Below, piece by piece: positions 1 to 64,000 of a stretch of DNA of 64,000 nucleotides. The position numbers and the translations under genes are program-made. Origin of the DNA: Alcaligenaceae bacterium (GTDB lineage Bacteria; Pseudomonadota; Gammaproteobacteria; Burkholderiales; Burkholderiaceae_B); contig JAUNUJ010000011.1 in assembly GCA_030538235.1 (NCBI GenBank), positions 1-64,000 of the forward strand, given 5' to 3'. The notes beneath the pieces were generated by a model. It had not been told where the DNA came from and ran no database searches. It was given only the letters and a program-made list of their open reading frames with translations. Each line of letters starts with the position of its first letter. The first letter of the stretch is position 1.

Positions 1-333
1 GGCAGGTCGTCGTCGTGGCTTGGCCTTGGGCTTGGGCTCAGGTTCAGGCTCAGGGGCTACAACTTCTTCTGACGATTCCACAAGCTCTTCCGCTGCCGGT
101 AAATTAGGATCTTCTAACTGCTCACCAAGCGGCATAGGCGCTTCCGGTGCGAAAAATGCCACCTCAACAATTTGTTCATCGGTATCTGCCGCCTGTGGTG
201 CGTGGATGGCATGACTATAATTAATCAAAGCAATAGTTCCGCCAAACAAAGCACCCACACATAAGGCACTAATCAGGCGAACCGACCAGGTTGATTCCGG
301 GTAAATATAGTTTGATTTTCGCTGCTCTTTCAA
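1..333 (-). CDS. tonB: TonB-like energy transducer, N-terminal part (gene runs off window start)
   Basis: The 111 visible codons encode a short basic cytoplasmic tail, one hydrophobic segment at about residues 18-40 (WSVRLISALCVGALFGG...), an acidic stretch, and then a Pro-Glu/Pro-Lys run (PEPEPEPKPKAKPRRRP). This is the usual TonB layout: inner-membrane anchor followed by a rigid Pro-rich periplasmic spacer. The C-terminal receptor-contacting domain lies outside the window. No ATG exists in frame after the upstream stop, so the start is taken as TTG at 333. TonB passes proton-motive-force energy to outer-membrane siderophore and heme receptors. A Fur box just upstream agrees with iron control. 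Confidence 0.8.
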   Translation of the reverse strand, partial: MKEQRKSNYIYPESTWSVRLISALCVGALFGGTIALINYSHAIHAPQAADTDEQIVEVAFFAPEAPMPLGEQLEDPNLPAAEELVESSEEVVAPEPEPEPKPKAKPRRRPA

Positions 334-386
334 TTTTATAGAAGTTGCTTTTTAACAACTTTTTACTGGCTTCTGACATAAAAGCA

Positions 387-405
387 AATGATAACAATTA
401 TCATT
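387..405 (-). promoter_or_regulatory. Fur box upstream of tonB
   Basis: The sequence is a perfect 8-3-8 inverted repeat, AATGATAA-CAA-TTATCATT. It closely matches the 19-bp Fur consensus and lies 54 bases before the tonB start. Iron-loaded Fur would repress tonB here. Confidence 0.85.
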
Positions 406-458
406 ACCCATGTCTAGCATTTATATCATTAAAAGATTTCTTGCCTAGAAACGCAAAA

Positions 459-492
459 CACCTAGCACGGAACAAGTCCGAGCTAGGTGTCG
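459..492 (-). terminator. Hairpin between cspA and tonB, probable cspA terminator
   Basis: A stem of about 14 bp (ACACCTAGCACGGA against TCCGAGCTAGGTGT, one mismatch) is followed on the minus strand by a short GTTTTG tract. It lies about 115 bases after the cold-shock gene stop and before the tonB promoter. The U-tract is weak. Confidence 0.6.
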
Positions 493-606
493 TAGTCTGT
501 ACAGTTTTTAAAGTAATTAATTAACTAATAATCATAGCCAACAATTATAGCTAGTAAAAGCTGATAATTTTATAACTTGAATAGCTTAAGTAATTACTAG
601 TTAAAA

Positions 607-822
607 CTACTTAGATACCGGAGTAACTTCTTTGGCTTGAGGACCTTTAGGGCCGTCAGCAACTACAAAGCTTACTTCCTGGTTTTCTTCTAATGTACGG
701 TAACCGTCTGATTCGATATCAGTGTGGTGTACGAATAAATCCTGACCACCTGAAGATGGTTTGATGAAACCAAAACCTTTTTGATTGTTAAACCACTTAA
801 CAACGCCGTTTTCTCTTGACAT
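607..822 (-). CDS. Cold-shock domain protein (CspA family)
   Basis: This 71-residue protein is a single cold-shock OB-fold, normal length for the family. It carries both nucleic-acid-binding motifs: RNP1 (KGFGFI, residues 15-20) and RNP2 (DLFVHH, 28-33). Such proteins bind single-stranded RNA or DNA and act as RNA chaperones, either in the cold or constitutively. It is monocistronic, with about 165 bases of upstream non-coding DNA after the clpB terminator, enough for the long 5' leader common in csp genes. Sequence alone does not say whether it is cold-inducible. Confidence 0.93.
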
Positions 823-986
823 GTATAACTCTCGTAAAACTAAATAACCAAAATGAATTCTAATTTACTTAAATTACGATAATATGACTAAAAGGCAAAA
901 GAATTTGGCTGTGGTAAAACTATCGATGTCAAAGTAATTCAGAAGTCAATCACAGTGTACATTAACTACGCACCTTTTAAATACAA

Positions 987-1020
987 AAAAACCCTTAATT
1001 GTTAAATATTAAGGGTTTTC
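987..1020 (-). terminator. Rho-independent terminator of clpB
   Basis: The stem AACCCTTAA/TTAAGGGTT has an A/T-rich loop. On the minus strand it is followed by a run of seven T. It sits 36 bases after the clpB stop. A T-tract on the plus side could make it bidirectional. Confidence 0.85.
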
Positions 1021-1055
1021 CTGATAAAGTGTTTGTTTTTAATCAACAAAAAGGC

Positions 1056-3629
1056 TTATCGCTTGTTAAAAACAAGTTCATCGTCTTTGGCATCGACCTC
1101 GATCACATCTTTTTCACCAAACTTACCCTCAAGGATTAGCTTAGATAACGGGTTTTCAACCTTTTGCTGAATTGCACGCTTGAGAGGTCTAGCACCGAAG
1201 ACCGGATCAAAACCTGCTTGTGCCAAAACAGCTAAAGCCGCATCAGTCATTTCAAGATCCATTTCCATGGTTTGAACACGTTCGATTAGACGATCAATCT
1301 GAATCTTCGCGATCGCTTCGATGTTTTTCTGATCCAAGGAGTGGAAAACCACCACCTCATCAATACGGTTTAAAAACTCAGGTCGGAAGGATTGCTTAAC
1401 CTCTTCCCAAACCACGGCTTTGACCACTTCATAAGGTTCACCTTGCATTTGCTGAATATACTCTGAACCGAGGTTAGAGGTCATAATAATCACAGTATTT
1501 CTAAAGCTGACTGTACGACCCTGACCATCAGTTAAACGACCATCATCCAAGACTTGCAGCAGCACGTTAAATACATCCGGATGCGCTTTTTCAACTTCAT
1601 CAAGTAAAATCACACTATACGGTTTGCGACGCACTGCCTCAGTTAAATAACCGCCCTCTTCGTAACCGACATAACCCGGAGGCGCTCCGATTAAACGAGC
1701 CACTGAGTGTTTCTCCATAAATTCACTCATATCGATGCGGATCATATGATCATCCGAATCAAAGAGGAAATTTGCCAGACTCTTGGTCAACTCAGTTTTA
1801 CCCACACCGGTAGGACCCAAGAAGAGGAAGGAACCATAAGGTCGATTCGGATCGGCTAAACCGGAACGAGAACGTCGAATGGCATTAGAAATCAGATTAA
1901 CTGCTTCATCTTGACCCACCACGCGCTGCTGCAACTTGTCTTCCATCGTCAGAAGCTTAGAGCGCTCACCCTGCATCATTTTGGACACTGGAATACCAGT
2001 GGCACGTGAGACCACTTCAGCGATTTCCTCAGAACCCACTTCAGTACGCAAGAGTCGTGGTTTTTCTTCGGAGGCTACGGCTTCTGCTTCTTTTAAGCGA
2101 CGCTCAAGATCCGGCAATAAGCTGTATTGAATTTCAGCTAATTTTTCGAACTCACCATTACGCTGACACTCGGCCATTTCGGCACGGGCTTTTTCGATTT
2201 CCTCTTTGATTGATTGAGCACCCTGAACTGCGGCTTTCTCCGCTTTCCAGACCTCTTCGTAATCATTGTATTCACGCTGTAATTGCTCCAGCTCGAATTC
2301 AATATTTTTAAGATGACGCTTGGAAGCATCGTCTTCTTCCTTGCGCACCGCTTCGCGTTCAATCTTCAACTGAATAATGCGACGATCGAGTTTATCCATC
2401 ACCTCAGGCTTAGAGTCGATCTCCATACGGATACGAGCCGCAGCCTCGTCAATCAAGTCAATGGCCTTGTCAGGCAAGAAACGATCAGTAATATAGCGAT
2501 GCGACAGCTCAGCCGCAGCCACAATAGCCGGGTCAGTAATCAGCACCCCGTGGTGAACCTCATAACGCTCCTTAAGGCCGCGCAGAATGGCAATGGTTGA
2601 CTCCACATCGGGCTCACCCACTAAGACCTTTTGGAAACGACGTTCTAACGCAGCGTCCTTTTCGATGTACTGACGATACTCATCCAAAGTGGTTGCGCCC
2701 ACACAATGCAACTCGCCACGCGCCAAGGCAGGCTTCAACATATTGCCCGCATCCATGGCACCTTCGGCCTTACCGGCACCGACCATGGTATGCAACTCAT
2801 CAATGAAGACGATATTTTGACCGTCATCTTGTGAGAGCTCTTTAAGAACCGCTTTGAGGCGCTCTTCAAACTCACCGCGGAACTTAGCACCGGCTAGCAA
2901 AGCTGCCAAGTCTAATGACAACACGCGTTTACCGCGCAAGGTCTCAGGCACCTCGTTATTGATAATACGCTGAGCTAAACCCTCAACAATGGCAGTTTTA
3001 CCCACGCCGGGCTCACCAATCAGCACCGGATTGTTTTTAGTTCGACGTTGAAGAATCTGAATCACGCGGCGAATTTCATCATCACGACCAATCACCGGAT
3101 CAAGCTTACCTAAACGAGCGCGCTCAGTCAGATCCAAGGTGTATTTCTTGAGAGCCTCACGGTTCGACTCACCCTCAGCATCCATCACATTGTCGCCGCC
3201 ACGTACATCATCAATTGCCTTAATTAAGGCCGCTTTGTTCATACCGGCAGATTGCAAAGCACGACCCGCCGGGCCCTTGTCATCAGCCAAAACCAATAAA
3301 AAGAGCTCACTGGCCACGAACTCGTCGCCACGATCAAGCGCTTCCTTGTCCGTGCGGTTTAATAAATTATTTAAATCTCTACTGATTTGTAGATTGGTAT
3401 TACCAGTGACCTGCGTCAACTGACTAATCTCAATATCCAAGGCACTGCGTAGACTGTTGACCTGCACCCCGGCACGTGCCAACAAACTACCGGCACCGCT
3501 ATCGGGATCAGAAATAAGGGCCATTAGCACATGCACCGGCTCGATATACGCATTGTCATGGTGTACAGCAAGACTTTGAGCATCACCCAAAGCCTGTTGG
3601 AACTTGGTTGTTAATTTGTCAAATCTCAT
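1056..3629 (-). CDS. clpB: ClpB disaggregase (Hsp100 AAA+ chaperone)
   Basis: ClpB is a hexameric ATPase that extracts polypeptides from aggregates together with DnaK/DnaJ/GrpE in the cytoplasm. At 857 residues it is full length. Visible parts are the Clp N-domain (about 1-145), the first AAA+ module with Walker A GEPGVGKT (205-212), the coiled-coil middle domain (about 400-520) that separates ClpB from ClpA/ClpC, and the second AAA+ module with GPTGVGKT (about 605-612) followed by the C-terminal D2-small domain. The ATG at 3629 has an AAGGTG ribosome site. It is a single-gene unit with a heat-shock-type promoter upstream. Confidence 0.98.
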
Positions 3630-3729
3630 GGTTGATACACCTTAATAAATGATTTTGGGAATGAGCGACCAATGGTTTAAGCTTGGACTAATGCAGTATA
3701 AATAACCCACTCCCTATGATGTTTTACTA

Positions 3730-3756
3730 GATAAGGTGATTTTGATTTATTTCAAG
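3730..3756 (-). promoter_or_regulatory. Sigma-32-like heat-shock promoter of clpB
   Basis: On the minus strand the sequence reads CTTGAAA, 13 bases, then CCTTATC. This fits the sigma-32 pattern (CTTGAAA, 11-16 bases, CCCATnT) with an exact -35 and a partial -10. It lies about 100 bases upstream of clpB, a classic sigma-32 target. Confidence 0.6.
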
Positions 3757-3844
3757 GGCTTTTCATGTGATTTAAAAATTAATTTGCTACACTCAATCTC
3801 AGTTTCATTCTACTTGCGATTTACTTCCCACAATTCAAGTTCTT

Positions 3845-4456
3845 ATGTATAAACATTTTCCTACGCCCCATTTTGTTGTTCTGGATACTTGTGTATTAAT
3901 TTCCAATACGGTCAGAAAACTGCTGATACGCATGGCTCAGCATCAATGCATTGCGCCGGTCTGGGGCGAGTATATCGGCGAAGAATGGCGTCGCAACATC
4001 CCGAAAATCTGGGATGTCAGTGAGGACTTTGCTGATCGTGAGTGGAATTTTATGCAACAACAATTCCCCGCTGCCAATATGGGCGTGGTGCATCAGTTTG
4101 AAGAAAATTTACGGCACAGTGATGAAAAAGATCATCATGTCATCGCTTGCGGACTAAGTATGCAAGAAAAGGCCCCCGATCAAGCCATTTCAATTATTAC
4201 TTGGAACTTAAAAGACTTTGCTCGACGGGAGATTCGTGACTTAGGCTTGTATTTATATAGCCCCGATCAACTACTCTCGATGTTATGGGCGGATCACAAA
4301 GAGTTAATGATCGATTTATTTGAATTCTTTGCAATTGACGCGATGGAAGTCGGTCGACCGGAGTTAACCGTACCCGAGTTCCTTAAGCGCGAGCGTCTTT
4401 TTGCTCTTAAAAAGCTCTATGAAGCAGAGCTTGAACCACGAGTCTTAATAAATTAA
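3845..4456 (+). CDS. PIN-domain protein (putative ribonuclease), orphan
   Basis: This 203-residue protein starts with a PIN fold: VVLDTCVLIS carries the first acidic residue (D14), with further likely metal ligands at E46/E47 (GEEWRR), D96 (KDHHVI) and N121/D124 (WNLKDF). PIN domains are Mg2+-dependent RNases, often VapC toxins. It is longer than a typical VapC (about 130 aa), with a charged helical C-terminal tail from about 140. No antitoxin-like small ORF is directly upstream; the 215 bases before it hold the clpB promoter. A housekeeping RNase or a solitary toxin-like gene are both possible. It converges with fbpC through a shared terminator. Confidence 0.75.
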   Translation: MYKHFPTPHFVVLDTCVLISNTVRKLLIRMAQHQCIAPVWGEYIGEEWRRNIPKIWDVSEDFADREWNFMQQQFPAANMGVVHQFEENLRHSDEKDHHVIACGLSMQEKAPDQAISIITWNLKDFARREIRDLGLYLYSPDQLLSMLWADHKELMIDLFEFFAIDAMEVGRPELTVPEFLKRERLFALKKLYEAELEPRVLIN

Positions 4457-4467
4457 AAACAAACACA

Positions 4468-4516
4468 AAAAAACGGCGATTGGGGGATTATCGATTCATC
4501 CTAACGCCATTTTTAA
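4468..4516. terminator. Bidirectional terminator between the PIN gene and fbpC
   Basis: An imperfect GGCG...CGCC stem is flanked by an A-run on the left and a T-run on the right, lying between two convergent genes. It can serve both strands. Confidence 0.6.
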
Positions 4517-4530
4517 ACAAATCTAGCAGC

Positions 4531-5310
4531 TTAAGCGGTTTGCAAATCAACCGGGCAGTAGTCCGGATATCTAGCCGCCGGATCCAATAAACTGGCACCT
4601 ACCTCTTGAATGTCATCTAAAGTTGCTTGTTTATCCTGATTTTCAATCCAACGACTCAAGTGACCACAATGCATCCAAGCAATTCGATCGCCCATAGCCA
4701 ATGCTTCTGATTGATGGTGCGTCACCAGAATCGCTGATAATTGATTTTGCTTGAGAATATCACGCACTTCCATGGCTAAACGCTCACGGGTATCCACGTC
4801 CAGATTGGAAAACGCCTCATCTAAAAGCAACAATCTAGGCTGTGGAGCAATAGCACGAGCCAAGGCCACGCGCTGTTGTTGACCACCTGACAGCTCATGC
4901 GGATAACGCTTAATAAACTGAGTTAAACCGACCAAATGCAGCATCTCTTCGACACGCTCCGTAGCAGCCTTTTTGTCCCACTTGTGCAAGCCGAAACGGA
5001 TGTTATTTTCAACACTGAGATGAGGAAAAAGTGCATAGTCTTGGAACATCATACCGATATGGCGCTCTTCGGGCGCCAGCATACGACCGGGCACCGAAAG
5101 CACCCTATCCTCTAGCAAAATACGACCAGCGGTAATCGGTTCAAAGCCGGCAATAGCACGTAACACCGTGGTTTTACCGCAGCCTGAGGGTCCTAAAAGA
5201 CAGACAATCTCACCCGCTTCCAGATTCATACTGAAATCATGAACCACGCGGTTACTGCTATTGCCGTTGCCATAAACCACATCGACTTGTTCTAAGGTCA
5301 ATAAACTCAT
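4531..5310 (-). CDS. fbpC: Ferric iron ABC transporter, ATP-binding subunit (FbpC/FutC type)
   Basis: This 259-residue ABC ATPase has Walker A GPSGCGKT (40-47), a Q-loop in MMFQDYALFPH (about 88-97), signature LSGGQQQ (140-146), Walker B LLLLDEA (160-166) and a switch His in VTHH (about 198). The IGMMFQDYALFPHLSV segment is typical of the iron(III)/spermidine/sulfate importer class. It powers uptake through the FbpB-like permease, whose stop lies two bases before this start. Its C-terminal regulatory domain is short. Confidence 0.9.
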   Translation of the reverse strand: MSLLTLEQVDVVYGNGNSSNRVVHDFSMNLEAGEIVCLLGPSGCGKTTVLRAIAGFEPITAGRILLEDRVLSVPGRMLAPEERHIGMMFQDYALFPHLSVENNIRFGLHKWDKKAATERVEEMLHLVGLTQFIKRYPHELSGGQQQRVALARAIAPQPRLLLLDEAFSNLDVDTRERLAMEVRDILKQNQLSAILVTHHQSEALAMGDRIAWMHCGHLSRWIENQDKQATLDDIQEVGASLLDPAARYPDYCPVDLQTA

Positions 5311-5312
5311 AA

Positions 5313-6974
5313 TTAATACTTTATTTTATCTTGGCTACGCGCCAGAAAAATCACCGGAATTAAGCCCACAGCGATAATTAATAAGGCGGCAATCACACCC
5401 TCTTCATACGTGCCGCGAGCGGCTTCAGCATAAAGCCAGGTAGCCAGTGTCTCAAAATTCATCGGACGCAATAAAAGTGTAATCGATAACTCTTTCATCG
5501 TATCCACAAATACCAATAAGGCACCGGTCCCAATCGCCGGTTTTAAAAGGGGTAAATGCACTCTAAAAAAAGTCCGCGCATAACTCTGCCCCAAGCTGCG
5601 TGAAGCGGTATCCAATTGCTGAGGAATACGCTCATAACCGGCCTCTAAAGAACCAATGGTCATCGCTAAAAAACGCACCATATAAGCAATTACTAAACCG
5701 CCGACACCACCCATAATATAGAGTTGCGGTGGCCAACTAAAGACCGACGTCATAAAGCCCGCAATCGCTGAATCAGCCCAAGCATAAGGTGTTAACAAAC
5801 CTATCGCTAAGACCGTGCCCGGAATGGCATAACCCAAGCTACCGATACGACCGTAAAGCTTTTTAAATTTAAAGCGCGGATCGCGCATTACCCAGACAAT
5901 CAGTAAACCCACAGTAACCGTAATCAACGTAGCAACGACTGATACATAGATTGTATTCCAGGCGCTTTTCCATAAATTAGAAGAAATTTCTTGACCTTGG
6001 GCCAGACGCTTATAAGCCTCCCAACTGAGATACCAAACCGGGGCAATAAAGCCTAAAACAATTGGCACCCAACAATACAGCATGGCGGCGATGCCTTTCC
6101 ACCCCTTAAGCTCGCGAGGTTTAACCGTACTCATACGTTGCGTATTACTGAAACGCTGACGGCGGCGTGCATGGCGCTCAATATAGATCAATAACACCAC
6201 CACGCCCATCATGATACAAGCGATTTGGGCCGCCCCGCCTAAATTCGAACGCGCTACCCAAGTATTAAAAATTGAAGTAGTCAGTGTCTGAATCCCTAAA
6301 AATTCAGACGCGCCGATATCATTTAGTGTTTCCAGTAGCGCTAAAACGACACCAATCACAATGGCCGGACGAGCTAAAGGCAGAATTAATCTAAAAAACG
6401 CTTGGCGCGGTGTGCAGCCGAGGATACGTGCCGCTTCAATCAAATTCACCGGTTGATTAATAAACATGGCCCGTGTGGCGAAATACACATAGGGATAAAG
6501 CGACATACTCATAACCAGTATCGCTCCCCACATCGAACGTGCATCAGGCAAACGAAAATCGCGCGGCGAGGTATAGCCAAGCAAATCACGGATAAAGCCT
6601 TGAATCGGCCCCAAGGGATGCAGTAAATCCACATAGGCGAAGGCCATAATATAGGCCGGCAAACTAAGCGGCAGCAATAAAGCCCAAAGCAATACTTTGC
6701 GTGTCGGGAAATAAAACGCAGTGACCAACCACGACGTGGTAGTCCCGATAACAGACACCACGATCGCCACACCCAACAACAAGATGATGGTGTTTTTGGT
6801 GGCGGTCGGCAAGACATAGCGCAATAGATTGGACCAGTGATCCACACCTGAACTTAGCGAATGCACTGCCAGTGCCGCGATGGGTAAAAAAACGATGAGT
6901 ACAAAAACAAGCGCAAGGCTGGAACTAAAACTCCAACCTTGCACCTTTTGTAGCTTGGCTTGATTACTTGACAT
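5313..6974 (-). CDS. fbpB: Ferric iron ABC transporter, fused permease (FbpB type)
   Basis: This 553-residue inner-membrane protein has about twelve hydrophobic segments arranged as two homologous halves, as in FbpB/SfuB, where one chain forms the whole channel. Each half has the EAA-type loop that contacts the ATPase: EAARILGCTPRQAFFRLILPLARPA (second residue block near 180-205), and LDTASRSLGQSYARTFFRVHLPLLKPA in the C-terminal half. It lies between the binding-protein gene (44 bases upstream) and the ATPase gene (2 bases downstream), so the three form one fbpABC operon. Confidence 0.92.
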   Translation of the reverse strand: MSSNQAKLQKVQGWSFSSSLALVFVLIVFLPIAALAVHSLSSGVDHWSNLLRYVLPTATKNTIILLLGVAIVVSVIGTTTSWLVTAFYFPTRKVLLWALLLPLSLPAYIMAFAYVDLLHPLGPIQGFIRDLLGYTSPRDFRLPDARSMWGAILVMSMSLYPYVYFATRAMFINQPVNLIEAARILGCTPRQAFFRLILPLARPAIVIGVVLALLETLNDIGASEFLGIQTLTTSIFNTWVARSNLGGAAQIACIMMGVVVLLIYIERHARRRQRFSNTQRMSTVKPRELKGWKGIAAMLYCWVPIVLGFIAPVWYLSWEAYKRLAQGQEISSNLWKSAWNTIYVSVVATLITVTVGLLIVWVMRDPRFKFKKLYGRIGSLGYAIPGTVLAIGLLTPYAWADSAIAGFMTSVFSWPPQLYIMGGVGGLVIAYMVRFLAMTIGSLEAGYERIPQQLDTASRSLGQSYARTFFRVHLPLLKPAIGTGALLVFVDTMKELSITLLLRPMNFETLATWLYAEAARGTYEEGVIAALLIIAVGLIPVIFLARSQDKIKY

Positions 6975-7018
6975 TTGAGCTACTAAAAATTCTCCAAGCT
7001 AGCTATTTTACAAAATAA

Positions 7019-8041
7019 TTACTGATCATAGCCGACTTTATCAACTAATTCACTCGCTTCTTGACGATGTTTGGCAATTTCCAAGATATGAAGGTCGTCA
7101 ATCACCAATTCACCAAAGCTAGCGACCACCGGATCTAGCTCAACACCTTCGCGTACCGGGTATTCGTAGTTACTCTTGGCATACATGGATTGACCCTTTT
7201 CGGAAATCAGGAAATCCAGTAGTTTAACCGCATTGTCCAGGTTAGGCGCATTTTTAGCAATCGCGGCGCCGGTAATATTGGCGTGCGTGCCATTGGATTT
7301 TGAATTAGCAAAGGTTGGGCGAATCACATTGATCGCCTCACCCCATTGGTACTGATCCGTGCCTGCTTCAGCATTTTTCATGCGACCCACATAGTAGGCA
7401 TTGCCAATCGCAACATCACAAATACCGGCTAGAATATCACGCGCGCCTTCACGATCACCACCGGCGGCTTTGCGAGCTAGGTTGTTTTTAAGACCAGTCA
7501 ACCACTCTTCTGCTGCCTCAACGCCATCATGCGCAATTTTAGCGGCAATTAAACTAGTATTGTATGGGTGCTGTCCAGAGCGTGAGCATAACTTGCCCTT
7601 GTACTTAGGATCCGCCAAATCCTCATAGGTCATTTCTTTAATATCCAAGTCTTTAGAGACATAGACAATACGATCACGTAAGGACAAAGCATACCAGTGC
7701 TTATTTGGATCTTTAAAGGCCGTCGGCACATGTTCTTCTAATTCCGGTGACACAATCTCCTGAGTCAAACCGGCATCTACCACATCTAATAAACGACCGA
7801 TATCAACCGTCATTAAAACGTCTGCAGGTGAATTAACACCTTCGGAGCTGACTCGTTCGGTTAGACCGTCTTTAACGAAAACGGTGTTCGCCTTGATGCC
7901 GGTGTCCTTGGTAAATTCATCCAATAACGGTTGAATCAGACCAGGTTCACGTGTGGTGTAGATATTTACTTCATCGGCAATCGCATTAAAAGACGCAATA
8001 CTTAACACCGCTGTGGCAAATATAGAAGAAACCTTAAACAT
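7019..8041 (-). CDS. fbpA: Periplasmic ferric iron-binding protein (FbpA type)
   Basis: This is an extracellular solute-binding protein of the iron(III) class. From the chosen start it has 340 residues: a Sec signal peptide (MFKVSSIFATAVLSIASFNAIA, cleaved before DEVNIYTTREP) and the mature FbpA-like opening VNIYTTREPGLIQPLLDEF. Two Tyr residues near the C-terminal third (GNAYYVGRM) match the tandem Tyr iron ligands of this family. A longer reading frame begins 16 codons earlier, but GGAGAGAG lies directly before the ATG at 8041 and the signal peptide starts there. It is first in the fbpABC operon, with a Fur-like site upstream. Confidence 0.93.
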   Translation of the reverse strand: MFKVSSIFATAVLSIASFNAIADEVNIYTTREPGLIQPLLDEFTKDTGIKANTVFVKDGLTERVSSEGVNSPADVLMTVDIGRLLDVVDAGLTQEIVSPELEEHVPTAFKDPNKHWYALSLRDRIVYVSKDLDIKEMTYEDLADPKYKGKLCSRSGQHPYNTSLIAAKIAHDGVEAAEEWLTGLKNNLARKAAGGDREGARDILAGICDVAIGNAYYVGRMKNAEAGTDQYQWGEAINVIRPTFANSKSNGTHANITGAAIAKNAPNLDNAVKLLDFLISEKGQSMYAKSNYEYPVREGVELDPVVASFGELVIDDLHILEIAKHRQEASELVDKVGYDQ

Positions 8042-8057
8042 ACTCTCTCCATGTAAA

Positions 8058-8078
8058 TGAGAATTATTAACATTCTCA
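8058..8078 (-). promoter_or_regulatory. Fur-like operator upstream of fbpA
   Basis: TGAGAAT-TATTAAC-ATTCTCA has perfect 7-bp arms around 7 bases. This agrees with two overlapping 7-1-7 Fur sites offset by six bases. It lies just before the fbpA ribosome site. Confidence 0.7.
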
Positions 8079-8126
8079 ATTATACGCATAGTTATTATTT
8101 AATTTCAAGTATTTTTTGGCAAAGAA

Positions 8127-8151
8127 ATAAAAAAAGACTGCCAAAGCAGTC
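8127..8151 (-). terminator. Terminator of the pyrG-kdsA-eno-ftsB operon
   Basis: GACTGC-CAAA-GCAGTC followed on the minus strand by seven T. It sits about 60 bases after the ftsB stop. Confidence 0.88.
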
Positions 8152-8208
8152 AATTGAATGTCTTGAAATAATTAGCCTACATACAGCAATAATTGACATA
8201 AAGAAAAA

Positions 8209-8496
8209 CTAATTTTCAAGCTCTTTATCGCTCACCAATTGGATCAGGTACTCGTCATTACCAAGTAGATTCAACTGAGTTCGCGCACGCTCTTCAAGCG
8301 CTTCAGTACCACCGCGTAGATCGTCAATTTCCGCTTGCATGGCATTATTTCGAGCTTCCAGCGCTTTGTTACGCTGTAACTGAGCATCTAACTGCTGCCC
8401 CAATACATCAAGCTGTGCATAGCCGGAATCCCCCCAACGCAGAGGGATTTGAATGGCTATGCAAGCTAGCACGATGATTAAAAGCAGCAGCCTCAT
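8209..8496 (-). CDS. ftsB: Cell division protein FtsB
   Basis: This 95-residue bitopic protein has a short cytoplasmic start, one membrane segment (residues 2-20, RLLLLIIVLACIAIQIPL) and a coiled coil (about 30-70) ending in the family's acidic tail. It forms the FtsQLB complex that activates septal peptidoglycan synthesis. Location directly after eno is conserved in beta- and gammaproteobacteria and supports the call. It lies 32 bases from eno, in the same operon. Confidence 0.93.
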   Translation of the reverse strand: MRLLLLIIVLACIAIQIPLRWGDSGYAQLDVLGQQLDAQLQRNKALEARNNAMQAEIDDLRGGTEALEERARTQLNLLGNDEYLIQLVSDKELEN

Positions 8497-8528
8497 TACT
8501 TCGATTAAAACCGCGTGATCACTTAGAA

Positions 8529-9833
<1,305 letters not shown>

Positions 9834-9880
9834 CTAAATAAAAAATTCGTAATTTTAGGTAATTAATCAGCTAAAGAAAA

Positions 9881-10737
9881 TCAGAGACCAAAGTCATTTT
9901 CAAGCAAGGGTTGAGACTTGACTGTCTCATCTAATACTTTAAGGGTCTGCAGCAACGCCTTCATGCTATTTAAAGGCACTGCATTAGGACCATCAGACAA
10001 AGCATTGCTCGGGTCCGGATGGGTTTCCATAAATAAACCGCTGATACCCACAGCCACTGCCGCTCTAGCCAAAACCGGTACAAACTCACGTTGACCGCCT
10101 GATGAAGTACCCTGACCACCCGGTAGTTGTACCGAGTGAGTTGCATCAAAGACGACCGGACAGTCTGTCTGACGCATCAAAGCCAATGAGCGCATATCGG
10201 AGACCAGATTGTTATAACCAAAACTGGCACCACGCTCACAGACCAATAAATTCTTGCCGTCGCCACCCGCTTCAAGGGCTGCTTCACGGGCCTTATTGAC
10301 GACCTGCAACATATCTAAAGGCGCCAAAAACTGACCCTTTTTAATATTGACCGGCTTCAAAGTCGCGGCACAAGCGCGAATAAAATCGGTTTGGCGACAT
10401 AAAAAAGCCGGTGTCTGTAATACATCCACCGCCTCGGCAACCGCAGCTACCTGTGTTTGATCATGCACATCGGTCAGCACCGGCACCCCAAGTGTCTCGC
10501 GCACATCGGCAAGAATCTGCAGACCTTCGGCCATTCCTAAACCGCGAAATGACGCACTTGAACTGCGATTGGCCTTGTCAAAAGAGCTTTTAAAAATAAA
10601 AGGAATTTGCAGCTCATCAGTGATCGCCTTTAACTCAGCGGCGATATCCATAATCATGGCTCGCGATTCAATCACACAAGGACCGGCAATTAAGAAGAAA
10701 GGCTTATCTAGACCTACCTCATATCCTGCTAAATTCA

Positions 10738-10738
<1 letters not shown>
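9881..10738 (-). CDS. kdsA: 3-deoxy-8-phosphooctulonate (KDO-8-P) synthase
   Basis: KdsA condenses PEP with arabinose-5-phosphate to make KDO-8-P for the inner core of lipopolysaccharide, so the organism has an LPS outer membrane. At 285 residues it is normal length, with [15 protein letters not shown] near the N-terminus, [12 protein letters not shown] (phosphate and substrate binding) and the C-terminal [20 protein letters not shown]. Its ATG overlaps the pyrG stop (TAATG), indicating translational coupling. Confidence 0.97.
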
Positions 10739-12393
<1,655 letters not shown>

Positions 12394-12485
12394 CTAAGGG
12401 CCTAGCTGGAAATTTAGATTATAGCCGAGAGAGGCTGATTATTTCACTATAAAGTCATAGTGTATTAAATTTAATGCAGCAAATA

Positions 12486-12523
12486 AAAACCCCCGAATTC
12501 GTTAAATCATAACTCGGGGGTCT
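12486..12523 (-). terminator. Terminator of the cupin gene
   Basis: CCCCCGA...TCGGGGG stem with five T after it on the minus strand, 20 bases past the cupin stop. Confidence 0.85.
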
Positions 12524-12540
12524 GACTATCAGTGAGCTAA

Positions 12541-12936
12541 TTACTCAGTGGTTTTGCCGTCAAAATGCTCTTCTTTTTCATTGGCCTTGACATCAACCAC
12601 CACACCGTCACGATGCTCCGGCGGACCGTATAAAGTGTATAACTTCAGAGGCTCCTCACCGGTGTTAATGACATTGTGCTTGGCACCGGCCGGCACAATG
12701 GCACCGAAGTCTGCTTTGACCTCGTATTCAGTGTCATCGATAATCAGCTTACCCGTACCCTGTTCAAAACGGAAGAACTGATCATGCCCCTCGTGCACCT
12801 CAGCACCGATATCATCACCTGGCTGAATAGTCATCAGTACTAACTGCAAATGCTCACCGGTGTATAGCACCTTACGGTATAAGTCATTGTCTTCGGTTAA
12901 CTCTTCGATATCGTCACAAAAGCCTTTTTTAGACAT
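12541..12936 (-). CDS. Small cupin-domain protein
   Basis: This 131-residue single-domain cupin shows both conserved segments: GAEVHEGHDQFFRFEQGTG (motif 1, with His-His-Gln/Glu metal ligands) and GAIVPAGAKHNVIN (motif 2, His). Such monocupins are metal-binding beta-barrels with varied roles, and no substrate can be named. It is preceded by AGGAG and followed by its own terminator, so it is monocistronic. It sits on the same strand as, but is probably independent of, the pyrG operon downstream. Confidence 0.85.
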   Translation of the reverse strand: MSKKGFCDDIEELTEDNDLYRKVLYTGEHLQLVLMTIQPGDDIGAEVHEGHDQFFRFEQGTGKLIIDDTEYEVKADFGAIVPAGAKHNVINTGEEPLKLYTLYGPPEHRDGVVVDVKANEKEEHFDGKTTE

Positions 12937-13067
12937 AAGCTACTCTCCTGTTTAAATAAAGTAAAAAAACACTGCTAATTAGCTAGCGCTGTGTTTCGTC
13001 CAATCAATCATAATATCTTAAGCTGAATGATCCTGTGTTTAATTGTAAACTATCGCGCAAAGATTAA

Positions 13068-13100
13068 GACCCTCCCTGAGACAAAACTCAAGGAGGGTCA
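13068..13100 (-). terminator. Hairpin after the esterase-like gene
   Basis: GACCCTCC(C/T)TGAG arms with a short ACAAAA loop form a strong stem. The following tract on the minus strand (TCTTAATCTTT) is only moderately U-rich. Confidence 0.65.
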
Positions 13101-13141
13101 AGACACTAGATAACGCTTAAGTTTATATTTAAAGCTTAAAC

Positions 13142-14497
13142 TTATTGCGCTTCAAGTAAAGCCTGTACATCTAATAAAATTAACTCATTATCATCTGCTA
13201 CGTTAGGCTGACGGCTAGTTGATTTAGGGTAATTGTTGTCATTACCAACAACGATATAGCGCTCACCAACCACATCCACGTTTTCAATGGTAAAGAACGG
13301 GAACTGGAATTTACCATCGATTAGATCAACTTTGGATTTTTTATTAGGGTCTTGAATATCCATCAAGTCAATGTAGCCGACTTTACGAATCATCTGCTGC
13401 TCAGGATTTAACTCGATTTTATATACGCGCTTAAAGTCAGCCACGTCATCAAAGCAACGAGTCACATCATCACCCTGTTTGCATGCCTTGTCAGCCGTGC
13501 CTTCAGTATCATCACGCTCAATGATCAGACCGTAACGCTCATCGATCATATTGAAATCACCGATTGAATGCTTGGCGTCTTCCAGTGGGTAGAAAAAAGA
13601 TTTACCGGTGTATTTTTCAGTCGCCAAATCAAACTCTAAAACGCGCAATACAGGCTTACCGTCGACTTCTTCAAAAGCACTTTTCTCACTATTCCACAGC
13701 ACACCCTCTAACAATGGGTATAAGGTTTTACCATCTGCTGATAAAGCCATGCCCTCAAAACCCTTGGAGCGACGCACTTGGAATTCAGGCAATTTACCCT
13801 CAGGACTACCGGGTAAAGTCATACCGGGATAGTCCGGTGATTTAACCACTTTACCGTCCACTTCGGTTTCAAAAACCTCAACAACCTGACCTTGACGGTC
13901 TAATTTTAATAAGAACGGACCAAACTCCTCACCAACCCAGAAGTTATCGCCAACCACTTGCAAGCTTTCAGGATCAAAATCCTCGCCGGTTAAATAACGG
14001 GTCTCAGTGTCTTCATGAGTAATACGGAAAGGTACTTTTTTATTCGCGTCTTTGATAAACACAGTTTCCATATGTTCCCACTGATCTTTTTCAAAATCAA
14101 TTTTGTACAGATTAAAATACAAGGCGCTGTCGCTGGAATTTAGTTTATTACCTAGACCATTGTCAGTGAGAATCCAGAACGTACCGTCGCCATTATTCAC
14201 AATACCGGAATGGCCTTGAATGGCTTGACCTTCAAATGGAAAATTCACGCCGGTAGGACGACCATTGGACTTACCCTCAATCACAGCTAATTCCTCAATG
14301 CGGTGTTTTTCGTGGAATTTACCATTAACATGTAAATCCTTAGGGGCATCTGCGGGCACTTGAATTTTAGTGTCACCGGCTAGGATTAAATGAGCTTCTA
14401 AGGTGGCGGGATACTTTTCTGCAGCGTGAGCGGCAACAAAACTCGCGCTCAAAGCAAATAAAGTTGAAACGATGGTGCTAGTGTATTTTAACTTCAT
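13142..14497 (-). CDS. Secreted esterase-like/phytase-like beta-propeller protein
   Basis: This 451-residue exported protein has a Sec signal peptide (about 1-25, ending AAHAAEK). The mature part fits the 'esterase-like activity of phytase family': HRIEELAVIEGKSNG, IQGHSGIVNNGDGTFWILTDNGLGNKLNS, ESLQVVGDNFWVGEEFGPFLLKLD and the C-terminal VVGNDNNYPKS, which are recurrent blade motifs of this periplasmic family. Substrate is unknown; phosphoesters are likely. AGAGGA precedes the ATG. It lies 94 bases after the lipoprotein gene on the same strand and may be co-transcribed with it. Confidence 0.8.
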   Translation of the reverse strand: MKLKYTSTIVSTLFALSASFVAAHAAEKYPATLEAHLILAGDTKIQVPADAPKDLHVNGKFHEKHRIEELAVIEGKSNGRPTGVNFPFEGQAIQGHSGIVNNGDGTFWILTDNGLGNKLNSSDSALYFNLYKIDFEKDQWEHMETVFIKDANKKVPFRITHEDTETRYLTGEDFDPESLQVVGDNFWVGEEFGPFLLKLDRQGQVVEVFETEVDGKVVKSPDYPGMTLPGSPEGKLPEFQVRRSKGFEGMALSADGKTLYPLLEGVLWNSEKSAFEEVDGKPVLRVLEFDLATEKYTGKSFFYPLEDAKHSIGDFNMIDERYGLIIERDDTEGTADKACKQGDDVTRCFDDVADFKRVYKIELNPEQQMIRKVGYIDLMDIQDPNKKSKVDLIDGKFQFPFFTIENVDVVGERYIVVGNDNNYPKSTSRQPNVADDNELILLDVQALLEAQ

Positions 14498-14591
14498 CTT
14501 TTTCCTCTACTAAATTGGGGGGGAATAAAGATGAAGTATACAAATCGATAATTACAGGCTGACGACCAAGCAGTGACAATTTCGTGTCATG

Positions 14592-14993
14592 TTATTTTTC
14601 TTTTTCAGGAATTAACTTACGGAAAAATGGCTTATCGTCCGGATCCGGCGCCGGCTTTCTGACGACTAAGTCCTTGCAGATACCCTCAGGTGCAGCGGCA
14701 ATAAAGGCATGCATGGACCTAAAAGTCTCTATCTCTGCCGGATCGCTCAGCTCTGACTCTTCCGACACGCCACCCAGATTAATCACATTCTCCTGACCGA
14801 ACTCCTTAAGCATTTCATCAAAAGCACAACCGCAGAAATTAGCGTTTTGGTTACCGGCATAAAAAGTGCAGGCGTTAATAAAATTAAAACGAACGACGGT
14901 TATTTGGCGTTCAGGATCGTCTTTGCCATCACCGCAAGCACTGAGAGTCAAAGCTGCTAAGAGAGCTATTAAATATTTACTATATCGAGTCAT
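14592..14993 (-). CDS. Hypothetical lipoprotein
   Basis: The 133-residue product starts with a lipoprotein signal peptide whose lipobox is LSAC (Cys at about residue 20). The Asp two residues later (CGDGKDD) may favour other sorting than Asp+2. The mature part has three further Cys (CTFYAGNQNANFCGCAF and ICKDL), possibly disulfide-bonded, and resembles small 'hypothetical' periplasmic proteins of this group. Function is not recognised. Confidence 0.6.
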   Translation of the reverse strand: MTRYSKYLIALLAALTLSACGDGKDDPERQITVVRFNFINACTFYAGNQNANFCGCAFDEMLKEFGQENVINLGGVSEESELSDPAEIETFRSMHAFIAAAPEGICKDLVVRKPAPDPDDKPFFRKLIPEKEK

Positions 14994-15056
14994 TGGCTAT
15001 GAATTGTTATATTTACTTAGGGCAGTATGCCATTAATACGTGACAAGTCAAAGAAT

Positions 15057-15680
15057 TTACCGTGATTTTTTAGCAATCATCGTGGCAAATTGCATTTGTA
15101 CGTAGCTACCATCCGGGTTACGACGATGCAACTGACCCACATCCTCGTTATATTTCAAGAATTCCCACCCCTGATAATAATCACGCAACTCCCCCTCTTT
15201 AAAACTAAAAGTTAAATCGGATTTCACCGGATAAGCCTCGGTATCCATCGCACAGACAATGATATTGATGCCACCGGGTCTAGTAGATTTTTGCATCTGC
15301 TCTATTAAAGGTGGAATAGTCTCGGGCTGTAAGAACATCATCACCACCGTACAAACCAACACATCATAGTCTGCGTTAATCGTGGGGTCTTGATTAAGAT
15401 CTCTCACCGCGGTGCGAATAGTCTCAATACCCTCTTTTTCGATAATATTGTCGAGGATTTGAATAGCGTGGGGATTCACATCAAAGGCATCCACCGTAAA
15501 ACCGTGCTGTGCTAAGTAAAGTGCATTACGACCACGGCCGGAGCCAATATCCAACGCCCTCTCACCCACAAAATACGGCGTAGCGGCTAAGACTTCAGAA
15601 TGCGTAGCGCTGAGTCCGTAGGTGTCTTTGAAATAATCGCTTGGGAGCTGCGCAAGTGAGGATTGATTTTGTTTGGTCAT
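15057..15680 (-). CDS. tehB: TehB-type SAM-dependent methyltransferase
   Basis: From the chosen ATG the protein has 207 residues, the usual TehB length. The opening YFKDTYGLSATHSEVL is characteristic of TehB, and the SAM-binding motif I is ALDIGSGRGRNALYLAQHG. TehB methylates tellurite and selenite and gives resistance in Haemophilus and E. coli. An upstream extension of 60 codons is in frame but has no family similarity, so it was not used. The ribosome site is poor. It is divergent from the CdiI-like gene. Confidence 0.8.
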   Translation of the reverse strand: MTKQNQSSLAQLPSDYFKDTYGLSATHSEVLAATPYFVGERALDIGSGRGRNALYLAQHGFTVDAFDVNPHAIQILDNIIEKEGIETIRTAVRDLNQDPTINADYDVLVCTVVMMFLQPETIPPLIEQMQKSTRPGGINIIVCAMDTEAYPVKSDLTFSFKEGELRDYYQGWEFLKYNEDVGQLHRRNPDGSYVQMQFATMIAKKSR

Positions 15681-15917
15681 AGTAAAAGATTTCACAATAA
15701 AATTGATTATCAAGTAAGCTATTTTAATGGAAATTTTTGACGTTTGAAGCTGACGCGATTTTTGAGCACAACTCATAGGGCTAGATTCCCCCTCTGCCAC
15801 ACGAGTTGTCCAATCATTTGATTTTGTAATTTGATAGTTGGTGACTATTAAGCTACTCAAAGCTGAACCTATAATTGACCTTAACCTAGCGCTTATTGCT
15901 ATTAAATAGTAAACCCT

Positions 15918-16331
15918 ATGATCACAAAATTTAAAAATACGCTAAAAATTTGGTGGCAGGCGATATTTCCTGAGTCTCCACTATATCCCACCCCCTCACC
16001 TATAGAAACTCAAGTGATGCCAAGGCATGAGTACGAGGACATTGATCAGTTGATGGGCTGCTATTTTAATCAGGACATGTGTATTATTTGTGATTGTGAC
16101 AGTATAGAAGAGGCAGTCGCTTATTTTGTCGCCGACTATAATGAACAAACACTAAACACCTTGCTGCGAGAGATGACTCGTTTTGAAGCGGACTTTCCGG
16201 ATGATTTAGACACAGCCTTTACAGTGCAATTTTCTCCCGAAGTCGATGTGATTCCGGTCAGTAATTTCTTTAGCCTCATCAGGAGTACGATTAAGCAAAG
16301 CTATCCGCATTTATTTCAAATACCGGATTAA
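15918..16331 (+). CDS. CdiI_2-like immunity protein (orphan)
   Basis: The 137-residue acidic protein carries a motif typical of the CdiI_2 contact-dependent-inhibition immunity family: IDQLMGCYFNQDM at residues 42-54, followed by SIEEAVAYFVADYNEQTLNTLLREM and a C-terminal helix. Members neutralise the C-terminal toxin of CdiA-like proteins. No toxin, CdiA or CdiB is nearby, so it looks like an orphan. AT-rich base use suggests acquisition. This is a call from memory of the motif; a hypothetical protein of another family is possible. Confidence 0.5.
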   Translation: MITKFKNTLKIWWQAIFPESPLYPTPSPIETQVMPRHEYEDIDQLMGCYFNQDMCIICDCDSIEEAVAYFVADYNEQTLNTLLREMTRFEADFPDDLDTAFTVQFSPEVDVIPVSNFFSLIRSTIKQSYPHLFQIPD

Positions 16332-16411
16332 GTTGCAGGCAAAAAAATACCCCGTCATCATATTGATTGACAAATAGGACACGTTTTGGTCACAGCCCAG
16401 AAAAAGGACAG

Positions 16412-16445
16412 AAAAAAACCGCTTAAAGCTGTAAACTTTAGCGGC
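16412..16445 (-). terminator. Terminator of tRNA-Asn
   Basis: CCGCTTAAAG...CTTTAGCGG hairpin followed on the minus strand by seven T, directly after the tRNA. Confidence 0.88.
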
Positions 16446-16472
16446 TAATCACTTGATTTACTTAGTATTTAG

Positions 16473-16548
16473 TGGCTCCCCCAACTGGACTTGAACCAGT
16501 GACCTGCGGATTAACAGTCCGTCGCTCTACCGACTGAGCTATGGGGGA
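16473..16548 (-). tRNA. tRNA-Asn (GUU anticodon)
   Basis: The 76-base minus-strand sequence folds as a cloverleaf: acceptor stem TCCCCCA/TGGGGGA, D-arm AGCTCAGTCGGTAGAGC, anticodon stem-loop GGACTGTTAATCC with GTT, and T-arm ending GGTTCAAGTCC. The CCA end is encoded. It has its own terminator. Confidence 0.97.
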
Positions 16549-16927
16549 ACTGAACTAAGCAAAATAATATTATGCGTGTATTTCAGATTTATTGCAAGCC
16601 ATTTTGCTATCAAATTTAAATTTAGTCTTTAAATAGTGCTTTTATGCAACATTTACACAACAAACACTAAAAAAATACTTTGAACTTGAAATTTTAAGCT
16701 TGAATTAGTTGCGTTTAAAAACGACCTGTTTATGTTTTTGGCTTGAATAAGGTCATAACCATAGCATAAATTATGGCACTGTGCGCCGTTAATCCGCACT
16801 TCAATAAAAATCACTACAAAACCAAACAAAAACCCGGAGCTATCAACCCCCTAGTGCTCAAGCTTTAATAACAATCAAAACGCACTACCAACACACAAAG
16901 ACCTTGCCCAACCAAACTAAGCCCTAC
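16549..16927. other. Non-coding stretch upstream of tRNA-Asn
   Basis: 379 AT-rich bases. It must hold the tRNA promoter near 16555-16600 on the minus strand. No ORF, strong hairpin or repeat was seen in the rest. Confidence 0.5.
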
Positions 16928-17341
16928 TTAATCCACATCAATTGGCGTGACCGATACGCCCTGCTCCGCAAAGACTGCCTGAGCGACACCTAAGGCGTTT
17001 AGCGCGCGTGGGAACCCCACATAAGGAATCAAATGCATAATACAGCCAACAATTTCGCCTGCGGTCAAACCGACATTTAAACCGGTCACCACATGCATAC
17101 CGATTTGCGGCGTTCCTTGAGCCACTAAAGCCGAGATAGTCGTTAAAACCTTTTGCTTATTATCCAGTCCGGGACGCGCGTAAATATCGCCAAAGGCGAA
17201 CTCGACCACGTATTTTTGCAAATCCGGGGCCACATCCTTGAAACCCTCACCAATATCCATATGACCGGTGGTACAGTCCGCGGTAGGGACAGTTAATTCC
17301 TTGAGCTTATCCAAGCCCTTTTGATAACGTTCGCTTGTCAT
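16928..17341 (-). CDS. Carboxymuconolactone decarboxylase-family protein
   Basis: This 137-residue protein matches the CMD fold (AhpD-like superfamily): KVLTTISALVAQGTPQIGMHVVTGLNVGLTAGEIVGCIMHLIPYVGFPRALNAL is the usual core with a conserved His. It lacks the CxxC pair of peroxidase-type AhpD, so it is closer to the gamma-CMD branch. In gamma-CMD the reaction is decarboxylation in aromatic degradation, but no catabolic genes are adjacent and the role here is unknown. It has an AAAGGAG ribosome site and is monocistronic. Confidence 0.85.
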   Translation of the reverse strand: MTSERYQKGLDKLKELTVPTADCTTGHMDIGEGFKDVAPDLQKYVVEFAFGDIYARPGLDNKQKVLTTISALVAQGTPQIGMHVVTGLNVGLTAGEIVGCIMHLIPYVGFPRALNALGVAQAVFAEQGVSVTPIDVD

Positions 17342-17447
17342 TTGTTGATATCTCCTTTGAAAATACGATAAATCACGTCCAACGGTCTATTTTAACAAAT
17401 GACCATCATTAGACATGATCGCGCCAAAAATAAGCTTGAACAATGAC

Positions 17448-18374
17448 TTATTGATTAACCGCTTGTTCAGTAACTACAGGGCTATGAATGGGGTCAAAGT
17501 GAGTCAGTACGGACATGACTAACGGCTCGGCATTTTTAATGCGCATTTCGACCTCATCAGAAATATCATGCCCCTCGGCAATTGTCATTGCTGCCGGTAA
17601 ATCTAAATGTACCTCAACCAACACAAAATCACCGGCCTTGCGGGTCTTTAGATCATGAAAATCAACTAATCCGGGGGTGCCGCGAATGGCATTGCTAATT
17701 TTATCGAGGGTTTCTTTGTCAACTGAACGATCGGCTAAATCCATCAAGGCATTCCAGCCCATTTTCACCCCCATAAAGGCAATCATCGAACCGACGATAA
17801 GGGAGGCGACCAGATCAGCGTAGTTCACACCAAAGAAATTCGCTGCCAAACCCACTGCCACCACCACTGAGGAAATCGCATCAGAACGGGCATGCACCGC
17901 ATTGGCCATAATCATGGTTGAATCAACGCGTTTAGCCTCTCTTGCCATATACCGGTATAGACCCTCTTTGCCGACAATGGCAGTTAACGCAATAAAGAAA
18001 GCCAAACCGGCGTTAATCTCAACCATCACCCCACTTTGAATTCGACCGACGCTAGTAATAATAATCTGCGCACCCACACCAATTAACAAAATAGCGATCA
18101 CCAATACAGCAATGGTCTCAAAACGAAAATGTCCGTGGGGGTGGTTAGCATCCGGGCTTTGCTTTGAGAAACGATTGGCGACCAAGACCACAAAATCCGA
18201 GACTAAATCAGATAAGCTATGAAGTGCATCAGCAATCAAAGAATAAGAATGTGTAATTAAACCAAAGATTATTTGCAGTATGGTAAGAACTACGTTGACT
18301 AAAATACTGGTATAAGTGGTTTTATTAGCTGCCCTAATCCTCTCGACAGCACTGACATTAGATTTTATTGCCAT
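17448..18374 (-). CDS. Cation diffusion facilitator (FieF/CDF family efflux protein)
   Basis: The 308-residue protein has six membrane segments and the two metal-binding pairs of CDF transporters: HSLSD in TM2 (SLIADALHSLSDLVSDF) and the equivalent HARSDAISS in TM5. A cytoplasmic C-terminal domain (about 215-300) has the HDLKTRKAGDFVLVEVHLDLPA pattern. It exports Zn2+, Fe2+ or similar by proton antiport from the cytoplasm. A GTG 13 codons upstream is in frame, but the ATG at 18374 has AGGA before it and starts the conserved N-terminus. Confidence 0.92.
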   Translation of the reverse strand: MAIKSNVSAVERIRAANKTTYTSILVNVVLTILQIIFGLITHSYSLIADALHSLSDLVSDFVVLVANRFSKQSPDANHPHGHFRFETIAVLVIAILLIGVGAQIIITSVGRIQSGVMVEINAGLAFFIALTAIVGKEGLYRYMAREAKRVDSTMIMANAVHARSDAISSVVVAVGLAANFFGVNYADLVASLIVGSMIAFMGVKMGWNALMDLADRSVDKETLDKISNAIRGTPGLVDFHDLKTRKAGDFVLVEVHLDLPAAMTIAEGHDISDEVEMRIKNAEPLVMSVLTHFDPIHSPVVTEQAVNQ

Positions 18375-18746
18375 AAAATTAAATATCCTAAACAAAAAAT
18401 GAACAATTTTCACAGCGCATAGACAATTCAGGCTGTGTTGTGTGGGCCTATTGTAGCCAATAAAAGAGTACCGTCATCAAACGTTTATGAGAATTAATCT
18501 TATTCCTATCCCATGATCTATCGCTGTGCCTATCATAACTCATCAGCAAAAACCACCACATAAAAACACCATAGTTGTTTTTTCAACGTAGCACTGTAAC
18601 AATAATGACTAGGCAGTAATTAGGTTACTATCTACTTATGCTAAATTAAAAACATCAATCTCCTTAACAATAAAAATCACGCTGCAAAGACAGCACAATA
18701 TGGTCTGGACAAACAATAGCATTAGACGGATTAAGGAGTGGAGACA
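18375..18746. other. Divergent intergenic region between the CDF and methyltransferase genes
   Basis: About 370 bases with no supported gene. It should hold promoters for both directions. The methyltransferase ribosome site TAAGGAG lies at its right end. A TGAGAATTAATCTTA segment near 18490 is only a weak Fur-like match. Confidence 0.4.
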
Positions 18747-19583
18747 ATGACGAAAATGCAATTCTCTATGCGAGATAGAACCGCGGATACCCTGCTGTTG
18801 ACGCTTTATGCTCGGGCTAATGAATCACAAACAGCTCGACCGTTAATCCAAGATGACTACGCAATTAAGCTAGTTGAGCAGATTGACTACGACTTTTCTA
18901 TCTTTGACAACACGCCGACGACCTCTGTCGGTGTGGCTCTGCGCAGTGTGCACTTTGATAATATGACGCGTGACTTTATCGAGTCGCACCAACAACCGAT
19001 CGTGGTGGTGGTAGGTTGCGGTTTAGATACGCGCAAACAGCGTTTAGGCGCTATCACCGACAAAGCCATTTTCTATCAATTAGACTTACCCGATGTGATC
19101 GCCTTCAGAAAGAAAATCCTCCCAGCCGAGGCTAATGAATTTCATATCAGCGGCAGTCTACTTCAGACTAAGTGGAAGGACATTCTTCTGTCCAAACATC
19201 CCGATGGTGATTTCCTTTTTATCATTGAGGGTGTCCTGATGTATTTCTCCGAACCGGATAATCGTCAGTTTTTTGAACAAATCGCAGACCGCTTTAAAGG
19301 CGCCGAGCTTCAATTTGATATGTTTAATCGCTGGATGAGTCAAAATACTGCCCTGCATGAGGGGGTTAATCGAACCATGGCCACGTTTAAATTCGGCATC
19401 AACAATGAAAAGCAAATTGAAAACTGGCACGATGATCTTTGCTATGAACAAACCTGGTTACTTAACGATTTTCCGGACTGGTATCGTATGGGGCTTCCAT
19501 TTGTGAGCATGTATCTGGTATCTTATGCTGTGCGTACCGCCGCTAAATTTCTTAAATTTACTATTAAGCAGCCAACAGCTTAA
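18747..19583 (+). CDS. Class I SAM-dependent methyltransferase (LCMT/TcmP-like O-methyltransferase)
   Basis: This 278-residue protein resembles the leucine carboxyl methyltransferase/TcmP family: RTADTLLLTLYARANESQ, DYAIKLVEQIDYDF, the SAM-binding VVVVGCGLDTRKQRLG (about 90-105) and FLFIIEGVLMYFSEPD. Family members O-methylate carboxyl groups of small molecules. The GTG three codons upstream is part of the Shine-Dalgarno (TAAGGAGTGG), so the ATG at 18747 is preferred. It is 14 bases before a 2-hydroxyacid dehydrogenase and probably co-transcribed with it. Confidence 0.8.
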   Translation: MTKMQFSMRDRTADTLLLTLYARANESQTARPLIQDDYAIKLVEQIDYDFSIFDNTPTTSVGVALRSVHFDNMTRDFIESHQQPIVVVVGCGLDTRKQRLGAITDKAIFYQLDLPDVIAFRKKILPAEANEFHISGSLLQTKWKDILLSKHPDGDFLFIIEGVLMYFSEPDNRQFFEQIADRFKGAELQFDMFNRWMSQNTALHEGVNRTMATFKFGINNEKQIENWHDDLCYEQTWLLNDFPDWYRMGLPFVSMYLVSYAVRTAAKFLKFTIKQPTA

Positions 19584-19597
19584 AGGGAGTCTTCACT

Positions 19598-20560
19598 GTG
19601 AAGCCAGTGCTATTAAGTCTATTAAATGTCTCAGATGTCGATCGAGTACGCCTCGGTGCCTATTATGAAGTGCTTCAAGTTAGCAATGTAGCCGAGGCCT
19701 CGACCCTACCCCCTGAGACATTACAACGCGTAGAGGCTCTATATGGCTCGGCGACTAGACAATTGAGCTTCGAGTTTCTCGATTCCTTGCCAAATCTGAA
19801 AGTGATTAGTAGTTTCGGCGTGGGTTTTGACCCTTACGATGAATCATATCTTAAAGCTCGCAAAATTCGTTTGGGCTATACCCCGGATGTGTTAAATGAC
19901 TGTGTGGCCGATTTAGCCATAGCCCTGATGCTAGATTGCGCACGCGAATTAACTGCCTCCGATCGCTACTTACGGGCCGGTCGTTGGATTAGCGACGGTC
20001 AATTCCGTTTAGGTGTGAGTGTAACCGGCAAACGCCTAGGTATATTGGGTTTGGGTCGTATCGGCTTGGAAATTGCCGAACGCGCCAAGGGGTTCCGTAT
20101 GGAGATTCTCTACCACAATCGTAAAGCGCGTAGTGATGTGCCGGAGCATTATCGCTATATCGAATCCCCTATTGAGCTTGCCAAACAAGCGGATTTTCTA
20201 ATTGTTGCCACACCTGGTGGGCCCGCCACTGAGAAACTGGTAAATCAAGAAGTCTTGCAAGCCCTAGGGCCGGATAGCTATTTAATTAATATTGCTCGTG
20301 GTGCGGTGATTGATGAGGAGGCACTAGTCGAAGTCTTGAAAAACAAAGGCATCGCCGGTGCCGGTCTCGATGTTTTTGCTCACGAACCCCATGTGCCCGA
20401 GGCCTTACTTGCACTGGATAATGTTATTTTAACTCCGCATATTGCCAGTGCTACTGTGGAAACGCGTAACGCCATGCGCGAATTATCAATTCAGAACTTT
20501 CTGCATTTTGCCGAAAGCGGTGAGGTCAAAGTCGCCGTGCCTTGGGCTAATTACTCCTAA
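19598..20560 (+). CDS. D-isomer-specific 2-hydroxyacid dehydrogenase
   Basis: The 320-residue NAD(P)-dependent enzyme has the Rossmann motif GKRLGILGLGRIGLEIAERAKGF (about 147-169) and the catalytic residues Arg in INIARGAVIDEEAL, Glu in AGAGLDVFAHEPHVPEAL and His in VILTPHIASATVETR. It reduces a 2-oxoacid such as glyoxylate, hydroxypyruvate or phenylpyruvate; the exact substrate cannot be read. It starts with GTG after AAAGGGAG, 14 bases behind the methyltransferase, and ends at a terminator. Confidence 0.93.
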   Translation: MKPVLLSLLNVSDVDRVRLGAYYEVLQVSNVAEASTLPPETLQRVEALYGSATRQLSFEFLDSLPNLKVISSFGVGFDPYDESYLKARKIRLGYTPDVLNDCVADLAIALMLDCARELTASDRYLRAGRWISDGQFRLGVSVTGKRLGILGLGRIGLEIAERAKGFRMEILYHNRKARSDVPEHYRYIESPIELAKQADFLIVATPGGPATEKLVNQEVLQALGPDSYLINIARGAVIDEEALVEVLKNKGIAGAGLDVFAHEPHVPEALLALDNVILTPHIASATVETRNAMRELSIQNFLHFAESGEVKVAVPWANYS

Positions 20561-20577
20561 ACCATCTGCTTCTAAAG

Positions 20578-20609
20578 CAAAAGGCGTCACACTACAATGA
20601 CGCCTTTTC
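20578..20609. terminator. Terminator after the dehydrogenase, possibly bidirectional
   Basis: AAGGCGTCA-CACTACAA-TGACGCCTT with TTTT on the plus strand and an A-run on the other side. It lies between convergent genes. Confidence 0.85.
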
Positions 20610-20622
20610 TAATTTGCAAGAC

Positions 20623-20829
20623 TTAATACCACTTATACATAGCAAATAACAAAGAGACAAAAATTGTCAGTCCTATGATGATTTTCATCATCAGATCGCC
20701 ATTGACCCCCAACCATCTAAAAAAGGCCCCAATGGTGCTTTGCCAATAAATATCAACGGTAGCGCTAAAAAATCGTAGAATCCAGAAAGCGATTAAAAAT
20801 AGAAAAAGAAAACGAACAAGAACTGCCAT
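20623..20829 (-). CDS. Small inner-membrane protein, unknown function
   Basis: The 68-residue protein has two hydrophobic segments (about 4-24 and 45-64) separated by a short polar loop (YWQSTIGAFFRWLGVNGD). A TTG five codons upstream is in frame; the ATG at 20829 with GAGTGG before it was chosen. It follows the typA terminator on the same strand and ends at the shared terminator. No family is recognised. Confidence 0.55.
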   Translation of the reverse strand: MAVLVRFLFLFLIAFWILRFFSATVDIYWQSTIGAFFRWLGVNGDLMMKIIIGLTIFVSLLFAMYKWY

Positions 20830-20848
20830 CACAACACCACTCAAAAAA

Positions 20849-20886
20849 AGACGACCTCAGTGATTTTACCACTAAGGCCGTCTTCA
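20849..20886 (-). terminator. Terminator of the rimP-typA operon
   Basis: AAGACGRCCTYAGTG arms around a TTTTAC-type loop, followed on the minus strand by seven T, 38 bases after the typA stop. Confidence 0.9.
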
Positions 20887-20923
20887 GATTAATTGCAGCA
20901 AGTAAAGCCTGCAGGCAAGCTAA

Positions 20924-22750
20924 TTACTCACCACCTTGCTCACGCGCAGCGCGTTTACGCTCATGCTCTAGTAAGTGGCGCTTACGTAAACGGATGCTCT
21001 TAGGAGTCACCTCGACTAATTCATCGTCATCAATAAACTCAACCGCATACTCTAGCGTTAACTGCACCGGCGGCGTTAAGCGAATTGCCTCATCCGTACC
21101 GGAGGCGCGGACGTTAGTATGGGCTTTTGAGCGAATCGGGTTAACCACCAAGTCATTATCACGACTGTGAATACCGACAATCATACCCTCGTACAAAGGC
21201 TCACCCGGTGACACAAACATACGACCACGGTCTTGCAAGTACCATAAAGCATAAGCTACCGCTTCACCATGGTTCTGACTGATCAAGACACCATTACGGC
21301 GACCGCCGATACTGCCCTCTTTGGCCGGTGCGTATTCATCAAAAATATGACTGATTAGACCGGTACCATGGGTGAGCGACATAAATTCAGTAGAAAAACC
21401 GATTAGACCACGAGCCGGGATACGGTACTCTAGACGTGTACGACCACGACCGTCGGATTCCATGTTAAGTAACTCACCGCGACGGCGACCGATTTCTTCC
21501 ATAATCGCACCCTGGTGATCGTCGTCCAAGTCAATGGTTAACAATTCCATCGGCTCACACATCACACCGTCAATCTCGCGATAAACAACACGCGGACGCG
21601 ATACGGCTAACTCATAGCCTTCACGGCGCATATTTTCTAAGAGAATGGTCAGATGCAACTCACCACGACCGGATACTTCAAATACCGTCTCATCATTGGT
21701 GTCTTGAACACGCAACGCCACATTGGATTTGGTCTCACGGTCTAATCGCTCACGAATTTGGCGACTGGTAACGAACTTGCCCTCACGACCCGCTAGCGGT
21801 GAGGTATTTACCATAAAGTTCATGGTCAATGTCGGCTCATCGATTTTTAGCATCGGCAACGCTTCAGGATGCTCTAAATCACAGATGGTGCAACCAATAC
21901 CGATGCCATCAATACCGTTAATTAGTACAATATCACCGGCCTCAGCTTCTTTTACCTGTTCGCGTTGTAAACCCTTAAACTTAAGGACTTGATTAACGCT
22001 GGCATTAATCTGCTTACCCTCGGGACCGAACTTCACCGCAACGCGCTGACCCGGTCTGATAGTACCGCGGTTAACACGGCCAATACCGATAATACCCACA
22101 TAACTGTTGTAGTCTAATGAGGTAATCTGTAGCTGTAATGGCTCATCGGCTTTTTCATCACGAACCGGCACATGACTAAGAATCGTCTCAAACAATGGTG
22201 CTAATGTACCTTCACGCACATCCGCATCCAGACCGGCATAACCGGATAAACCGGAAGCGTAAACAATGGGGAAATCCAACTGCTCTTCAGTCGCGCCTAA
22301 TTTATCAAACAGATCGAAGGTAATATCAATCACATGATCAGGACGAGCGCCTGGACGGTCGATTTTGTTAATCACCACAATTGGCTTTAAACCTAAAGCC
22401 AAGGCTTTTTGAGTCACAAAACGAGTTTGCGGCATCGGTCCTTCAACCGCATCCACCAACAACAGCACACCGTCGACCATTGACAGCACACGCTCTACCT
22501 CACCACCGAAGTCGGCGTGTCCCGGAGTGTCAATAATATTAATATGGGTGCCTTCGTACTCAACCGCACAGTTTTTAGACAAGATCGTAATACCACGTTC
22601 TTTTTCAATATCACCTGAGTCCATGACACGGTCATCTACCGCCTCGTGGGCTTCAAATGTACCTGATTGGCGTAACAACTGGTCAACCATCGTTGTTTTA
22701 CCGTGGTCAACGTGAGCAATAATTGCAATATTACGAAGCGCTCGGCTCAT
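20924..22750 (-). CDS. typA: Ribosome-associated GTPase TypA/BipA
   Basis: TypA (608 residues) is a translational GTPase related to EF-G and LepA that binds the ribosome and helps assembly and growth under stress. Visible motifs are the P-loop AHVDHGKT (12-19), ERGITI in switch II region (about 52-57), DTPGHADF (G3), NKIDRP (G4), and the C-terminal TypA-specific domain ending in a basic tail [17 protein letters not shown]. It closes the rimP-nusA-infB-rbfA-truB-typA operon; this position behind truB is typical of Alcaligenaceae. Confidence 0.97.
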
Positions 22751-22759
22751 AAAATTATC

Positions 22760-23521
22760 CTATTTTAAAAGTTTCTCGGGCACCCAACGAGCGGGTACTT
22801 TTTCTAACGGAATTAAATGTTTTTGTAAATCAGCGGGATTATCTTCCGCCTCAGTTTGTATTTGTTCTAGGCTCACTGCATCAGACAACAGAAAATCACC
22901 CACACTCAAGCGACGTAAGGCACTCAGGTGAGCAAAGCACGCCAATTCGCGACCGATGTCCTGTGCCAATGTACGTATATAAGTACCCTTGGAGCAGGCC
23001 ACATCGATAACCATACTATCAGCGTTCAATTCCAATAACTCGATACTGTAGATGCTTACTTGACGTGCTTCACGTTCCAAGACAATGCCTTGTCTGGCGT
23101 ATTCATAGAGCGGCTTGCCATCGCGTTTTAATGCAGAATGCATCGGCGGAATTTGAGAAATCACTCCATTAAATTTCTCTAACACTGCTAAGACTCGCTC
23201 ACGACTTACATCGATAGCGCCAAGCTCAGCACGCGCCACTACCTCACCGGTCAAATCACCGGAATCGGTTTCGGCACCTAAGCTTAAAGTCGCTCTATAT
23301 GTTTTATCTGCTTCCAGCATTAAGGTGGAAATTTTAGTGGCTTGACCAAAGCAGCACACTAATAAACCGGTGGCAAAGGGATCTAGGGTTCCTGTGTGAC
23401 CGGCCTTGCGCGCATTAAATGCTCGTCTAGCCCGTTGCAATGCATGATTACTGGATAAATCTACCGGTTTGTCCAATAACAAGACCCCCGTGATGTCCTC
23501 ACCGCGACGTCTTCTTGACAT
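22760..23521 (-). CDS. truB: tRNA pseudouridine-55 synthase TruB
   Basis: TruB makes pseudouridine 55 in the T-loop of tRNAs. The 253-residue protein has GVLLLDKPVDLSSNHALQ, the catalytic Asp in GHTGTLDPFATGLL (D47) and the C-terminal CSKGTYIRTLAQDIG motif. Length is somewhat shorter than E. coli TruB (314), as it lacks part of the PUA tail. It sits 4 bases after rbfA, in the translation-factor operon. Confidence 0.96.
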   Translation of the reverse strand: MSRRRRGEDITGVLLLDKPVDLSSNHALQRARRAFNARKAGHTGTLDPFATGLLVCCFGQATKISTLMLEADKTYRATLSLGAETDSGDLTGEVVARAELGAIDVSRERVLAVLEKFNGVISQIPPMHSALKRDGKPLYEYARQGIVLEREARQVSIYSIELLELNADSMVIDVACSKGTYIRTLAQDIGRELACFAHLSALRRLSVGDFLLSDAVSLEQIQTEAEDNPADLQKHLIPLEKVPARWVPEKLLK

Positions 23522-23524
23522 GGA

Positions 23525-23947
23525 CTACCCCTTAATTTCAGTATCGTCAAATGCGTCTAAATCATCGTCGCTATTTGGCGTCTCGACACCCATGGCCTTA
23601 TCAATTAAGCGGCTCATCTCAATACTGCGTAAAAGATGATCATCATGGAAGAAACGCAATGTCGGCACCGTATGAATATGCAGCATTTTAAATAATAAAG
23701 AGTGCAGATACCCGGCCTTGTCATTAAGCGCCTGCTCCGCCACCTCGGGCTCCTGCCCAATCACGGTGAAATGCACCTTGGCATGCGCATAGTCGGCGCT
23801 TAACTCAACATAGGTTAAGGTAATCAAACCCACCGTGCTTACACTCAGTTCACGTTGGATCAAGGTGGCCAAGTCCTTTTGGATTTGCTCGGCCAGTCGC
23901 GTATTACGACTGCCGCTCTGCTTGGCCTTAGACTTATGTCTACTCAT
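23525..23947 (-). CDS. rbfA: Ribosome-binding factor A
   Basis: RbfA (140 residues) is a KH-like 30S maturation factor needed for 16S 5'-end processing. The core [42 protein letters not shown] and the C-terminal [22 protein letters not shown] are diagnostic. A short acidic tail follows. It is 12 bases after infB. Confidence 0.95.
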
Positions 23948-23959
23948 AAAAATCTCTAA

Positions 23960-26722
23960 TTAAAGCGTACGTGCGATCTCTTTGATCTCAAAGACTTCAA
24001 ACTGATCGCCAACCTCAATGTCATTACTACCACGTAAGGTGATACCGCAATCAAAACCTGAGCGAACTTCACGAGCATCGTCTTTGAAGCGCTTCAAGGA
24101 ATCAAGTGCACCGGTCCAAATCACCACGTTATTGCGTAATTGACGGACCGAGGAATCACGACGTACTACACCCTCAGTAACCATACAACCAGCAACCTTA
24201 CCAATACGGGAAATGCTGTACACCTCTCGCACCTCAACCATACCGATCACGTCTTCACGCTTCTCAGGCGCTAGCATACCGGACATCGCAGCTCTAACAT
24301 CATCAATGGCATCATAAATGACGTTGTAGAAGTGCATATCAATGTCATTGTTCTCAGCCACACGGCGAGCTTGTACATCAGCACGCACGTTAAAGCCGAT
24401 AATCACGGCATTAGACGCGGTCGCCAAGTTAACATCGCTCTCGGACACACCACCAACACCGGCGTACACCACCTCAACACGAACTTCATCAGTCGATAGT
24501 TTTTGTAAAGACTGAACTAAGGCCTCAAGTGACCCCTGAACGTCGGTTTTAACAATCAAGGATAACGTCTGTAGACCCTCTTGGATATTGTCAAACATCG
24601 ACTCAAGTTTCGCCGCTTGTTGACGGGCTAATTTCACATCGCGGTACTTACCCTGACGGAATAAAGCAATTTCACGGGCCTTACGCTCATCGAGAATAAC
24701 TTGCACTTCATCACCGGCCTTGGGTACATCAGATAAACCCTGAATTTCCACCGGATAAGAAGGACCAGCTTCTTCGACTTGTTTGTTGTTTTCATCGACC
24801 ATCGCACGAACGCGACCATAGCTAGCACCGGCCAACACCACATCAGTACGACGTAAGGTACCATTTTGCACCAGAATAGTTGCAACCGGACCACGACCGC
24901 GGTCTAATTGCGCTTCAATCACAATACCGGTCGCAGGAATTTCGGCTTGAGCGGTTAACTCAAGGATTTCTGCTTGGAGTAACACGTTTTCTAACAAATC
25001 ATCAATGCCCTGACCGGTCTTAGCCGATACCGGTACAAATGGCACATCACCACCGTACTCCTCAGGGATCACGCCTTCGGCAACCAACTCTTGCTTCACA
25101 CGCTCAGGGTTTGCCTCAGGCTTATCAATCTTGTTAATAGCAACCACCATTGGTACTTCAGCGGCTTTAGCATGGCTAATCGCTTCACGTGTTTGTGGCA
25201 TCACACCGTCATCAGAAGCAACCACTAAAATAACCACGTCAGTGGCTTCGGCACCACGCGCACGCATGGCTGTAAAGGCCTCGTGTCCCGGAGTATCAAG
25301 GAAAGTCATTACCCCACCCTCAGTTTCCACACGGTAAGCACCGATATGCTGAGTAATACCGCCGGCCTCACCGATCGCGGTTTTAGAACGTCGGATATAG
25401 TCAAGCAAACTGGTCTTACCATGGTCAACGTGACCCATCACGGTAACTACCGGTGCGCGCGGCACAAATGGTACATCGCTGAAATCGAAGCCCTCTTCTA
25501 AGAAAGTCTCCGGGTCATCCAGTTTAGCAACCATAGCCTTGTGACCTAACTCCTCAACCACAATCATGGCGGTTTCTTGGTCAAGTACCTGGTTAATGGT
25601 TACCATCTGCCCCATCATCATCATGCGCTTAATGACTTCAGTGGCTTTAATCGACATTTTGTGTGCCAAATCAGCGACCGTAATGGTCTCCGGCACATGG
25701 ATTTCGCGTGAAATAAATTCCGGCTCAGGACGAGCTTGCTGCTGCTGTTGACGTTGACGCCCACCACGACCACGGCTACGACCACGACCACCGGCGGCAC
25801 GCCAACCATCCTCTTGCGCCGTTGCAGCAGTACCGCCACCACGACGCTCTTCGGTTGCCGGCGCACGACGACCACGAGCACCATCAGTAAAGCTACTATC
25901 CGCACGATCAGCACCACGACGTGAAGGCGTGGCTACCGCTTTGCTTTCTTTTTTAGCGGCTTTTTTGGCCTCAGGCTTTTCTTCGGTGGTGTCAGCGGAA
26001 CGAATGACTTTGCGCGGTCTATTTAACATCGCACTAATCGCTTGAGCCTCTTCGTCCGCTTTGCGACGAGCATCTTCGCGCGCTGCTTCAGCCTCACGCT
26101 CTTCTGCTTCTTGGCGAGCGGCGGCTTCGGCGGCTTGCTTTGCGGCAACCTGTTCGGCAGCTTGACTGTCGGAGCTGGCGGCAGCCGGCTTAGGCTCGGC
26201 GACAGCTTGCTGTTCACTTTGAGCGCTTTGTTGCGCTGCCAGTTCCTTGGCTTTTGCCTCTTCAGCGGCCTTAGCGGCAGCTTCAGCCTCAGCTTTAGCA
26301 GCGGCTTCAACGGCTTGGCGTGCCTGTTCTTCGGCTAACTTAGCCTCTGCAGCGGCTTTAGCAGCAGCCTGTTCTTCGGCTGCCCTTTTCTGTGCCGCTA
26401 ATTCTTCAGCTGCTATTTGCTCTGCAGCCTCGGCTTTAGCTGCGGTCGGAATACTACGACGCTTACGCACCTCAACCTGCACACGGCTACCATCAGCCTG
26501 ACGGATTTCAGAGGTCTTGCGACGAGTTAGAGTAATTTTCTTTGCTGCTGAACCGGTGCCATGACTCGATTGCAGTTTCTCCAACAATTTCTTCTTGGCC
26601 GCAGGTGTCACAATGTCATCCACAGAATTCAATTCCACTCCGGCGGAGCGTAACTGCTCTAATAAAGTATCAGCAGGCATATTTAAATCTTGGGCGAATT
26701 GTGAAACAGTATTTTTAGTCAT
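23960..26722 (-). CDS. infB: Translation initiation factor IF-2
   Basis: IF-2 (920 residues) is the GTPase that delivers initiator fMet-tRNA to the 30S subunit. It has the IF2_N domain (1-55, [28 protein letters not shown]), a long Ala/Glu/Lys-rich linker (about 95-240) and a basic RG/Q-rich stretch (about 265-330), then the second N-domain, the G domain with GHVDHGKT (near 430), DTPGHEAF and NKID, and the C-terminal domains that bind the tRNA. It lies between nusA and rbfA as in other bacteria. Confidence 0.97.
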
Positions 26723-26793
26723 TCGGCTCTCTTTTCAACAACAATAAATCTTATATTAATTAATCAATCCAGTTCGGCATCAGGAAAAAGACC

Positions 26794-28299
26794 CTATTGG
26801 GTCTCGCTGTCTTCGCTAGCGTCCTCTTCGAACCAGTGGGCGCGAGCTTTACTAATTAGCTCGGCGGCAACGTCCGGCGCCAGACCGGTATATTCAACTA
26901 ACTCATCGGTAGCTAAATCAGCCAAATCGTCGCGGGTCTTAATACCCTTGTCGAACAGATCGGCAATCTGCACCGCGGTTAATTCCTCAAAGGCACGTAA
27001 ATCCGGGGCCTCTTCGAGTTTTTCTTCAGTTTCAATGGCTTGCACCAATAATGAATTACGAGCACGGCTACGCAGTTCATTAACCAGATCCTCATCAAAG
27101 CCGTCGATTGACATCAGCTCTTCGACCGGTACATAAGCGACCTCTTCGATGCTGCTAAAGCCCTCATCAATCAGCATCTCAGCCACCTCCTCGTCAACAT
27201 CCAGTTGCTCGGTAAACATCTGCGATAGACGCTGATTTTCGATATTTTGACGCTCTTTACTCTGTTCAGGGGTCAGAATATTAATCTGCCAACCGGTTAG
27301 CTCAGAGGCTAAACGCACGTTTTGACCACGAGTACCGATGGCTTTAGCGAGGTTTTCCTCATCAACCACCACGTCCATGGAATGCTTGTCCTCATCGACC
27401 AAAATCGATTCAACAACAGCCGGTGCTAAGGCGCTAATCACAAACTGCGCCGGCTCATCGTTCCAGAGAACGATATCAATCATCTCTTCGCCGATTTCTT
27501 TGCGCACTTCCATGACGCGGGAACCACGCATACCAACACAGGTGCCGACCGGATCGATTCGCTTATCATAAGCAACGACAGCAATTTTAGAACGCAAACC
27601 CGGCTCACGGGAAACGGCTTTAATCTCTAATAAACCCTGCTCAATTTCCGGCACCTCGTTTTCAAACAAAGCGCGCACAAACTCAGGTGCCGTACGAGAG
27701 ACCATCACCGGTTGATTACGTGAATCACGATCGACACCGGTAATAAATGCACGTACACGGTCACCATTGCGTAAATTTTCGCGCGGTAGCATCTCAGCAC
27801 GCGGCAAACGCGCTTCGACACGGCCACTTTCTAAAATGATATCGCCACGATCCATACGCTTAACTGTGCCGGAGAAAATTTCATCACCAAGCTGTAAAAA
27901 CTCATCGAGAATTTGCTCACGCTCCGCATCACGAATACGCTGCATAATGGCTTGACGTGCTACTTGCGCCCCAATGCGACCGACTTCGGCAGCACCTAAG
28001 GGCTCAACGATATACTCACCGACCTCGATACCCGGTTGAATATCCTGCGCATCAGAGTAAATTTCCTGTCGGTCCGGCTCCTGTAGACCCGCCTCATCAG
28101 GCACTACCAACCAACGACGAAAACCTGAGAACTCACCGGTAGTACGATCAACCTTGACCACTACGTCAGCACCCTCTTCGTCCAACTGTCGTCTCATCGC
28201 TGACGCTAATGCCGCTTCCAGTGATTCATACACAATATCGGCATCGAGTGATTTTTCACGTGCCAGTGAATCCACGAGGATTAGAATTTCACGACTCAT
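26794..28299 (-). CDS. nusA: Transcription termination/antitermination factor NusA
   Basis: NusA (501 residues) binds RNA polymerase and nascent RNA and modulates pausing, termination and antitermination. It shows the N-terminal polymerase-binding domain, an S1 domain (SGTVKRMDRGDIILESGRVEARLPRAEM, about 135-200), two KH domains (VGTCVGMRGSRVMEVRKEIGEEMIDIV; AIGTRGQNVRLASELTGWQINIL) and two C-terminal acidic repeats (about 365-495), as in E. coli. Its ATG overlaps the rimP stop. Confidence 0.97.
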   Translation of the reverse strand: MSREILILVDSLAREKSLDADIVYESLEAALASAMRRQLDEEGADVVVKVDRTTGEFSGFRRWLVVPDEAGLQEPDRQEIYSDAQDIQPGIEVGEYIVEPLGAAEVGRIGAQVARQAIMQRIRDAEREQILDEFLQLGDEIFSGTVKRMDRGDIILESGRVEARLPRAEMLPRENLRNGDRVRAFITGVDRDSRNQPVMVSRTAPEFVRALFENEVPEIEQGLLEIKAVSREPGLRSKIAVVAYDKRIDPVGTCVGMRGSRVMEVRKEIGEEMIDIVLWNDEPAQFVISALAPAVVESILVDEDKHSMDVVVDEENLAKAIGTRGQNVRLASELTGWQINILTPEQSKERQNIENQRLSQMFTEQLDVDEEVAEMLIDEGFSSIEEVAYVPVEELMSIDGFDEDLVNELRSRARNSLLVQAIETEEKLEEAPDLRAFEELTAVQIADLFDKGIKTRDDLADLATDELVEYTGLAPDVAAELISKARAHWFEEDASEDSETQ

Positions 28300-28811
28300 T
28301 TCTTCTTACCTTTTCTGAAATCTAGTACAGGGTCTAACTTGGCTTTTTCTACATCTGAGTAGCAAAAAACCATAGTTTGAGTATCTTTTTTTTCTTCAAC
28401 AATCAAACTGAATACAGGATTCAATTCGGAATCCGCTTTGGTGGCTAACTCTGCAGGAACTTCTGCAGGCTCGCCCTCTAAGATGCCGGTAAACACCTTG
28501 CGATTATCACGGGCTGTGCGAAAACGAATCTCTGCACGCTCACCGATAAAACGCTTAAAATCTGCTATCGAACGCAATGGACGATCAACCCCTGGAGAAC
28601 CAACCTCCAGACGCTTGTAATCGATATCCTCAACCTCGAAGATACGCGACAATAGACGTGAGACTTGCTCACAGTCGTCGATAGTTACCCCGCCTACTTT
28701 ATCAATCGTAATGCGTAGTAAACCTAGGGGCGCACGCTCCACATCGACCAGCTCTAAATCCAAAGCCAGTCCCTGTACAGCCTGCGCAGTTAACGTAAAT
28801 AAATCACTCAT
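28296..28811 (-). CDS. rimP: Ribosome maturation factor RimP
   Basis: RimP (171 residues) assists 30S assembly. Family features are GLALDLELVDVERAPLGLLRITIDKVGGVTIDDCEQVSRLLSRIFEVED and LEVGSPGVDRPLRSIADFKRFIGERAEIRF. It overlaps nusA by four bases and is the first gene of the operon. No good Shine-Dalgarno precedes the ATG: the 15 bases before it are the U-tract of a terminator-like hairpin. Confidence 0.95.
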   Translation of the reverse strand: MSDLFTLTAQAVQGLALDLELVDVERAPLGLLRITIDKVGGVTIDDCEQVSRLLSRIFEVEDIDYKRLEVGSPGVDRPLRSIADFKRFIGERAEIRFRTARDNRKVFTGILEGEPAEVPAELATKADSELNPVFSLIVEEKKDTQTMVFCYSDVEKAKLDPVLDFRKGKKK

Positions 28812-29128
28812 ACATTAGAAACAAAAAATGGGCCTAAAGCCCATCATAAATAATAAGCCACCGCTACCCTCTGTATTGAGAGCACCTAGGTGCCCGGAAC
28901 AACACAGATGAGCCGATGAGATAAGTAATGTAGCAGTTCATAGGTAGCAGTACATACGTAGCAATACATGCTAAACCGATGTTGCACCAAGACTAAGACT
29001 GTTACCTATCTCACTATCAGCCAAGCTAGGCCAACAGATAGTGGTCAACACAAGATTATAACAAACTAATCAATCACTTGCTAGCTCATTTGACAAAATC
29101 ACATAACTCTAGCCGAAACGATCTAAGT
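28812..29128 (-). promoter_or_regulatory. Leader region of the rimP-nusA-infB operon
   Basis: 317 bases between rluB and rimP. Contents: the hairpin just before rimP; a GGGCACCTAGGTGCTC-type palindrome near 28881-28898; and three imperfect 14-base tandem units of the form GTAGCAnTTCATAn/GTAGCAnTACATnC near 28931-28975. No ORF is supported. Transcription of the operon probably starts here. Confidence 0.5.
28824..28845 (-). terminator. Terminator-like hairpin directly before rimP
   Basis: On the minus strand, ATGGGC-TTTAG-GCCCAT followed by TTTTTTG ends about 12 bases before the rimP ATG. It could end rluB transcripts or act as an attenuator of the rimP-typA operon. Confidence 0.7.
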
Positions 29129-30943
29129 CTAGCTGTTTTTATCACTACTAAGTGGTGAACGGCGCTTCTTATGCTCAATTTTGACATCGTGCGAACGTCT
29201 GGGCTTATAGGCATAATCTAACGCTGCATCGCTTAGGATAGGATCATGTGTGCGCTCTGCCACTCGAGGGCCACCACGCCTGCCACTACCACGGACCGCC
29301 TTTTGAGGTGCGGTCACAGTACGCCCACGATGACGAGATGAAGCTGCATCCGAGCCAGTCACGGTCAACCCTCGACGCTGATAACTACCCGGTGCAGCGG
29401 CACTACCCCCGGCAGCCACACTACGACCACGCGACCGATCGGCGCCACCCTCAAAACCCGGAGGCATGGCATTGGCATTGGACACCGGTTGACGCGGTTG
29501 CTGGCGACCTGGACGCCCTGGTTGACCCTGCTGACGACGAGCACCTCTGCCCTGCGGAGTCTGTTCAACTTGCGGTAGGGCCATGCCCATTTCAGCCATC
29601 AAGCCCAAGACCACATCAGCCTCCAACTCCTGCCAACGACCACGACTAAGATTACGTGGTAAGGTGATATCACCAAAACGCGTGCGGAGGAGACGTGACA
29701 CAGTCAAGCCAACACTCTCAAACATGCGACGCACCTCACGGTTACGCCCCTCAAATAGGGTCACACGATACCAACGATTAGTACCTTCACCACCGATAAA
29801 TTCGACCGTGTTAAATTTGGCCGGACCATCTTCTAGGGTAATACCTTTAAGCATCTGAGCTCGTTGACTCTCATCCAACTCACCTAAAATACGAACCGCG
29901 TATTCACGCTCATAACCGTAGCGTGGGTGCATCATACGATTAGCAAAATCACCGGAGGTGGTAAAAATCAAAAGACCTTCGGTATTTAAGTCCAACCGAC
30001 CCACCGATAACCACTTCGCTGTGTTCATATTCGGCAAACGCGAAAATACCGTCGCACGACCTTCAGGGTCATCATGAGTCACAATTTCACCGGCCGGTTT
30101 GTAATATAAAATCACCCGTGGCGGACGATCAACTCGCGGACGACGAACAGTACGACCATTAACTCGCACCACATCCTCCTGACCGACACGCTGCCCCACA
30201 TGCGCCGGTTCGCCATTCACACTGACACGACCAGCGATGATCAATTGCTCCATATCACGACGGGAACCGACACCGGCATCAGCCAACACTTTATGTAATT
30301 TAGGACGAATCTGGTCATTATTTAAAAACTTGGCGACCCGCTGCTCACCGTCAGCCGCTAAGTTATAACGACCTAAGTCGAACTCTTCCTCTTGCAACAA
30401 AGCGGTATCTAATGTCTCTTCTATAAAATCAATCGCTTGGGTCGAACTTGGGCGCCGCCCCTGACGACGCTGAGCGTGCGACTGTTGATGATGATGCGAA
30501 GGATGCTCATTGGACTGCGCATGAGGGCGACCACGACGCTGTGCCGATTTAGCGGCCGGTCGATGGACGGATTTAGCGGCCGGGTGCTTGGTGTTGCGAT
30601 GCTGTGGGCGCGAATCGGCGTGCTCGCGCTTATTAACGCTAGACGATTGCCCATCAGCTCGCTGAGTTCGCTGCGACTCAGTGTTCTGTGGCGCACGATG
30701 ATTTTTGCGAGTGCCGGCAACCTGCTTTGAGGCACGACGACGAGTTGTGCTTTGTGATGCTTCAGCTTGGCCGGATTGCTTTGCTGCGCCTGCCGCTAGC
30801 GGTCTATCAGTCGAATGAGTTGATTTATTTTCAGCGGCACTCGTGGCATCGGCACGACGGCGACGAAACGGCGTTCTTAATTTACGCCCACGACGATTGT
30901 CAGCGGTATTGCTATCCGTAGTTTGTGTGACTTGTTTATCCAT
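29129..30943 (-). CDS. rluB: 23S rRNA pseudouridine synthase RluB with long disordered tails
   Basis: The folded part has an S4 RNA-binding domain ([41 protein letters not shown]) and an RluB/RsuA-type catalytic domain with Asp in [17 protein letters not shown], both in the middle third of 604 residues. RluB makes pseudouridine 2605 in 23S rRNA. About 200 N-terminal residues (Arg/Gln/His/Thr-rich, low complexity) and about 140 C-terminal ones (Gly/Arg/Gln-rich) flank it. Similar basic extensions are common in Burkholderiales and probably bind RNA. It overlaps no neighbour and follows scpB. Confidence 0.95.
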
Positions 30944-30961
30944 TATTTTAATTAAACCTAC

Positions 30962-31678
30962 TTATTGATCACTATCGGATCGATTTTCTAATTGTTCATT
31001 GACTGCGGCAATATCCGCATCGTTATTTGTACTTGCATCAGCGTCTGGCGCCAGTGCTGTAGAGCCATTTTCCAGCTTAGTCGCGTCTTGCTCACTAAGA
31101 GCGAAAGCAATTTCTTGCTGTAAAGCTACATAAGACTCATCATCGGCTACTAAAGCATCGTGGAAAGACTCCAATGGTGGCAAATCAGCGCGTGACTGCA
31201 ATCCAAGATCACTCCAAAACTGCTCTGTGATACCCAGTAATGAGGGTCGTCCAGGGCCATCCCTATAACCCACCACCTCAATCCAACCACGGTCTTCCAG
31301 CGTTTTAATAATCTGGGAAGAGACCGTGACGCCTCGGATGTTTTCAATGTCACCACGGGTTACCGGGTAACACCAGGCAATAATCGCCAAGGTTTCCATC
31401 ACAGCACGCGAATAACGCGGCGGTCGCTCCGGATTAATTAGTTCAAAATACTTTTGCATCGCCGGCCGACTCTGGAAACGCCACCCCTCAGCCACCTCAA
31501 CCAAGGCCAATCCTCTATCCTGCCAACGAAGATGCAAATCCTCAATAGCCTGCAACACCAAACCACGATCCACATGATCGTAGTCAGCAAATAATTTGGT
31601 AATTTGATTAATACTCATCGGCTCGTCGGCGCATAACAATACCGCCTCGACGACTCGGCCAACTTCAGGTAAATCCAT
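30962..31678 (-). CDS. scpB: Segregation and condensation protein ScpB
   Basis: ScpB is the winged-helix partner of SMC-ScpA and helps chromosome segregation. From the ATG at 31678 it has 238 residues. The double winged-helix region (about 1-165) includes VEAVLLCADEPMSINQITKLF and the signature ETLAIIAWCYPVTRGDIENIRGVTVSSQIIKTLEDRGWIEVVGYRDGPGRPSLLGIT. An acidic tail follows. A TTG one codon upstream is also in frame. The pairing with rluB downstream (18 bases) is common. Confidence 0.95.
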   Translation of the reverse strand: MDLPEVGRVVEAVLLCADEPMSINQITKLFADYDHVDRGLVLQAIEDLHLRWQDRGLALVEVAEGWRFQSRPAMQKYFELINPERPPRYSRAVMETLAIIAWCYPVTRGDIENIRGVTVSSQIIKTLEDRGWIEVVGYRDGPGRPSLLGITEQFWSDLGLQSRADLPPLESFHDALVADDESYVALQQEIAFALSEQDATKLENGSTALAPDADASTNNDADIAAVNEQLENRSDSDQ

Positions 31679-31921
31679 CAATTAAAATATAAGGAGGACA
31701 AAATTCAGTCTATAAGCAAGAACCGCTTAGTTGCTTAGATTCGTTCTTTTTAAAATGCCTAAACCAACGGTTGAGTCACATTTTAGCAACATTGGGTGGG
31801 AGAAAGCAATGTTTAATGGGGGAATGCTAGGTAAAAACAACGGATAGTTGGATTATCCATGCTCTATTTTGTTTAATACCAAAGTCATAAACATAACATT
31901 TAAACGCTACGAACTCCATGA

Positions 31922-34900
31922 TTACATTAAACGACCTATAAACTGAGCCAACTCTCTTTTCGAAGGATTATAACAATACCTCCATTCGTCTAGCCTATCT
32001 GTACTTATGAGTTTGGTTGCCTCTAAAATCAATTCATCAATTTCAGACTCTTCTCTATTATTTGGCTGCAAAAAATATGATATACATTTAGTAATTGCTA
32101 ATATCCACATAGAAACCTCTAATGCTCCATCCCATTTACTATAACTAGAGGTACTTGCTAGGGGCTGCTGAATCGTTCTTTTTGACTGAGTCAAACTTTT
32201 CCTTAAAGATTTTATTATGCGTAGCTGCTGCTCTTTACTAGCACCAGAAAATAAATAGGCAGAAATTCTTATGGACTGTCCCTGCACTGACTCTTTAAAC
32301 GTTCTTGAAATTTCGCCATCTTTCACTTCTATTATTGAGAATAAGTCAAAAAACCAGATCCTACAAAGAACATCAATATCTACTCGGTTGTCCTCAATTA
32401 AAGAGCCTAAAACGTCATTAAAACACCAAGGAAAACAACTAAATAGATTTGAATGCCTCCCTCGTGAAAGTTGAATTATTTGTTCCAACTCTTTACTTGA
32501 TAACTTAGAAGGCAATATCGATAATAAAAGATTGACTAGTTTTTGCCGAACCTGCTCCACAGGTTCATTTTTATAAAGCAGATGCTCAATTATCCAAACA
32601 AGAAATAGAACTTTATTCGCTTGAGGAATCCAATCAAGAGCCTCCAATATAATGGATAAGTCGCATGAGATCAATAATCTTTCTAATATTGCATAAAACC
32701 CCATCCATCGAAATACTCCGACATTACAACCCAATAGCGCTTTGAGTTGCGTATTAGTCATACACACCATTACCGATGGAACTATCTCACAAACCATCTG
32801 ACTCAAGACAGATAACCTATAAACATCCGAAATGCTTAGATTAGAAGCTAGCTTAGCTACCTCTTCTTCAGCTAACGCAATTAGGGCATTTGGGTCATAA
32901 TGCCAAAGTAATTTAATTGCGTAATAGTCAGATACTCTGAGCTTTTCATAACTAAACTCACGGCTCATGTGATGGGGTGATGGAAACCTATTTAAAAACC
33001 TCATTAACGGTTGTTTAAAGTCAATGGTTCCTATTCGTTTATCTTTGTCCTGAATTTCCTGAGATCTAATATATATAGACGAGTCTAGGAAAATTCTTAA
33101 ATTATCCAAAAAGTTAGTCATACCAATCAGCTCTGGGTAAGACTTATTAATAGCCCGTGAGCGTGCCAACAACTCGCTAATAATATGCCAATCTTCGACA
33201 AATGCCTCATAATCACGTTGATTAGCTATACTTTTAATAAAATCATGGCGATCACCTAACTTTAAATCTCCATCCTTCATTAAAGAAAGAGAATGCATTT
33301 TATCTTTAAGTTTTTGACCACTTAAGCCACACAAAGATGATTCGCTCGTCCATAAACTTAAAATACAACCAGCACGTTTACTATCGAGAAACTTAAGATC
33401 ATCTTGAGATACCTTCTTCATTTTGACTATAGAGGATGAATCATATAAAGTCTGTGTTGTAGTCAGTCCTGCGCTTTCTTTTTTATAAGTATTTTGAATT
33501 AATCTAGAAGCATACCTCTCAACCTCAAGTAAAACATCAGCTGGAATCGGTGTTATCAATAAAGGGAAATCTTCTGCTGCATTTTGCAAAGAGTTTGATA
33601 AATTATATCCTTTGATAGCCAATCCCTCTTCCCCCATAATTAAAATATATCTATCATGAAATTCACCCGCTTTTAAACCAAATAATTTAATTTTAAAATA
33701 TTTAAAATATCGACTATTTTCCTCTATACTATTTAGTAAACTATTAATCCTTACTGTATCTTTGCTATCTCCCTTGGCAAATGCACCACACTTTGTATAA
33801 CTTTCTGGCACAGAAGTAAAGACTAAATATTTAGCTTTGATTGAGGCATGCAACGACAGCAGTTCGACTCCTACTGAGTCAAAATAGGGGTCAAAAATAA
33901 TAATTTCATTTGTAGAGAAGTCGGAAAACAGTTTTTTAAACCATTCTGTTAACTCTAACTTGCCACTATTATTATCTCTGTTTCTGCTGAGAATAAATTT
34001 CCCTTCCGATTTAGAAGGGCTCAATAATGTCAACAGTGGTTTAAGCTCCTGATTAACTGACACCCATGGCTCAGACTTTCTAATACTAATGAGACTCTTA
34101 AACTTAGGATTATCTTGAGTTCTGGTTTGTGCGACTAATGCTCGTGTCTTCTCTATCTTTTTAAGGTTTCTCTCTAACCAGTTGTAATGTGCAGTCCTAT
34201 TATCAGAACTTAGCATGCTTGTACTTAGTTCAACCTCACGAATATAATACACACGATAGCGACAGCACAGTGAACTAACACCAGGCTTAGTATTCGCATA
34301 ACCATAAATCTCTACTTCTGTTGAATCTGAGAGCAGGTTTACATCATCACTGACTTCAAATTTATATTCGAAAACATATTCACTTATTTGATTAGCTAAA
34401 GCAATAGAAGAGTAAATTATTTGTTTTTGATTTTGTATACTAAGACGAAATTGAAATCCGTCAGGCTCAGGTAACTGCTGTGAATCTAATCTTACACAAA
34501 CTAAACCGCCAGCTTGTTGAAACTCAACATCAAGCAACTCTTTCTCACTAGCAGTTAGAGTTGGAAATTCTAATAACTCAAAATCTCCTAGTCGTATTTT
34601 ATCAGTCCCCCTAAAATCTAGACCTGTATCCAAATTGAGTTTACTGACGATCAACTCAATTAATTCAGCATCGTAGCAATCATCAACAATAATTAATTCA
34701 TTTTTATTTAATTGAATAATTGATGCACTTAAGGCTCCTGCAGAGCTATGCGGACTGCTGATAGAGTCATATTCATTGGCAGTCTGATTCAATAAATATG
34801 AAACGGGCTTATATGCTAAGTTGTTTTTATTTAAAGAAAAGCTACCAAATTGCTCATCGAACTCTGTAGGAAAGTTTAAATTAAGCTCAAAGTTTATTAT

Positions 34901-35221
34901 AGATAATGGCTTTCCTTCACATAACTTTTCAAGAAAAGATGCTGTTACATCACTTTTGATATAGAGATTAAGTTTCGTGATTTGCCATGCATCATTGTTG
35001 ATTCGTTCACTATATGACCATCGATTATTCGAATAAGTATAAGGAACTAGCCGACCATAAACAAGCCTCAACTCCACCCCATCTACAGTCGACAGTCGTA
35101 AGAGCCATAACTGAATTGCACATTCTTTCTTTTTATCAGAAAAGAGTCTCAATAATCTTGAATCTTCAACTAAATCAGTTAGCTTGAACGAAACTCCTTC
35201 TAAGTTTAGCTTAGGATTCAA
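31922..35221 (-). CDS. Large protein with PLD-like segment, possible defence protein (VPA1262-like)
   Basis: The 1099-residue product is not assigned with confidence. Residues about 1-130 (ECAIQLWLLRLSTVDGVELRLVYGRLVPY) recall the N-terminal domain of 'VPA1262 family' proteins, from memory only. Around residues 430-570 there is a phospholipase-D-like half: EIIIFDPYFDSVGVELL, then EFHDRYILIMGEEGLAIKGYNLSNSLQNAAEDFPLL, where HDR...KGYNLSNS matches the second PLD/TFIIS-like catalytic lobe (His then Lys/Asn), although the canonical HxK is altered. The rest (about 600-1099) is helical and Leu-rich. TTG start with AAGGGG seven bases upstream. It is monocistronic and much AT-richer than scpB, suggesting acquisition. 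Confidence 0.5.
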   Translation of the reverse strand: MNPKLNLEGVSFKLTDLVEDSRLLRLFSDKKKECAIQLWLLRLSTVDGVELRLVYGRLVPYTYSNNRWSYSERINNDAWQITKLNLYIKSDVTASFLEKLCEGKPLSIINFELNLNFPTEFDEQFGSFSLNKNNLAYKPVSYLLNQTANEYDSISSPHSSAGALSASIIQLNKNELIIVDDCYDAELIELIVSKLNLDTGLDFRGTDKIRLGDFELLEFPTLTASEKELLDVEFQQAGGLVCVRLDSQQLPEPDGFQFRLSIQNQKQIIYSSIALANQISEYVFEYKFEVSDDVNLLSDSTEVEIYGYANTKPGVSSLCCRYRVYYIREVELSTSMLSSDNRTAHYNWLERNLKKIEKTRALVAQTRTQDNPKFKSLISIRKSEPWVSVNQELKPLLTLLSPSKSEGKFILSRNRDNNSGKLELTEWFKKLFSDFSTNEIIIFDPYFDSVGVELLSLHASIKAKYLVFTSVPESYTKCGAFAKGDSKDTVRINSLLNSIEENSRYFKYFKIKLFGLKAGEFHDRYILIMGEEGLAIKGYNLSNSLQNAAEDFPLLITPIPADVLLEVERYASRLIQNTYKKESAGLTTTQTLYDSSSIVKMKKVSQDDLKFLDSKRAGCILSLWTSESSLCGLSGQKLKDKMHSLSLMKDGDLKLGDRHDFIKSIANQRDYEAFVEDWHIISELLARSRAINKSYPELIGMTNFLDNLRIFLDSSIYIRSQEIQDKDKRIGTIDFKQPLMRFLNRFPSPHHMSREFSYEKLRVSDYYAIKLLWHYDPNALIALAEEEVAKLASNLSISDVYRLSVLSQMVCEIVPSVMVCMTNTQLKALLGCNVGVFRWMGFYAILERLLISCDLSIILEALDWIPQANKVLFLVWIIEHLLYKNEPVEQVRQKLVNLLLSILPSKLSSKELEQIIQLSRGRHSNLFSCFPWCFNDVLGSLIEDNRVDIDVLCRIWFFDLFSIIEVKDGEISRTFKESVQGQSIRISAYLFSGASKEQQLRIIKSLRKSLTQSKRTIQQPLASTSSYSKWDGALEVSMWILAITKCISYFLQPNNREESEIDELILEATKLISTDRLDEWRYCYNPSKRELAQFIGRLM

Positions 35222-35335
35222 AGTTACCCCTTAATATTGAGCAAAACTAACATCAAACTCCTATTATAAGAGCGCATTAAAAACATAAATTTTACTTTAA
35301 TACTTACGGCTATAGTGATCTCGTTTTTTAAAAAG

Positions 35336-37171
35336 CTAAGTTTTCATTGGCGTATACTCAGGAATCCACTTCTTCAAACCAATCCTAACATCTGAGTCAC
35401 TTACCGTATCCTCTAGCAACCAGTCATCCAAGTATTCTCCCAAGCCTTCAGGGACACTTCTAGAACGAGCGATTCGTAATTTAGGGTGCGGTGTCGAACG
35501 GGTTTCTTCGGAGTCGGTTAATAGTTCTTCGTAGAGCTTCTCGCCCGGACGCAGACCGGTGAATTCGATGCGAATTTGTTCCTCAGTGAATCCTGATAGT
35601 CGGATCATATTACGCGCTAAATCGACAATTTTAACGGGCTCACCCATATCAAGGACAAAGACCTCACCACCCTGCCCCATGGACGCCGCTTGTAAAACCA
35701 ATTGTGCCGCTTCAGGAATCGACATAAAGTACCGATTAATATCTGGATGGGTCACGGTGACCGGACCACCACGGGAAATTTGATCCTTGAACTTAGGGAT
35801 CACACTACCGGTACTGCCCAGAACATTACCAAAGCGAACCATATTAAATTGCGTCTGACTACCCTTGGTATGCAAAATCTCACAGACCATCTCAGCCATA
35901 CGTTTAGTCGCACCCATGACATTGGTTGGATTAACCGCTTTGTCCGTAGAAATTAAGATAAAACGCTCTGCTTTATAATTCATGGCACATTGGGCCACAT
36001 TCAGGGTGCCTAGGACATTATTACGAACGGCTTGCCAAGCATTATTTACTTCCATCAGAGGGACATGTTTAAATGCGGCTGCATGAAAGACCAAATGCGG
36101 CTTCCAGAGCTCAAAGATCTCATTCATGCGAACCTTGTCTTTGACATCACCGGTCAAAGGCACCACCAAAATTTCCGGTCGATTATCACGGAACCATTGC
36201 TCAATCAGATACAGTGCAAACTCACTGGTTTCAACCAAGACAAGACGTTCTGGTTTAAAGCGCGAAATTTGTCGACAAAGCTCACTGCCGATTGAACCAC
36301 CGGCACCAGTAACCAAGACGGTTTTGCCCGTGATCATTTTCTCGACATGTTCGGTATCAATATAGACAGGCTCACGACCCAACAAGTCCTCAATTTTGAC
36401 CGGACGCATCATATTAATAGCGACACGACCACTCATTAACTCAGCCAAACCGGGCACGGTGAAGACACTGGCTTTTTCTTTGGCGGCCATTTGAGTGATT
36501 TTCTGTAGCGTCTCGGCGGGCGCTGTCGGCATGGCCATAATCACGTGCTTAGCGCCATGATCACGCAAAGCCTCCGGTAAATCATCTACCGCGCCTTTTA
36601 CTCGACAGCCCAGAATTTCTAAGCCCCACTTAGTACGGTCATCATCAAGAATAGCGACCACATTCCACTCACGAGTACGCTCCAACTCACGAATTAACAT
36701 CGCCCCGGCTGTGCCAGCCCCTAAGACAATGACCGGTTTAGCAGAACCCTGCTCACGACCATAATTTAAATACTCTTTATAGATACGCCATAAAAAACGG
36801 CCTCCACCCATAATGAGCACCAATAAGATGGGATAAAGGGCCACGATAGAACGCGGTAGCTTGGCTTGCACACCAAAAAAAACTTCAATTATCAATAAGA
36901 CAACAGCAGAAACTAGGACTGCCTTGATGACTCGAACTAAATCCGGAATGCTGGCAAAAAACCACATCCCACGGTACAGTCGCACCCAACGACAGGCGAC
37001 GAATTGGGTAAATAAGAGAGTTAAAAGAACCCAATTCAATGGTTTATACAATGAAACAATTTGCCAATCGAAGTTGAAGCGTAAAAAATACGCCGCAAAC
37101 CATGCTAGCAACACAGCCATCAAGTCAAAGATGAAAACCAGTACTGCTCTAAAACGTCTATTAAATGCCAT
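35336..37171 (-). CDS. Membrane-bound nucleotide-sugar 4,6-dehydratase (PglF/WbpM/FlaA1 type)
   Basis: The 611-residue protein has four N-terminal membrane helices (1-115), a CoA-binding-like domain (VIVLGAGTAGAMLIREL, about 150), and a SDR dehydratase domain with NAD motif TGAGGSIGSELCRQI (about 291-305), YxxxK-type region in STDKAVNPTNVMGATKRMAEM and RFGNVLGSTGSVIPKF. It makes the UDP-4-keto-6-deoxy-HexNAc intermediate from UDP-GlcNAc. It is last in the polysaccharide operon and followed by the PLD-like gene. Partner genes suggest UDP-bacillosamine or a related deoxyaminosugar. Confidence 0.9.
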   Translation of the reverse strand: MAFNRRFRAVLVFIFDLMAVLLAWFAAYFLRFNFDWQIVSLYKPLNWVLLTLLFTQFVACRWVRLYRGMWFFASIPDLVRVIKAVLVSAVVLLIIEVFFGVQAKLPRSIVALYPILLVLIMGGGRFLWRIYKEYLNYGREQGSAKPVIVLGAGTAGAMLIRELERTREWNVVAILDDDRTKWGLEILGCRVKGAVDDLPEALRDHGAKHVIMAMPTAPAETLQKITQMAAKEKASVFTVPGLAELMSGRVAINMMRPVKIEDLLGREPVYIDTEHVEKMITGKTVLVTGAGGSIGSELCRQISRFKPERLVLVETSEFALYLIEQWFRDNRPEILVVPLTGDVKDKVRMNEIFELWKPHLVFHAAAFKHVPLMEVNNAWQAVRNNVLGTLNVAQCAMNYKAERFILISTDKAVNPTNVMGATKRMAEMVCEILHTKGSQTQFNMVRFGNVLGSTGSVIPKFKDQISRGGPVTVTHPDINRYFMSIPEAAQLVLQAASMGQGGEVFVLDMGEPVKIVDLARNMIRLSGFTEEQIRIEFTGLRPGEKLYEELLTDSEETRSTPHPKLRIARSRSVPEGLGEYLDDWLLEDTVSDSDVRIGLKKWIPEYTPMKT

Positions 37172-37239
37172 TACTATCAGTCTATGAAAATTGGTTCTAC
37201 TAATGAGTTGTCAATTTATATTGAAAACGCCATAGTGAT

Positions 37240-38415
37240 TTATGCCGTGGCTTCCTGCATTACTTCATTTAAGACTTCAATTGTCTTATCAATCTCAGTC
37301 TCAGTTAAGGTGGGATGTACCAAAAACATTAAACTCGTCTCCCCAAGCTCCTTAGCAACTGGTAGCGCTTCTGCAGGTCTATAGGGTGTATTATCAAAAG
37401 CTTTTTCCAGGTAAACTTCAGAACAAGAACCGGAATAAGCGGGGACACCACGAGCAGTGATCTCATTCATAATACGATCGCGGCTCCAGCCCTCTTTTAG
37501 TTTCTCCGGTCTAACAAATACGTAGCATTTATACGCTGCATGCAAGATATGACTTGGAATCTCCGGAACACGTAGAGCTGATAAGGATTTAGCTGCCTGC
37601 CAGATTTTTGTTGCATTGAACAAGCGTTGTTTATGCCATTCCGGCATACGATTTAGTTGTATACGACCAATCGCAGCCTGCATCTCAGTCATACGCCAGT
37701 TTGTACCAAAATTTTCATGCAACCAACGAAATCCCGGTGCATGCTCACGCTCATAGACCGCTTCGTAGCTTTTACCATGATCTTTAAAAGACCACATTTT
37801 GCGCCAAAGTCGTTCGTCATTGGTGGTTACCATGCCACCCTCACCACCGGTAGTCATGATCTTATCCTGACAAAATGACCATGCACCCACGTGACCAATA
37901 CTACCTACCGCTCGCCCTTTATATTCAGCGCCATGGGCCTGAGCACAATCCTCGATTACATATAGATTATGCTTTTCAGCTAAAGCCATAATGGTGTCCA
38001 TATCCGCAGGCATACCGGCCAAATGCACTACCACGATGGCTTTGGTCTTTGGCGTTAATACTTTTTCGATTGTATGGGCTTCGATATTTTGTGTGTCAAC
38101 ATCAACATCTGCGAACACAGGTGTCGCACCCGCATTTACAACACTAGAAATAGAGGCAATGAAGGTACGTGGTGTAACAATCACCTCATCTCCCTCAGCT
38201 ATACCCAAGGCAATCAATGCGACATCTAAAGCTAAGGTACCATTAGCAAGCGCTATAGCATATTTAGTGTCAGTAAAATTCGCGAATTCTTTCTCAAATT
38301 CACGACACTCTTGACCGGTCCAATAATTAACTTTATTTGATAATAGGACTCGTTGAATGGCTTCTGCTTCTTCTTGAGTATAAGAAGGCCAGGGAGAGAA
38401 TGGAGTGTTTAACAT
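37240..38415 (-). CDS. DegT/DnrJ/EryC1 sugar aminotransferase (PglE-like)
   Basis: The 391-residue PLP enzyme shows GTLALDVALIALGIAEGDEVIV, EDCAQAHGAEYKG and the PLP Lys at K185 (FCQDKIMTTGGEGGMV). It aminates the 4-keto sugar made by the neighbouring dehydratase. In the UDP-bacillosamine route this is the PglE step, and the adjacent acetyltransferase gives PglD. AGGA precedes the ATG. Perosamine or another 4-amino sugar are alternatives. Confidence 0.9.
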   Translation of the reverse strand: MLNTPFSPWPSYTQEEAEAIQRVLLSNKVNYWTGQECREFEKEFANFTDTKYAIALANGTLALDVALIALGIAEGDEVIVTPRTFIASISSVVNAGATPVFADVDVDTQNIEAHTIEKVLTPKTKAIVVVHLAGMPADMDTIMALAEKHNLYVIEDCAQAHGAEYKGRAVGSIGHVGAWSFCQDKIMTTGGEGGMVTTNDERLWRKMWSFKDHGKSYEAVYEREHAPGFRWLHENFGTNWRMTEMQAAIGRIQLNRMPEWHKQRLFNATKIWQAAKSLSALRVPEIPSHILHAAYKCYVFVRPEKLKEGWSRDRIMNEITARGVPAYSGSCSEVYLEKAFDNTPYRPAEALPVAKELGETSLMFLVHPTLTETEIDKTIEVLNEVMQEATA

Positions 38416-38427
38416 ATAATTCCTAAC

Positions 38428-39051
38428 TTAATCTTCTACTAACTTCGCAGGGGTTCCAAAATACTTTCCGCTGCGTTCAATATTATCAACAACTACGCTA
38501 CCAGCACCAACAAACACATCATTTGTAATATCAATTTGCTGTATAACACTACTACCAATACCAATCCAACTAAAGTCCCCTACGGTAACATTTCCTGCAA
38601 GATTTGTTCCAGGACAGATATGTACAGCATTTCCTAAATCACAATCATGATCAATTGATGCCGATGTATTGATGATTGATGCCTCGCCAATTCTTGTAAA
38701 CGCATTAACGACAGCTCCAGCAAATACTACTGAACCGGTACCTATCTTTGCTTTTCTACTCACGATCGACTGCGGATGAATCAAACTAACCAGTTGGCCC
38801 CCTAGGCTTTTTAGCTGTGAATATTTAGCATAGCGAATCTTATTATTGCCAATGGCTACTATGACGCCCTCATAATCATCTAGTTTTTCACATAATTCAA
38901 AAAAACCACCCAACACCTCCCATGATTCATGTTGTGAATAATTAGAATGGTTTTCATCAAAAAAATGAATTGTTTGCCAACCAAGCAGTTCTGCGGTATC
39001 AGCAATGACTTTACCGTGTCCACCCGCTCCATAGATTGCTAATTTATTCAT
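38428..39051 (-). CDS. PglD-like sugar O/N-acyltransferase (NeuD family)
   Basis: The 207-residue protein has an N-terminal UDP-sugar domain (LAIYGAGGHGKVIADTAELLG) and a C-terminal left-handed beta-helix of hexapeptide repeats with the catalytic His in ASIDHDCDLGNAVHICPG. PglD acetylates the 4-amino group of the bacillosamine precursor. It lies 12 bases after the pglC-like gene and 13 before the aminotransferase. Confidence 0.9.
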   Translation of the reverse strand: MNKLAIYGAGGHGKVIADTAELLGWQTIHFFDENHSNYSQHESWEVLGGFFELCEKLDDYEGVIVAIGNNKIRYAKYSQLKSLGGQLVSLIHPQSIVSRKAKIGTGSVVFAGAVVNAFTRIGEASIINTSASIDHDCDLGNAVHICPGTNLAGNVTVGDFSWIGIGSSVIQQIDITNDVFVGAGSVVVDNIERSGKYFGTPAKLVED

Positions 39052-39065
39052 ATTTTTGAAACTTT

Positions 39066-39719
39066 TTATCGCTCTTGTTCAGGTGTATTTGGCTCTATTG
39101 AATCCGCACATGTTGAACGTTGCTCAGTAGAACTCCCAGTAAACTTAGGCATAGTCGCTTCCCCAGTGGCACTAATGCCTTCTTTAACAAATACCTTCTT
39201 AAGTGTTAGTAAAATTATTTTTATGTCTAACAGAAAGGAGCGATTATCAACATACCACACATCTAGCTTAAACTTATCTTCCCAACTAATCGCATTACGA
39301 CCATTAACCTGCGCCCAACCCGTAATTCCCGGACGAACTTCATGACGTCGATATTGATCTTGACTATATAACGGCACATACTCCATCAATAATGGTCGTG
39401 GTCCCACCAGACTCATCTCCCCCTTAAATACATTCCATAACTCGGGTAATTCATCCAAACTACTTGAACGTAGCTTTGCGCCAAAGGGGGTTAAACGCTG
39501 ATCATCAGGCAAAGGATTGCCAGCCTCGTCGGTGGCATTCTTCATAGAGCGGAATTTATACATTCGAAATGGCTTTGCATCTTTACCCGGTCGTACCTGT
39601 GAAAACAACACGGGCGAGCCCATTTCTTTTTTAATCTTGAAATAAAGTAACACAAAAATTGGACTTAAAAAAATCAATCCAATAAAAGAAGCGACGATAT
39701 CAAAGAGTCTTTTTATCAT
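39066..39719 (-). CDS. Initiating phosphoglycosyltransferase (PglC-like)
   Basis: The 217-residue monotopic enzyme has a membrane re-entrant N-terminus (DIVASFIGLIFLSPIFVLL), then SPVLFSQVRPGKDAKPFRMYKFRSM, the catalytic Asp-Glu in SSLDELPELWNVFKGEMSLVGPRPLL and RPGITGWAQVNGRNAISWEDKF. It transfers the sugar-1-phosphate to undecaprenyl phosphate, starting assembly of the lipid-linked unit. It overlaps the upstream glycosyltransferase by four bases. Confidence 0.92.
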   Translation of the reverse strand: MIKRLFDIVASFIGLIFLSPIFVLLYFKIKKEMGSPVLFSQVRPGKDAKPFRMYKFRSMKNATDEAGNPLPDDQRLTPFGAKLRSSSLDELPELWNVFKGEMSLVGPRPLLMEYVPLYSQDQYRRHEVRPGITGWAQVNGRNAISWEDKFKLDVWYVDNRSFLLDIKIILLTLKKVFVKEGISATGEATMPKFTGSSTEQRSTCADSIEPNTPEQER

Positions 39720-40933
39720 TTCTTACCGTCCACTACCCAATCAACAAACTTTTGCGAAAGTTCATATCTGTCAAACTGTTCTCTTGCGAGTCGTTGCGAG
39801 TTTTGCCCCATTATCACTAAGTCCTCTCGATGTTTTGCAGCATACTCTAAAGCATCAGCAAAGGCCACCGGATTCTCAGGGGGTACAGCAAAACCAGATT
39901 TTTTCTCATTAATCAAATCTGCTAACCAACCTGGATAGTTGTTGAGAACGGGAAGACCTGCAGCTATATAGTCAAAGAACTTATTGGGAGACGTACCATA
40001 ATAAAATGCCGGTACATTAGCCAAAATCTGTAGTCCGAGATCAGCACTCGCCATTAAGCCGGCTAACTTAGTCTTATTCACAGGCTCATGAAAAACAATA
40101 TTTTCAAGCTGTAATTCTGTCGCTTTCTGCATTAACGATTTTTTCTGCATGCCATCGCCAACCAATACAAGCTTAATCTCCCTAGATTGACGTTGCTTTA
40201 ATTCAACTGCAACATCAATAAGTGCATCCAAACCATTAGCTAAGCCATGTGTTCCAGTAAAGATTGCCATCAAATCTGTACTCTCAACCCCCTCAGGGCG
40301 CCATAACTCGGTTTCGTGAGCAAAGATATCAAGATCACAACCATTTGGGATTGAAGCTACTAATTCCGGTTTAACTCCTCGTTTGATTATCCCTTGAACA
40401 ATGCCTGGCGAGAGCCCCACTAAGCGGTCAGCCGAACGATATGAAGTCCATTCTAATATTGACATCAATCCAAGAACAACAGGATTTTTAATAACGCCCA
40501 TGGCTTTCGGTAATTCTGGCCATAAATCACGCACTTCAAAAACAAATGGTTTCCGTCTAAACCACTTAGCTAAGATCCCAGGAATTCCTGCTGTTAAGGG
40601 TGTCGTGGTCGCGAACACAATATCATATGGCTCTTTAAAAGCGACTGTTATAGATCGTAAAGCAAACTTTAAAAACACTTTAACACGACCAATGAACGAT
40701 AGGCTATTTGAATAACCTAGTTCAAATTCAATAACATCAATACCGTCAACCAAACCACGACGCATACCATTTTGAAAAGGTTGCGTCAGTCCAGTCTGCC
40801 CAGCATTAAAAGAACCACAAACCAAAGTCACTTGATGACCATTTCGAATTAATGCTTGGGCCATTGCATAGGAACGTATACCGGCCGAACCTTTAGGAGT
40901 TGAAAAATGCTGATGGAAATATAAAATCTTCAT
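39716..40933 (-). CDS. GT4-family glycosyltransferase
   Basis: The 405-residue GT-B enzyme has an N-terminal acceptor lobe (HFSTPKGSAGIRSYAMAQALIRNGHQVTLV) and a C-terminal donor lobe with the GT4 E-x7-E-type region (ASADLGLQILANVPAFYYGTSPNKFFDYIAAGLPVLNN). It resembles WbuB/WcaI-like enzymes that add a 2-acetamido sugar as the second unit. It overlaps the initiating transferase at one end and the heparinase-like gene by one base at the other. Confidence 0.85.
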   Translation of the reverse strand: MKILYFHQHFSTPKGSAGIRSYAMAQALIRNGHQVTLVCGSFNAGQTGLTQPFQNGMRRGLVDGIDVIEFELGYSNSLSFIGRVKVFLKFALRSITVAFKEPYDIVFATTTPLTAGIPGILAKWFRRKPFVFEVRDLWPELPKAMGVIKNPVVLGLMSILEWTSYRSADRLVGLSPGIVQGIIKRGVKPELVASIPNGCDLDIFAHETELWRPEGVESTDLMAIFTGTHGLANGLDALIDVAVELKQRQSREIKLVLVGDGMQKKSLMQKATELQLENIVFHEPVNKTKLAGLMASADLGLQILANVPAFYYGTSPNKFFDYIAAGLPVLNNYPGWLADLINEKKSGFAVPPENPVAFADALEYAAKHREDLVIMGQNSQRLAREQFDRYELSQKFVDWVVDGKK

Positions 40934-42741
40934 TATAATTCTCGAATTAAGGTTACAACTTTTGATGTGTTTTTAACAATAACCTCAATTACAGTTAGTG
41001 GTGTTTTTTTATAGTAATACCGTGATTCTTCACCGCTTGTAAGCGCCAAGCTAAACTCCCCATCTGATCCAATAGATAGACTAATTGAGCCATTGCTTAT
41101 TGTGTTGCCGTCTAAAACCCAACTACCTGGCTCTAGGCGCCAACGAAGTACAGCTTCATCTTTAAAACCACTAAGCTGATCTTCAACTTTAATTTCAGTG
41201 TCAAAGACTTCAATATTTCTTATATGCTTACAGCCGAGATAATCAACATAACCGCAACTGAACTTATTTGGTTCATACCTCAAAGCTATTGGTTTTAACC
41301 AAGCGCCAAACAAAAAACGACTTAACCTAGGCATTTGTTGGTGATTATCAAACTGCACTGTGTTGTGACTCGACACACCACTAAAGTAATTTAAATCTGC
41401 TGATGTTGTGTTATAGCTATAAGTGCCACCATCACGTAATACATTTTGACCGTTCCACCACAAATCAAGATGTAAGACGTCCGACTGACTAGGACGGAAC
41501 TTAAATACCGGAAGCTTAAAAGCTAAGAAAAACTTACCTTTTTGAGAAGTTATCAAACCACTTTCATGATAAAAGGAATTTTTATCTGGCAATGAAAATC
41601 CATTTCTAGGTTTCTTAGTCAAGGCAAAAAAATCCAAGACCTCATCATATCCACCAATTTCTTGATAATAGCTAAAATCACAAAATAACGTGCTCGCCAA
41701 TTGCACCGACGGTCTAAAATCTCTGTAATCAGTACTAGTAACTGGAATTAACCGAGCGCCGTCGTTAGCTCCTAAATTAGGGGCATCACCATTTTCTTGG
41801 GTTAATACATACAACCAATTGCTTGCTTTTTTTAGTTGGGAATAAAGTTTGGAAGAAAATCTCGGTTGATTTAATTTCTGTCTTATTATCTCAGCAAGGC
41901 TATAAGAATCCAACATCACACGGTGATAATTTACCGAATATTGACTAAAACCGCCATCGGACATAATAAGCTTTTGTGCTCTATTCTCAAGCCATTTAAG
42001 GCCTAAACTTTGCCAATTTTGATATTTTAGATTAGGTCTAAGCGTGTTTAATAATACTCCGCCAATATATAAAGCCGCCGCTTCCGATGTTCCGTGGTTA
42101 TTATCTTGCGCAATCGCGTAATCAATCGTTGGCTCAATACGACGTAGATGAATTTCAATCAAATTTAGAAGATTATTATTAACGGACTGTAGTCTATCTA
42201 AGCCAACCAAGCTAGCAACAATATGCATTACACGTATCGACGTCTCTTGCCCACACTTCCAATTGGGACCAATATAAGCAGGATTATGTATGCACCAATC
42301 ATTTAACCACGCGTCCAAAGTCTCTAAAGCTTTGTCGCTCCGAGCTCGTTTTTCTTGATTAACGAACTCAAAAATCCAATCTAATCGGGAAGCCTCCCAT
42401 ATACCTTTGATGTCGCCAACTTCATCTGCAAAATCAGGTAGTTGATGCCAAGGTTTCTGAGGGTTAGGAAAGTTTTTACGTGTTAAAGGATTATAAAACC
42501 AATCTGGAAAGTTTCCGTGATAGCTATATTGTAAATAGCCAAATGCCTTCAGCTTACCATTAGACATGACGGTTGAATCCTGCTCTTTTTTAACAGAGAA
42601 GAATGGCCTTCTTGGCATAGTTGCAGATAGTTTCTGAACAGGATTTAATCCCGTCTTAATACCGAGACGATATTTTGCTACACGCCATAAATTAAACAGC
42701 CCTAGAGATAGGGCTGTTTGAGTCTTTATCACTAAACTCAT
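40933..42741 (-). CDS. Heparinase II/III-family protein (polysaccharide lyase-like)
   Basis: The 602-residue protein has an N-terminal alpha/alpha toroid (about 60-340) and a C-terminal beta-sandwich with the family pattern DVLHLDLWWNGQNVLRDGGTYSYNTTSADLNYFSGVSSHNTVQFDNHQQMPRLSRF. No signal peptide is visible, unlike secreted lyases. Such genes recur in O-antigen and exopolysaccharide clusters and may process or edit a uronic-acid-containing polymer, which fits the UDP-ManNAcA genes here. The direct substrate is not known. It overlaps the flanking glycosyltransferase genes. Confidence 0.85.
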   Translation of the reverse strand: MSLVIKTQTALSLGLFNLWRVAKYRLGIKTGLNPVQKLSATMPRRPFFSVKKEQDSTVMSNGKLKAFGYLQYSYHGNFPDWFYNPLTRKNFPNPQKPWHQLPDFADEVGDIKGIWEASRLDWIFEFVNQEKRARSDKALETLDAWLNDWCIHNPAYIGPNWKCGQETSIRVMHIVASLVGLDRLQSVNNNLLNLIEIHLRRIEPTIDYAIAQDNNHGTSEAAALYIGGVLLNTLRPNLKYQNWQSLGLKWLENRAQKLIMSDGGFSQYSVNYHRVMLDSYSLAEIIRQKLNQPRFSSKLYSQLKKASNWLYVLTQENGDAPNLGANDGARLIPVTSTDYRDFRPSVQLASTLFCDFSYYQEIGGYDEVLDFFALTKKPRNGFSLPDKNSFYHESGLITSQKGKFFLAFKLPVFKFRPSQSDVLHLDLWWNGQNVLRDGGTYSYNTTSADLNYFSGVSSHNTVQFDNHQQMPRLSRFLFGAWLKPIALRYEPNKFSCGYVDYLGCKHIRNIEVFDTEIKVEDQLSGFKDEAVLRWRLEPGSWVLDGNTISNGSISLSIGSDGEFSLALTSGEESRYYYKKTPLTVIEVIVKNTSKVVTLIREL

Positions 42742-43877
42742 TTTCCAAACTCAATGCATTGTTCAACCCGAGAAATCATCGTTTTAATATTCCAAAAATC
42801 ATCGACTCTACGTTTAGCCTCCTTAGACATTCGCTCTAAGTTTTCCGGCTTTAAAACATGGTCAATAGCTTGAGCAAGATCTTCGATATTATTATTATCT
42901 AAAAGAAATCCTGTCACATTTGATTCTACCAGGTCTAATTCTGTGCCATCAGCAATTCTAGAGACAACCGGCTTTCCGAAAATCATTGCATGATTAATTA
43001 CTAAGCCTCCAAGCCCAGGGACGACAACTAAATCAGAGGCTTCAAAATAACTTCCCACACCGTTAAAAATTTTACCAAAAAATACAATCTGATTTTCCAA
43101 ACCCAACTCTTTTGCATACTGCATTAAGCAGTCTCGCTCTGGACCATCTCCAACAAACCAAAGATGAGTATTATTTTTATGAGTTGTGCTTTTTAACATA
43201 AAATTAAATGCTTCAATCAAATCTCGTGGTTTTTTATCTTTAGTTAAAGCACCCACATATAAAATAATATTTCCTGGATATTTATTTTTTAAACTCTCTA
43301 CTAGTTTAGTGTCAACTTCGGAACGAGCTTTATCCTCATCCATACTATTGGGCGCAACAATGACTCTAACCTCGCTGATGCCTTTCTCCTTAATGTAATA
43401 TTCTTTTGCCCAAGATGTTCTTGTCATCACACAATTTGCTCTTTTTAAAAGGAAATTAATGACAGGATCAAACAACTTGTTAACAATATTTTTTTTTCTA
43501 GTTCGTACCTTACCTAAACTCCACCAAACGTACTTTTTTTTAAATAATAAGCAATATATATATATTGAAATATTGTTTAAAAAATTGATTTCGCCTTCCG
43601 TAATAATCACATCTGGTCTATCTTTAATAAGTGAAAGAAGTAGAAATGGCGAAAAATATAAAGGATACCTCTGACCCTTAAATGAAAATATTGGTGACAA
43701 CGACTTTAATCGATGGGTATCAAAACTAGTTTTATTGTTTGTTACAAACTTATCATCTTTTTTATTCTTAAAGCCACCATCATAAACAATGATTTTATGA
43801 GTAGTTTTACTTATGAACTTACGTAGAAACTCAATTCGCCAATTTGCCAAATAGGGTTGAAAAAATGCTACTTTCAT
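42738..43877 (-). CDS. GT4-family glycosyltransferase
   Basis: The 379-residue enzyme shows the GT4 donor-binding lobe: ILYVGALTKDKKPRDLIEAFNFML, LWFVGDGPERDCLMQYAKELGLENQIVFFGKIF and the E-x7-E region ASDLVVVPGLGGLVINHAMIFGKPVVSR. It adds a sugar of the repeat unit from the cytoplasmic side; the donor is unknown. AT-rich. It overlaps the heparinase-like gene by four bases and abuts the acetyltransferase gene. Confidence 0.88.
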   Translation of the reverse strand: MKVAFFQPYLANWRIEFLRKFISKTTHKIIVYDGGFKNKKDDKFVTNNKTSFDTHRLKSLSPIFSFKGQRYPLYFSPFLLLSLIKDRPDVIITEGEINFLNNISIYIYCLLFKKKYVWWSLGKVRTRKKNIVNKLFDPVINFLLKRANCVMTRTSWAKEYYIKEKGISEVRVIVAPNSMDEDKARSEVDTKLVESLKNKYPGNIILYVGALTKDKKPRDLIEAFNFMLKSTTHKNNTHLWFVGDGPERDCLMQYAKELGLENQIVFFGKIFNGVGSYFEASDLVVVPGLGGLVINHAMIFGKPVVSRIADGTELDLVESNVTGFLLDNNNIEDLAQAIDHVLKPENLERMSKEAKRRVDDFWNIKTMISRVEQCIEFGK

Positions 43878-44332
43878 TAATAAATATTCCTTAACAACTC
43901 ATAGATATCTTGATCAATCTCACGAATCACTTTTGCTGGAACACCAGCAACAATTGAATTATCAGGGACATCTTTGATTACAACAGCATTAGCACCAATA
44001 ATTACGTTATTTCCAATTGAAATATCACCTAAAATTCGTGCGCCTGCAGATATATAAACATTATTGCCAATGACAGGTATTCCAACAGGATCTAATTGGC
44101 GCCCAATAGTAACCCCTTGGCCTATTATCACTTTGTCTCCAATAATAGCTTTAGAATGCATAACTACACCTATGCCACCATAAGCAAATTTAGAATCCCT
44201 TCCTATTTTTGCTGAGTAAGGCACAACACTGTTAAAAATCAAAAATATAAAGTATTTAATTAACAAAGGTAAAACTGGTATTTTCTTTTCATACAACCAA
44301 TTTGATATTCGATAAAAAAGAATAGCGTTCAT
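43877..44332 (-). CDS. Hexapeptide-repeat acetyltransferase (CysE/WcaB-like)
   Basis: The 151-residue left-handed beta-helix protein has repeats such as GDKVIIGQGVTIGRQ, PVIGNNVYISAGARILGDISIGNNVIIGANAVVIKDVPDNSIVAGVPAKVIR. It resembles the serine acetyltransferase-like O-acetyltransferases of capsule clusters and probably O-acetylates the polysaccharide. It overlaps the downstream glycosyltransferase start. Confidence 0.88.
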   Translation of the reverse strand: MNAILFYRISNWLYEKKIPVLPLLIKYFIFLIFNSVVPYSAKIGRDSKFAYGGIGVVMHSKAIIGDKVIIGQGVTIGRQLDPVGIPVIGNNVYISAGARILGDISIGNNVIIGANAVVIKDVPDNSIVAGVPAKVIREIDQDIYELLRNIY

Positions 44333-44351
44333 AATTTATCCTAAAACTTTT

Positions 44352-45512
44352 TTATTTATAAGATTCGTTTTTCTTTAATACTTGAGCACACATAACCATA
44401 ACAAATATCACCAACATGAAATTAGCCATCAATGTCGCCCAAACTGCCCCTTGTAGCCCATACTGAGGGATTAAATAAAGATTAAAAGCAACATTAACAG
44501 CAAAAGAAACGAATGAAGTCAATAATAACAACTTTGCTTTATCTTGTTGAATCAAAATATAGTTTGATACTAGGTAAAATGGCAAGATAGCATGCGCTAA
44601 AAGCAACAAAACTAACTCATTGATATAAAATCCGTAACCTTTAATTAAGTTAAACTTAAATATCAAAGTGAAGAGGACAATACTCACAAAACTGCCTATT
44701 AATCCAATACCTAGCATCAACCCTAGTGTCTGTTTAACATTATTTAATAAGCTTTTTCTATCATCAGATTTATATATTTTCTTCTCGTATATAATAGACA
44801 CAATAGAAAATAAAAATATCAAACCTGAGGCAAAGACATATATAAAACTATAATTTCCAACAGCATCAAAATCAACATAAGTCTTTAAAATAAACCTATC
44901 TGCAACGCCGATACCTAATAATGAGACTCCATGTAGCATTAAAGGGAAACCATGCAAAAACCTTTTTGTAAAATCAAACTTCTGAAAAAAGCCAGACTTA
45001 ACAATAAAAACAAACATTGCAACAGTTGCTAATCCGGCAGCAAATAACTCAGAAAAAATATAAGCGGTAGGACTATAAAAAAAATAAACTACGGCCACAA
45101 CAAATATCAAGCGAAATACAGAGTAGATTACTCTATTCAAAGCATAGCAATTATATTTTTCTTCGGCTCTATAATAAGTTAAATAAAGTTTATTTAGAGT
45201 CAAAAATAAAGCGGCGAATGCAATAAAAAATAAATCAAAAAGAAGTAAAATGACGCTCGTTAATAACCAAACAACTATAGTAAATTTAAAAGAAACAATT
45301 AACTCTTTCCCAGGCTCCCCTTTCAAAATCAGTCTGTCCTGCCCAAAAAGAAATAATGGCAAGAATAGTAAGATCATTGAGTAATTAAGACTGACTTCAC
45401 CATACACTACAGGAGAAGCAAAGAAAGGGATTATAGCTAATGAAGCCCACGAAAGTACCTTTGCAAAAACCTCTGCAAAACCTATTCTTATTAAGGGATT
45501 TTTAAAATTCAT
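44352..45512 (-). CDS. Wzx-type repeat-unit flippase
   Basis: This 386-residue integral membrane protein has about twelve hydrophobic segments and only short loops. The N-terminal VFAKVLSWASLAIIPFFASPVVYGEVSLNYSMILLFLPLFLFGQDRLIL matches polysaccharide flippases (MATE-like MOP superfamily). It moves the undecaprenyl-linked unit across the inner membrane. Position next to a Wzy-like gene supports this. Such proteins diverge fast, so the call rests on topology and context. Confidence 0.8.
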   Translation of the reverse strand: MNFKNPLIRIGFAEVFAKVLSWASLAIIPFFASPVVYGEVSLNYSMILLFLPLFLFGQDRLILKGEPGKELIVSFKFTIVVWLLTSVILLLFDLFFIAFAALFLTLNKLYLTYYRAEEKYNCYALNRVIYSVFRLIFVVAVVYFFYSPTAYIFSELFAAGLATVAMFVFIVKSGFFQKFDFTKRFLHGFPLMLHGVSLLGIGVADRFILKTYVDFDAVGNYSFIYVFASGLIFLFSIVSIIYEKKIYKSDDRKSLLNNVKQTLGLMLGIGLIGSFVSIVLFTLIFKFNLIKGYGFYINELVLLLLAHAILPFYLVSNYILIQQDKAKLLLLTSFVSFAVNVAFNLYLIPQYGLQGAVWATLMANFMLVIFVMVMCAQVLKKNESYK

Positions 45513-45521
45513 AGCTAAAAA

Positions 45522-46895
45522 CTATCGATTTGTATAGAGATATCTAGGTTTAATTATTTTCGTTGCTACATAAACACCCAAATAAACGATGGTCAATGAA
45601 ATAATTACATTAACAAACGAACCACGAACAAAGTGATAAATAAAAGTAAATGAAATAGCAAAAAACAAGTATGATGATAAAACTTTTTTTGAACGATCAA
45701 ATAAAGAAAATATTACACCATAACAAATGAAAACAATTAGTCCCAAAAATCCATAATTCAAATATGCATCACCAAAAACTCCTGGCGGTATCGTCATAAC
45801 ATCCAATCCTGTGAGCATCTGACCGATTAAAGAATCGGTTGTAGGTATTTTTTTATCATAAATAAAACTTGGTACAAAAGCCATTAACAACCGATAATAA
45901 GATTGTCCATTAAGGAAAAAGTCATGAATATATGCGTAATCGAAAATTCTAATAACCATATTTGCATAACCCATATCGCCAGATTTAACTGAGACAATAA
46001 GCATATCTTTCAATGACATACCTAAAGCCCCAGAACCTTCTACATAAACACCCCTTGCAAATCTGACAAAAACGCCTAATATAGAAAGAAGACCTAGCGC
46101 CAAAAGAAGCGGAGTAACTTTTACTTTTGAAGGTGTTTTGTTCCGATACTCGATTGCGCCCCGTGTGAATTGCATCCTCTTGAAAATATAAAAACCAACT
46201 GGAATAGCCAACAAATGAGTCATTATCATGGTTCTATTTCTTAAAGAAATAAAATATATGTACTCTAATAAAAGGAAAAGTACTAAAACCATCAACACAT
46301 AAATAGGATTGAATTTCTTCCTTGCTAAAAAAACCCCTAATAATACATAAAAAACCGAAGAAAAATAAGACAGTAAGAGAGCCAATCCTTTACCACCTTG
46401 AACGTATTTCAATTCAACACGAGTCATATTTATTGCTGAAAACCCACCAACGGATTTCAACATCCAAAGTGCACTTAAAATAGTTAAAGCTCCCATAATA
46501 TAAAGAGCTAAATCAAATCTACTACTATTAACAAGTATCAGTACACTCTCATCTTTTTTTCTGTAAAACAGAAAATAGACAGCGCAAAAAATATGAATAG
46601 ATGCAATATTTAAGATATGATAAATTTCAATCGATCTAGGGGTTCCTGATAACACTTCTCCAGGAAAAAGAAATTCACTAATGGGTGACAAATAAAATAG
46701 TGTTAAATAACACAGGACGAACCAAAAAAATATTGACCTTAAATTTAATTGGTGAATGGCTTGAGTCAGTAACAAAACAAATGAAAAACAATAAATGAAG
46801 AAAGTGTAACCCTCTCCAAACCATGAGAGAGTACCACTTAATGTAGCAAAACAACTATTTAAAAAAATATAAATAAGATGTTTTTGAGATATCAT
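45522..46895 (-). CDS. Wzy-type O-antigen polymerase
   Basis: The 457-residue membrane protein has about eleven to twelve segments and a large periplasmic loop before the C-terminal helices (about residues 300-360, containing NGQSYYRLLMAFVPSFIYDKKIP), as in O-antigen polymerases. It would link repeat units in the periplasm. It overlaps wecC by four bases. The identity is inferred from topology and cluster position. Confidence 0.75.
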   Translation of the reverse strand: MISQKHLIYIFLNSCFATLSGTLSWFGEGYTFFIYCFSFVLLLTQAIHQLNLRSIFFWFVLCYLTLFYLSPISEFLFPGEVLSGTPRSIEIYHILNIASIHIFCAVYFLFYRKKDESVLILVNSSRFDLALYIMGALTILSALWMLKSVGGFSAINMTRVELKYVQGGKGLALLLSYFSSVFYVLLGVFLARKKFNPIYVLMVLVLFLLLEYIYFISLRNRTMIMTHLLAIPVGFYIFKRMQFTRGAIEYRNKTPSKVKVTPLLLALGLLSILGVFVRFARGVYVEGSGALGMSLKDMLIVSVKSGDMGYANMVIRIFDYAYIHDFFLNGQSYYRLLMAFVPSFIYDKKIPTTDSLIGQMLTGLDVMTIPPGVFGDAYLNYGFLGLIVFICYGVIFSLFDRSKKVLSSYLFFAISFTFIYHFVRGSFVNVIISLTIVYLGVYVATKIIKPRYLYTNR

Positions 46896-48145
46896 TTAAC
46901 AATACCTTTTGTATCAACAGTCTGCTGTTCATTTGTAAAAACTACTTTTTTAAATTCTTTATGATCAACCAAAATCAAATGAATATCAGCAGAATCTTTA
47001 TCATCAATTGAAATCAACTTAACATTCTCTGGCATGCCTTTTGGCAACTCTTCAATATTTGGTTCTATCGCTAAAATATTTAAACCTTGTTCTGCTAACT
47101 TTTTTGTAATAGACAAAGCAGGACTTTCACGCAAATCGTCAATATCTGGTTTAAATGCTAAACCGTAACAAGCAATCGTAATGTCCTTAATTGTTTTATC
47201 TGGATTAGCTTGTAAGAAATCAGCAATCTTAATTTTAACTTGATTAATTACCCACTCTGGCTTATCATCATTTACTTCACGGGCAGTACGAATTAAACGC
47301 GCCTCATCAGGTGTTCTTGAAACAATAAACCAAGGGTCAACTGCAATGCAATGACCACCAACACCTGGGCCTGGTTGTAAAATATTAACCCGGGGGTGAC
47401 GGTTAGCCAATTGGATCAACTCCCAAACATTGATGTCTAATTTTTCACAAATTATCGACAATTCATTAGCAAAAGCAATGTTCACGTCTCGGAAACTATT
47501 TTCTGTCAGTTTGCACATTTCCGCTGTGCGTGCATTTGTAGTAATGCAATCGCCTTTGACAAAAGTTTTATAAAGCTCTACCGATGCATGTGCTGATTTT
47601 TCGGACATCCCACCCACAATACGATCGTTACTAATTAATTCTTGAAGTACTTTACCCGGTAAAACACGCTCAGGACAGTGAGCAATTAATATGTCCGCTT
47701 CTTCACCATGGGTTTGTGGGAACGTAAGATCAGGTCGTTGCTCACTTAACCACGCAGACATTAGCTCTGTCGCACCAACAGGTGAAGTTGATTCAAGAAT
47801 AACCAAATTACCAGGCTTTAAAAACGGCGCTAAAGCTTTGGAAGCGGTTTCAATATAAGCAAGGTCCGGTTCATGTGCATTTTTAAAAGGCGTAGGCACA
47901 GCAACCACATAAGCATCCGCGAAATCTGGCGTAGTCTGAGCACGTAATTTTCCGCCTGACACCACATCACGTACGATAGCATCAAGATCGGGCTCAATAA
48001 TATGAACTTTACCTTGATTAATCAGATTAACAGCTCGTTCATTGACATCAACGCCGATTACCTTAACACCATGTGCTGCAAATGTTGCCGCTGTAGGCAA
48101 CCCAATATATCCTAAACCAATTACACATACTTGCTCAAACTTCAT
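46892..48145 (-). CDS. wecC: UDP-N-acetyl-D-mannosamine dehydrogenase
   Basis: The 417-residue NAD enzyme oxidises UDP-ManNAc to UDP-ManNAcA. It has the Rossmann opening VCVIGLGYIGLPTAATFAAHGVKVIGVDVN, TVPVGATEL-type ESTSPVGATELMSAWL, TENSFRDVNIAFANELSIICE and the catalytic Cys in GPGVGGHCIAVDPWF. WecC is distinguished from UDP-glucose dehydrogenases by this GHCIAVDP and the pairing with wecB just upstream. Confidence 0.93.
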   Translation of the reverse strand: MKFEQVCVIGLGYIGLPTAATFAAHGVKVIGVDVNERAVNLINQGKVHIIEPDLDAIVRDVVSGGKLRAQTTPDFADAYVVAVPTPFKNAHEPDLAYIETASKALAPFLKPGNLVILESTSPVGATELMSAWLSEQRPDLTFPQTHGEEADILIAHCPERVLPGKVLQELISNDRIVGGMSEKSAHASVELYKTFVKGDCITTNARTAEMCKLTENSFRDVNIAFANELSIICEKLDINVWELIQLANRHPRVNILQPGPGVGGHCIAVDPWFIVSRTPDEARLIRTAREVNDDKPEWVINQVKIKIADFLQANPDKTIKDITIACYGLAFKPDIDDLRESPALSITKKLAEQGLNILAIEPNIEELPKGMPENVKLISIDDKDSADIHLILVDHKEFKKVVFTNEQQTVDTKGIVK

Positions 48146-48178
48146 CTTTATTAAGCCTTATTTTATCTAAGTGATCGA

Positions 48179-49303
48179 TTATAATTTTTCGATTAAATAA
48201 TCAACAATTCTTTGTGATGCCTTACCATCACCGTATGGATTATGAGCTAAACTCATTTTTTCATATTCATGAGTATCGCTTAATAACTTATCTACACTTT
48301 GAGTAATTAAGTCAACATCCGTACCCACTAATTTTACGGTCCCAGCTGCCACTGCTTCGGGTCTTTCTGTCGTATCTCTCATTACAAGAACTGGTTTTCG
48401 CAATGACGGAGCCTCTTCTTGAATGCCACCAGAATCAGTTAAAATCAAGTAACTACGATTCATTAAATAAACAAATGGCAAATAATCTAATGGTTCAATT
48501 AAATAGACATTACTGATATCAGACAGTAAACGTTTCACAGGCTCTTGTACGTTTGGATTTAAGTGGACAGGATATACAATATCCACTTCAGGATGATCCA
48601 ATGCAATCTGACGGATTGCTTGACAAATCCTTTCAAAACCGCCCCCAAAGTTCTCGCGTCGGTGACCTGTCACAAGTACTAATTTGCGCTCTGAATCAAG
48701 GAAAGAAAACTGCTCAGCAAACTTTTGCTGCAACTCATCAGAACCTTCTAACTTTTCCACCACAGAAAGCAAAGCATCAATCACAGTATTTCCTGTTACT
48801 ACAATACTATCGACAGATTTATTTTCTCTTAGTAAATTTTCTTTGGCTGTTGTAGTAGGTGCAAAGTGAAAATTAGTAAGTGTCCCGGTCAAACAGCGAT
48901 TAGCTTCTTCTGGCCATGGAGAATAAATATTACCCGTACGTAAACCGGCTTCTACGTGCCCTACTTTAATTTGTTGATAATAGGCCGCTAAGCTAGCAGC
49001 AAAAGTCGTTGCTGTATCACCATGTACTAAAATCACATCAGGTTGATAATCTTTAAATACTTCCCGAAGCTTCGTAAGAATTGAGACGGTAACATCAGTT
49101 AAGTCTTGACCAGATTTCATAATATTCAGATCAAAGTCTGGTGTAATCTTAAAAAGGTGAAGAACTTGGTCTAGCATTTCTCTGTGTTGACCCGTTACAC
49201 AAACTTTTGATTCGAAACCAGAGCAATCAGCCAACGCTTGTACCAAAGGAGCCATTTTGATAGCCTCTGGTCTGGTGCCAAAAATTGTAAGAATTTTTTT
49301 CAT
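48179..49303 (-). CDS. wecB: UDP-N-acetylglucosamine 2-epimerase
   Basis: The 374-residue non-hydrolysing epimerase converts UDP-GlcNAc to UDP-ManNAc. Features are [62 protein letters not shown] and [23 protein letters not shown]. It is the first gene of the polysaccharide operon read leftward; its promoter should lie within 49304-49450. The ribosome site is weak. Confidence 0.96.
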
Positions 49304-49683
49304 ATTAAACCAATCTAATTATTATAGATATAAATCATCTATTAACAGTCAAGTAAAGCAATCCGTCCCTAGAACTCGGTCCACTCACAGGGACAGCCTT
49401 GTTTGAAAGATCAAACATCGCGAGAAAACCTGAGAGAACAATAATCTAGTATTGTAAGTCTTTTTGTCAGCTTTGTGCGGTGGTCACAGTGAATTTGGGG
49501 GATTGTTTACCATCTATTTAAGAAAAATTTAATTAATTATTAAGAATTTTTATTAAATAACAGATGCTTAAATGACTCTCTTACTTTCTCAGCGTATTGA
49601 ATTGCACCAATTTGTAATGACCCAGCACTTTCTGCTCACATTATGCCTCTAAAGCCTTCAGAGGTTTCTTAAAGTTCTCCAGA
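49304..49683. other. Non-coding stretch between wecB and a truncated gene
   Basis: 380 AT-rich bases. It includes a GTCCCT...AGGGAC inverted repeat (about 49364-49395) in the presumed wecB leader, without a U-tract, and a CCTCTAAAGCCTTCAGAGG hairpin (49645-49663). No gene is supported. Confidence 0.4.
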
Positions 49684-50067
49684 TCATGTCGCAACCAAAG
49701 TTTTTATTTCTTTGTAAAGTGCAATTAAATGCTCTAGCGTTAAATCTAATATTGGCTCATACATAAATGAATTGAGGTGGATATTAGAGCTTACAGTAAT
49801 GCTTACTTTTTCTAGAGTATTTAGCGCTGAACTAACGGGCTGAAGCTGCTTGTACGCTTTAAGTAATCCAGAATACTGATTTCTAGTACCATTAAACCAG
49901 TAGCTGGTCTTATTGGTCTTACGTCTTATTTCCTGAGTTATGTATTTCTCAGCTTGAAGACGGATTGCCATAGATAAAAGCACTTTGTTTTCTAAGTTTA
50001 AACTATCATGTCCGGTTTGTTTTGCTAAAAGATCAGCTTGATTAAAAATCAGATGTAACATAGGTTT
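49684..50067 (-). pseudogene. C-terminal remnant of an unknown gene cut by an IS end
   Basis: The reading frame extends to 50127, but its first 20 codons are IS terminal sequence, so the native part begins about 50067 and has lost its start. The remaining ~127 residues (LENKVLLSMAIRLQAEKYITQEIRRK...) are helical and look like the end of a larger protein; no family is recognised. An internal Met codon near 50060 has no ribosome site. No matching upstream part is seen beyond the IS. Confidence 0.5.
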
Positions 50068-50100
50068 GGTAATCCCCCCATTTTTAACAGCAGTTGGCAG
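50068..50100 (+). repeat. Left terminal inverted repeat
   Basis: Starts GGTAATCCCCCCATTTTT and ends CAGTTGGCAG. It is the exact reverse complement of 51121-51153. Confidence 0.9.
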
Positions 50101-50159
50101 GGTAATCCCCCCACAAAACCATAGCAATTAGAAGTAGAATTTCTTATAAAGGAAATTCA

Positions 50160-50426
50160 ATGAAAAGATCACGATATACCGACAGCCAAATCATGGCGAT
50201 TCTTAAACAAGCCGAAGCTGGTACACCAGTGCCAGAGCTATGCCGAGAGCATGGTATGAGTAGCGCCACTTTCTACAAGTGGCGTGCAAAATACGGTGGC
50301 ATGGATGCCTCCATGATGTCTCGGCTTAAAGAGCTTGAAGCGGAGAATCAGCGCCTTAAAAAGATGTATGCCGAAGAGCGTCTGAAGGCTGAGATTGCTC
50401 GCGAGGCCATCGAAAAAAAGTGGTAA
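50160..50426 (+). CDS. IS3-family transposase OrfA
   Basis: The 88-residue helix-turn-helix protein is typical of IS3 Orf[46 protein letters not shown] and a C-terminal leucine zipper ([24 protein letters not shown]). It binds IS ends. An A7G slippery run at its 3' end (about 50413-50420) would allow -1 frameshifting into orfB. Confidence 0.92.
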
Positions 50427-51137
50427 CGCCATCTCGACGAAAAGAGATGGCGCAACGCGCAGTCATGCAGTTTAGAGCGAGTATACGAGTGGCATGTGAG
50501 GTATTTAGCATCAGCCAAAGTTGCTATTACTATCAGCCTAAGCAAACCGATGAGAATGAGGTTATTGCTGACTGGTTGATTCGATTGACCACCGCTCAAC
50601 GTGACTGGGGATTTGGCTTATGTTTTCTGTACTTACGCAACATTAAGGAGTTTAAATGGAACCACAAACGAGTTTATCAAATCTATTGTGAGTTAGAGTT
50701 GAACTTGCGTATCAAACCTAAGAAACGCATTGTCCGTGAACGCCCTGAGGCACTCGGTGCAACCACTGCGATTAACCAAGTGTGGTCGATGGATTTTATG
50801 CATGACCAACTGGCTGACGGCCGCAGCTTACGTCTATTTAACGTGATAGATGACTTTAATCGTGAGGGTTTAGGCATTGAAGTAGACTTCTCTTTGCCCG
50901 CTGAGCGAGTCACGAGGGTGTTAGATCAAATCATCGAATAGCGAGGCAAACCTGCGTGCCTACGGTGTGACAATGGACCAGAATCTCTTCGACAGTCTAG
51001 AAGAAGTTCAGCACGGAGCGACTGCTTGGCTCTGGACTTATAATAACGAACGCCCTAATATGGCTTTAGGTGGCTTCACACCGAGGCAGAAATTACATCA
51101 ATACAAATTAAATAATTCTACTGCCAACTGCTGTTAA
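50420..51137 (+). pseudogene. IS3-family transposase OrfB, inactivated
   Basis: Residues 1-173 match OrfB (HTH_21 region, then [29 protein letters not shown] with the first catalytic Asp of the rve domain). TAG at 50939-50941 replaces the expected Trp codon of IIEWRGKP. After CDNGPE a deletion of roughly 45 codons removes the segment with the last catalytic Glu, and the tail (LFDSLEEVQ...WLWTYNNERPNMALGGFTPRQKLHQ, 50982-51137) is in another frame. Confidence 0.88.
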
Positions 51138-51153
51138 AAATGGGGGGATTACC
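51121..51153 (-). repeat. Right terminal inverted repeat
   Basis: 33 bases, exact reverse complement of 50068-50100. The 3' end of the orfB frame runs into it. Confidence 0.9.
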
Positions 51154-51187
51154 CTATTACAACCTTGTTAACAAAATACAAATCAAA

Positions 51188-51227
51188 AACTCGTTACCGA
51201 TAAATAATTTCGATAACGAGTTAGTAA
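51188..51227 (-). terminator. Terminator of the amidase operon
   Basis: AACTCGTTAYCGA arms (51188-51222) with an A/T-rich loop, followed on the minus strand by TTTTTGATTT. It lies 45 bases after the amidase stop. Confidence 0.85.
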
Positions 51228-51266
51228 GCCATTCTTTCTTAAAGCTTGAAGCTTGAAGTTTGAATC

Positions 51267-52676
51267 TTAAATTAATAAAGGACGCTGTTTATGATGTTCT
51301 GTATTGTCTTGATAAACAGTTCCCATATTAAAGAGTAAGGCTTCATCAAACGGTCTACCAATAATTTGCATACCGATAGGCATACCATCTTCATCAAAGC
51401 CACACGGTACGTTCAAGGAAGGTAAGCCAGTTAAGCTTGGAACTCCTGTAAACTGCATAATGGCAGCTAGCATATCCTCTTCTACACCATTTTCTATAAC
51501 AACTTTCATTGCTCCGGCTTTAGTCGCCGTAAAAGGTAATGTAGGGCAGATAAATACATCCACCTTATCAAAAGCCTCCATGAACTCATTCCTTAATAAA
51601 GTTCTGTATCTTTGGGCCTGAACATAATGAGTAGCTAAAAGCATTTCACCCATTTCCAAAAGAATTCTCACGTCCTCACCATAACTTTCTGGATGCTCTC
51701 TAAGCCATTTTTGATGATAAGCCGAGGGCTCTACTGATTCAATTGTTAGTTGAGCCGAGATATTGCCATGAATGTTTTTTATATCAACATCAATAATCTC
51801 AGCACCCAATTCTTCATATACCTCTAACGCCTTTTTTACTGCATCATGAACTGGTTGTTGCAAATGGTGGAAGAAATAACCTGGAACCACACCAATACGC
51901 AAACCTTTTAAGGGCTTACGCAAATTAGTCAGATAGTCACTGACAAGAACACGTGCACTATTCTGATCTTTAGGATCATGTCCTGCAATACTTTGGAAAA
52001 CAATTGCACAATCTTCTGAAGTTCTAGCCATTGGTCCCGCAGTATCCATACTCCAAGCTAACGGAATAATACCAGAGTTACTCACTCTACCGTAAGTTGG
52101 TCTAATGCCAGTCAGACCATTTATAGCTGAAGGTAGTCTAATCGAACCACCTGTGTCTGTACCAATAGATGCTAAACACATACCAGCTGCAACTGATGCA
52201 CCCGAACCACCGCTAGAGCCTGCTGCAAATCTTTCTGTATTCCAGGGATTACGAACTGTCCCATAATGCGGGTTATCAGATGTACCACCCCATGCAAATT
52301 CATGCATATTTAATTTACCCAAAAAAATAGCGCCAGAGGAACGCAGGCACTTCGTTATCGTTGCGTCTTCTGATGGGACTTCATTTTCTAAAATTTTGCT
52401 GCCAGCGGTAGTCACTTTATTAGCGATAGCAACATTATCTTTTAGTGCCATAGGTATACCATGGAGTGGACCTAAATAATTACCACTTCTTATTAAAGTC
52501 TCATTAGCTTTGGCTATTTCTAGCGCCTCATCAGAATAAACAGTAATGAATGCTTTAATCGTTTCATCGTATTTTTCAATTCTAGCTAAACACGCTTTTG
52601 TTAGTTCTACCGGAGATAATTCTCTACGCTTTATTTTTTCAGCTGCTTCCGCTAGCGTTAGATCTGTTAACGACAT
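51267..52676 (-). CDS. Amidase-signature hydrolase (AtzE/GatA-like)
   Basis: The 469-residue enzyme has the amidase-signature Ser-cisSer-Lys triad: Lys in GIPMALKDNVAI (about 87), cis-Ser in FAAGSSGGSGASVAAG and nucleophile Ser in GTDTGGSIRLPSAINGLTGIRPTYGRVS. The start at 52676 has GGAG seven bases upstream; an earlier in-frame ATG overlaps the preceding gene. Preceded by a GatC/AtzG-like gene and an amide/urea-type ABC transporter, it probably hydrolyses an imported small amide to ammonia. Tenfold substrate ranges exist in this family, so formamide, biuret derivatives or others cannot be told apart. Confidence 0.9.
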   Translation of the reverse strand: MSLTDLTLAEAAEKIKRRELSPVELTKACLARIEKYDETIKAFITVYSDEALEIAKANETLIRSGNYLGPLHGIPMALKDNVAIANKVTTAGSKILENEVPSEDATITKCLRSSGAIFLGKLNMHEFAWGGTSDNPHYGTVRNPWNTERFAAGSSGGSGASVAAGMCLASIGTDTGGSIRLPSAINGLTGIRPTYGRVSNSGIIPLAWSMDTAGPMARTSEDCAIVFQSIAGHDPKDQNSARVLVSDYLTNLRKPLKGLRIGVVPGYFFHHLQQPVHDAVKKALEVYEELGAEIIDVDIKNIHGNISAQLTIESVEPSAYHQKWLREHPESYGEDVRILLEMGEMLLATHYVQAQRYRTLLRNEFMEAFDKVDVFICPTLPFTATKAGAMKVVIENGVEEDMLAAIMQFTGVPSLTGLPSLNVPCGFDEDGMPIGMQIIGRPFDEALLFNMGTVYQDNTEHHKQRPLLI

Positions 52677-52686
52677 ATCATATCTC

Positions 52687-52899
52687 CTATTCATATACTT
52701 TTTCGTCATGCTTAAAGACCGTAATAGGAGTTAATGTTCTATACTCCTCTTGACTCATCTTCCGATTCAACTCGTTAGCTGCTTCTATCCAGTGTGAATA
52801 AGTTTCATTAAATAGCAGCACTCTTTCTTTCGTAAGATTCAAGTCAGCGATTTTAATAACAACCAATAAATCAGCTTCATCTAGTTTGTAACTTTTCAT
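52687..52899 (-). CDS. AtzG/GatC-like small subunit (DUF4089-like)
   Basis: The 70-residue protein is mostly two helices followed by a Pro-Phe tail (EEYRTLTPITVF), the pattern of AtzG/DUF4089 and GatC proteins that bind amidase-signature enzymes. It is encoded 10 bases before the amidase and right after the transporter ATPase gene. The first ATG overlaps the ATPase stop, but GGAG precedes the ATG at 52899. The family call rests on length, helices and position. Confidence 0.55.
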   Translation of the reverse strand: MKSYKLDEADLLVVIKIADLNLTKERVLLFNETYSHWIEAANELNRKMSQEEYRTLTPITVFKHDEKVYE

Positions 52900-52910
52900 A
52901 ATTGTCTCCA

Positions 52911-53603
52911 TTAAGAAAAATCCCCTAATGCCATTTCATCAGAGAGGTCGTTAGGAAGCACTTCTTTTTCAATACTTCCTTTATTTAAAATTAAAATACG
53001 ATCGGACAAACTTTTAATAAAGTCCAAGTTCTGTTCTACAAGTAAAATCGATAGCTCTGAGCTGACTCTTAATGCTTTAATCGTGTCAATAATCTCATCT
53101 AGAATAGAAGGCTGAATCCCTTCGGTTGGCTCATCTAAAAGCAACACTTTTGGATTGATAATCAGCGCTCTGGCAAGAGCAAGTAGCTGTTGCTCTCCAC
53201 CACTTAAAGCGCCCCCTCTTCTTTCTAACAACGGTTTCAATCTTGGAAAAATATCAATTATTTCATCAACATCCCTAACACCAGGATGTTTGTTGGCAAC
53301 TTTAGCGAAGAGTAGATTTTCATGGACGCTTAATCCTGTAAATATTCCTCTCCCCTGAGCGACATAGGCTAAACCCAAACGCGCTCTCTTTTCTGGCAAC
53401 AGTTGCTTCAAATTTCGCTCATCCAAAAATATCTCACCACTTGTTGGTCTTAAATAACCCGCTAACGTCCTGAGTAATGTGGTTTTCCCCATTCCGTTGT
53501 GACCTAAAACACCTAATATCTCATTCTGTTCAATATCAAAAGACACATTAAATAAGACAGGAACCTTGCCATAGGAAGTATTAATTTTCTCAACTCTCAA
53601 CAT
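52911..53603 (-). CDS. Urea/short-amide ABC transporter ATPase (UrtE type)
   Basis: The 230-residue ATPase of the LivF/UrtE class has Walker A GHNGMGKT (34-41), signature LSGGEQQ (133-139), Walker B KVLLLDEPTEGIQPS and the LivF-type VAQGRGIFTGLSVHENL. It overlaps the UrtD-type gene start by seven bases and is fifth in the operon. Confidence 0.9.
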   Translation of the reverse strand: MLRVEKINTSYGKVPVLFNVSFDIEQNEILGVLGHNGMGKTTLLRTLAGYLRPTSGEIFLDERNLKQLLPEKRARLGLAYVAQGRGIFTGLSVHENLLFAKVANKHPGVRDVDEIIDIFPRLKPLLERRGGALSGGEQQLLALARALIINPKVLLLDEPTEGIQPSILDEIIDTIKALRVSSELSILLVEQNLDFIKSLSDRILILNKGSIEKEVLPNDLSDEMALGDFS

Positions 53604-54316
53604 TTGTCTGTTCCTCTGCCTAAGTAAACTCTTCTCACCTCTTCATTTTGAACAACCTCATCAAATGTCCCTTCAAATAAAATTTCTCCTTGATTGAAAA
53701 CAGTCACTTTTTCTGCGATCAGTCGCAAAAACCTAATATCATGTTCAACAACGATGACGCTAGCTTTCTCTGTTAATTTCAGAATAATCTTTGCCATCTC
53801 TCGAGTTTCTTCATCGCTCATTCCCGCAGCCGGTTCGTCGAACAGAATTAACTCAGGTTCATTAACTAACATCATCCCAATCTCAACCCACTGACGCTGT
53901 CCATGTGCTAACTCACCTACTTGTTTATCAAATAAATGTGAAAGTTCTAAAAGAGAACATATAGCTGCAATCTTCTTTGCAGGAGAATCACTACCTATCT
54001 GCCTTTGAGAAGCCAACATCAAATTCTCATAAACTGACAGTCCATCCATAACACTAGGAATTTGATTTTTAATACCTATTCCCAATCTTGCACGCTCGAA
54101 AGCTTCTAAATGTGTGATGTCTTGTTCGTTGAAATAAACTTTCCCCGAAGTCGGACTTTGTTGTCCGCTTATAATTTTAAAAAACGTACTTTTACCTGCA
54201 CCATTTGGTCCGATTAAACATCTAAGCTCATTTTTCTTCATTTTGAAGTCAATGGCTTTTAATGCTTTTACCCCACCAAAATTCATGGTTAATTCTTGAG
54301 TTTCGAGTGCAATCAT
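53597..54316 (-). CDS. Urea/short-amide ABC transporter ATPase (UrtD type)
   Basis: The 239-residue ATPase has Walker A GPNGAGKS (36-43) and the variant signature LAHGQRQWVEIGMML, where UrtD has LSHGQKQWLEIGM instead of the LivG LSGGQ. This points to the urea/amide branch rather than branched-chain amino acids. Walker B is LILFDEPAAGMSDEE. It overlaps both neighbours. Confidence 0.9.
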   Translation of the reverse strand: MIALETQELTMNFGGVKALKAIDFKMKKNELRCLIGPNGAGKSTFFKIISGQQSPTSGKVYFNEQDITHLEAFERARLGIGIKNQIPSVMDGLSVYENLMLASQRQIGSDSPAKKIAAICSLLELSHLFDKQVGELAHGQRQWVEIGMMLVNEPELILFDEPAAGMSDEETREMAKIILKLTEKASVIVVEHDIRFLRLIAEKVTVFNQGEILFEGTFDEVVQNEEVRRVYLGRGTDKC

Positions 54317-55323
54317 TGCTTAATCTCCTTCTTTGGGCGCACAGTAAATGAAACAAATTTGCCGATACCAAGAGGAAAATAAATAACAAATAACAACAGA
54401 ATAAAACCCAAAAGAAGGTTGACCTGCCCAACTCCGGCCGTTCCCAGCCACGAGGTAATGTAATGAATGAGAATTGCGCCTATTATCGGACCTAGCAACG
54501 TATTTCTTCCACCAACAATCACCCAAATTACGATCATAGAGGCTTGTGTGAGACTAAACATCTCCGGTCCGACAAAGCTTCCCCAAGCGGCAAATAGAAT
54601 TCCTGCCAGAGAGGCTAAGACACTTGATATTGCAAAAGCTGATAACTTTAAACGACGACTGTCATAGCCCAACAAATTCATACGTTGCTCATTTTCTCTG
54701 ACTCCAAGCAGCTTCAAACCATATCTAGTTTTAATCAAGTAAGATAGACCAAGATAAGCCGCTAAGAGCATAACTAAGGCTAAATAATAAATGCCTTCAA
54801 TACTATTAGTTGAAAACCCAAATATATGCCAATCAATACTCGGCACTCCTGGAATGCCGTTGGAACCATTGAGCCTCACACCCCCTACAGTGAAGTGAGC
54901 TGCAGAAGTTGCCAAGACAATCTTTTCTAATATCAAAGTAACCACAAGCGTCATAATACTTAAATAGATATCACTCAAACGACCATAAATAATGAAATAA
55001 GCAAGCAATAATGAGAACGCAAACGGAAACAATAGTGCGATTGCTATAGTCAAATAACTAGTTAATCCACTAAGGGTTGAAACAGCATAGACATATCCTG
55101 CTAAACCAAAAAATATAGTTTGTCCGAAACTTAGTATGCCCACATAGCCCCATAAAAAACCCATACTAAGCGCTAATAGCGCAAAAATTATTCCTGCCGA
55201 GATATCTAGAGTAATTGCTATATCGAATAAAAAAGGTACTAGTGCTAAAAGAACGAACACCACAAAGCTTGTAACATTAAGCTCGAAAACGCCTTTCTTG
55301 TATAAAACGAGATTGCTTATCAT
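54313..55323 (-). CDS. Urea/short-amide ABC transporter permease (UrtC/LivM type)
   Basis: The 336-residue membrane protein has about ten segments and the LivM-like GLSYLIKTRYGLKLLGVRENEQRMNLLGYDSRRLKLSAFAISSVLASLAGILFAAWGSFVGPEMFSL. Length is close to UrtC. It overlaps the UrtD-type gene by four bases and starts at the base after the UrtB-type stop. Confidence 0.9.
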   Translation of the reverse strand: MISNLVLYKKGVFELNVTSFVVFVLLALVPFLFDIAITLDISAGIIFALLALSMGFLWGYVGILSFGQTIFFGLAGYVYAVSTLSGLTSYLTIAIALLFPFAFSLLLAYFIIYGRLSDIYLSIMTLVVTLILEKIVLATSAAHFTVGGVRLNGSNGIPGVPSIDWHIFGFSTNSIEGIYYLALVMLLAAYLGLSYLIKTRYGLKLLGVRENEQRMNLLGYDSRRLKLSAFAISSVLASLAGILFAAWGSFVGPEMFSLTQASMIVIWVIVGGRNTLLGPIIGAILIHYITSWLGTAGVGQVNLLLGFILLLFVIYFPLGIGKFVSFTVRPKKEIKQ

Positions 55324-56181
55324 TTAAACCCCTTTCCTAAAGCTATTAGTAATACCTTTAGGCATAATTCTCAATACGATGACAGCCACAAAAAGCATGG
55401 CTATTTCGCCCAATATTGAAGACCAATGGTATGACACGAGACCATCAACTAAACCATATAATGTTGATGCTAAAGTCGCCCCTAATAATGGTAGTTGACC
55501 GCCTGAAATCACGGTAATAAATGACTTTGCAACAAAAAATGACCCCATGGTAGGACTAACACCAGTTAATGGGGCAAGAATACCACCAGCCACCCCTGCC
55601 ATAAAAGAACCATAACCAAAGGTAACCATATAAATATTTGATCTATTTGCTCCTAAGGAACTTGCCGCTTCAGGGTTTTGCATTGTTCCTCTTACAAGCA
55701 CCCCATATCGTGTTTTAGTTACTAACAAAAAAGAGACGAAGACTAGTACTAAGGTAGCGGCAATGATGAAAAGGTTATAACCTCCGATCGACACTCCAAG
55801 AATATTTATATTCCCGTAGTCTAGTGAAATCCCTTTTCCTGATGCTCCAAAAATATAGGTCACAGCACCCACCAATAATAAAGAGAGCCCCCAAGTTGCC
55901 AATAATGTATCCATTAGCCGACCATAGAGTCTTCGTATAATTAACCTCTCAATAATGATTCCTATAATGCCAACCCCTACTCCTGCAAGGAAGATACTTA
56001 GTAAAAATGGAATCCCTGCCTCATAACAAATAACGCAAAAAAATCCTCCGAGCATCATAAACTCACAATGAGCTAGATTAATAACTTTCATCATGCCGAA
56101 AATTATTGCTAACCCTAAACTAATCAAAATAAGAAAGCTTATTGAAAAAATGATTAAATAAATGGTATTCATTTCAATCAC
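55324..56181 (-). CDS. Urea/short-amide ABC transporter permease (UrtB/LivH type)
   Basis: The 285-residue permease has the LivH opening SLGLAIIFGMMKVINLAHCEFMMLGGFFCV and RYGVLVRGTMQNPEAASSLGANRSNIYMVTFGYGSFMAGVAGGILAPL. It lacks the long N-terminal extension of some UrtB proteins. It overlaps the binding-protein gene by four bases. Confidence 0.9.
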   Translation of the reverse strand: MIEMNTIYLIIFSISFLILISLGLAIIFGMMKVINLAHCEFMMLGGFFCVICYEAGIPFLLSIFLAGVGVGIIGIIIERLIIRRLYGRLMDTLLATWGLSLLLVGAVTYIFGASGKGISLDYGNINILGVSIGGYNLFIIAATLVLVFVSFLLVTKTRYGVLVRGTMQNPEAASSLGANRSNIYMVTFGYGSFMAGVAGGILAPLTGVSPTMGSFFVAKSFITVISGGQLPLLGATLASTLYGLVDGLVSYHWSSILGEIAMLFVAVIVLRIMPKGITNSFRKGV

Positions 56182-57413
56182 TTAATTTCTGGTTCGTACT
56201 GTCGTGTGTCGTCTGGATTTGTATTTAAATCACAAACCATTTGCACATCAGTAGGTTCGCGCTGTTCAAAGGATTTCAGAATATCAAACCCGCCGTCTAA
56301 ATTTCCTTCGGCTATATGAATATTCATTTTGGTGTGATTCGTTTGACCATCCAGTGTGTATAAGCCACCAGCTCCATTAAAGCTAGTATTATTCAAATGT
56401 GCTATGACATCATCTGGGTTTTCGCTTCCTGCTTTTTTGACTGCTTCAGCCCAAAGCATCACCCCACGATAACCATATTCACCATATTCGCCAATGTAAT
56501 CAGTTTCACCCGTGAACTCATGAAATCGCTTAACAAAATCTTGAGCAGAATCTAAGCTATCAATGAAAGAAGCCCCCGTAATTATGCCCTGATTTTCCTG
56601 CGCACTTAACATCACATTTTCTCGCCCTGCACCGTATACCGTTCCTATCAACGACATGTTTTTCTTGCCAATAGAAGATTCAAATTGTCGATAAAAACTC
56701 ATGTGCGCATCCCCGACTAAAGCCGACCATACCGCATCCGGCTTTTTTTCTTGTAAACGACTAATTGCTGGTGCGAAGTTTGTTGTGTCTAAAGGAAAAA
56801 ACTCAACTGCTAAATCTTGACCTCCATAATCTCGCAGATATTTTTGAATCCATTTACTTGTAATATGACCAAAGTTATAATCAGCTGCTAATATATAGTG
56901 TGTTTTTGCATTACGCTCATTCAACATATATTGGACTAAGGGTTCAATTTGCTGAGCTGGGACCATACCAGTACTTACATGACGGCTATCGCATACACCA
57001 CCCTCGTAAATCGCATTATAAAAATATAGTCCTTTGTATCTTTGGACAATCGGTCTAACTACTTCACGAGCCGAACTTGTCACGCCACCTTGAATAACGG
57101 ACACCTTTTCTCTAACAAATGCTTGAGTTGCATATTGGGAATATAGGCGATTAGTAGATTGCGCATCATAGAATAAAATCTCGACTGGTCTCCCCAATAA
57201 ACCACCAGCCTCATTAATCTCATGCACAGCCATAGCAGCTGCCTGTGCTTGTTTAAGACTATAAATATTTAAACCACCGGTTTTATCCAATATCTGTGCA
57301 ATCCGTATAGGTTTAGCCCCACTCAAATTAGCTTGTGCCAAAATTGGGTAACTACTTGCGTACAACAAACCACCGCCCAATAATCTAAAGAAACCGCGTC
57401 TAGAAGTATTCAT
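56178..57413 (-). CDS. Urea/short-amide ABC transporter substrate-binding protein
   Basis: The 411-residue periplasmic protein has a Tat-type signal (RRGFFRLLGGGLLYASSYPILAQA) and a type 1 periplasmic-binding fold starting PIRIAQILDKTGGLNIYSLKQAQAAAMAVHEINEAGGLLGRPVEILFYD. It is closer to the UrtA/AmiC/FmdD branch than to LivJ. Tat export implies folding in the cytoplasm. AGGAGA precedes the ATG. First gene of the operon, divergent from the AraC regulator. Confidence 0.88.
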   Translation of the reverse strand: MNTSRRGFFRLLGGGLLYASSYPILAQANLSGAKPIRIAQILDKTGGLNIYSLKQAQAAAMAVHEINEAGGLLGRPVEILFYDAQSTNRLYSQYATQAFVREKVSVIQGGVTSSAREVVRPIVQRYKGLYFYNAIYEGGVCDSRHVSTGMVPAQQIEPLVQYMLNERNAKTHYILAADYNFGHITSKWIQKYLRDYGGQDLAVEFFPLDTTNFAPAISRLQEKKPDAVWSALVGDAHMSFYRQFESSIGKKNMSLIGTVYGAGRENVMLSAQENQGIITGASFIDSLDSAQDFVKRFHEFTGETDYIGEYGEYGYRGVMLWAEAVKKAGSENPDDVIAHLNNTSFNGAGGLYTLDGQTNHTKMNIHIAEGNLDGGFDILKSFEQREPTDVQMVCDLNTNPDDTRQYEPEIK

Positions 57414-57468
57414 CTCTGTCTCCTGTTGATATTTACCACTTTAAAAAAATCTTATCAGTGATAAAAAT

Positions 57469-57499
57469 CAAGCGCATGTACACAAAAGACATGCGCTTG
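57469..57499 (-). promoter_or_regulatory. Long inverted repeat in the leader of the transporter-amidase operon
   Basis: Perfect 11-bp arms CAAGCGCATGT/ACATGCGCTTG around nine bases. On the minus strand the hairpin is followed by ATTTTTATC, so it can work as an attenuator or terminator 55 bases before the first gene, or as an operator for the divergent AraC protein. Confidence 0.65.
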
Positions 57500-57661
57500 T
57501 ATAAAAAAGACATTTAAGGGTTTACGATAGAAAAACAGGACAACTATTGATAAAAAAATCTTCAATAGACAAAATATAAGATTGAATCTATTGTGGTTAA
57601 GATGGTTAAAAAATGATCAAAAAAGAAATCAAAAACCACATTACATCTTGGAGGTCTTTAT

Positions 57662-58585
57662 ATGGAGACATTTTCACTCACTGAAGTCGCACCAACTTTC
57701 AGATACCAATATTGGAATGACGTAGTGACTAAGCGTTGCGCAGTCGCCTCACACAAGCCCCTTGGGTCAGAACAAGATTTTCACGCTTTCTTTAAAGCAA
57801 GTACAATCGATGACATTCAGCTTTGCGAAATGTCTGCTTCATCTCATACTTGGAAACGAGAAAAACATCACATAAAAAACCATAACTCAGGTGAGTTCCT
57901 ACTAGCCGCAGTTAACTCCGGAAAAGCAATCCTCCAGCAAGATGATAAAGAAGTGTTTGTCAAAGAAGGCGGACTGGTTTTATATGATACTGCCAAACCG
58001 TTTCGCATCCTGCTTGAACCTGAATCTATATTGTTATTACGTATTCCCAGAGATAAAATCATCAATACATCACATCATGCCGAAAACTGCATCCTAGAGA
58101 CAATAGCACCCAACAATCCAGTAACTGCTTTATTTATTAACACGATCAAAGAACTTTCTACAATTAAACTTTCGGAACTGAGCACCGTCACACAGGCTCA
58201 ATTAGTTGACTCACTCCTCGGCCTCCTAGGAGCAACACTAGATATACATTGTTCAGCTAAAGACAACTCTTTACAGGATGATATTTTTATTAACGCAAAA
58301 AAAACCTTAATAAAACTATCACAAGAACCACAGGTAAGTCTGGATGAAGTAGCAAATGCACTAGGTGTCAGCTCTAGACATTTAACCCGAATCTTTGCTC
58401 GTCATGGTTTATCTCCAATAAAGTGGCTATGGGACTATAGGTTAGATCAAGCATACAATCTGATTAAGAAAAACCCAAAATTATCAATGACAGAAATTGC
58501 TTTAAACACAGGTTTTAATGACTCTGCGCATTTTAGTAAAGCTTTTTCAAAAAAGTTTGGGATATCACCTTCAAGGATAAAATGA
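57662..58585 (+). CDS. AraC-family transcription regulator (AraC_binding_2 type)
   Basis: The 307-residue protein has an N-terminal cupin-like sensing domain (1-180; FRYQYWNDVVTKRCAVASHK) and a C-terminal double HTH (about 208-307; VSLDEVANALGVSSRHLTRIFARHGLSPIKWLWDYRLDQAYNLI... MTEIALNTGFNDSAHFSKAFSKKFGISPSRIK). This layout matches FeaR/NitR-like regulators that control amide, nitrile and amine catabolism. GGAGG precedes the ATG. Divergence from the transporter-amidase operon suggests it is the local activator. Confidence 0.9.
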   Translation: METFSLTEVAPTFRYQYWNDVVTKRCAVASHKPLGSEQDFHAFFKASTIDDIQLCEMSASSHTWKREKHHIKNHNSGEFLLAAVNSGKAILQQDDKEVFVKEGGLVLYDTAKPFRILLEPESILLLRIPRDKIINTSHHAENCILETIAPNNPVTALFINTIKELSTIKLSELSTVTQAQLVDSLLGLLGATLDIHCSAKDNSLQDDIFINAKKTLIKLSQEPQVSLDEVANALGVSSRHLTRIFARHGLSPIKWLWDYRLDQAYNLIKKNPKLSMTEIALNTGFNDSAHFSKAFSKKFGISPSRIK

Positions 58586-58613
58586 AAGTGTTAACCCCCG
58601 AAACCATAACTTA

Positions 58614-59771
58614 GTTCCGGCTAGAACTCATATCTCAATCAGTTATACTCTCGCATCGTTGAACCACTTCTCGGACTGCGTTCCGGCTAGAGCTCATATC
58701 TCAATCAGTTATACTGCATATCGCCCCGTTCTGTTCTGATTCCTTGTTCCGGCTAGAGCTCATATCTCAATCAGTTATACTAGGCCGTGGGCGACCGGCA
58801 GTTGCTGACAAGTTCCGGCTAGAGCTCATATCTCAATCAGTTATACTGATGAAGCCTCGCAATTGGATACATTTGTAGTTCCGGCTAGAGCTCATATCTC
58901 AATCAGTTATACTTTGAATTGCATATCACGGTGCAAACGCAAAGTTCCGGCTAGAGCTCATATCTCAATCAGTTATACTTGCTCCACTGCTTTGGATATT
59001 TGGTTTCATGTTCCGGCTAGAGCTCATATCTCAATCAGTTATACTTTTACTCATAAAGATAACATTCCGGGTTCTGTTCCGGCTAGAGCTCATATCTCAA
59101 TCAGTTATACTTTGATCTTCCGTAATAACCGGTAGTTCTGAGTTCCGGCTAGAGCTCATATCTCAATCAGTTATACTCCCATACTGTACAGATGAACTCG
59201 GGCAGTTGTTCCGGCTAGAGCTCATATCTCAATCAGTTATACTAGATCATCAAACATATAAACCATGCTGCTAGTTCCGGCTAGAGCTCATATCTCAATC
59301 AGTTATACTTCAGTTACGGTTTTTGCGAGCCTTTATTCAGTTCCGGCTAGAGCTCATATCTCAATCAGTTATACTACAGCGGCTTTAGCTGCTCTGCGGT
59401 CTCTAGTTCCGGCTAGAGCTCATATCTCAATCAGTTATACTCGAAGGAGCTTCCAAACCTGCCTCAACTAAGTTCCGGCTAGAGCTCATATCTCAATCAG
59501 TTATACTTCAATCAGTGGTTGTACATGAGCTAGCTCAGTTCCGGCTAGAGCTCATATCTCAATCAGTTATACTAAGGTGATTGCACGCCGGTAGAATTAG
59601 CCAGTTCCGGCTAGAGCTCATATCTCAATCAGTTATACTCACGATGGCTAAGATTGCCGCACGCGACAAGTTCCGGCTAGAGCTCATATCTCAATCAGTT
59701 ATACTCTATCCCGATTTCGCATCAGCGCCTAATGTGTTCCGGCTAGAGCTCATATCTCAATCAGTTATACT
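58614..59771 (+). CRISPR. Type II-C CRISPR array, 18 repeats, 17 spacers
   Basis: 36-base repeats beginning GTTCCGGCTAGAGC and ending CAGTTATACT alternate with 17 spacers that are all 30 bases, a 66-base period from 58614 to 59771. Seventeen repeats are identical; the first (58614-58649) has A for G at the tenth-to-thirteenth base block (AGAACTC for AGAGCTC). The conserved TATACT end can act as a -10 element that drives each spacer unit in the plus direction, as known for Neisseria type II-C arrays. There is no conventional leader: the AraC stop is only 28 bases before the array. Confidence 0.97.
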
Positions 59772-59773
59772 AC

Positions 59774-59817
59774 AAACCCCACAAGTCTTTGTTTTCAAAT
59801 AAACTTGAGGGGTTTTT
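59774..59817 (+). terminator. Terminator at the 3' end of the CRISPR array
   Basis: AAACCCCACAAG...CTTGAGGGGTTT stem (one mismatch) with TTTTT on the plus strand, directly after the last repeat. It indicates plus-strand transcription of the array. It may also help end cas2 transcripts. Confidence 0.85.
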
Positions 59818-59839
59818 AGTAAAAAAATCCACTGCTTTT

Positions 59840-60166
59840 TCAGAACAATTCAAATTGATCCGGTGATTTTTTATCGGGCTGTTGTACTTGCCCATGAAAA
59901 GATATAATTCTTTCATACTGTTTATCCGTTAATTGCATAATATTAACTTTGCCACCCTTAGGTAAGGCTCTCTGAATTTTTTGACAACACGTATCAATTT
60001 GTTTGGCACTCGAAAAGAATCGCATATACACACTAAACTGCGCCATTTCGAATCCTTGATCTAATAAGAAGTTGCGGAATTCAGTAGCTTCTTGTCTTTC
60101 TGCCTTCTGACTAACAGGTAAATCAAACATGACAACAATCCACATAAGCCTATACCCCGATAACAT
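59840..60166 (-). CDS. cas2: CRISPR-associated endonuclease Cas2
   Basis: The 108-residue ferredoxin-fold protein is type II Cas2: WIVVMFDLPVSQKAERQEATEFRNFLLDQGFEMAQFSVYMRFFSS with the catalytic-site Asp at D15. It dimerises and bridges Cas1 dimers during spacer capture. GGAGG lies six bases before the ATG. It is last in cas9-cas1-cas2 and faces the array. Confidence 0.96.
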   Translation of the reverse strand: MLSGYRLMWIVVMFDLPVSQKAERQEATEFRNFLLDQGFEMAQFSVYMRFFSSAKQIDTCCQKIQRALPKGGKVNIMQLTDKQYERIISFHGQVQQPDKKSPDQFELF

Positions 60167-60175
60167 GCCAGCCTC

Positions 60176-61096
60176 CTAAATGATATCCCCTAATGCAAAG
60201 GGTTCACTAACAAGTGGTAAATCCAACCTATCTTTTTCACCTAGAAAAACTTTCGCTAAAGAGACCGCCAGTTTTTGAGCGCACACTGTTACTGGGGTCG
60301 CTCCAGCTTGAGTTAACATATCGGAATACATGATACGAACTAATACTCTTTTTGTATCTGGCGTGATTTCACATAAGTCTTTCTGCGCTAATCTAAACAC
60401 GCCTAAATCTACTAAAGGACGAAAAGGCTCAATTAAATCATCTACCAATCGCATAGCATTTAACGCATTACTATGGTGCAAGCCGATTGCCGGGTGAAGT
60501 CCTGCCGCAACAACGGCTCTAGCTACAGTAGCACGTAATACTGTATAACCATAATTCAACAAAGCATTAATATCATCGGCTTCTCTGTTTCTTCGAAATG
60601 AGTTGCCAAATAATAAAGTCCAGTATCTACGCGCTGCTTGAGCTTCAATATTATCAGGATCACCACTTCTAACTTTTTTAATCAATGAAGAAACTGGGAC
60701 ACTTGGCTCTCCAATAGCATTTAAAACACTGACTTGTTGCTCTAATTTACTCCGAACTATACTTGCCCAAAGTTGTTTTTTTAAAGGGCGTTTGGCCTCA
60801 ATTTGTGCGTCAATTCGTTTTGAGGTCTCATAATTACCATCAATTGGCCAAAGCATACCAACAGCATTATGGTTTGATGCACATAAAACAAAAGGAGATC
60901 CTTGTTCCGCTAGAGCTACTAACAAATTATTTGAATATGAAAGGCCATGACTATTCGCAATCACAGCACAGATATCATCAATAGGTACACGGCCTATTTC
61001 TTGCCCCTCGCCTTCTGTGCTTTTGACTAACAAAAAACCTCTGAATAAAGACAAATGGCGATAATTCTCAGCAATTTCAACTATTCGTCCTACCAT
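60176..61096 (-). CDS. cas1: CRISPR-associated integrase Cas1 (type II)
   Basis: The 306-residue integrase shows the Cas1 metal ligands: E151 (NIEAQAARRYWTLLFG), H207 (GLHPAIGLHHSN) and D219/D220 (MRLVDDLIEPFRP). GRIVEIAENYRHLSLFRGFLLV opens the type II form. It inserts new spacers with Cas2. Its ribosome site AAGGAG is inside the end of cas9, so translation is coupled. All catalytic residues are present. Confidence 0.96.
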   Translation of the reverse strand: MVGRIVEIAENYRHLSLFRGFLLVKSTEGEGQEIGRVPIDDICAVIANSHGLSYSNNLLVALAEQGSPFVLCASNHNAVGMLWPIDGNYETSKRIDAQIEAKRPLKKQLWASIVRSKLEQQVSVLNAIGEPSVPVSSLIKKVRSGDPDNIEAQAARRYWTLLFGNSFRRNREADDINALLNYGYTVLRATVARAVVAAGLHPAIGLHHSNALNAMRLVDDLIEPFRPLVDLGVFRLAQKDLCEITPDTKRVLVRIMYSDMLTQAGATPVTVCAQKLAVSLAKVFLGEKDRLDLPLVSEPFALGDII

Positions 61097-61102
61097 AGCC
61101 TA

Positions 61103-64000
61103 TTACTCCTTAAATCCTGGATCTCTAAGTTTTCCAGTGATTGAAATAGTAACTTGACGCGCACGAGCTTTTTGAAGCGAACTTGCTTTTTTACTCACAT
61201 AATTAAATGGATCTTTTTTATCTCTATTACGAGCATCCACATTTGCCTCATTATGAGGAGCCAAGAATATTTGTCCATTACTGCTTATTGTACACACTCG
61301 AAAAACTTGTTCAAGCCCATTATGTTCTAAACGTAGCATATCCCCTCTCATTAAGCGCATAACTAAAGGGCTACCATTTTGTGCTTTAAATTTATTACGC
61401 AATTGAGAAACATCACCCGACTTACGAACGATCTGATAAGCCTGGTAAGTTGAAACAATCATAGATTGCCATTTCCCATCTTCTTTTCTATAGATTTCAA
61501 TACAGTAATTGCTATCACCTTTGTATGCTTTATAAGGCTTAGGGGATCCATCAAAAAGCACGCCATGACGTTCTATAGCCTTATTACTTGAAATTGGAAT
61601 GACGGCCTTTAAGTTTTCTACTACCTCAACACGTTTACCATCTTCCAGTTTATGATGTCTAACTCGTCCCCCTCCTAATAGACCATAGGCCGTTTCATTG
61701 TGCATCGCTCCTTGATGACCATGCTCTGGTTTATGACTGACCCAAATATTTTCAATAGCACGGCTTACATGATTCTGATATGTGGGCCAAGGTAAAGCCA
61801 AACCCTCTAATAAACGACTTTTTTCTTGTTTTCGTGCATTTTGATTTGCCTTAACAACTCGCTGCAACAATGAAGGATCCGTAACACCAATTACACAAGC
61901 ATCAATTGCATGGTGGCGGTGATCATAACGATTCTTTTCACCGTTAACATCCAATATATGATTTAAACCAAAGTGCCTTCTCAACATGGCGGTCAATTGT
62001 CCCGGAATGACCCATGTGTTTGCGGGACAAATCGCAGTTACATACTCTCTTACGACTTTACTCAAATACCTCGTATCATTAAGGGCCTTCGCTAAAAACT
62101 CCTCTTGGTTTAACCATTGTTGAAGGCCATCTGGGGCAAAACGATACATTTTTTCTTTTTTCATACTCTTAGCACGCAAAAGAATTTTTTCATACTCATA
62201 GCCTTGGATAGGATTAATACCAAACGCCTCGTAAGGTGTTCTATTAGCTTTAAACTTATTGACTTTGCGCAATGCTAAAGTCTTGTTATTCATACTGTCA
62301 TCCAAGGTTTTTGAGAATGGTAATATATGCTCTATTTCAACCTCTCCATTAGGAGAAAACAATTTCTCAATGCTAATGTGCTCTCCAGAATATGGGCAAA
62401 CCCTATCCATGGGATTAAAAGCCAGTTCTTCCCATAAAATCATTTTCTGTAAATCAGCTAGACTAACTAAATAATCTGGTTTACCAGTGCATTTTGAAAT
62501 TTCTTTTCTTCTTAATTCGTTTTTCTGGGCATTGATTTGTTGCTCTTTTCTAATCCTCTCTCGTTCTTTCTTACCGCGTTTAAGATCTCGTGCTAACTCA
62601 ATAACAACTTGTGTCGGGTGACCATATTCCTTGATTAGCTGATTAACTAAACCTCATACTTGATTTAACCCTATATGAACTGTTGGGTTATTAATTTTGC
62701 CATAGCGTACTTCAGGAATGTCTTCAGGATTGCTCGTACCAAATCCTACCTGTCTTTGCAAAATTTCACCGTAGTATGGTAATTCATCTAATATTTCACC
62801 ATCAGCACTTTTATCTAAAACACTGTGACTCTCAAACCCAGCTGCCACTACGGCTTTATCATAAGTAATGACACTCTCTTTAAGCTTAGGCAAAATAAGA
62901 TTTAATGCTCTCTCAGACAGTGCTCCGTAACCACTCTGTAAAGAGGTGTTGGCAATAAGCTTTGCAGTCTCTTGGGTTACCTCAGTATTAATTGTTAACC
63001 AAGTGATTAACTCACTTTCATTTTCAAGCTCTAATAGCTGTTTAACAATTTCTGTTTGTTTAACAAGACCGAATTTAAACCATTTAGTCCCAAATAAATT
63101 TTTGCCACTTAAAATAGCTGAGGTAGTATTACCCAACACCTCTACGTTATTCTCATCCTCGCCACTAAACCTAACCGTACTAGGAAAATTAAGTACTTTA
63201 CGTAATTGAGTGAATGTACGTTTTTTATATTTTTCCAATTCTTGTACAATTAAATCTCGTTGTTCAAGTGTTAACTCTATCGGCAACAATTGCTCATTCA
63301 AATAACGTAAATGATTCGCTGTTTGATAGATTCTAGACTGCTGCACAAAAGGCAATGCTAGCGCTGCACGCTTCTCGTCAGTTAAAAAGGTACAGCGACC
63401 CGGATCAACCGGCCTTAAAGGGCGTTGAAATAATAATGTGTACTTAAGTCTCTGCTTTGCTTCGTAGTTATAAAGCTTGGGATTATATCGCTGTTGAACA
63501 GTCCACAATTGCTCAAACTCATCCTCAACCATGCTACGATCTATATAAAAATCGTAGTTTTTATCTTTTTTATTCCTACCACTTTCTTGTGGGATTAATG
63601 TTGTTCGTAATCGAGCTCTTACAGTTTTACCTTTAAGCATGCGCTGATAAAGGACTTCACCTACTGTACGTGCACCAACAGATTTTAAATACGTTTTAAA
63701 ATCTGCTATCGCTGCTTTCATAACACTATTTTCATTATCTACTTTATCTGTTTTACGATTACTTTTAAAACCACGACGCTGATTGATATGGAATAAAGCT
63801 CGTCCAAACTCTTCTGGAGTCAGAGCATGGTCAAGCCCCCTAGCTCTTAATTCATATGGATTCAATTTAACTAAGGCCTTGCGTTGTTGCTCATCTTCAG
63901 GAAAAAAACCATATCTTACTAACTGACGTAGCATAGTGTTTTTCCGTTGTAAAAGACGATCTCTACGACGACGGGCTGAACGCGCATCTCGTCTAGATAC
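61103..64000 (-). pseudogene. cas9: Type II-C Cas9, partial, interrupted by an in-frame TGA
   Basis: The frame runs 966 codons from the window edge, starting at the Arg-rich bridge helix (RRDARSARRRRDR); the RuvC-I N-terminus is outside. A single TGA at 62654-62656 splits it without changing frame: upstream GLNQV, downstream GLVNQLIKEYG, where a CGA Arg codon is expected. After it come RuvC-II (VVIELARDL, Glu at 62597-62599), HNH (CPYSGEHI...VEIEHILPFS, catalytic His near 62328) and RuvC-III (HHAIDACVIG, near 61902-61916). Size and the compact HNH fit type II-C. The TGA would remove RuvC-II, HNH and the PAM-interacting part unless read through. No csn2 or cas4 is present. Confidence 0.93.

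What the first reader, a model, noticed from the sequence alone, without database searches (positions are those of the whole stretch)
62650..62660. One in-frame TGA splits an otherwise intact type II-C cas9
Reading frame 61103-64000 is continuous except for TGA at 62654-62656. The upstream and downstream protein segments join seamlessly in the same frame, and the codon can be explained by one C-to-T change (CGA to TGA). cas1 and cas2 have all catalytic residues and 17 of 18 repeats are identical, so the loss looks recent, or the stop may be read through, or it may be a sequencing error. If real, the chain would end before RuvC-II and HNH. An independent C-terminal half could start at the ATG at 62443, a possible natural split Cas9.
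Basis: partly seen in the sequence, partly recalled or inferred. Interest (0 to 1): 0.75.

Follow-up and report, generated by a model that had tools for sequence, protein, structure and literature searches.

The report
Nonsense-broken cas9 in intact CRISPR locus
A bacterial CRISPR immune locus carries one stop codon in the middle of its otherwise well-preserved cutting enzyme, most likely a recent loss of function (or possibly a sequence error), which is an ordinary kind of event and not a new type of split enzyme.

Summary
Confirmed: the minus-strand cas9 frame (ATG at contig position 64168, outside the window, to 61103) has one internal stop, TGA at 62654-62656, codon 505 of 1021. Of 50 full-length Cas9 frames compared, 49 have Arg there and one Gly. 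The N piece (504 aa) ends before RuvC-II, HNH and RuvC-III.

cas1, cas2, the array (17 of 18 repeats identical) and a tracrRNA just beyond the window look intact. Apart from the stop, cas9 deviates at 1 of 61 columns invariant in 28 relatives, and its branch is not long. So the lesion is very young, or an assembly error; reads were not available.

Readthrough lacks support: tRNA-Sec is present, but no homolog has Cys there and no clear SECIS hairpin follows. A split from ATG 62443 fails: that piece starts behind RuvC-II. No self-targeting spacer was found. Both upstream neighbours are truncated remnants.

Naturally broken, even split, cas9 genes are in print. One oddity: two other broken Cas9s (a frameshift, an IS insertion) break at the same codon pair; nominal p about 0.001, post hoc.

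The parts
62654..62656 (-). in-frame TGA, codon 505 of the cas9 frame; Arg in 49 of 50 other full-length frames compared
61103..64000 (-). cas9 frame (continues to ATG at contig position 64168, outside the window)
62657..64000 (-). N piece of Cas9 (504 aa in all, 448 of them in the window): RuvC-I, arginine-rich helix, REC region
   Evidence: domain names of the N piece are recalled
62585..62602 (-). RuvC-II motif IELARD (codons 523-528, Glu524), behind the stop and ahead of ATG 62443
   Evidence: motif name recalled
61103..62443 (-). ORF of 446 aa from the first ATG behind the stop; HNH and RuvC-III but no RuvC-II
62231..62398 (-). HNH domain (PF13395)
61730..62107 (-). RuvC-III (PF18541)
60176..61096 (-). 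cas1, type II (TIGR03639), open frame of 306 aa
59840..60166 (-). cas2, open frame of 108 aa
58614..59771 (+). CRISPR array: 18 repeats of 36 nt, 17 spacers of 30 nt; first repeat has one mismatch; crRNA strand is + (inferred from the tracrRNA pairing)

Best explanation
A type II-C CRISPR-Cas locus (cas9-cas1-cas2, array, tracrRNA) whose cas9 has very recently acquired a nonsense codon in the sampled genome. Translation ends after 504 residues, giving RuvC-I plus the REC region without RuvC-II, HNH, RuvC-III or the C-terminal part. Inferred: no target cleavage and no PAM reading, so interference is off, while crRNAs and tracrRNA may still be made. Spacer uptake probably stalls too, since type II adaptation needs Cas9 (recalled). 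The locus has not yet had time to decay further.
For: One internal stop only, all else in frame. A conserved Arg position (49 of 50 frames). Own Cas9 deviates at 1 of 61 columns invariant in 28 relatives (R694K); the relatives themselves deviate at 0 to 12 each. With a narrower set of 19: own 1 of 97, relatives 0 to 7. Both halves track the relatives alike (identities by halves correlate 0.97 over 50 frames) and have the same G+C, 0.379 and 0.380, so they are one gene. Own branch 0.5 against about 0.49 to 0.74 from the same node in the sister clade. Repeat:tracrRNA duplex -41.8 kcal/mol against -15.3 (sd 3.3) for 200 shuffles. Both genes upstream of cas9 are truncated remnants, which fits an island in decay. 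Of 30 other window proteins scanned, 14 reach a curated NCBIfam cut-off and each of these covers at least 86% of its model, so lesions are not common in this contig. Other natural cas9 breaks are in print (passages).
Against: No reads and no second strain, so a consensus error is not excluded. No self-targeting spacer was found, so the best-known reason for losing cas9 is absent. A tRNA-Sec gene exists, so UGA may be read as an amino acid somewhere in this genome. So few deviations cannot tell a lesion of a few generations from an error. In a five-relative subset own deviates at 48 columns against 12 to 42 for the others; I put this down to own being the outgroup of that clade.
Confidence: 0.64

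Rival explanations
1. Assembly or consensus error: the population carries an intact cas9 and the TGA is a wrong or minority base in a metagenome-derived contig.
For: Gene otherwise pristine. 14 contigs and no 16S found, so probably a MAG. In another genome, G1305, two contigs end on either side of the same conserved motif, a hint that this stretch can trouble assemblers.
Against: A single clean substitution, no indel. Within 60 nt of this site the longest exact DNA match to any other locus compared is 13 nt, so a k-mer collision with those is unlikely. The 14 window proteins that could be judged show no lesion. The two neighbouring truncations are too large to be base errors.
Confidence: 0.26
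2. UGA is read through (near-cognate tRNA or selenocysteine), giving little full-length Cas9 and mostly the 504-residue piece.
For: tRNA-Sec with anticodon UCA in the genome (ARAGORN; Rfam RF01852, 72.9 bits against a gathering score of 47). Gly occurs at this position in one other Cas9, so it may tolerate substitution. Constraint is kept on both halves.
Against: Arg in 49 of 50, Cys in 0 of 50; Sec normally pairs with Cys homologs (passages of PMC1088965). Three stretches around the UGA fold with z 0.68, 0.41 and -0.98 (25 of 200 shuffles as stable as the last); only ungapped stems of 4 to 5 pairs were found behind it. TGA ends 10 of 48 window ORFs counted. Constraint on both halves is also expected of a very young lesion.
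Confidence: 0.06
3. Natural split Cas9: two separately translated pieces assemble, the second from ATG 62443.
For: A split cas9 in L. salivarius NCK 1355 showed some activity in a cell-free test (passages of PMC11288051).
Against: The second piece starts at codon 576, behind RuvC-II, so Glu524 is in neither piece; there is no ATG, GTG or TTG between (rare starts ATC and ATT do occur); by eye the 30 nt before the ATG hold no ribosome site. Among the relatives inspected the two-piece layouts are a frameshift and an IS insertion, not a conserved trait.
Confidence: 0.02

Closest known systems
[quoted passage not shown]
   Same: Gene order, Cas9 pieces at 289.6 and 261 bits against a cut-off of 100, type II cas1, repeat-tracrRNA pairing, mutated first repeat as in 60% of II-C arrays (passages of PMC12080349)
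   Different: One in-frame stop at codon 505
Natural cas9 disruptions: Mycoplasma arthritidis 158L3_1 (PMC6882279) and CampyICE1 (PMC8743540)
   Same: cas9 broken by frameshift or stop codons inside an otherwise recognisable locus (passages)
   Different: M. arthritidis has a self-targeting spacer; none was found here. Here the rest of the gene is pristine
Split cas9 of Ligilactobacillus salivarius NCK 1355 (PMC11288051)
   Same: cas9 in two reading frames (passages)
   Different: Type II-A; two distinct coding sequences with some cell-free activity; here the possible second piece lacks RuvC-II

Membership tests
Type II-C CRISPR-Cas | cas9, cas1 and cas2 without csn2 or cas4 | tested here: met
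   Next to cas9 lie cas1, cas2 and the array on one side and two non-cas remnants on the other; no csn2- or cas4-like match among the neighbours scanned
Type II-C CRISPR-Cas | tracrRNA that pairs with the repeat | tested here: met
   Anti-repeat at contig 64224-64260, duplex -41.8 kcal/mol in 64221-64330
Type II-C CRISPR-Cas | full-length Cas9 with RuvC-I, -II, -III and HNH in one chain | tested here: not met
   all motifs are encoded, but a stop at codon 505 separates RuvC-I from the rest
Type II-C CRISPR-Cas | interference activity | not testable with these tools
   needs experiment
Selenoprotein | Cys homologs at the UGA position | tested here: not met
   0 of 50
Selenoprotein | SECIS hairpin just behind the UGA | tested here: not met
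   z 0.68, 0.41 and -0.98, weak stems only; no dedicated SECIS program was available
Selenoprotein | Sec machinery in the genome | tested here: inconclusive
   tRNA-Sec present; selA, selB and selD not searched
Natural split Cas9 | two pieces that together hold all catalytic motifs | tested here: not met
   RuvC-II in neither piece when the second starts at ATG 62443
Inactivated cas9 allele (pseudogene) | disrupting change absent from intact homologs | tested here: met
   50 of 50 other full-length frames have a residue there
Inactivated cas9 allele (pseudogene) | change present in the organism, not only in the assembly | not testable with these tools
   needs reads

The most novel reading that the evidence does not exclude
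Codons 504/505 (motif NPTVHIGLNQ[V/I/L]-R, a highly conserved stretch of Cas9) are a recurrent breakage site: this TGA, a one-base frameshift in L020 and an IS insertion in L066 hit the same codon pair, perhaps because some mobile-element or phage-borne agent aims at this conserved stretch of cas9.
Probability: 0.06. Interest if true: 0.7.

Novelty: new member of a known kind. Interest (0 to 1): 0.2.

Why it matters
If real, it is a snapshot of a CRISPR-Cas9 system switched off so recently that array, tracrRNA and the rest of cas9 are still intact, useful for studying how bacteria drop immunity without a self-targeting spacer. If an error, it is a reminder to check reads before calling cas9 pseudogenes or split Cas9s in metagenome-derived genomes. 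Neither changes what is known of Cas9.

Tried and rejected
Self-targeting as the reason for loss: the whole array against the own genome gave, besides itself and the tracrRNA anti-repeat, six matches of 15 to 22 nt; rejected as far as this assembly goes.

Protospacers: the array against phages (2 records, E 4) and plasmids (5 records: one related array in Limnohabitans, four weak Sinorhizobium matches); 24 of the 30 nt of 6 of the 17 spacers exactly against viral contigs, 0 matches each. The other 11 spacers were not scanned there. No evidence on age.

Two unrelated genes joined by mis-assembly: rejected, since identities of the two halves to 50 frames correlate 0.97 and composition is the same.

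Conserved split in relatives: L020 (two ORFs) is a one-base frameshift; L027 is interrupted by a run of unknown bases, not split; L066 is an IS insertion with the C half not found; G1305 is a contig gap.

Hotspot test: nine first lesions were in mind for the simulation (own, L020, L066, L067, L068, L069, L070, L128 and G021). Small remnants and contig-edge or split-contig pieces (G577/G835, L127, L129, L012, G306, G303, G1305, G1292, G1298, G1243, G1262) were left out, and G1085 and G202 were not examined. Three within one codon: 0.0006 for n = 9, 0.0015 for n = 12. Post hoc, uniform model; not relied on. A tblastn extension of L066 past the stop was checked and is spurious.

I recounted with all of them; the conclusions stand, and the recount is what I cite. 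In one search my duplicate filter in turn lost one gene (L064/L081), which has Arg at the site. One of the 50 frames (L053, G021) has an N-terminal frame break.

Host name: not found. 16S not found; IF-2 in the window is nearest to PDB 7uiu (that this is Pseudomonas aeruginosa is recalled). The genome collection hides names; Cas9 relatives at 54-58% lie in the same family or order.

Literature: the first search was too broad; later ones gave the papers cited. Of the papers I saw only listings and passages. Whether this very locus is in print was not searched.

Full report
Observation. The minus-strand frame 61103-64000 continues past the window to an ATG at contig position 64168 (L002). It has 1021 codons and one internal stop, TGA at 62654-62656, codon 505. 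The search of the whole genome with TIGR01865 finds a single Cas9 with '1 TGA' inside. The N piece scores 289.6 and the ORF from ATG 62443 scores 261 bits against that family's cut-off of 100. HNH and RuvC-III are recognised in the C part; RuvC-II (IELARD, codons 523-528; motif name recalled) lies between the stop and the ATG.

The locus. cas1 (60176-61096) and cas2 (59840-60166) are open frames of type II families. The array 58614-59771 has 18 repeats of 36 nt and 17 spacers of 30 nt; only the first repeat differs, by one base. A tracrRNA anti-repeat lies just beyond the window at 64224-64260 and pairs with the repeat at -41.8 kcal/mol against -15.3 (sd 3.3) for 200 shuffles; with the mutated first repeat it is -35.1; a hairpin resembling a terminator follows. 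[quoted passage not shown] In II-C systems the first repeat is the oldest and carries at least one mutation in 60% of cases, and new spacers enter at the last repeat (passages of PMC12080349). The array therefore looks ordinary.

What the stop replaces. Among 50 other full-length Cas9 frames of the loci held, the position is Arg in 49 and Gly in 1; a first count with a narrower filter gave 39 and 1 of 40. The closest are 54 to 59% identical. Of the seven other genomes of the genus searched with the N piece only G005 matches, and its Cas9 (L036) is 25 to 26% identical, another lineage. The same stop cannot be looked for in close strains with this collection, which holds one genome per species.

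Age of the lesion. Own protein (X at the stop) was aligned with 28 relatives of at least 33% mean identity. It deviates at 1 of 61 columns that are invariant in the others (R694K); the relatives deviate at 0 to 12. With a narrower set of 19 it was 1 of 97, relatives 0 to 7. In a five-relative subset own deviates at 48 columns against 12 to 42 for the others. Own is the outgroup of that clade, and the tree (41 rows, narrower set) gives it 0.5 against about 0.49 to 0.74 from the same node (sums of printed lengths), so I read this as position in the tree, not as relaxed constraint. Composition is the same in the two halves, and identities of the halves to 50 frames correlate 0.97. The gene was under constraint until very recently.

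How unusual. In 399 genomes of the order, 47 have a Cas9 over the cut-off; own is the only nearly full-length frame cut by one stop, while G392 has a C part with four stops and a few others are broken by frameshifts. In 398 genomes of the phylum 39 have one, in 390 of the order of G118 29, in 336 of the order of G110 41, and 20 of 20 in the genomes chosen for having one. These samples overlap. In one search two small pieces also carry a stop (G1491, G1350). Broken Cas9s are a small minority.

Neighbours. Upstream of cas9, a 193-aa ORF matches only the last part (336-492 of 497) of PADLOC PDC-S24, and a DnaJ-like ORF has lost its 5' part and carries a TAA near its remaining start; its homologs in three genomes of the genus have 375-aa frames. 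The two remnants are divergent and have both lost their 5' parts, as after one deletion of their shared upstream region (inference). So this flank of the locus is truly decayed, which lends weight to a real lesion in cas9. I scanned 30 of the 51 ORFs listed against NCBIfam: 14 reach a curated cut-off, each over at least 86% of its model (RluB the lowest), 13 have only hits below a cut-off and cannot be judged, and 3 have no hit.

Readthrough. The genome has a tRNA-Sec gene, one of 32 tRNA matches, all of which were typed; no other has anticodon UCA. Sec is not supported: no Cys homolog, and no fold around the UGA that stands out (z 0.68, 0.41, -0.98; weak stems), whereas Sec/Cys pairing and a stem-loop just behind the TGA are expected (passages of PMC1088965). 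TGA ends 10 of 48 window ORFs counted.

Split. A natural split cas9 with some cell-free activity is in print for L. salivarius NCK 1355 (passages of PMC11288051). Here the ATG at 62443 would give a piece without RuvC-II, and no ATG, GTG or TTG lies nearer to the stop.

An oddity. L020 (a Rhodobacteraceae MAG) has a one-base frameshift in the codon that corresponds to 504. L066 (G882, order of G118) has an IS3-like element (family recalled from its two-ORF layout) directly behind ...HVGLNQ, and its C half is not found at E 1e-12. With nine first lesions, three within one codon have a nominal chance of 0.0006. In G1305 one contig ends and another starts on either side of the same motif. This was seen after the fact, with a hand-made list, and two of the three are MAGs or probably so. 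I record it as a lead.

Verdict. Most likely a recent nonsense lesion of an ordinary II-C cas9 (0.64), next an assembly or consensus error (0.26). Shown: the stop, its uniqueness in the frame, the intact remainder, the conserved Arg, no self-target in this assembly. Inferred: truncation, loss of interference, recency in the organism.

Noticed in passing
L020:5980-6000 and L066:5591-5604, against window 62654-62659: Two other broken Cas9s, by a frameshift and by an IS3-like insertion, break at the same codon pair as the TGA here.
   Followed up: partly
L002:4379-4960 (contig 64378-64959): ORF upstream of cas9 matches only the C-terminal part (336-492 of 497) of the candidate defence protein PDC-S24: a truncated remnant.
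   Followed up: partly
L002:4976-5700 (contig 64975-65699): DnaJ-like gene with lost 5' part and an in-frame TAA; 375-aa frames in three same-genus genomes.
   Followed up: partly
G000:C1:149370-149460 (L125): tRNA-Sec (UCA) gene in the own genome.
   Followed up: yes
L071 end and L072 start (G1305): Two contigs of one Cas9 stop on either side of the motif that relatives spell PTVHIGLNQV; about 10 codons are missing between them, judged from relatives.
   Followed up: partly
window 31922-35221: VPA1262 family protein (1099 aa) beside polysaccharide genes.
   Followed up: no
NZ_AP027057.1:51526-52741: Limnohabitans plasmid with a similar repeat array (97% covered, 66% identity).
   Followed up: no
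L012 (G027): 33-residue Cas9 remnant, 73% identical, in a genome of the same family with no other match to the N piece.
   Followed up: partly
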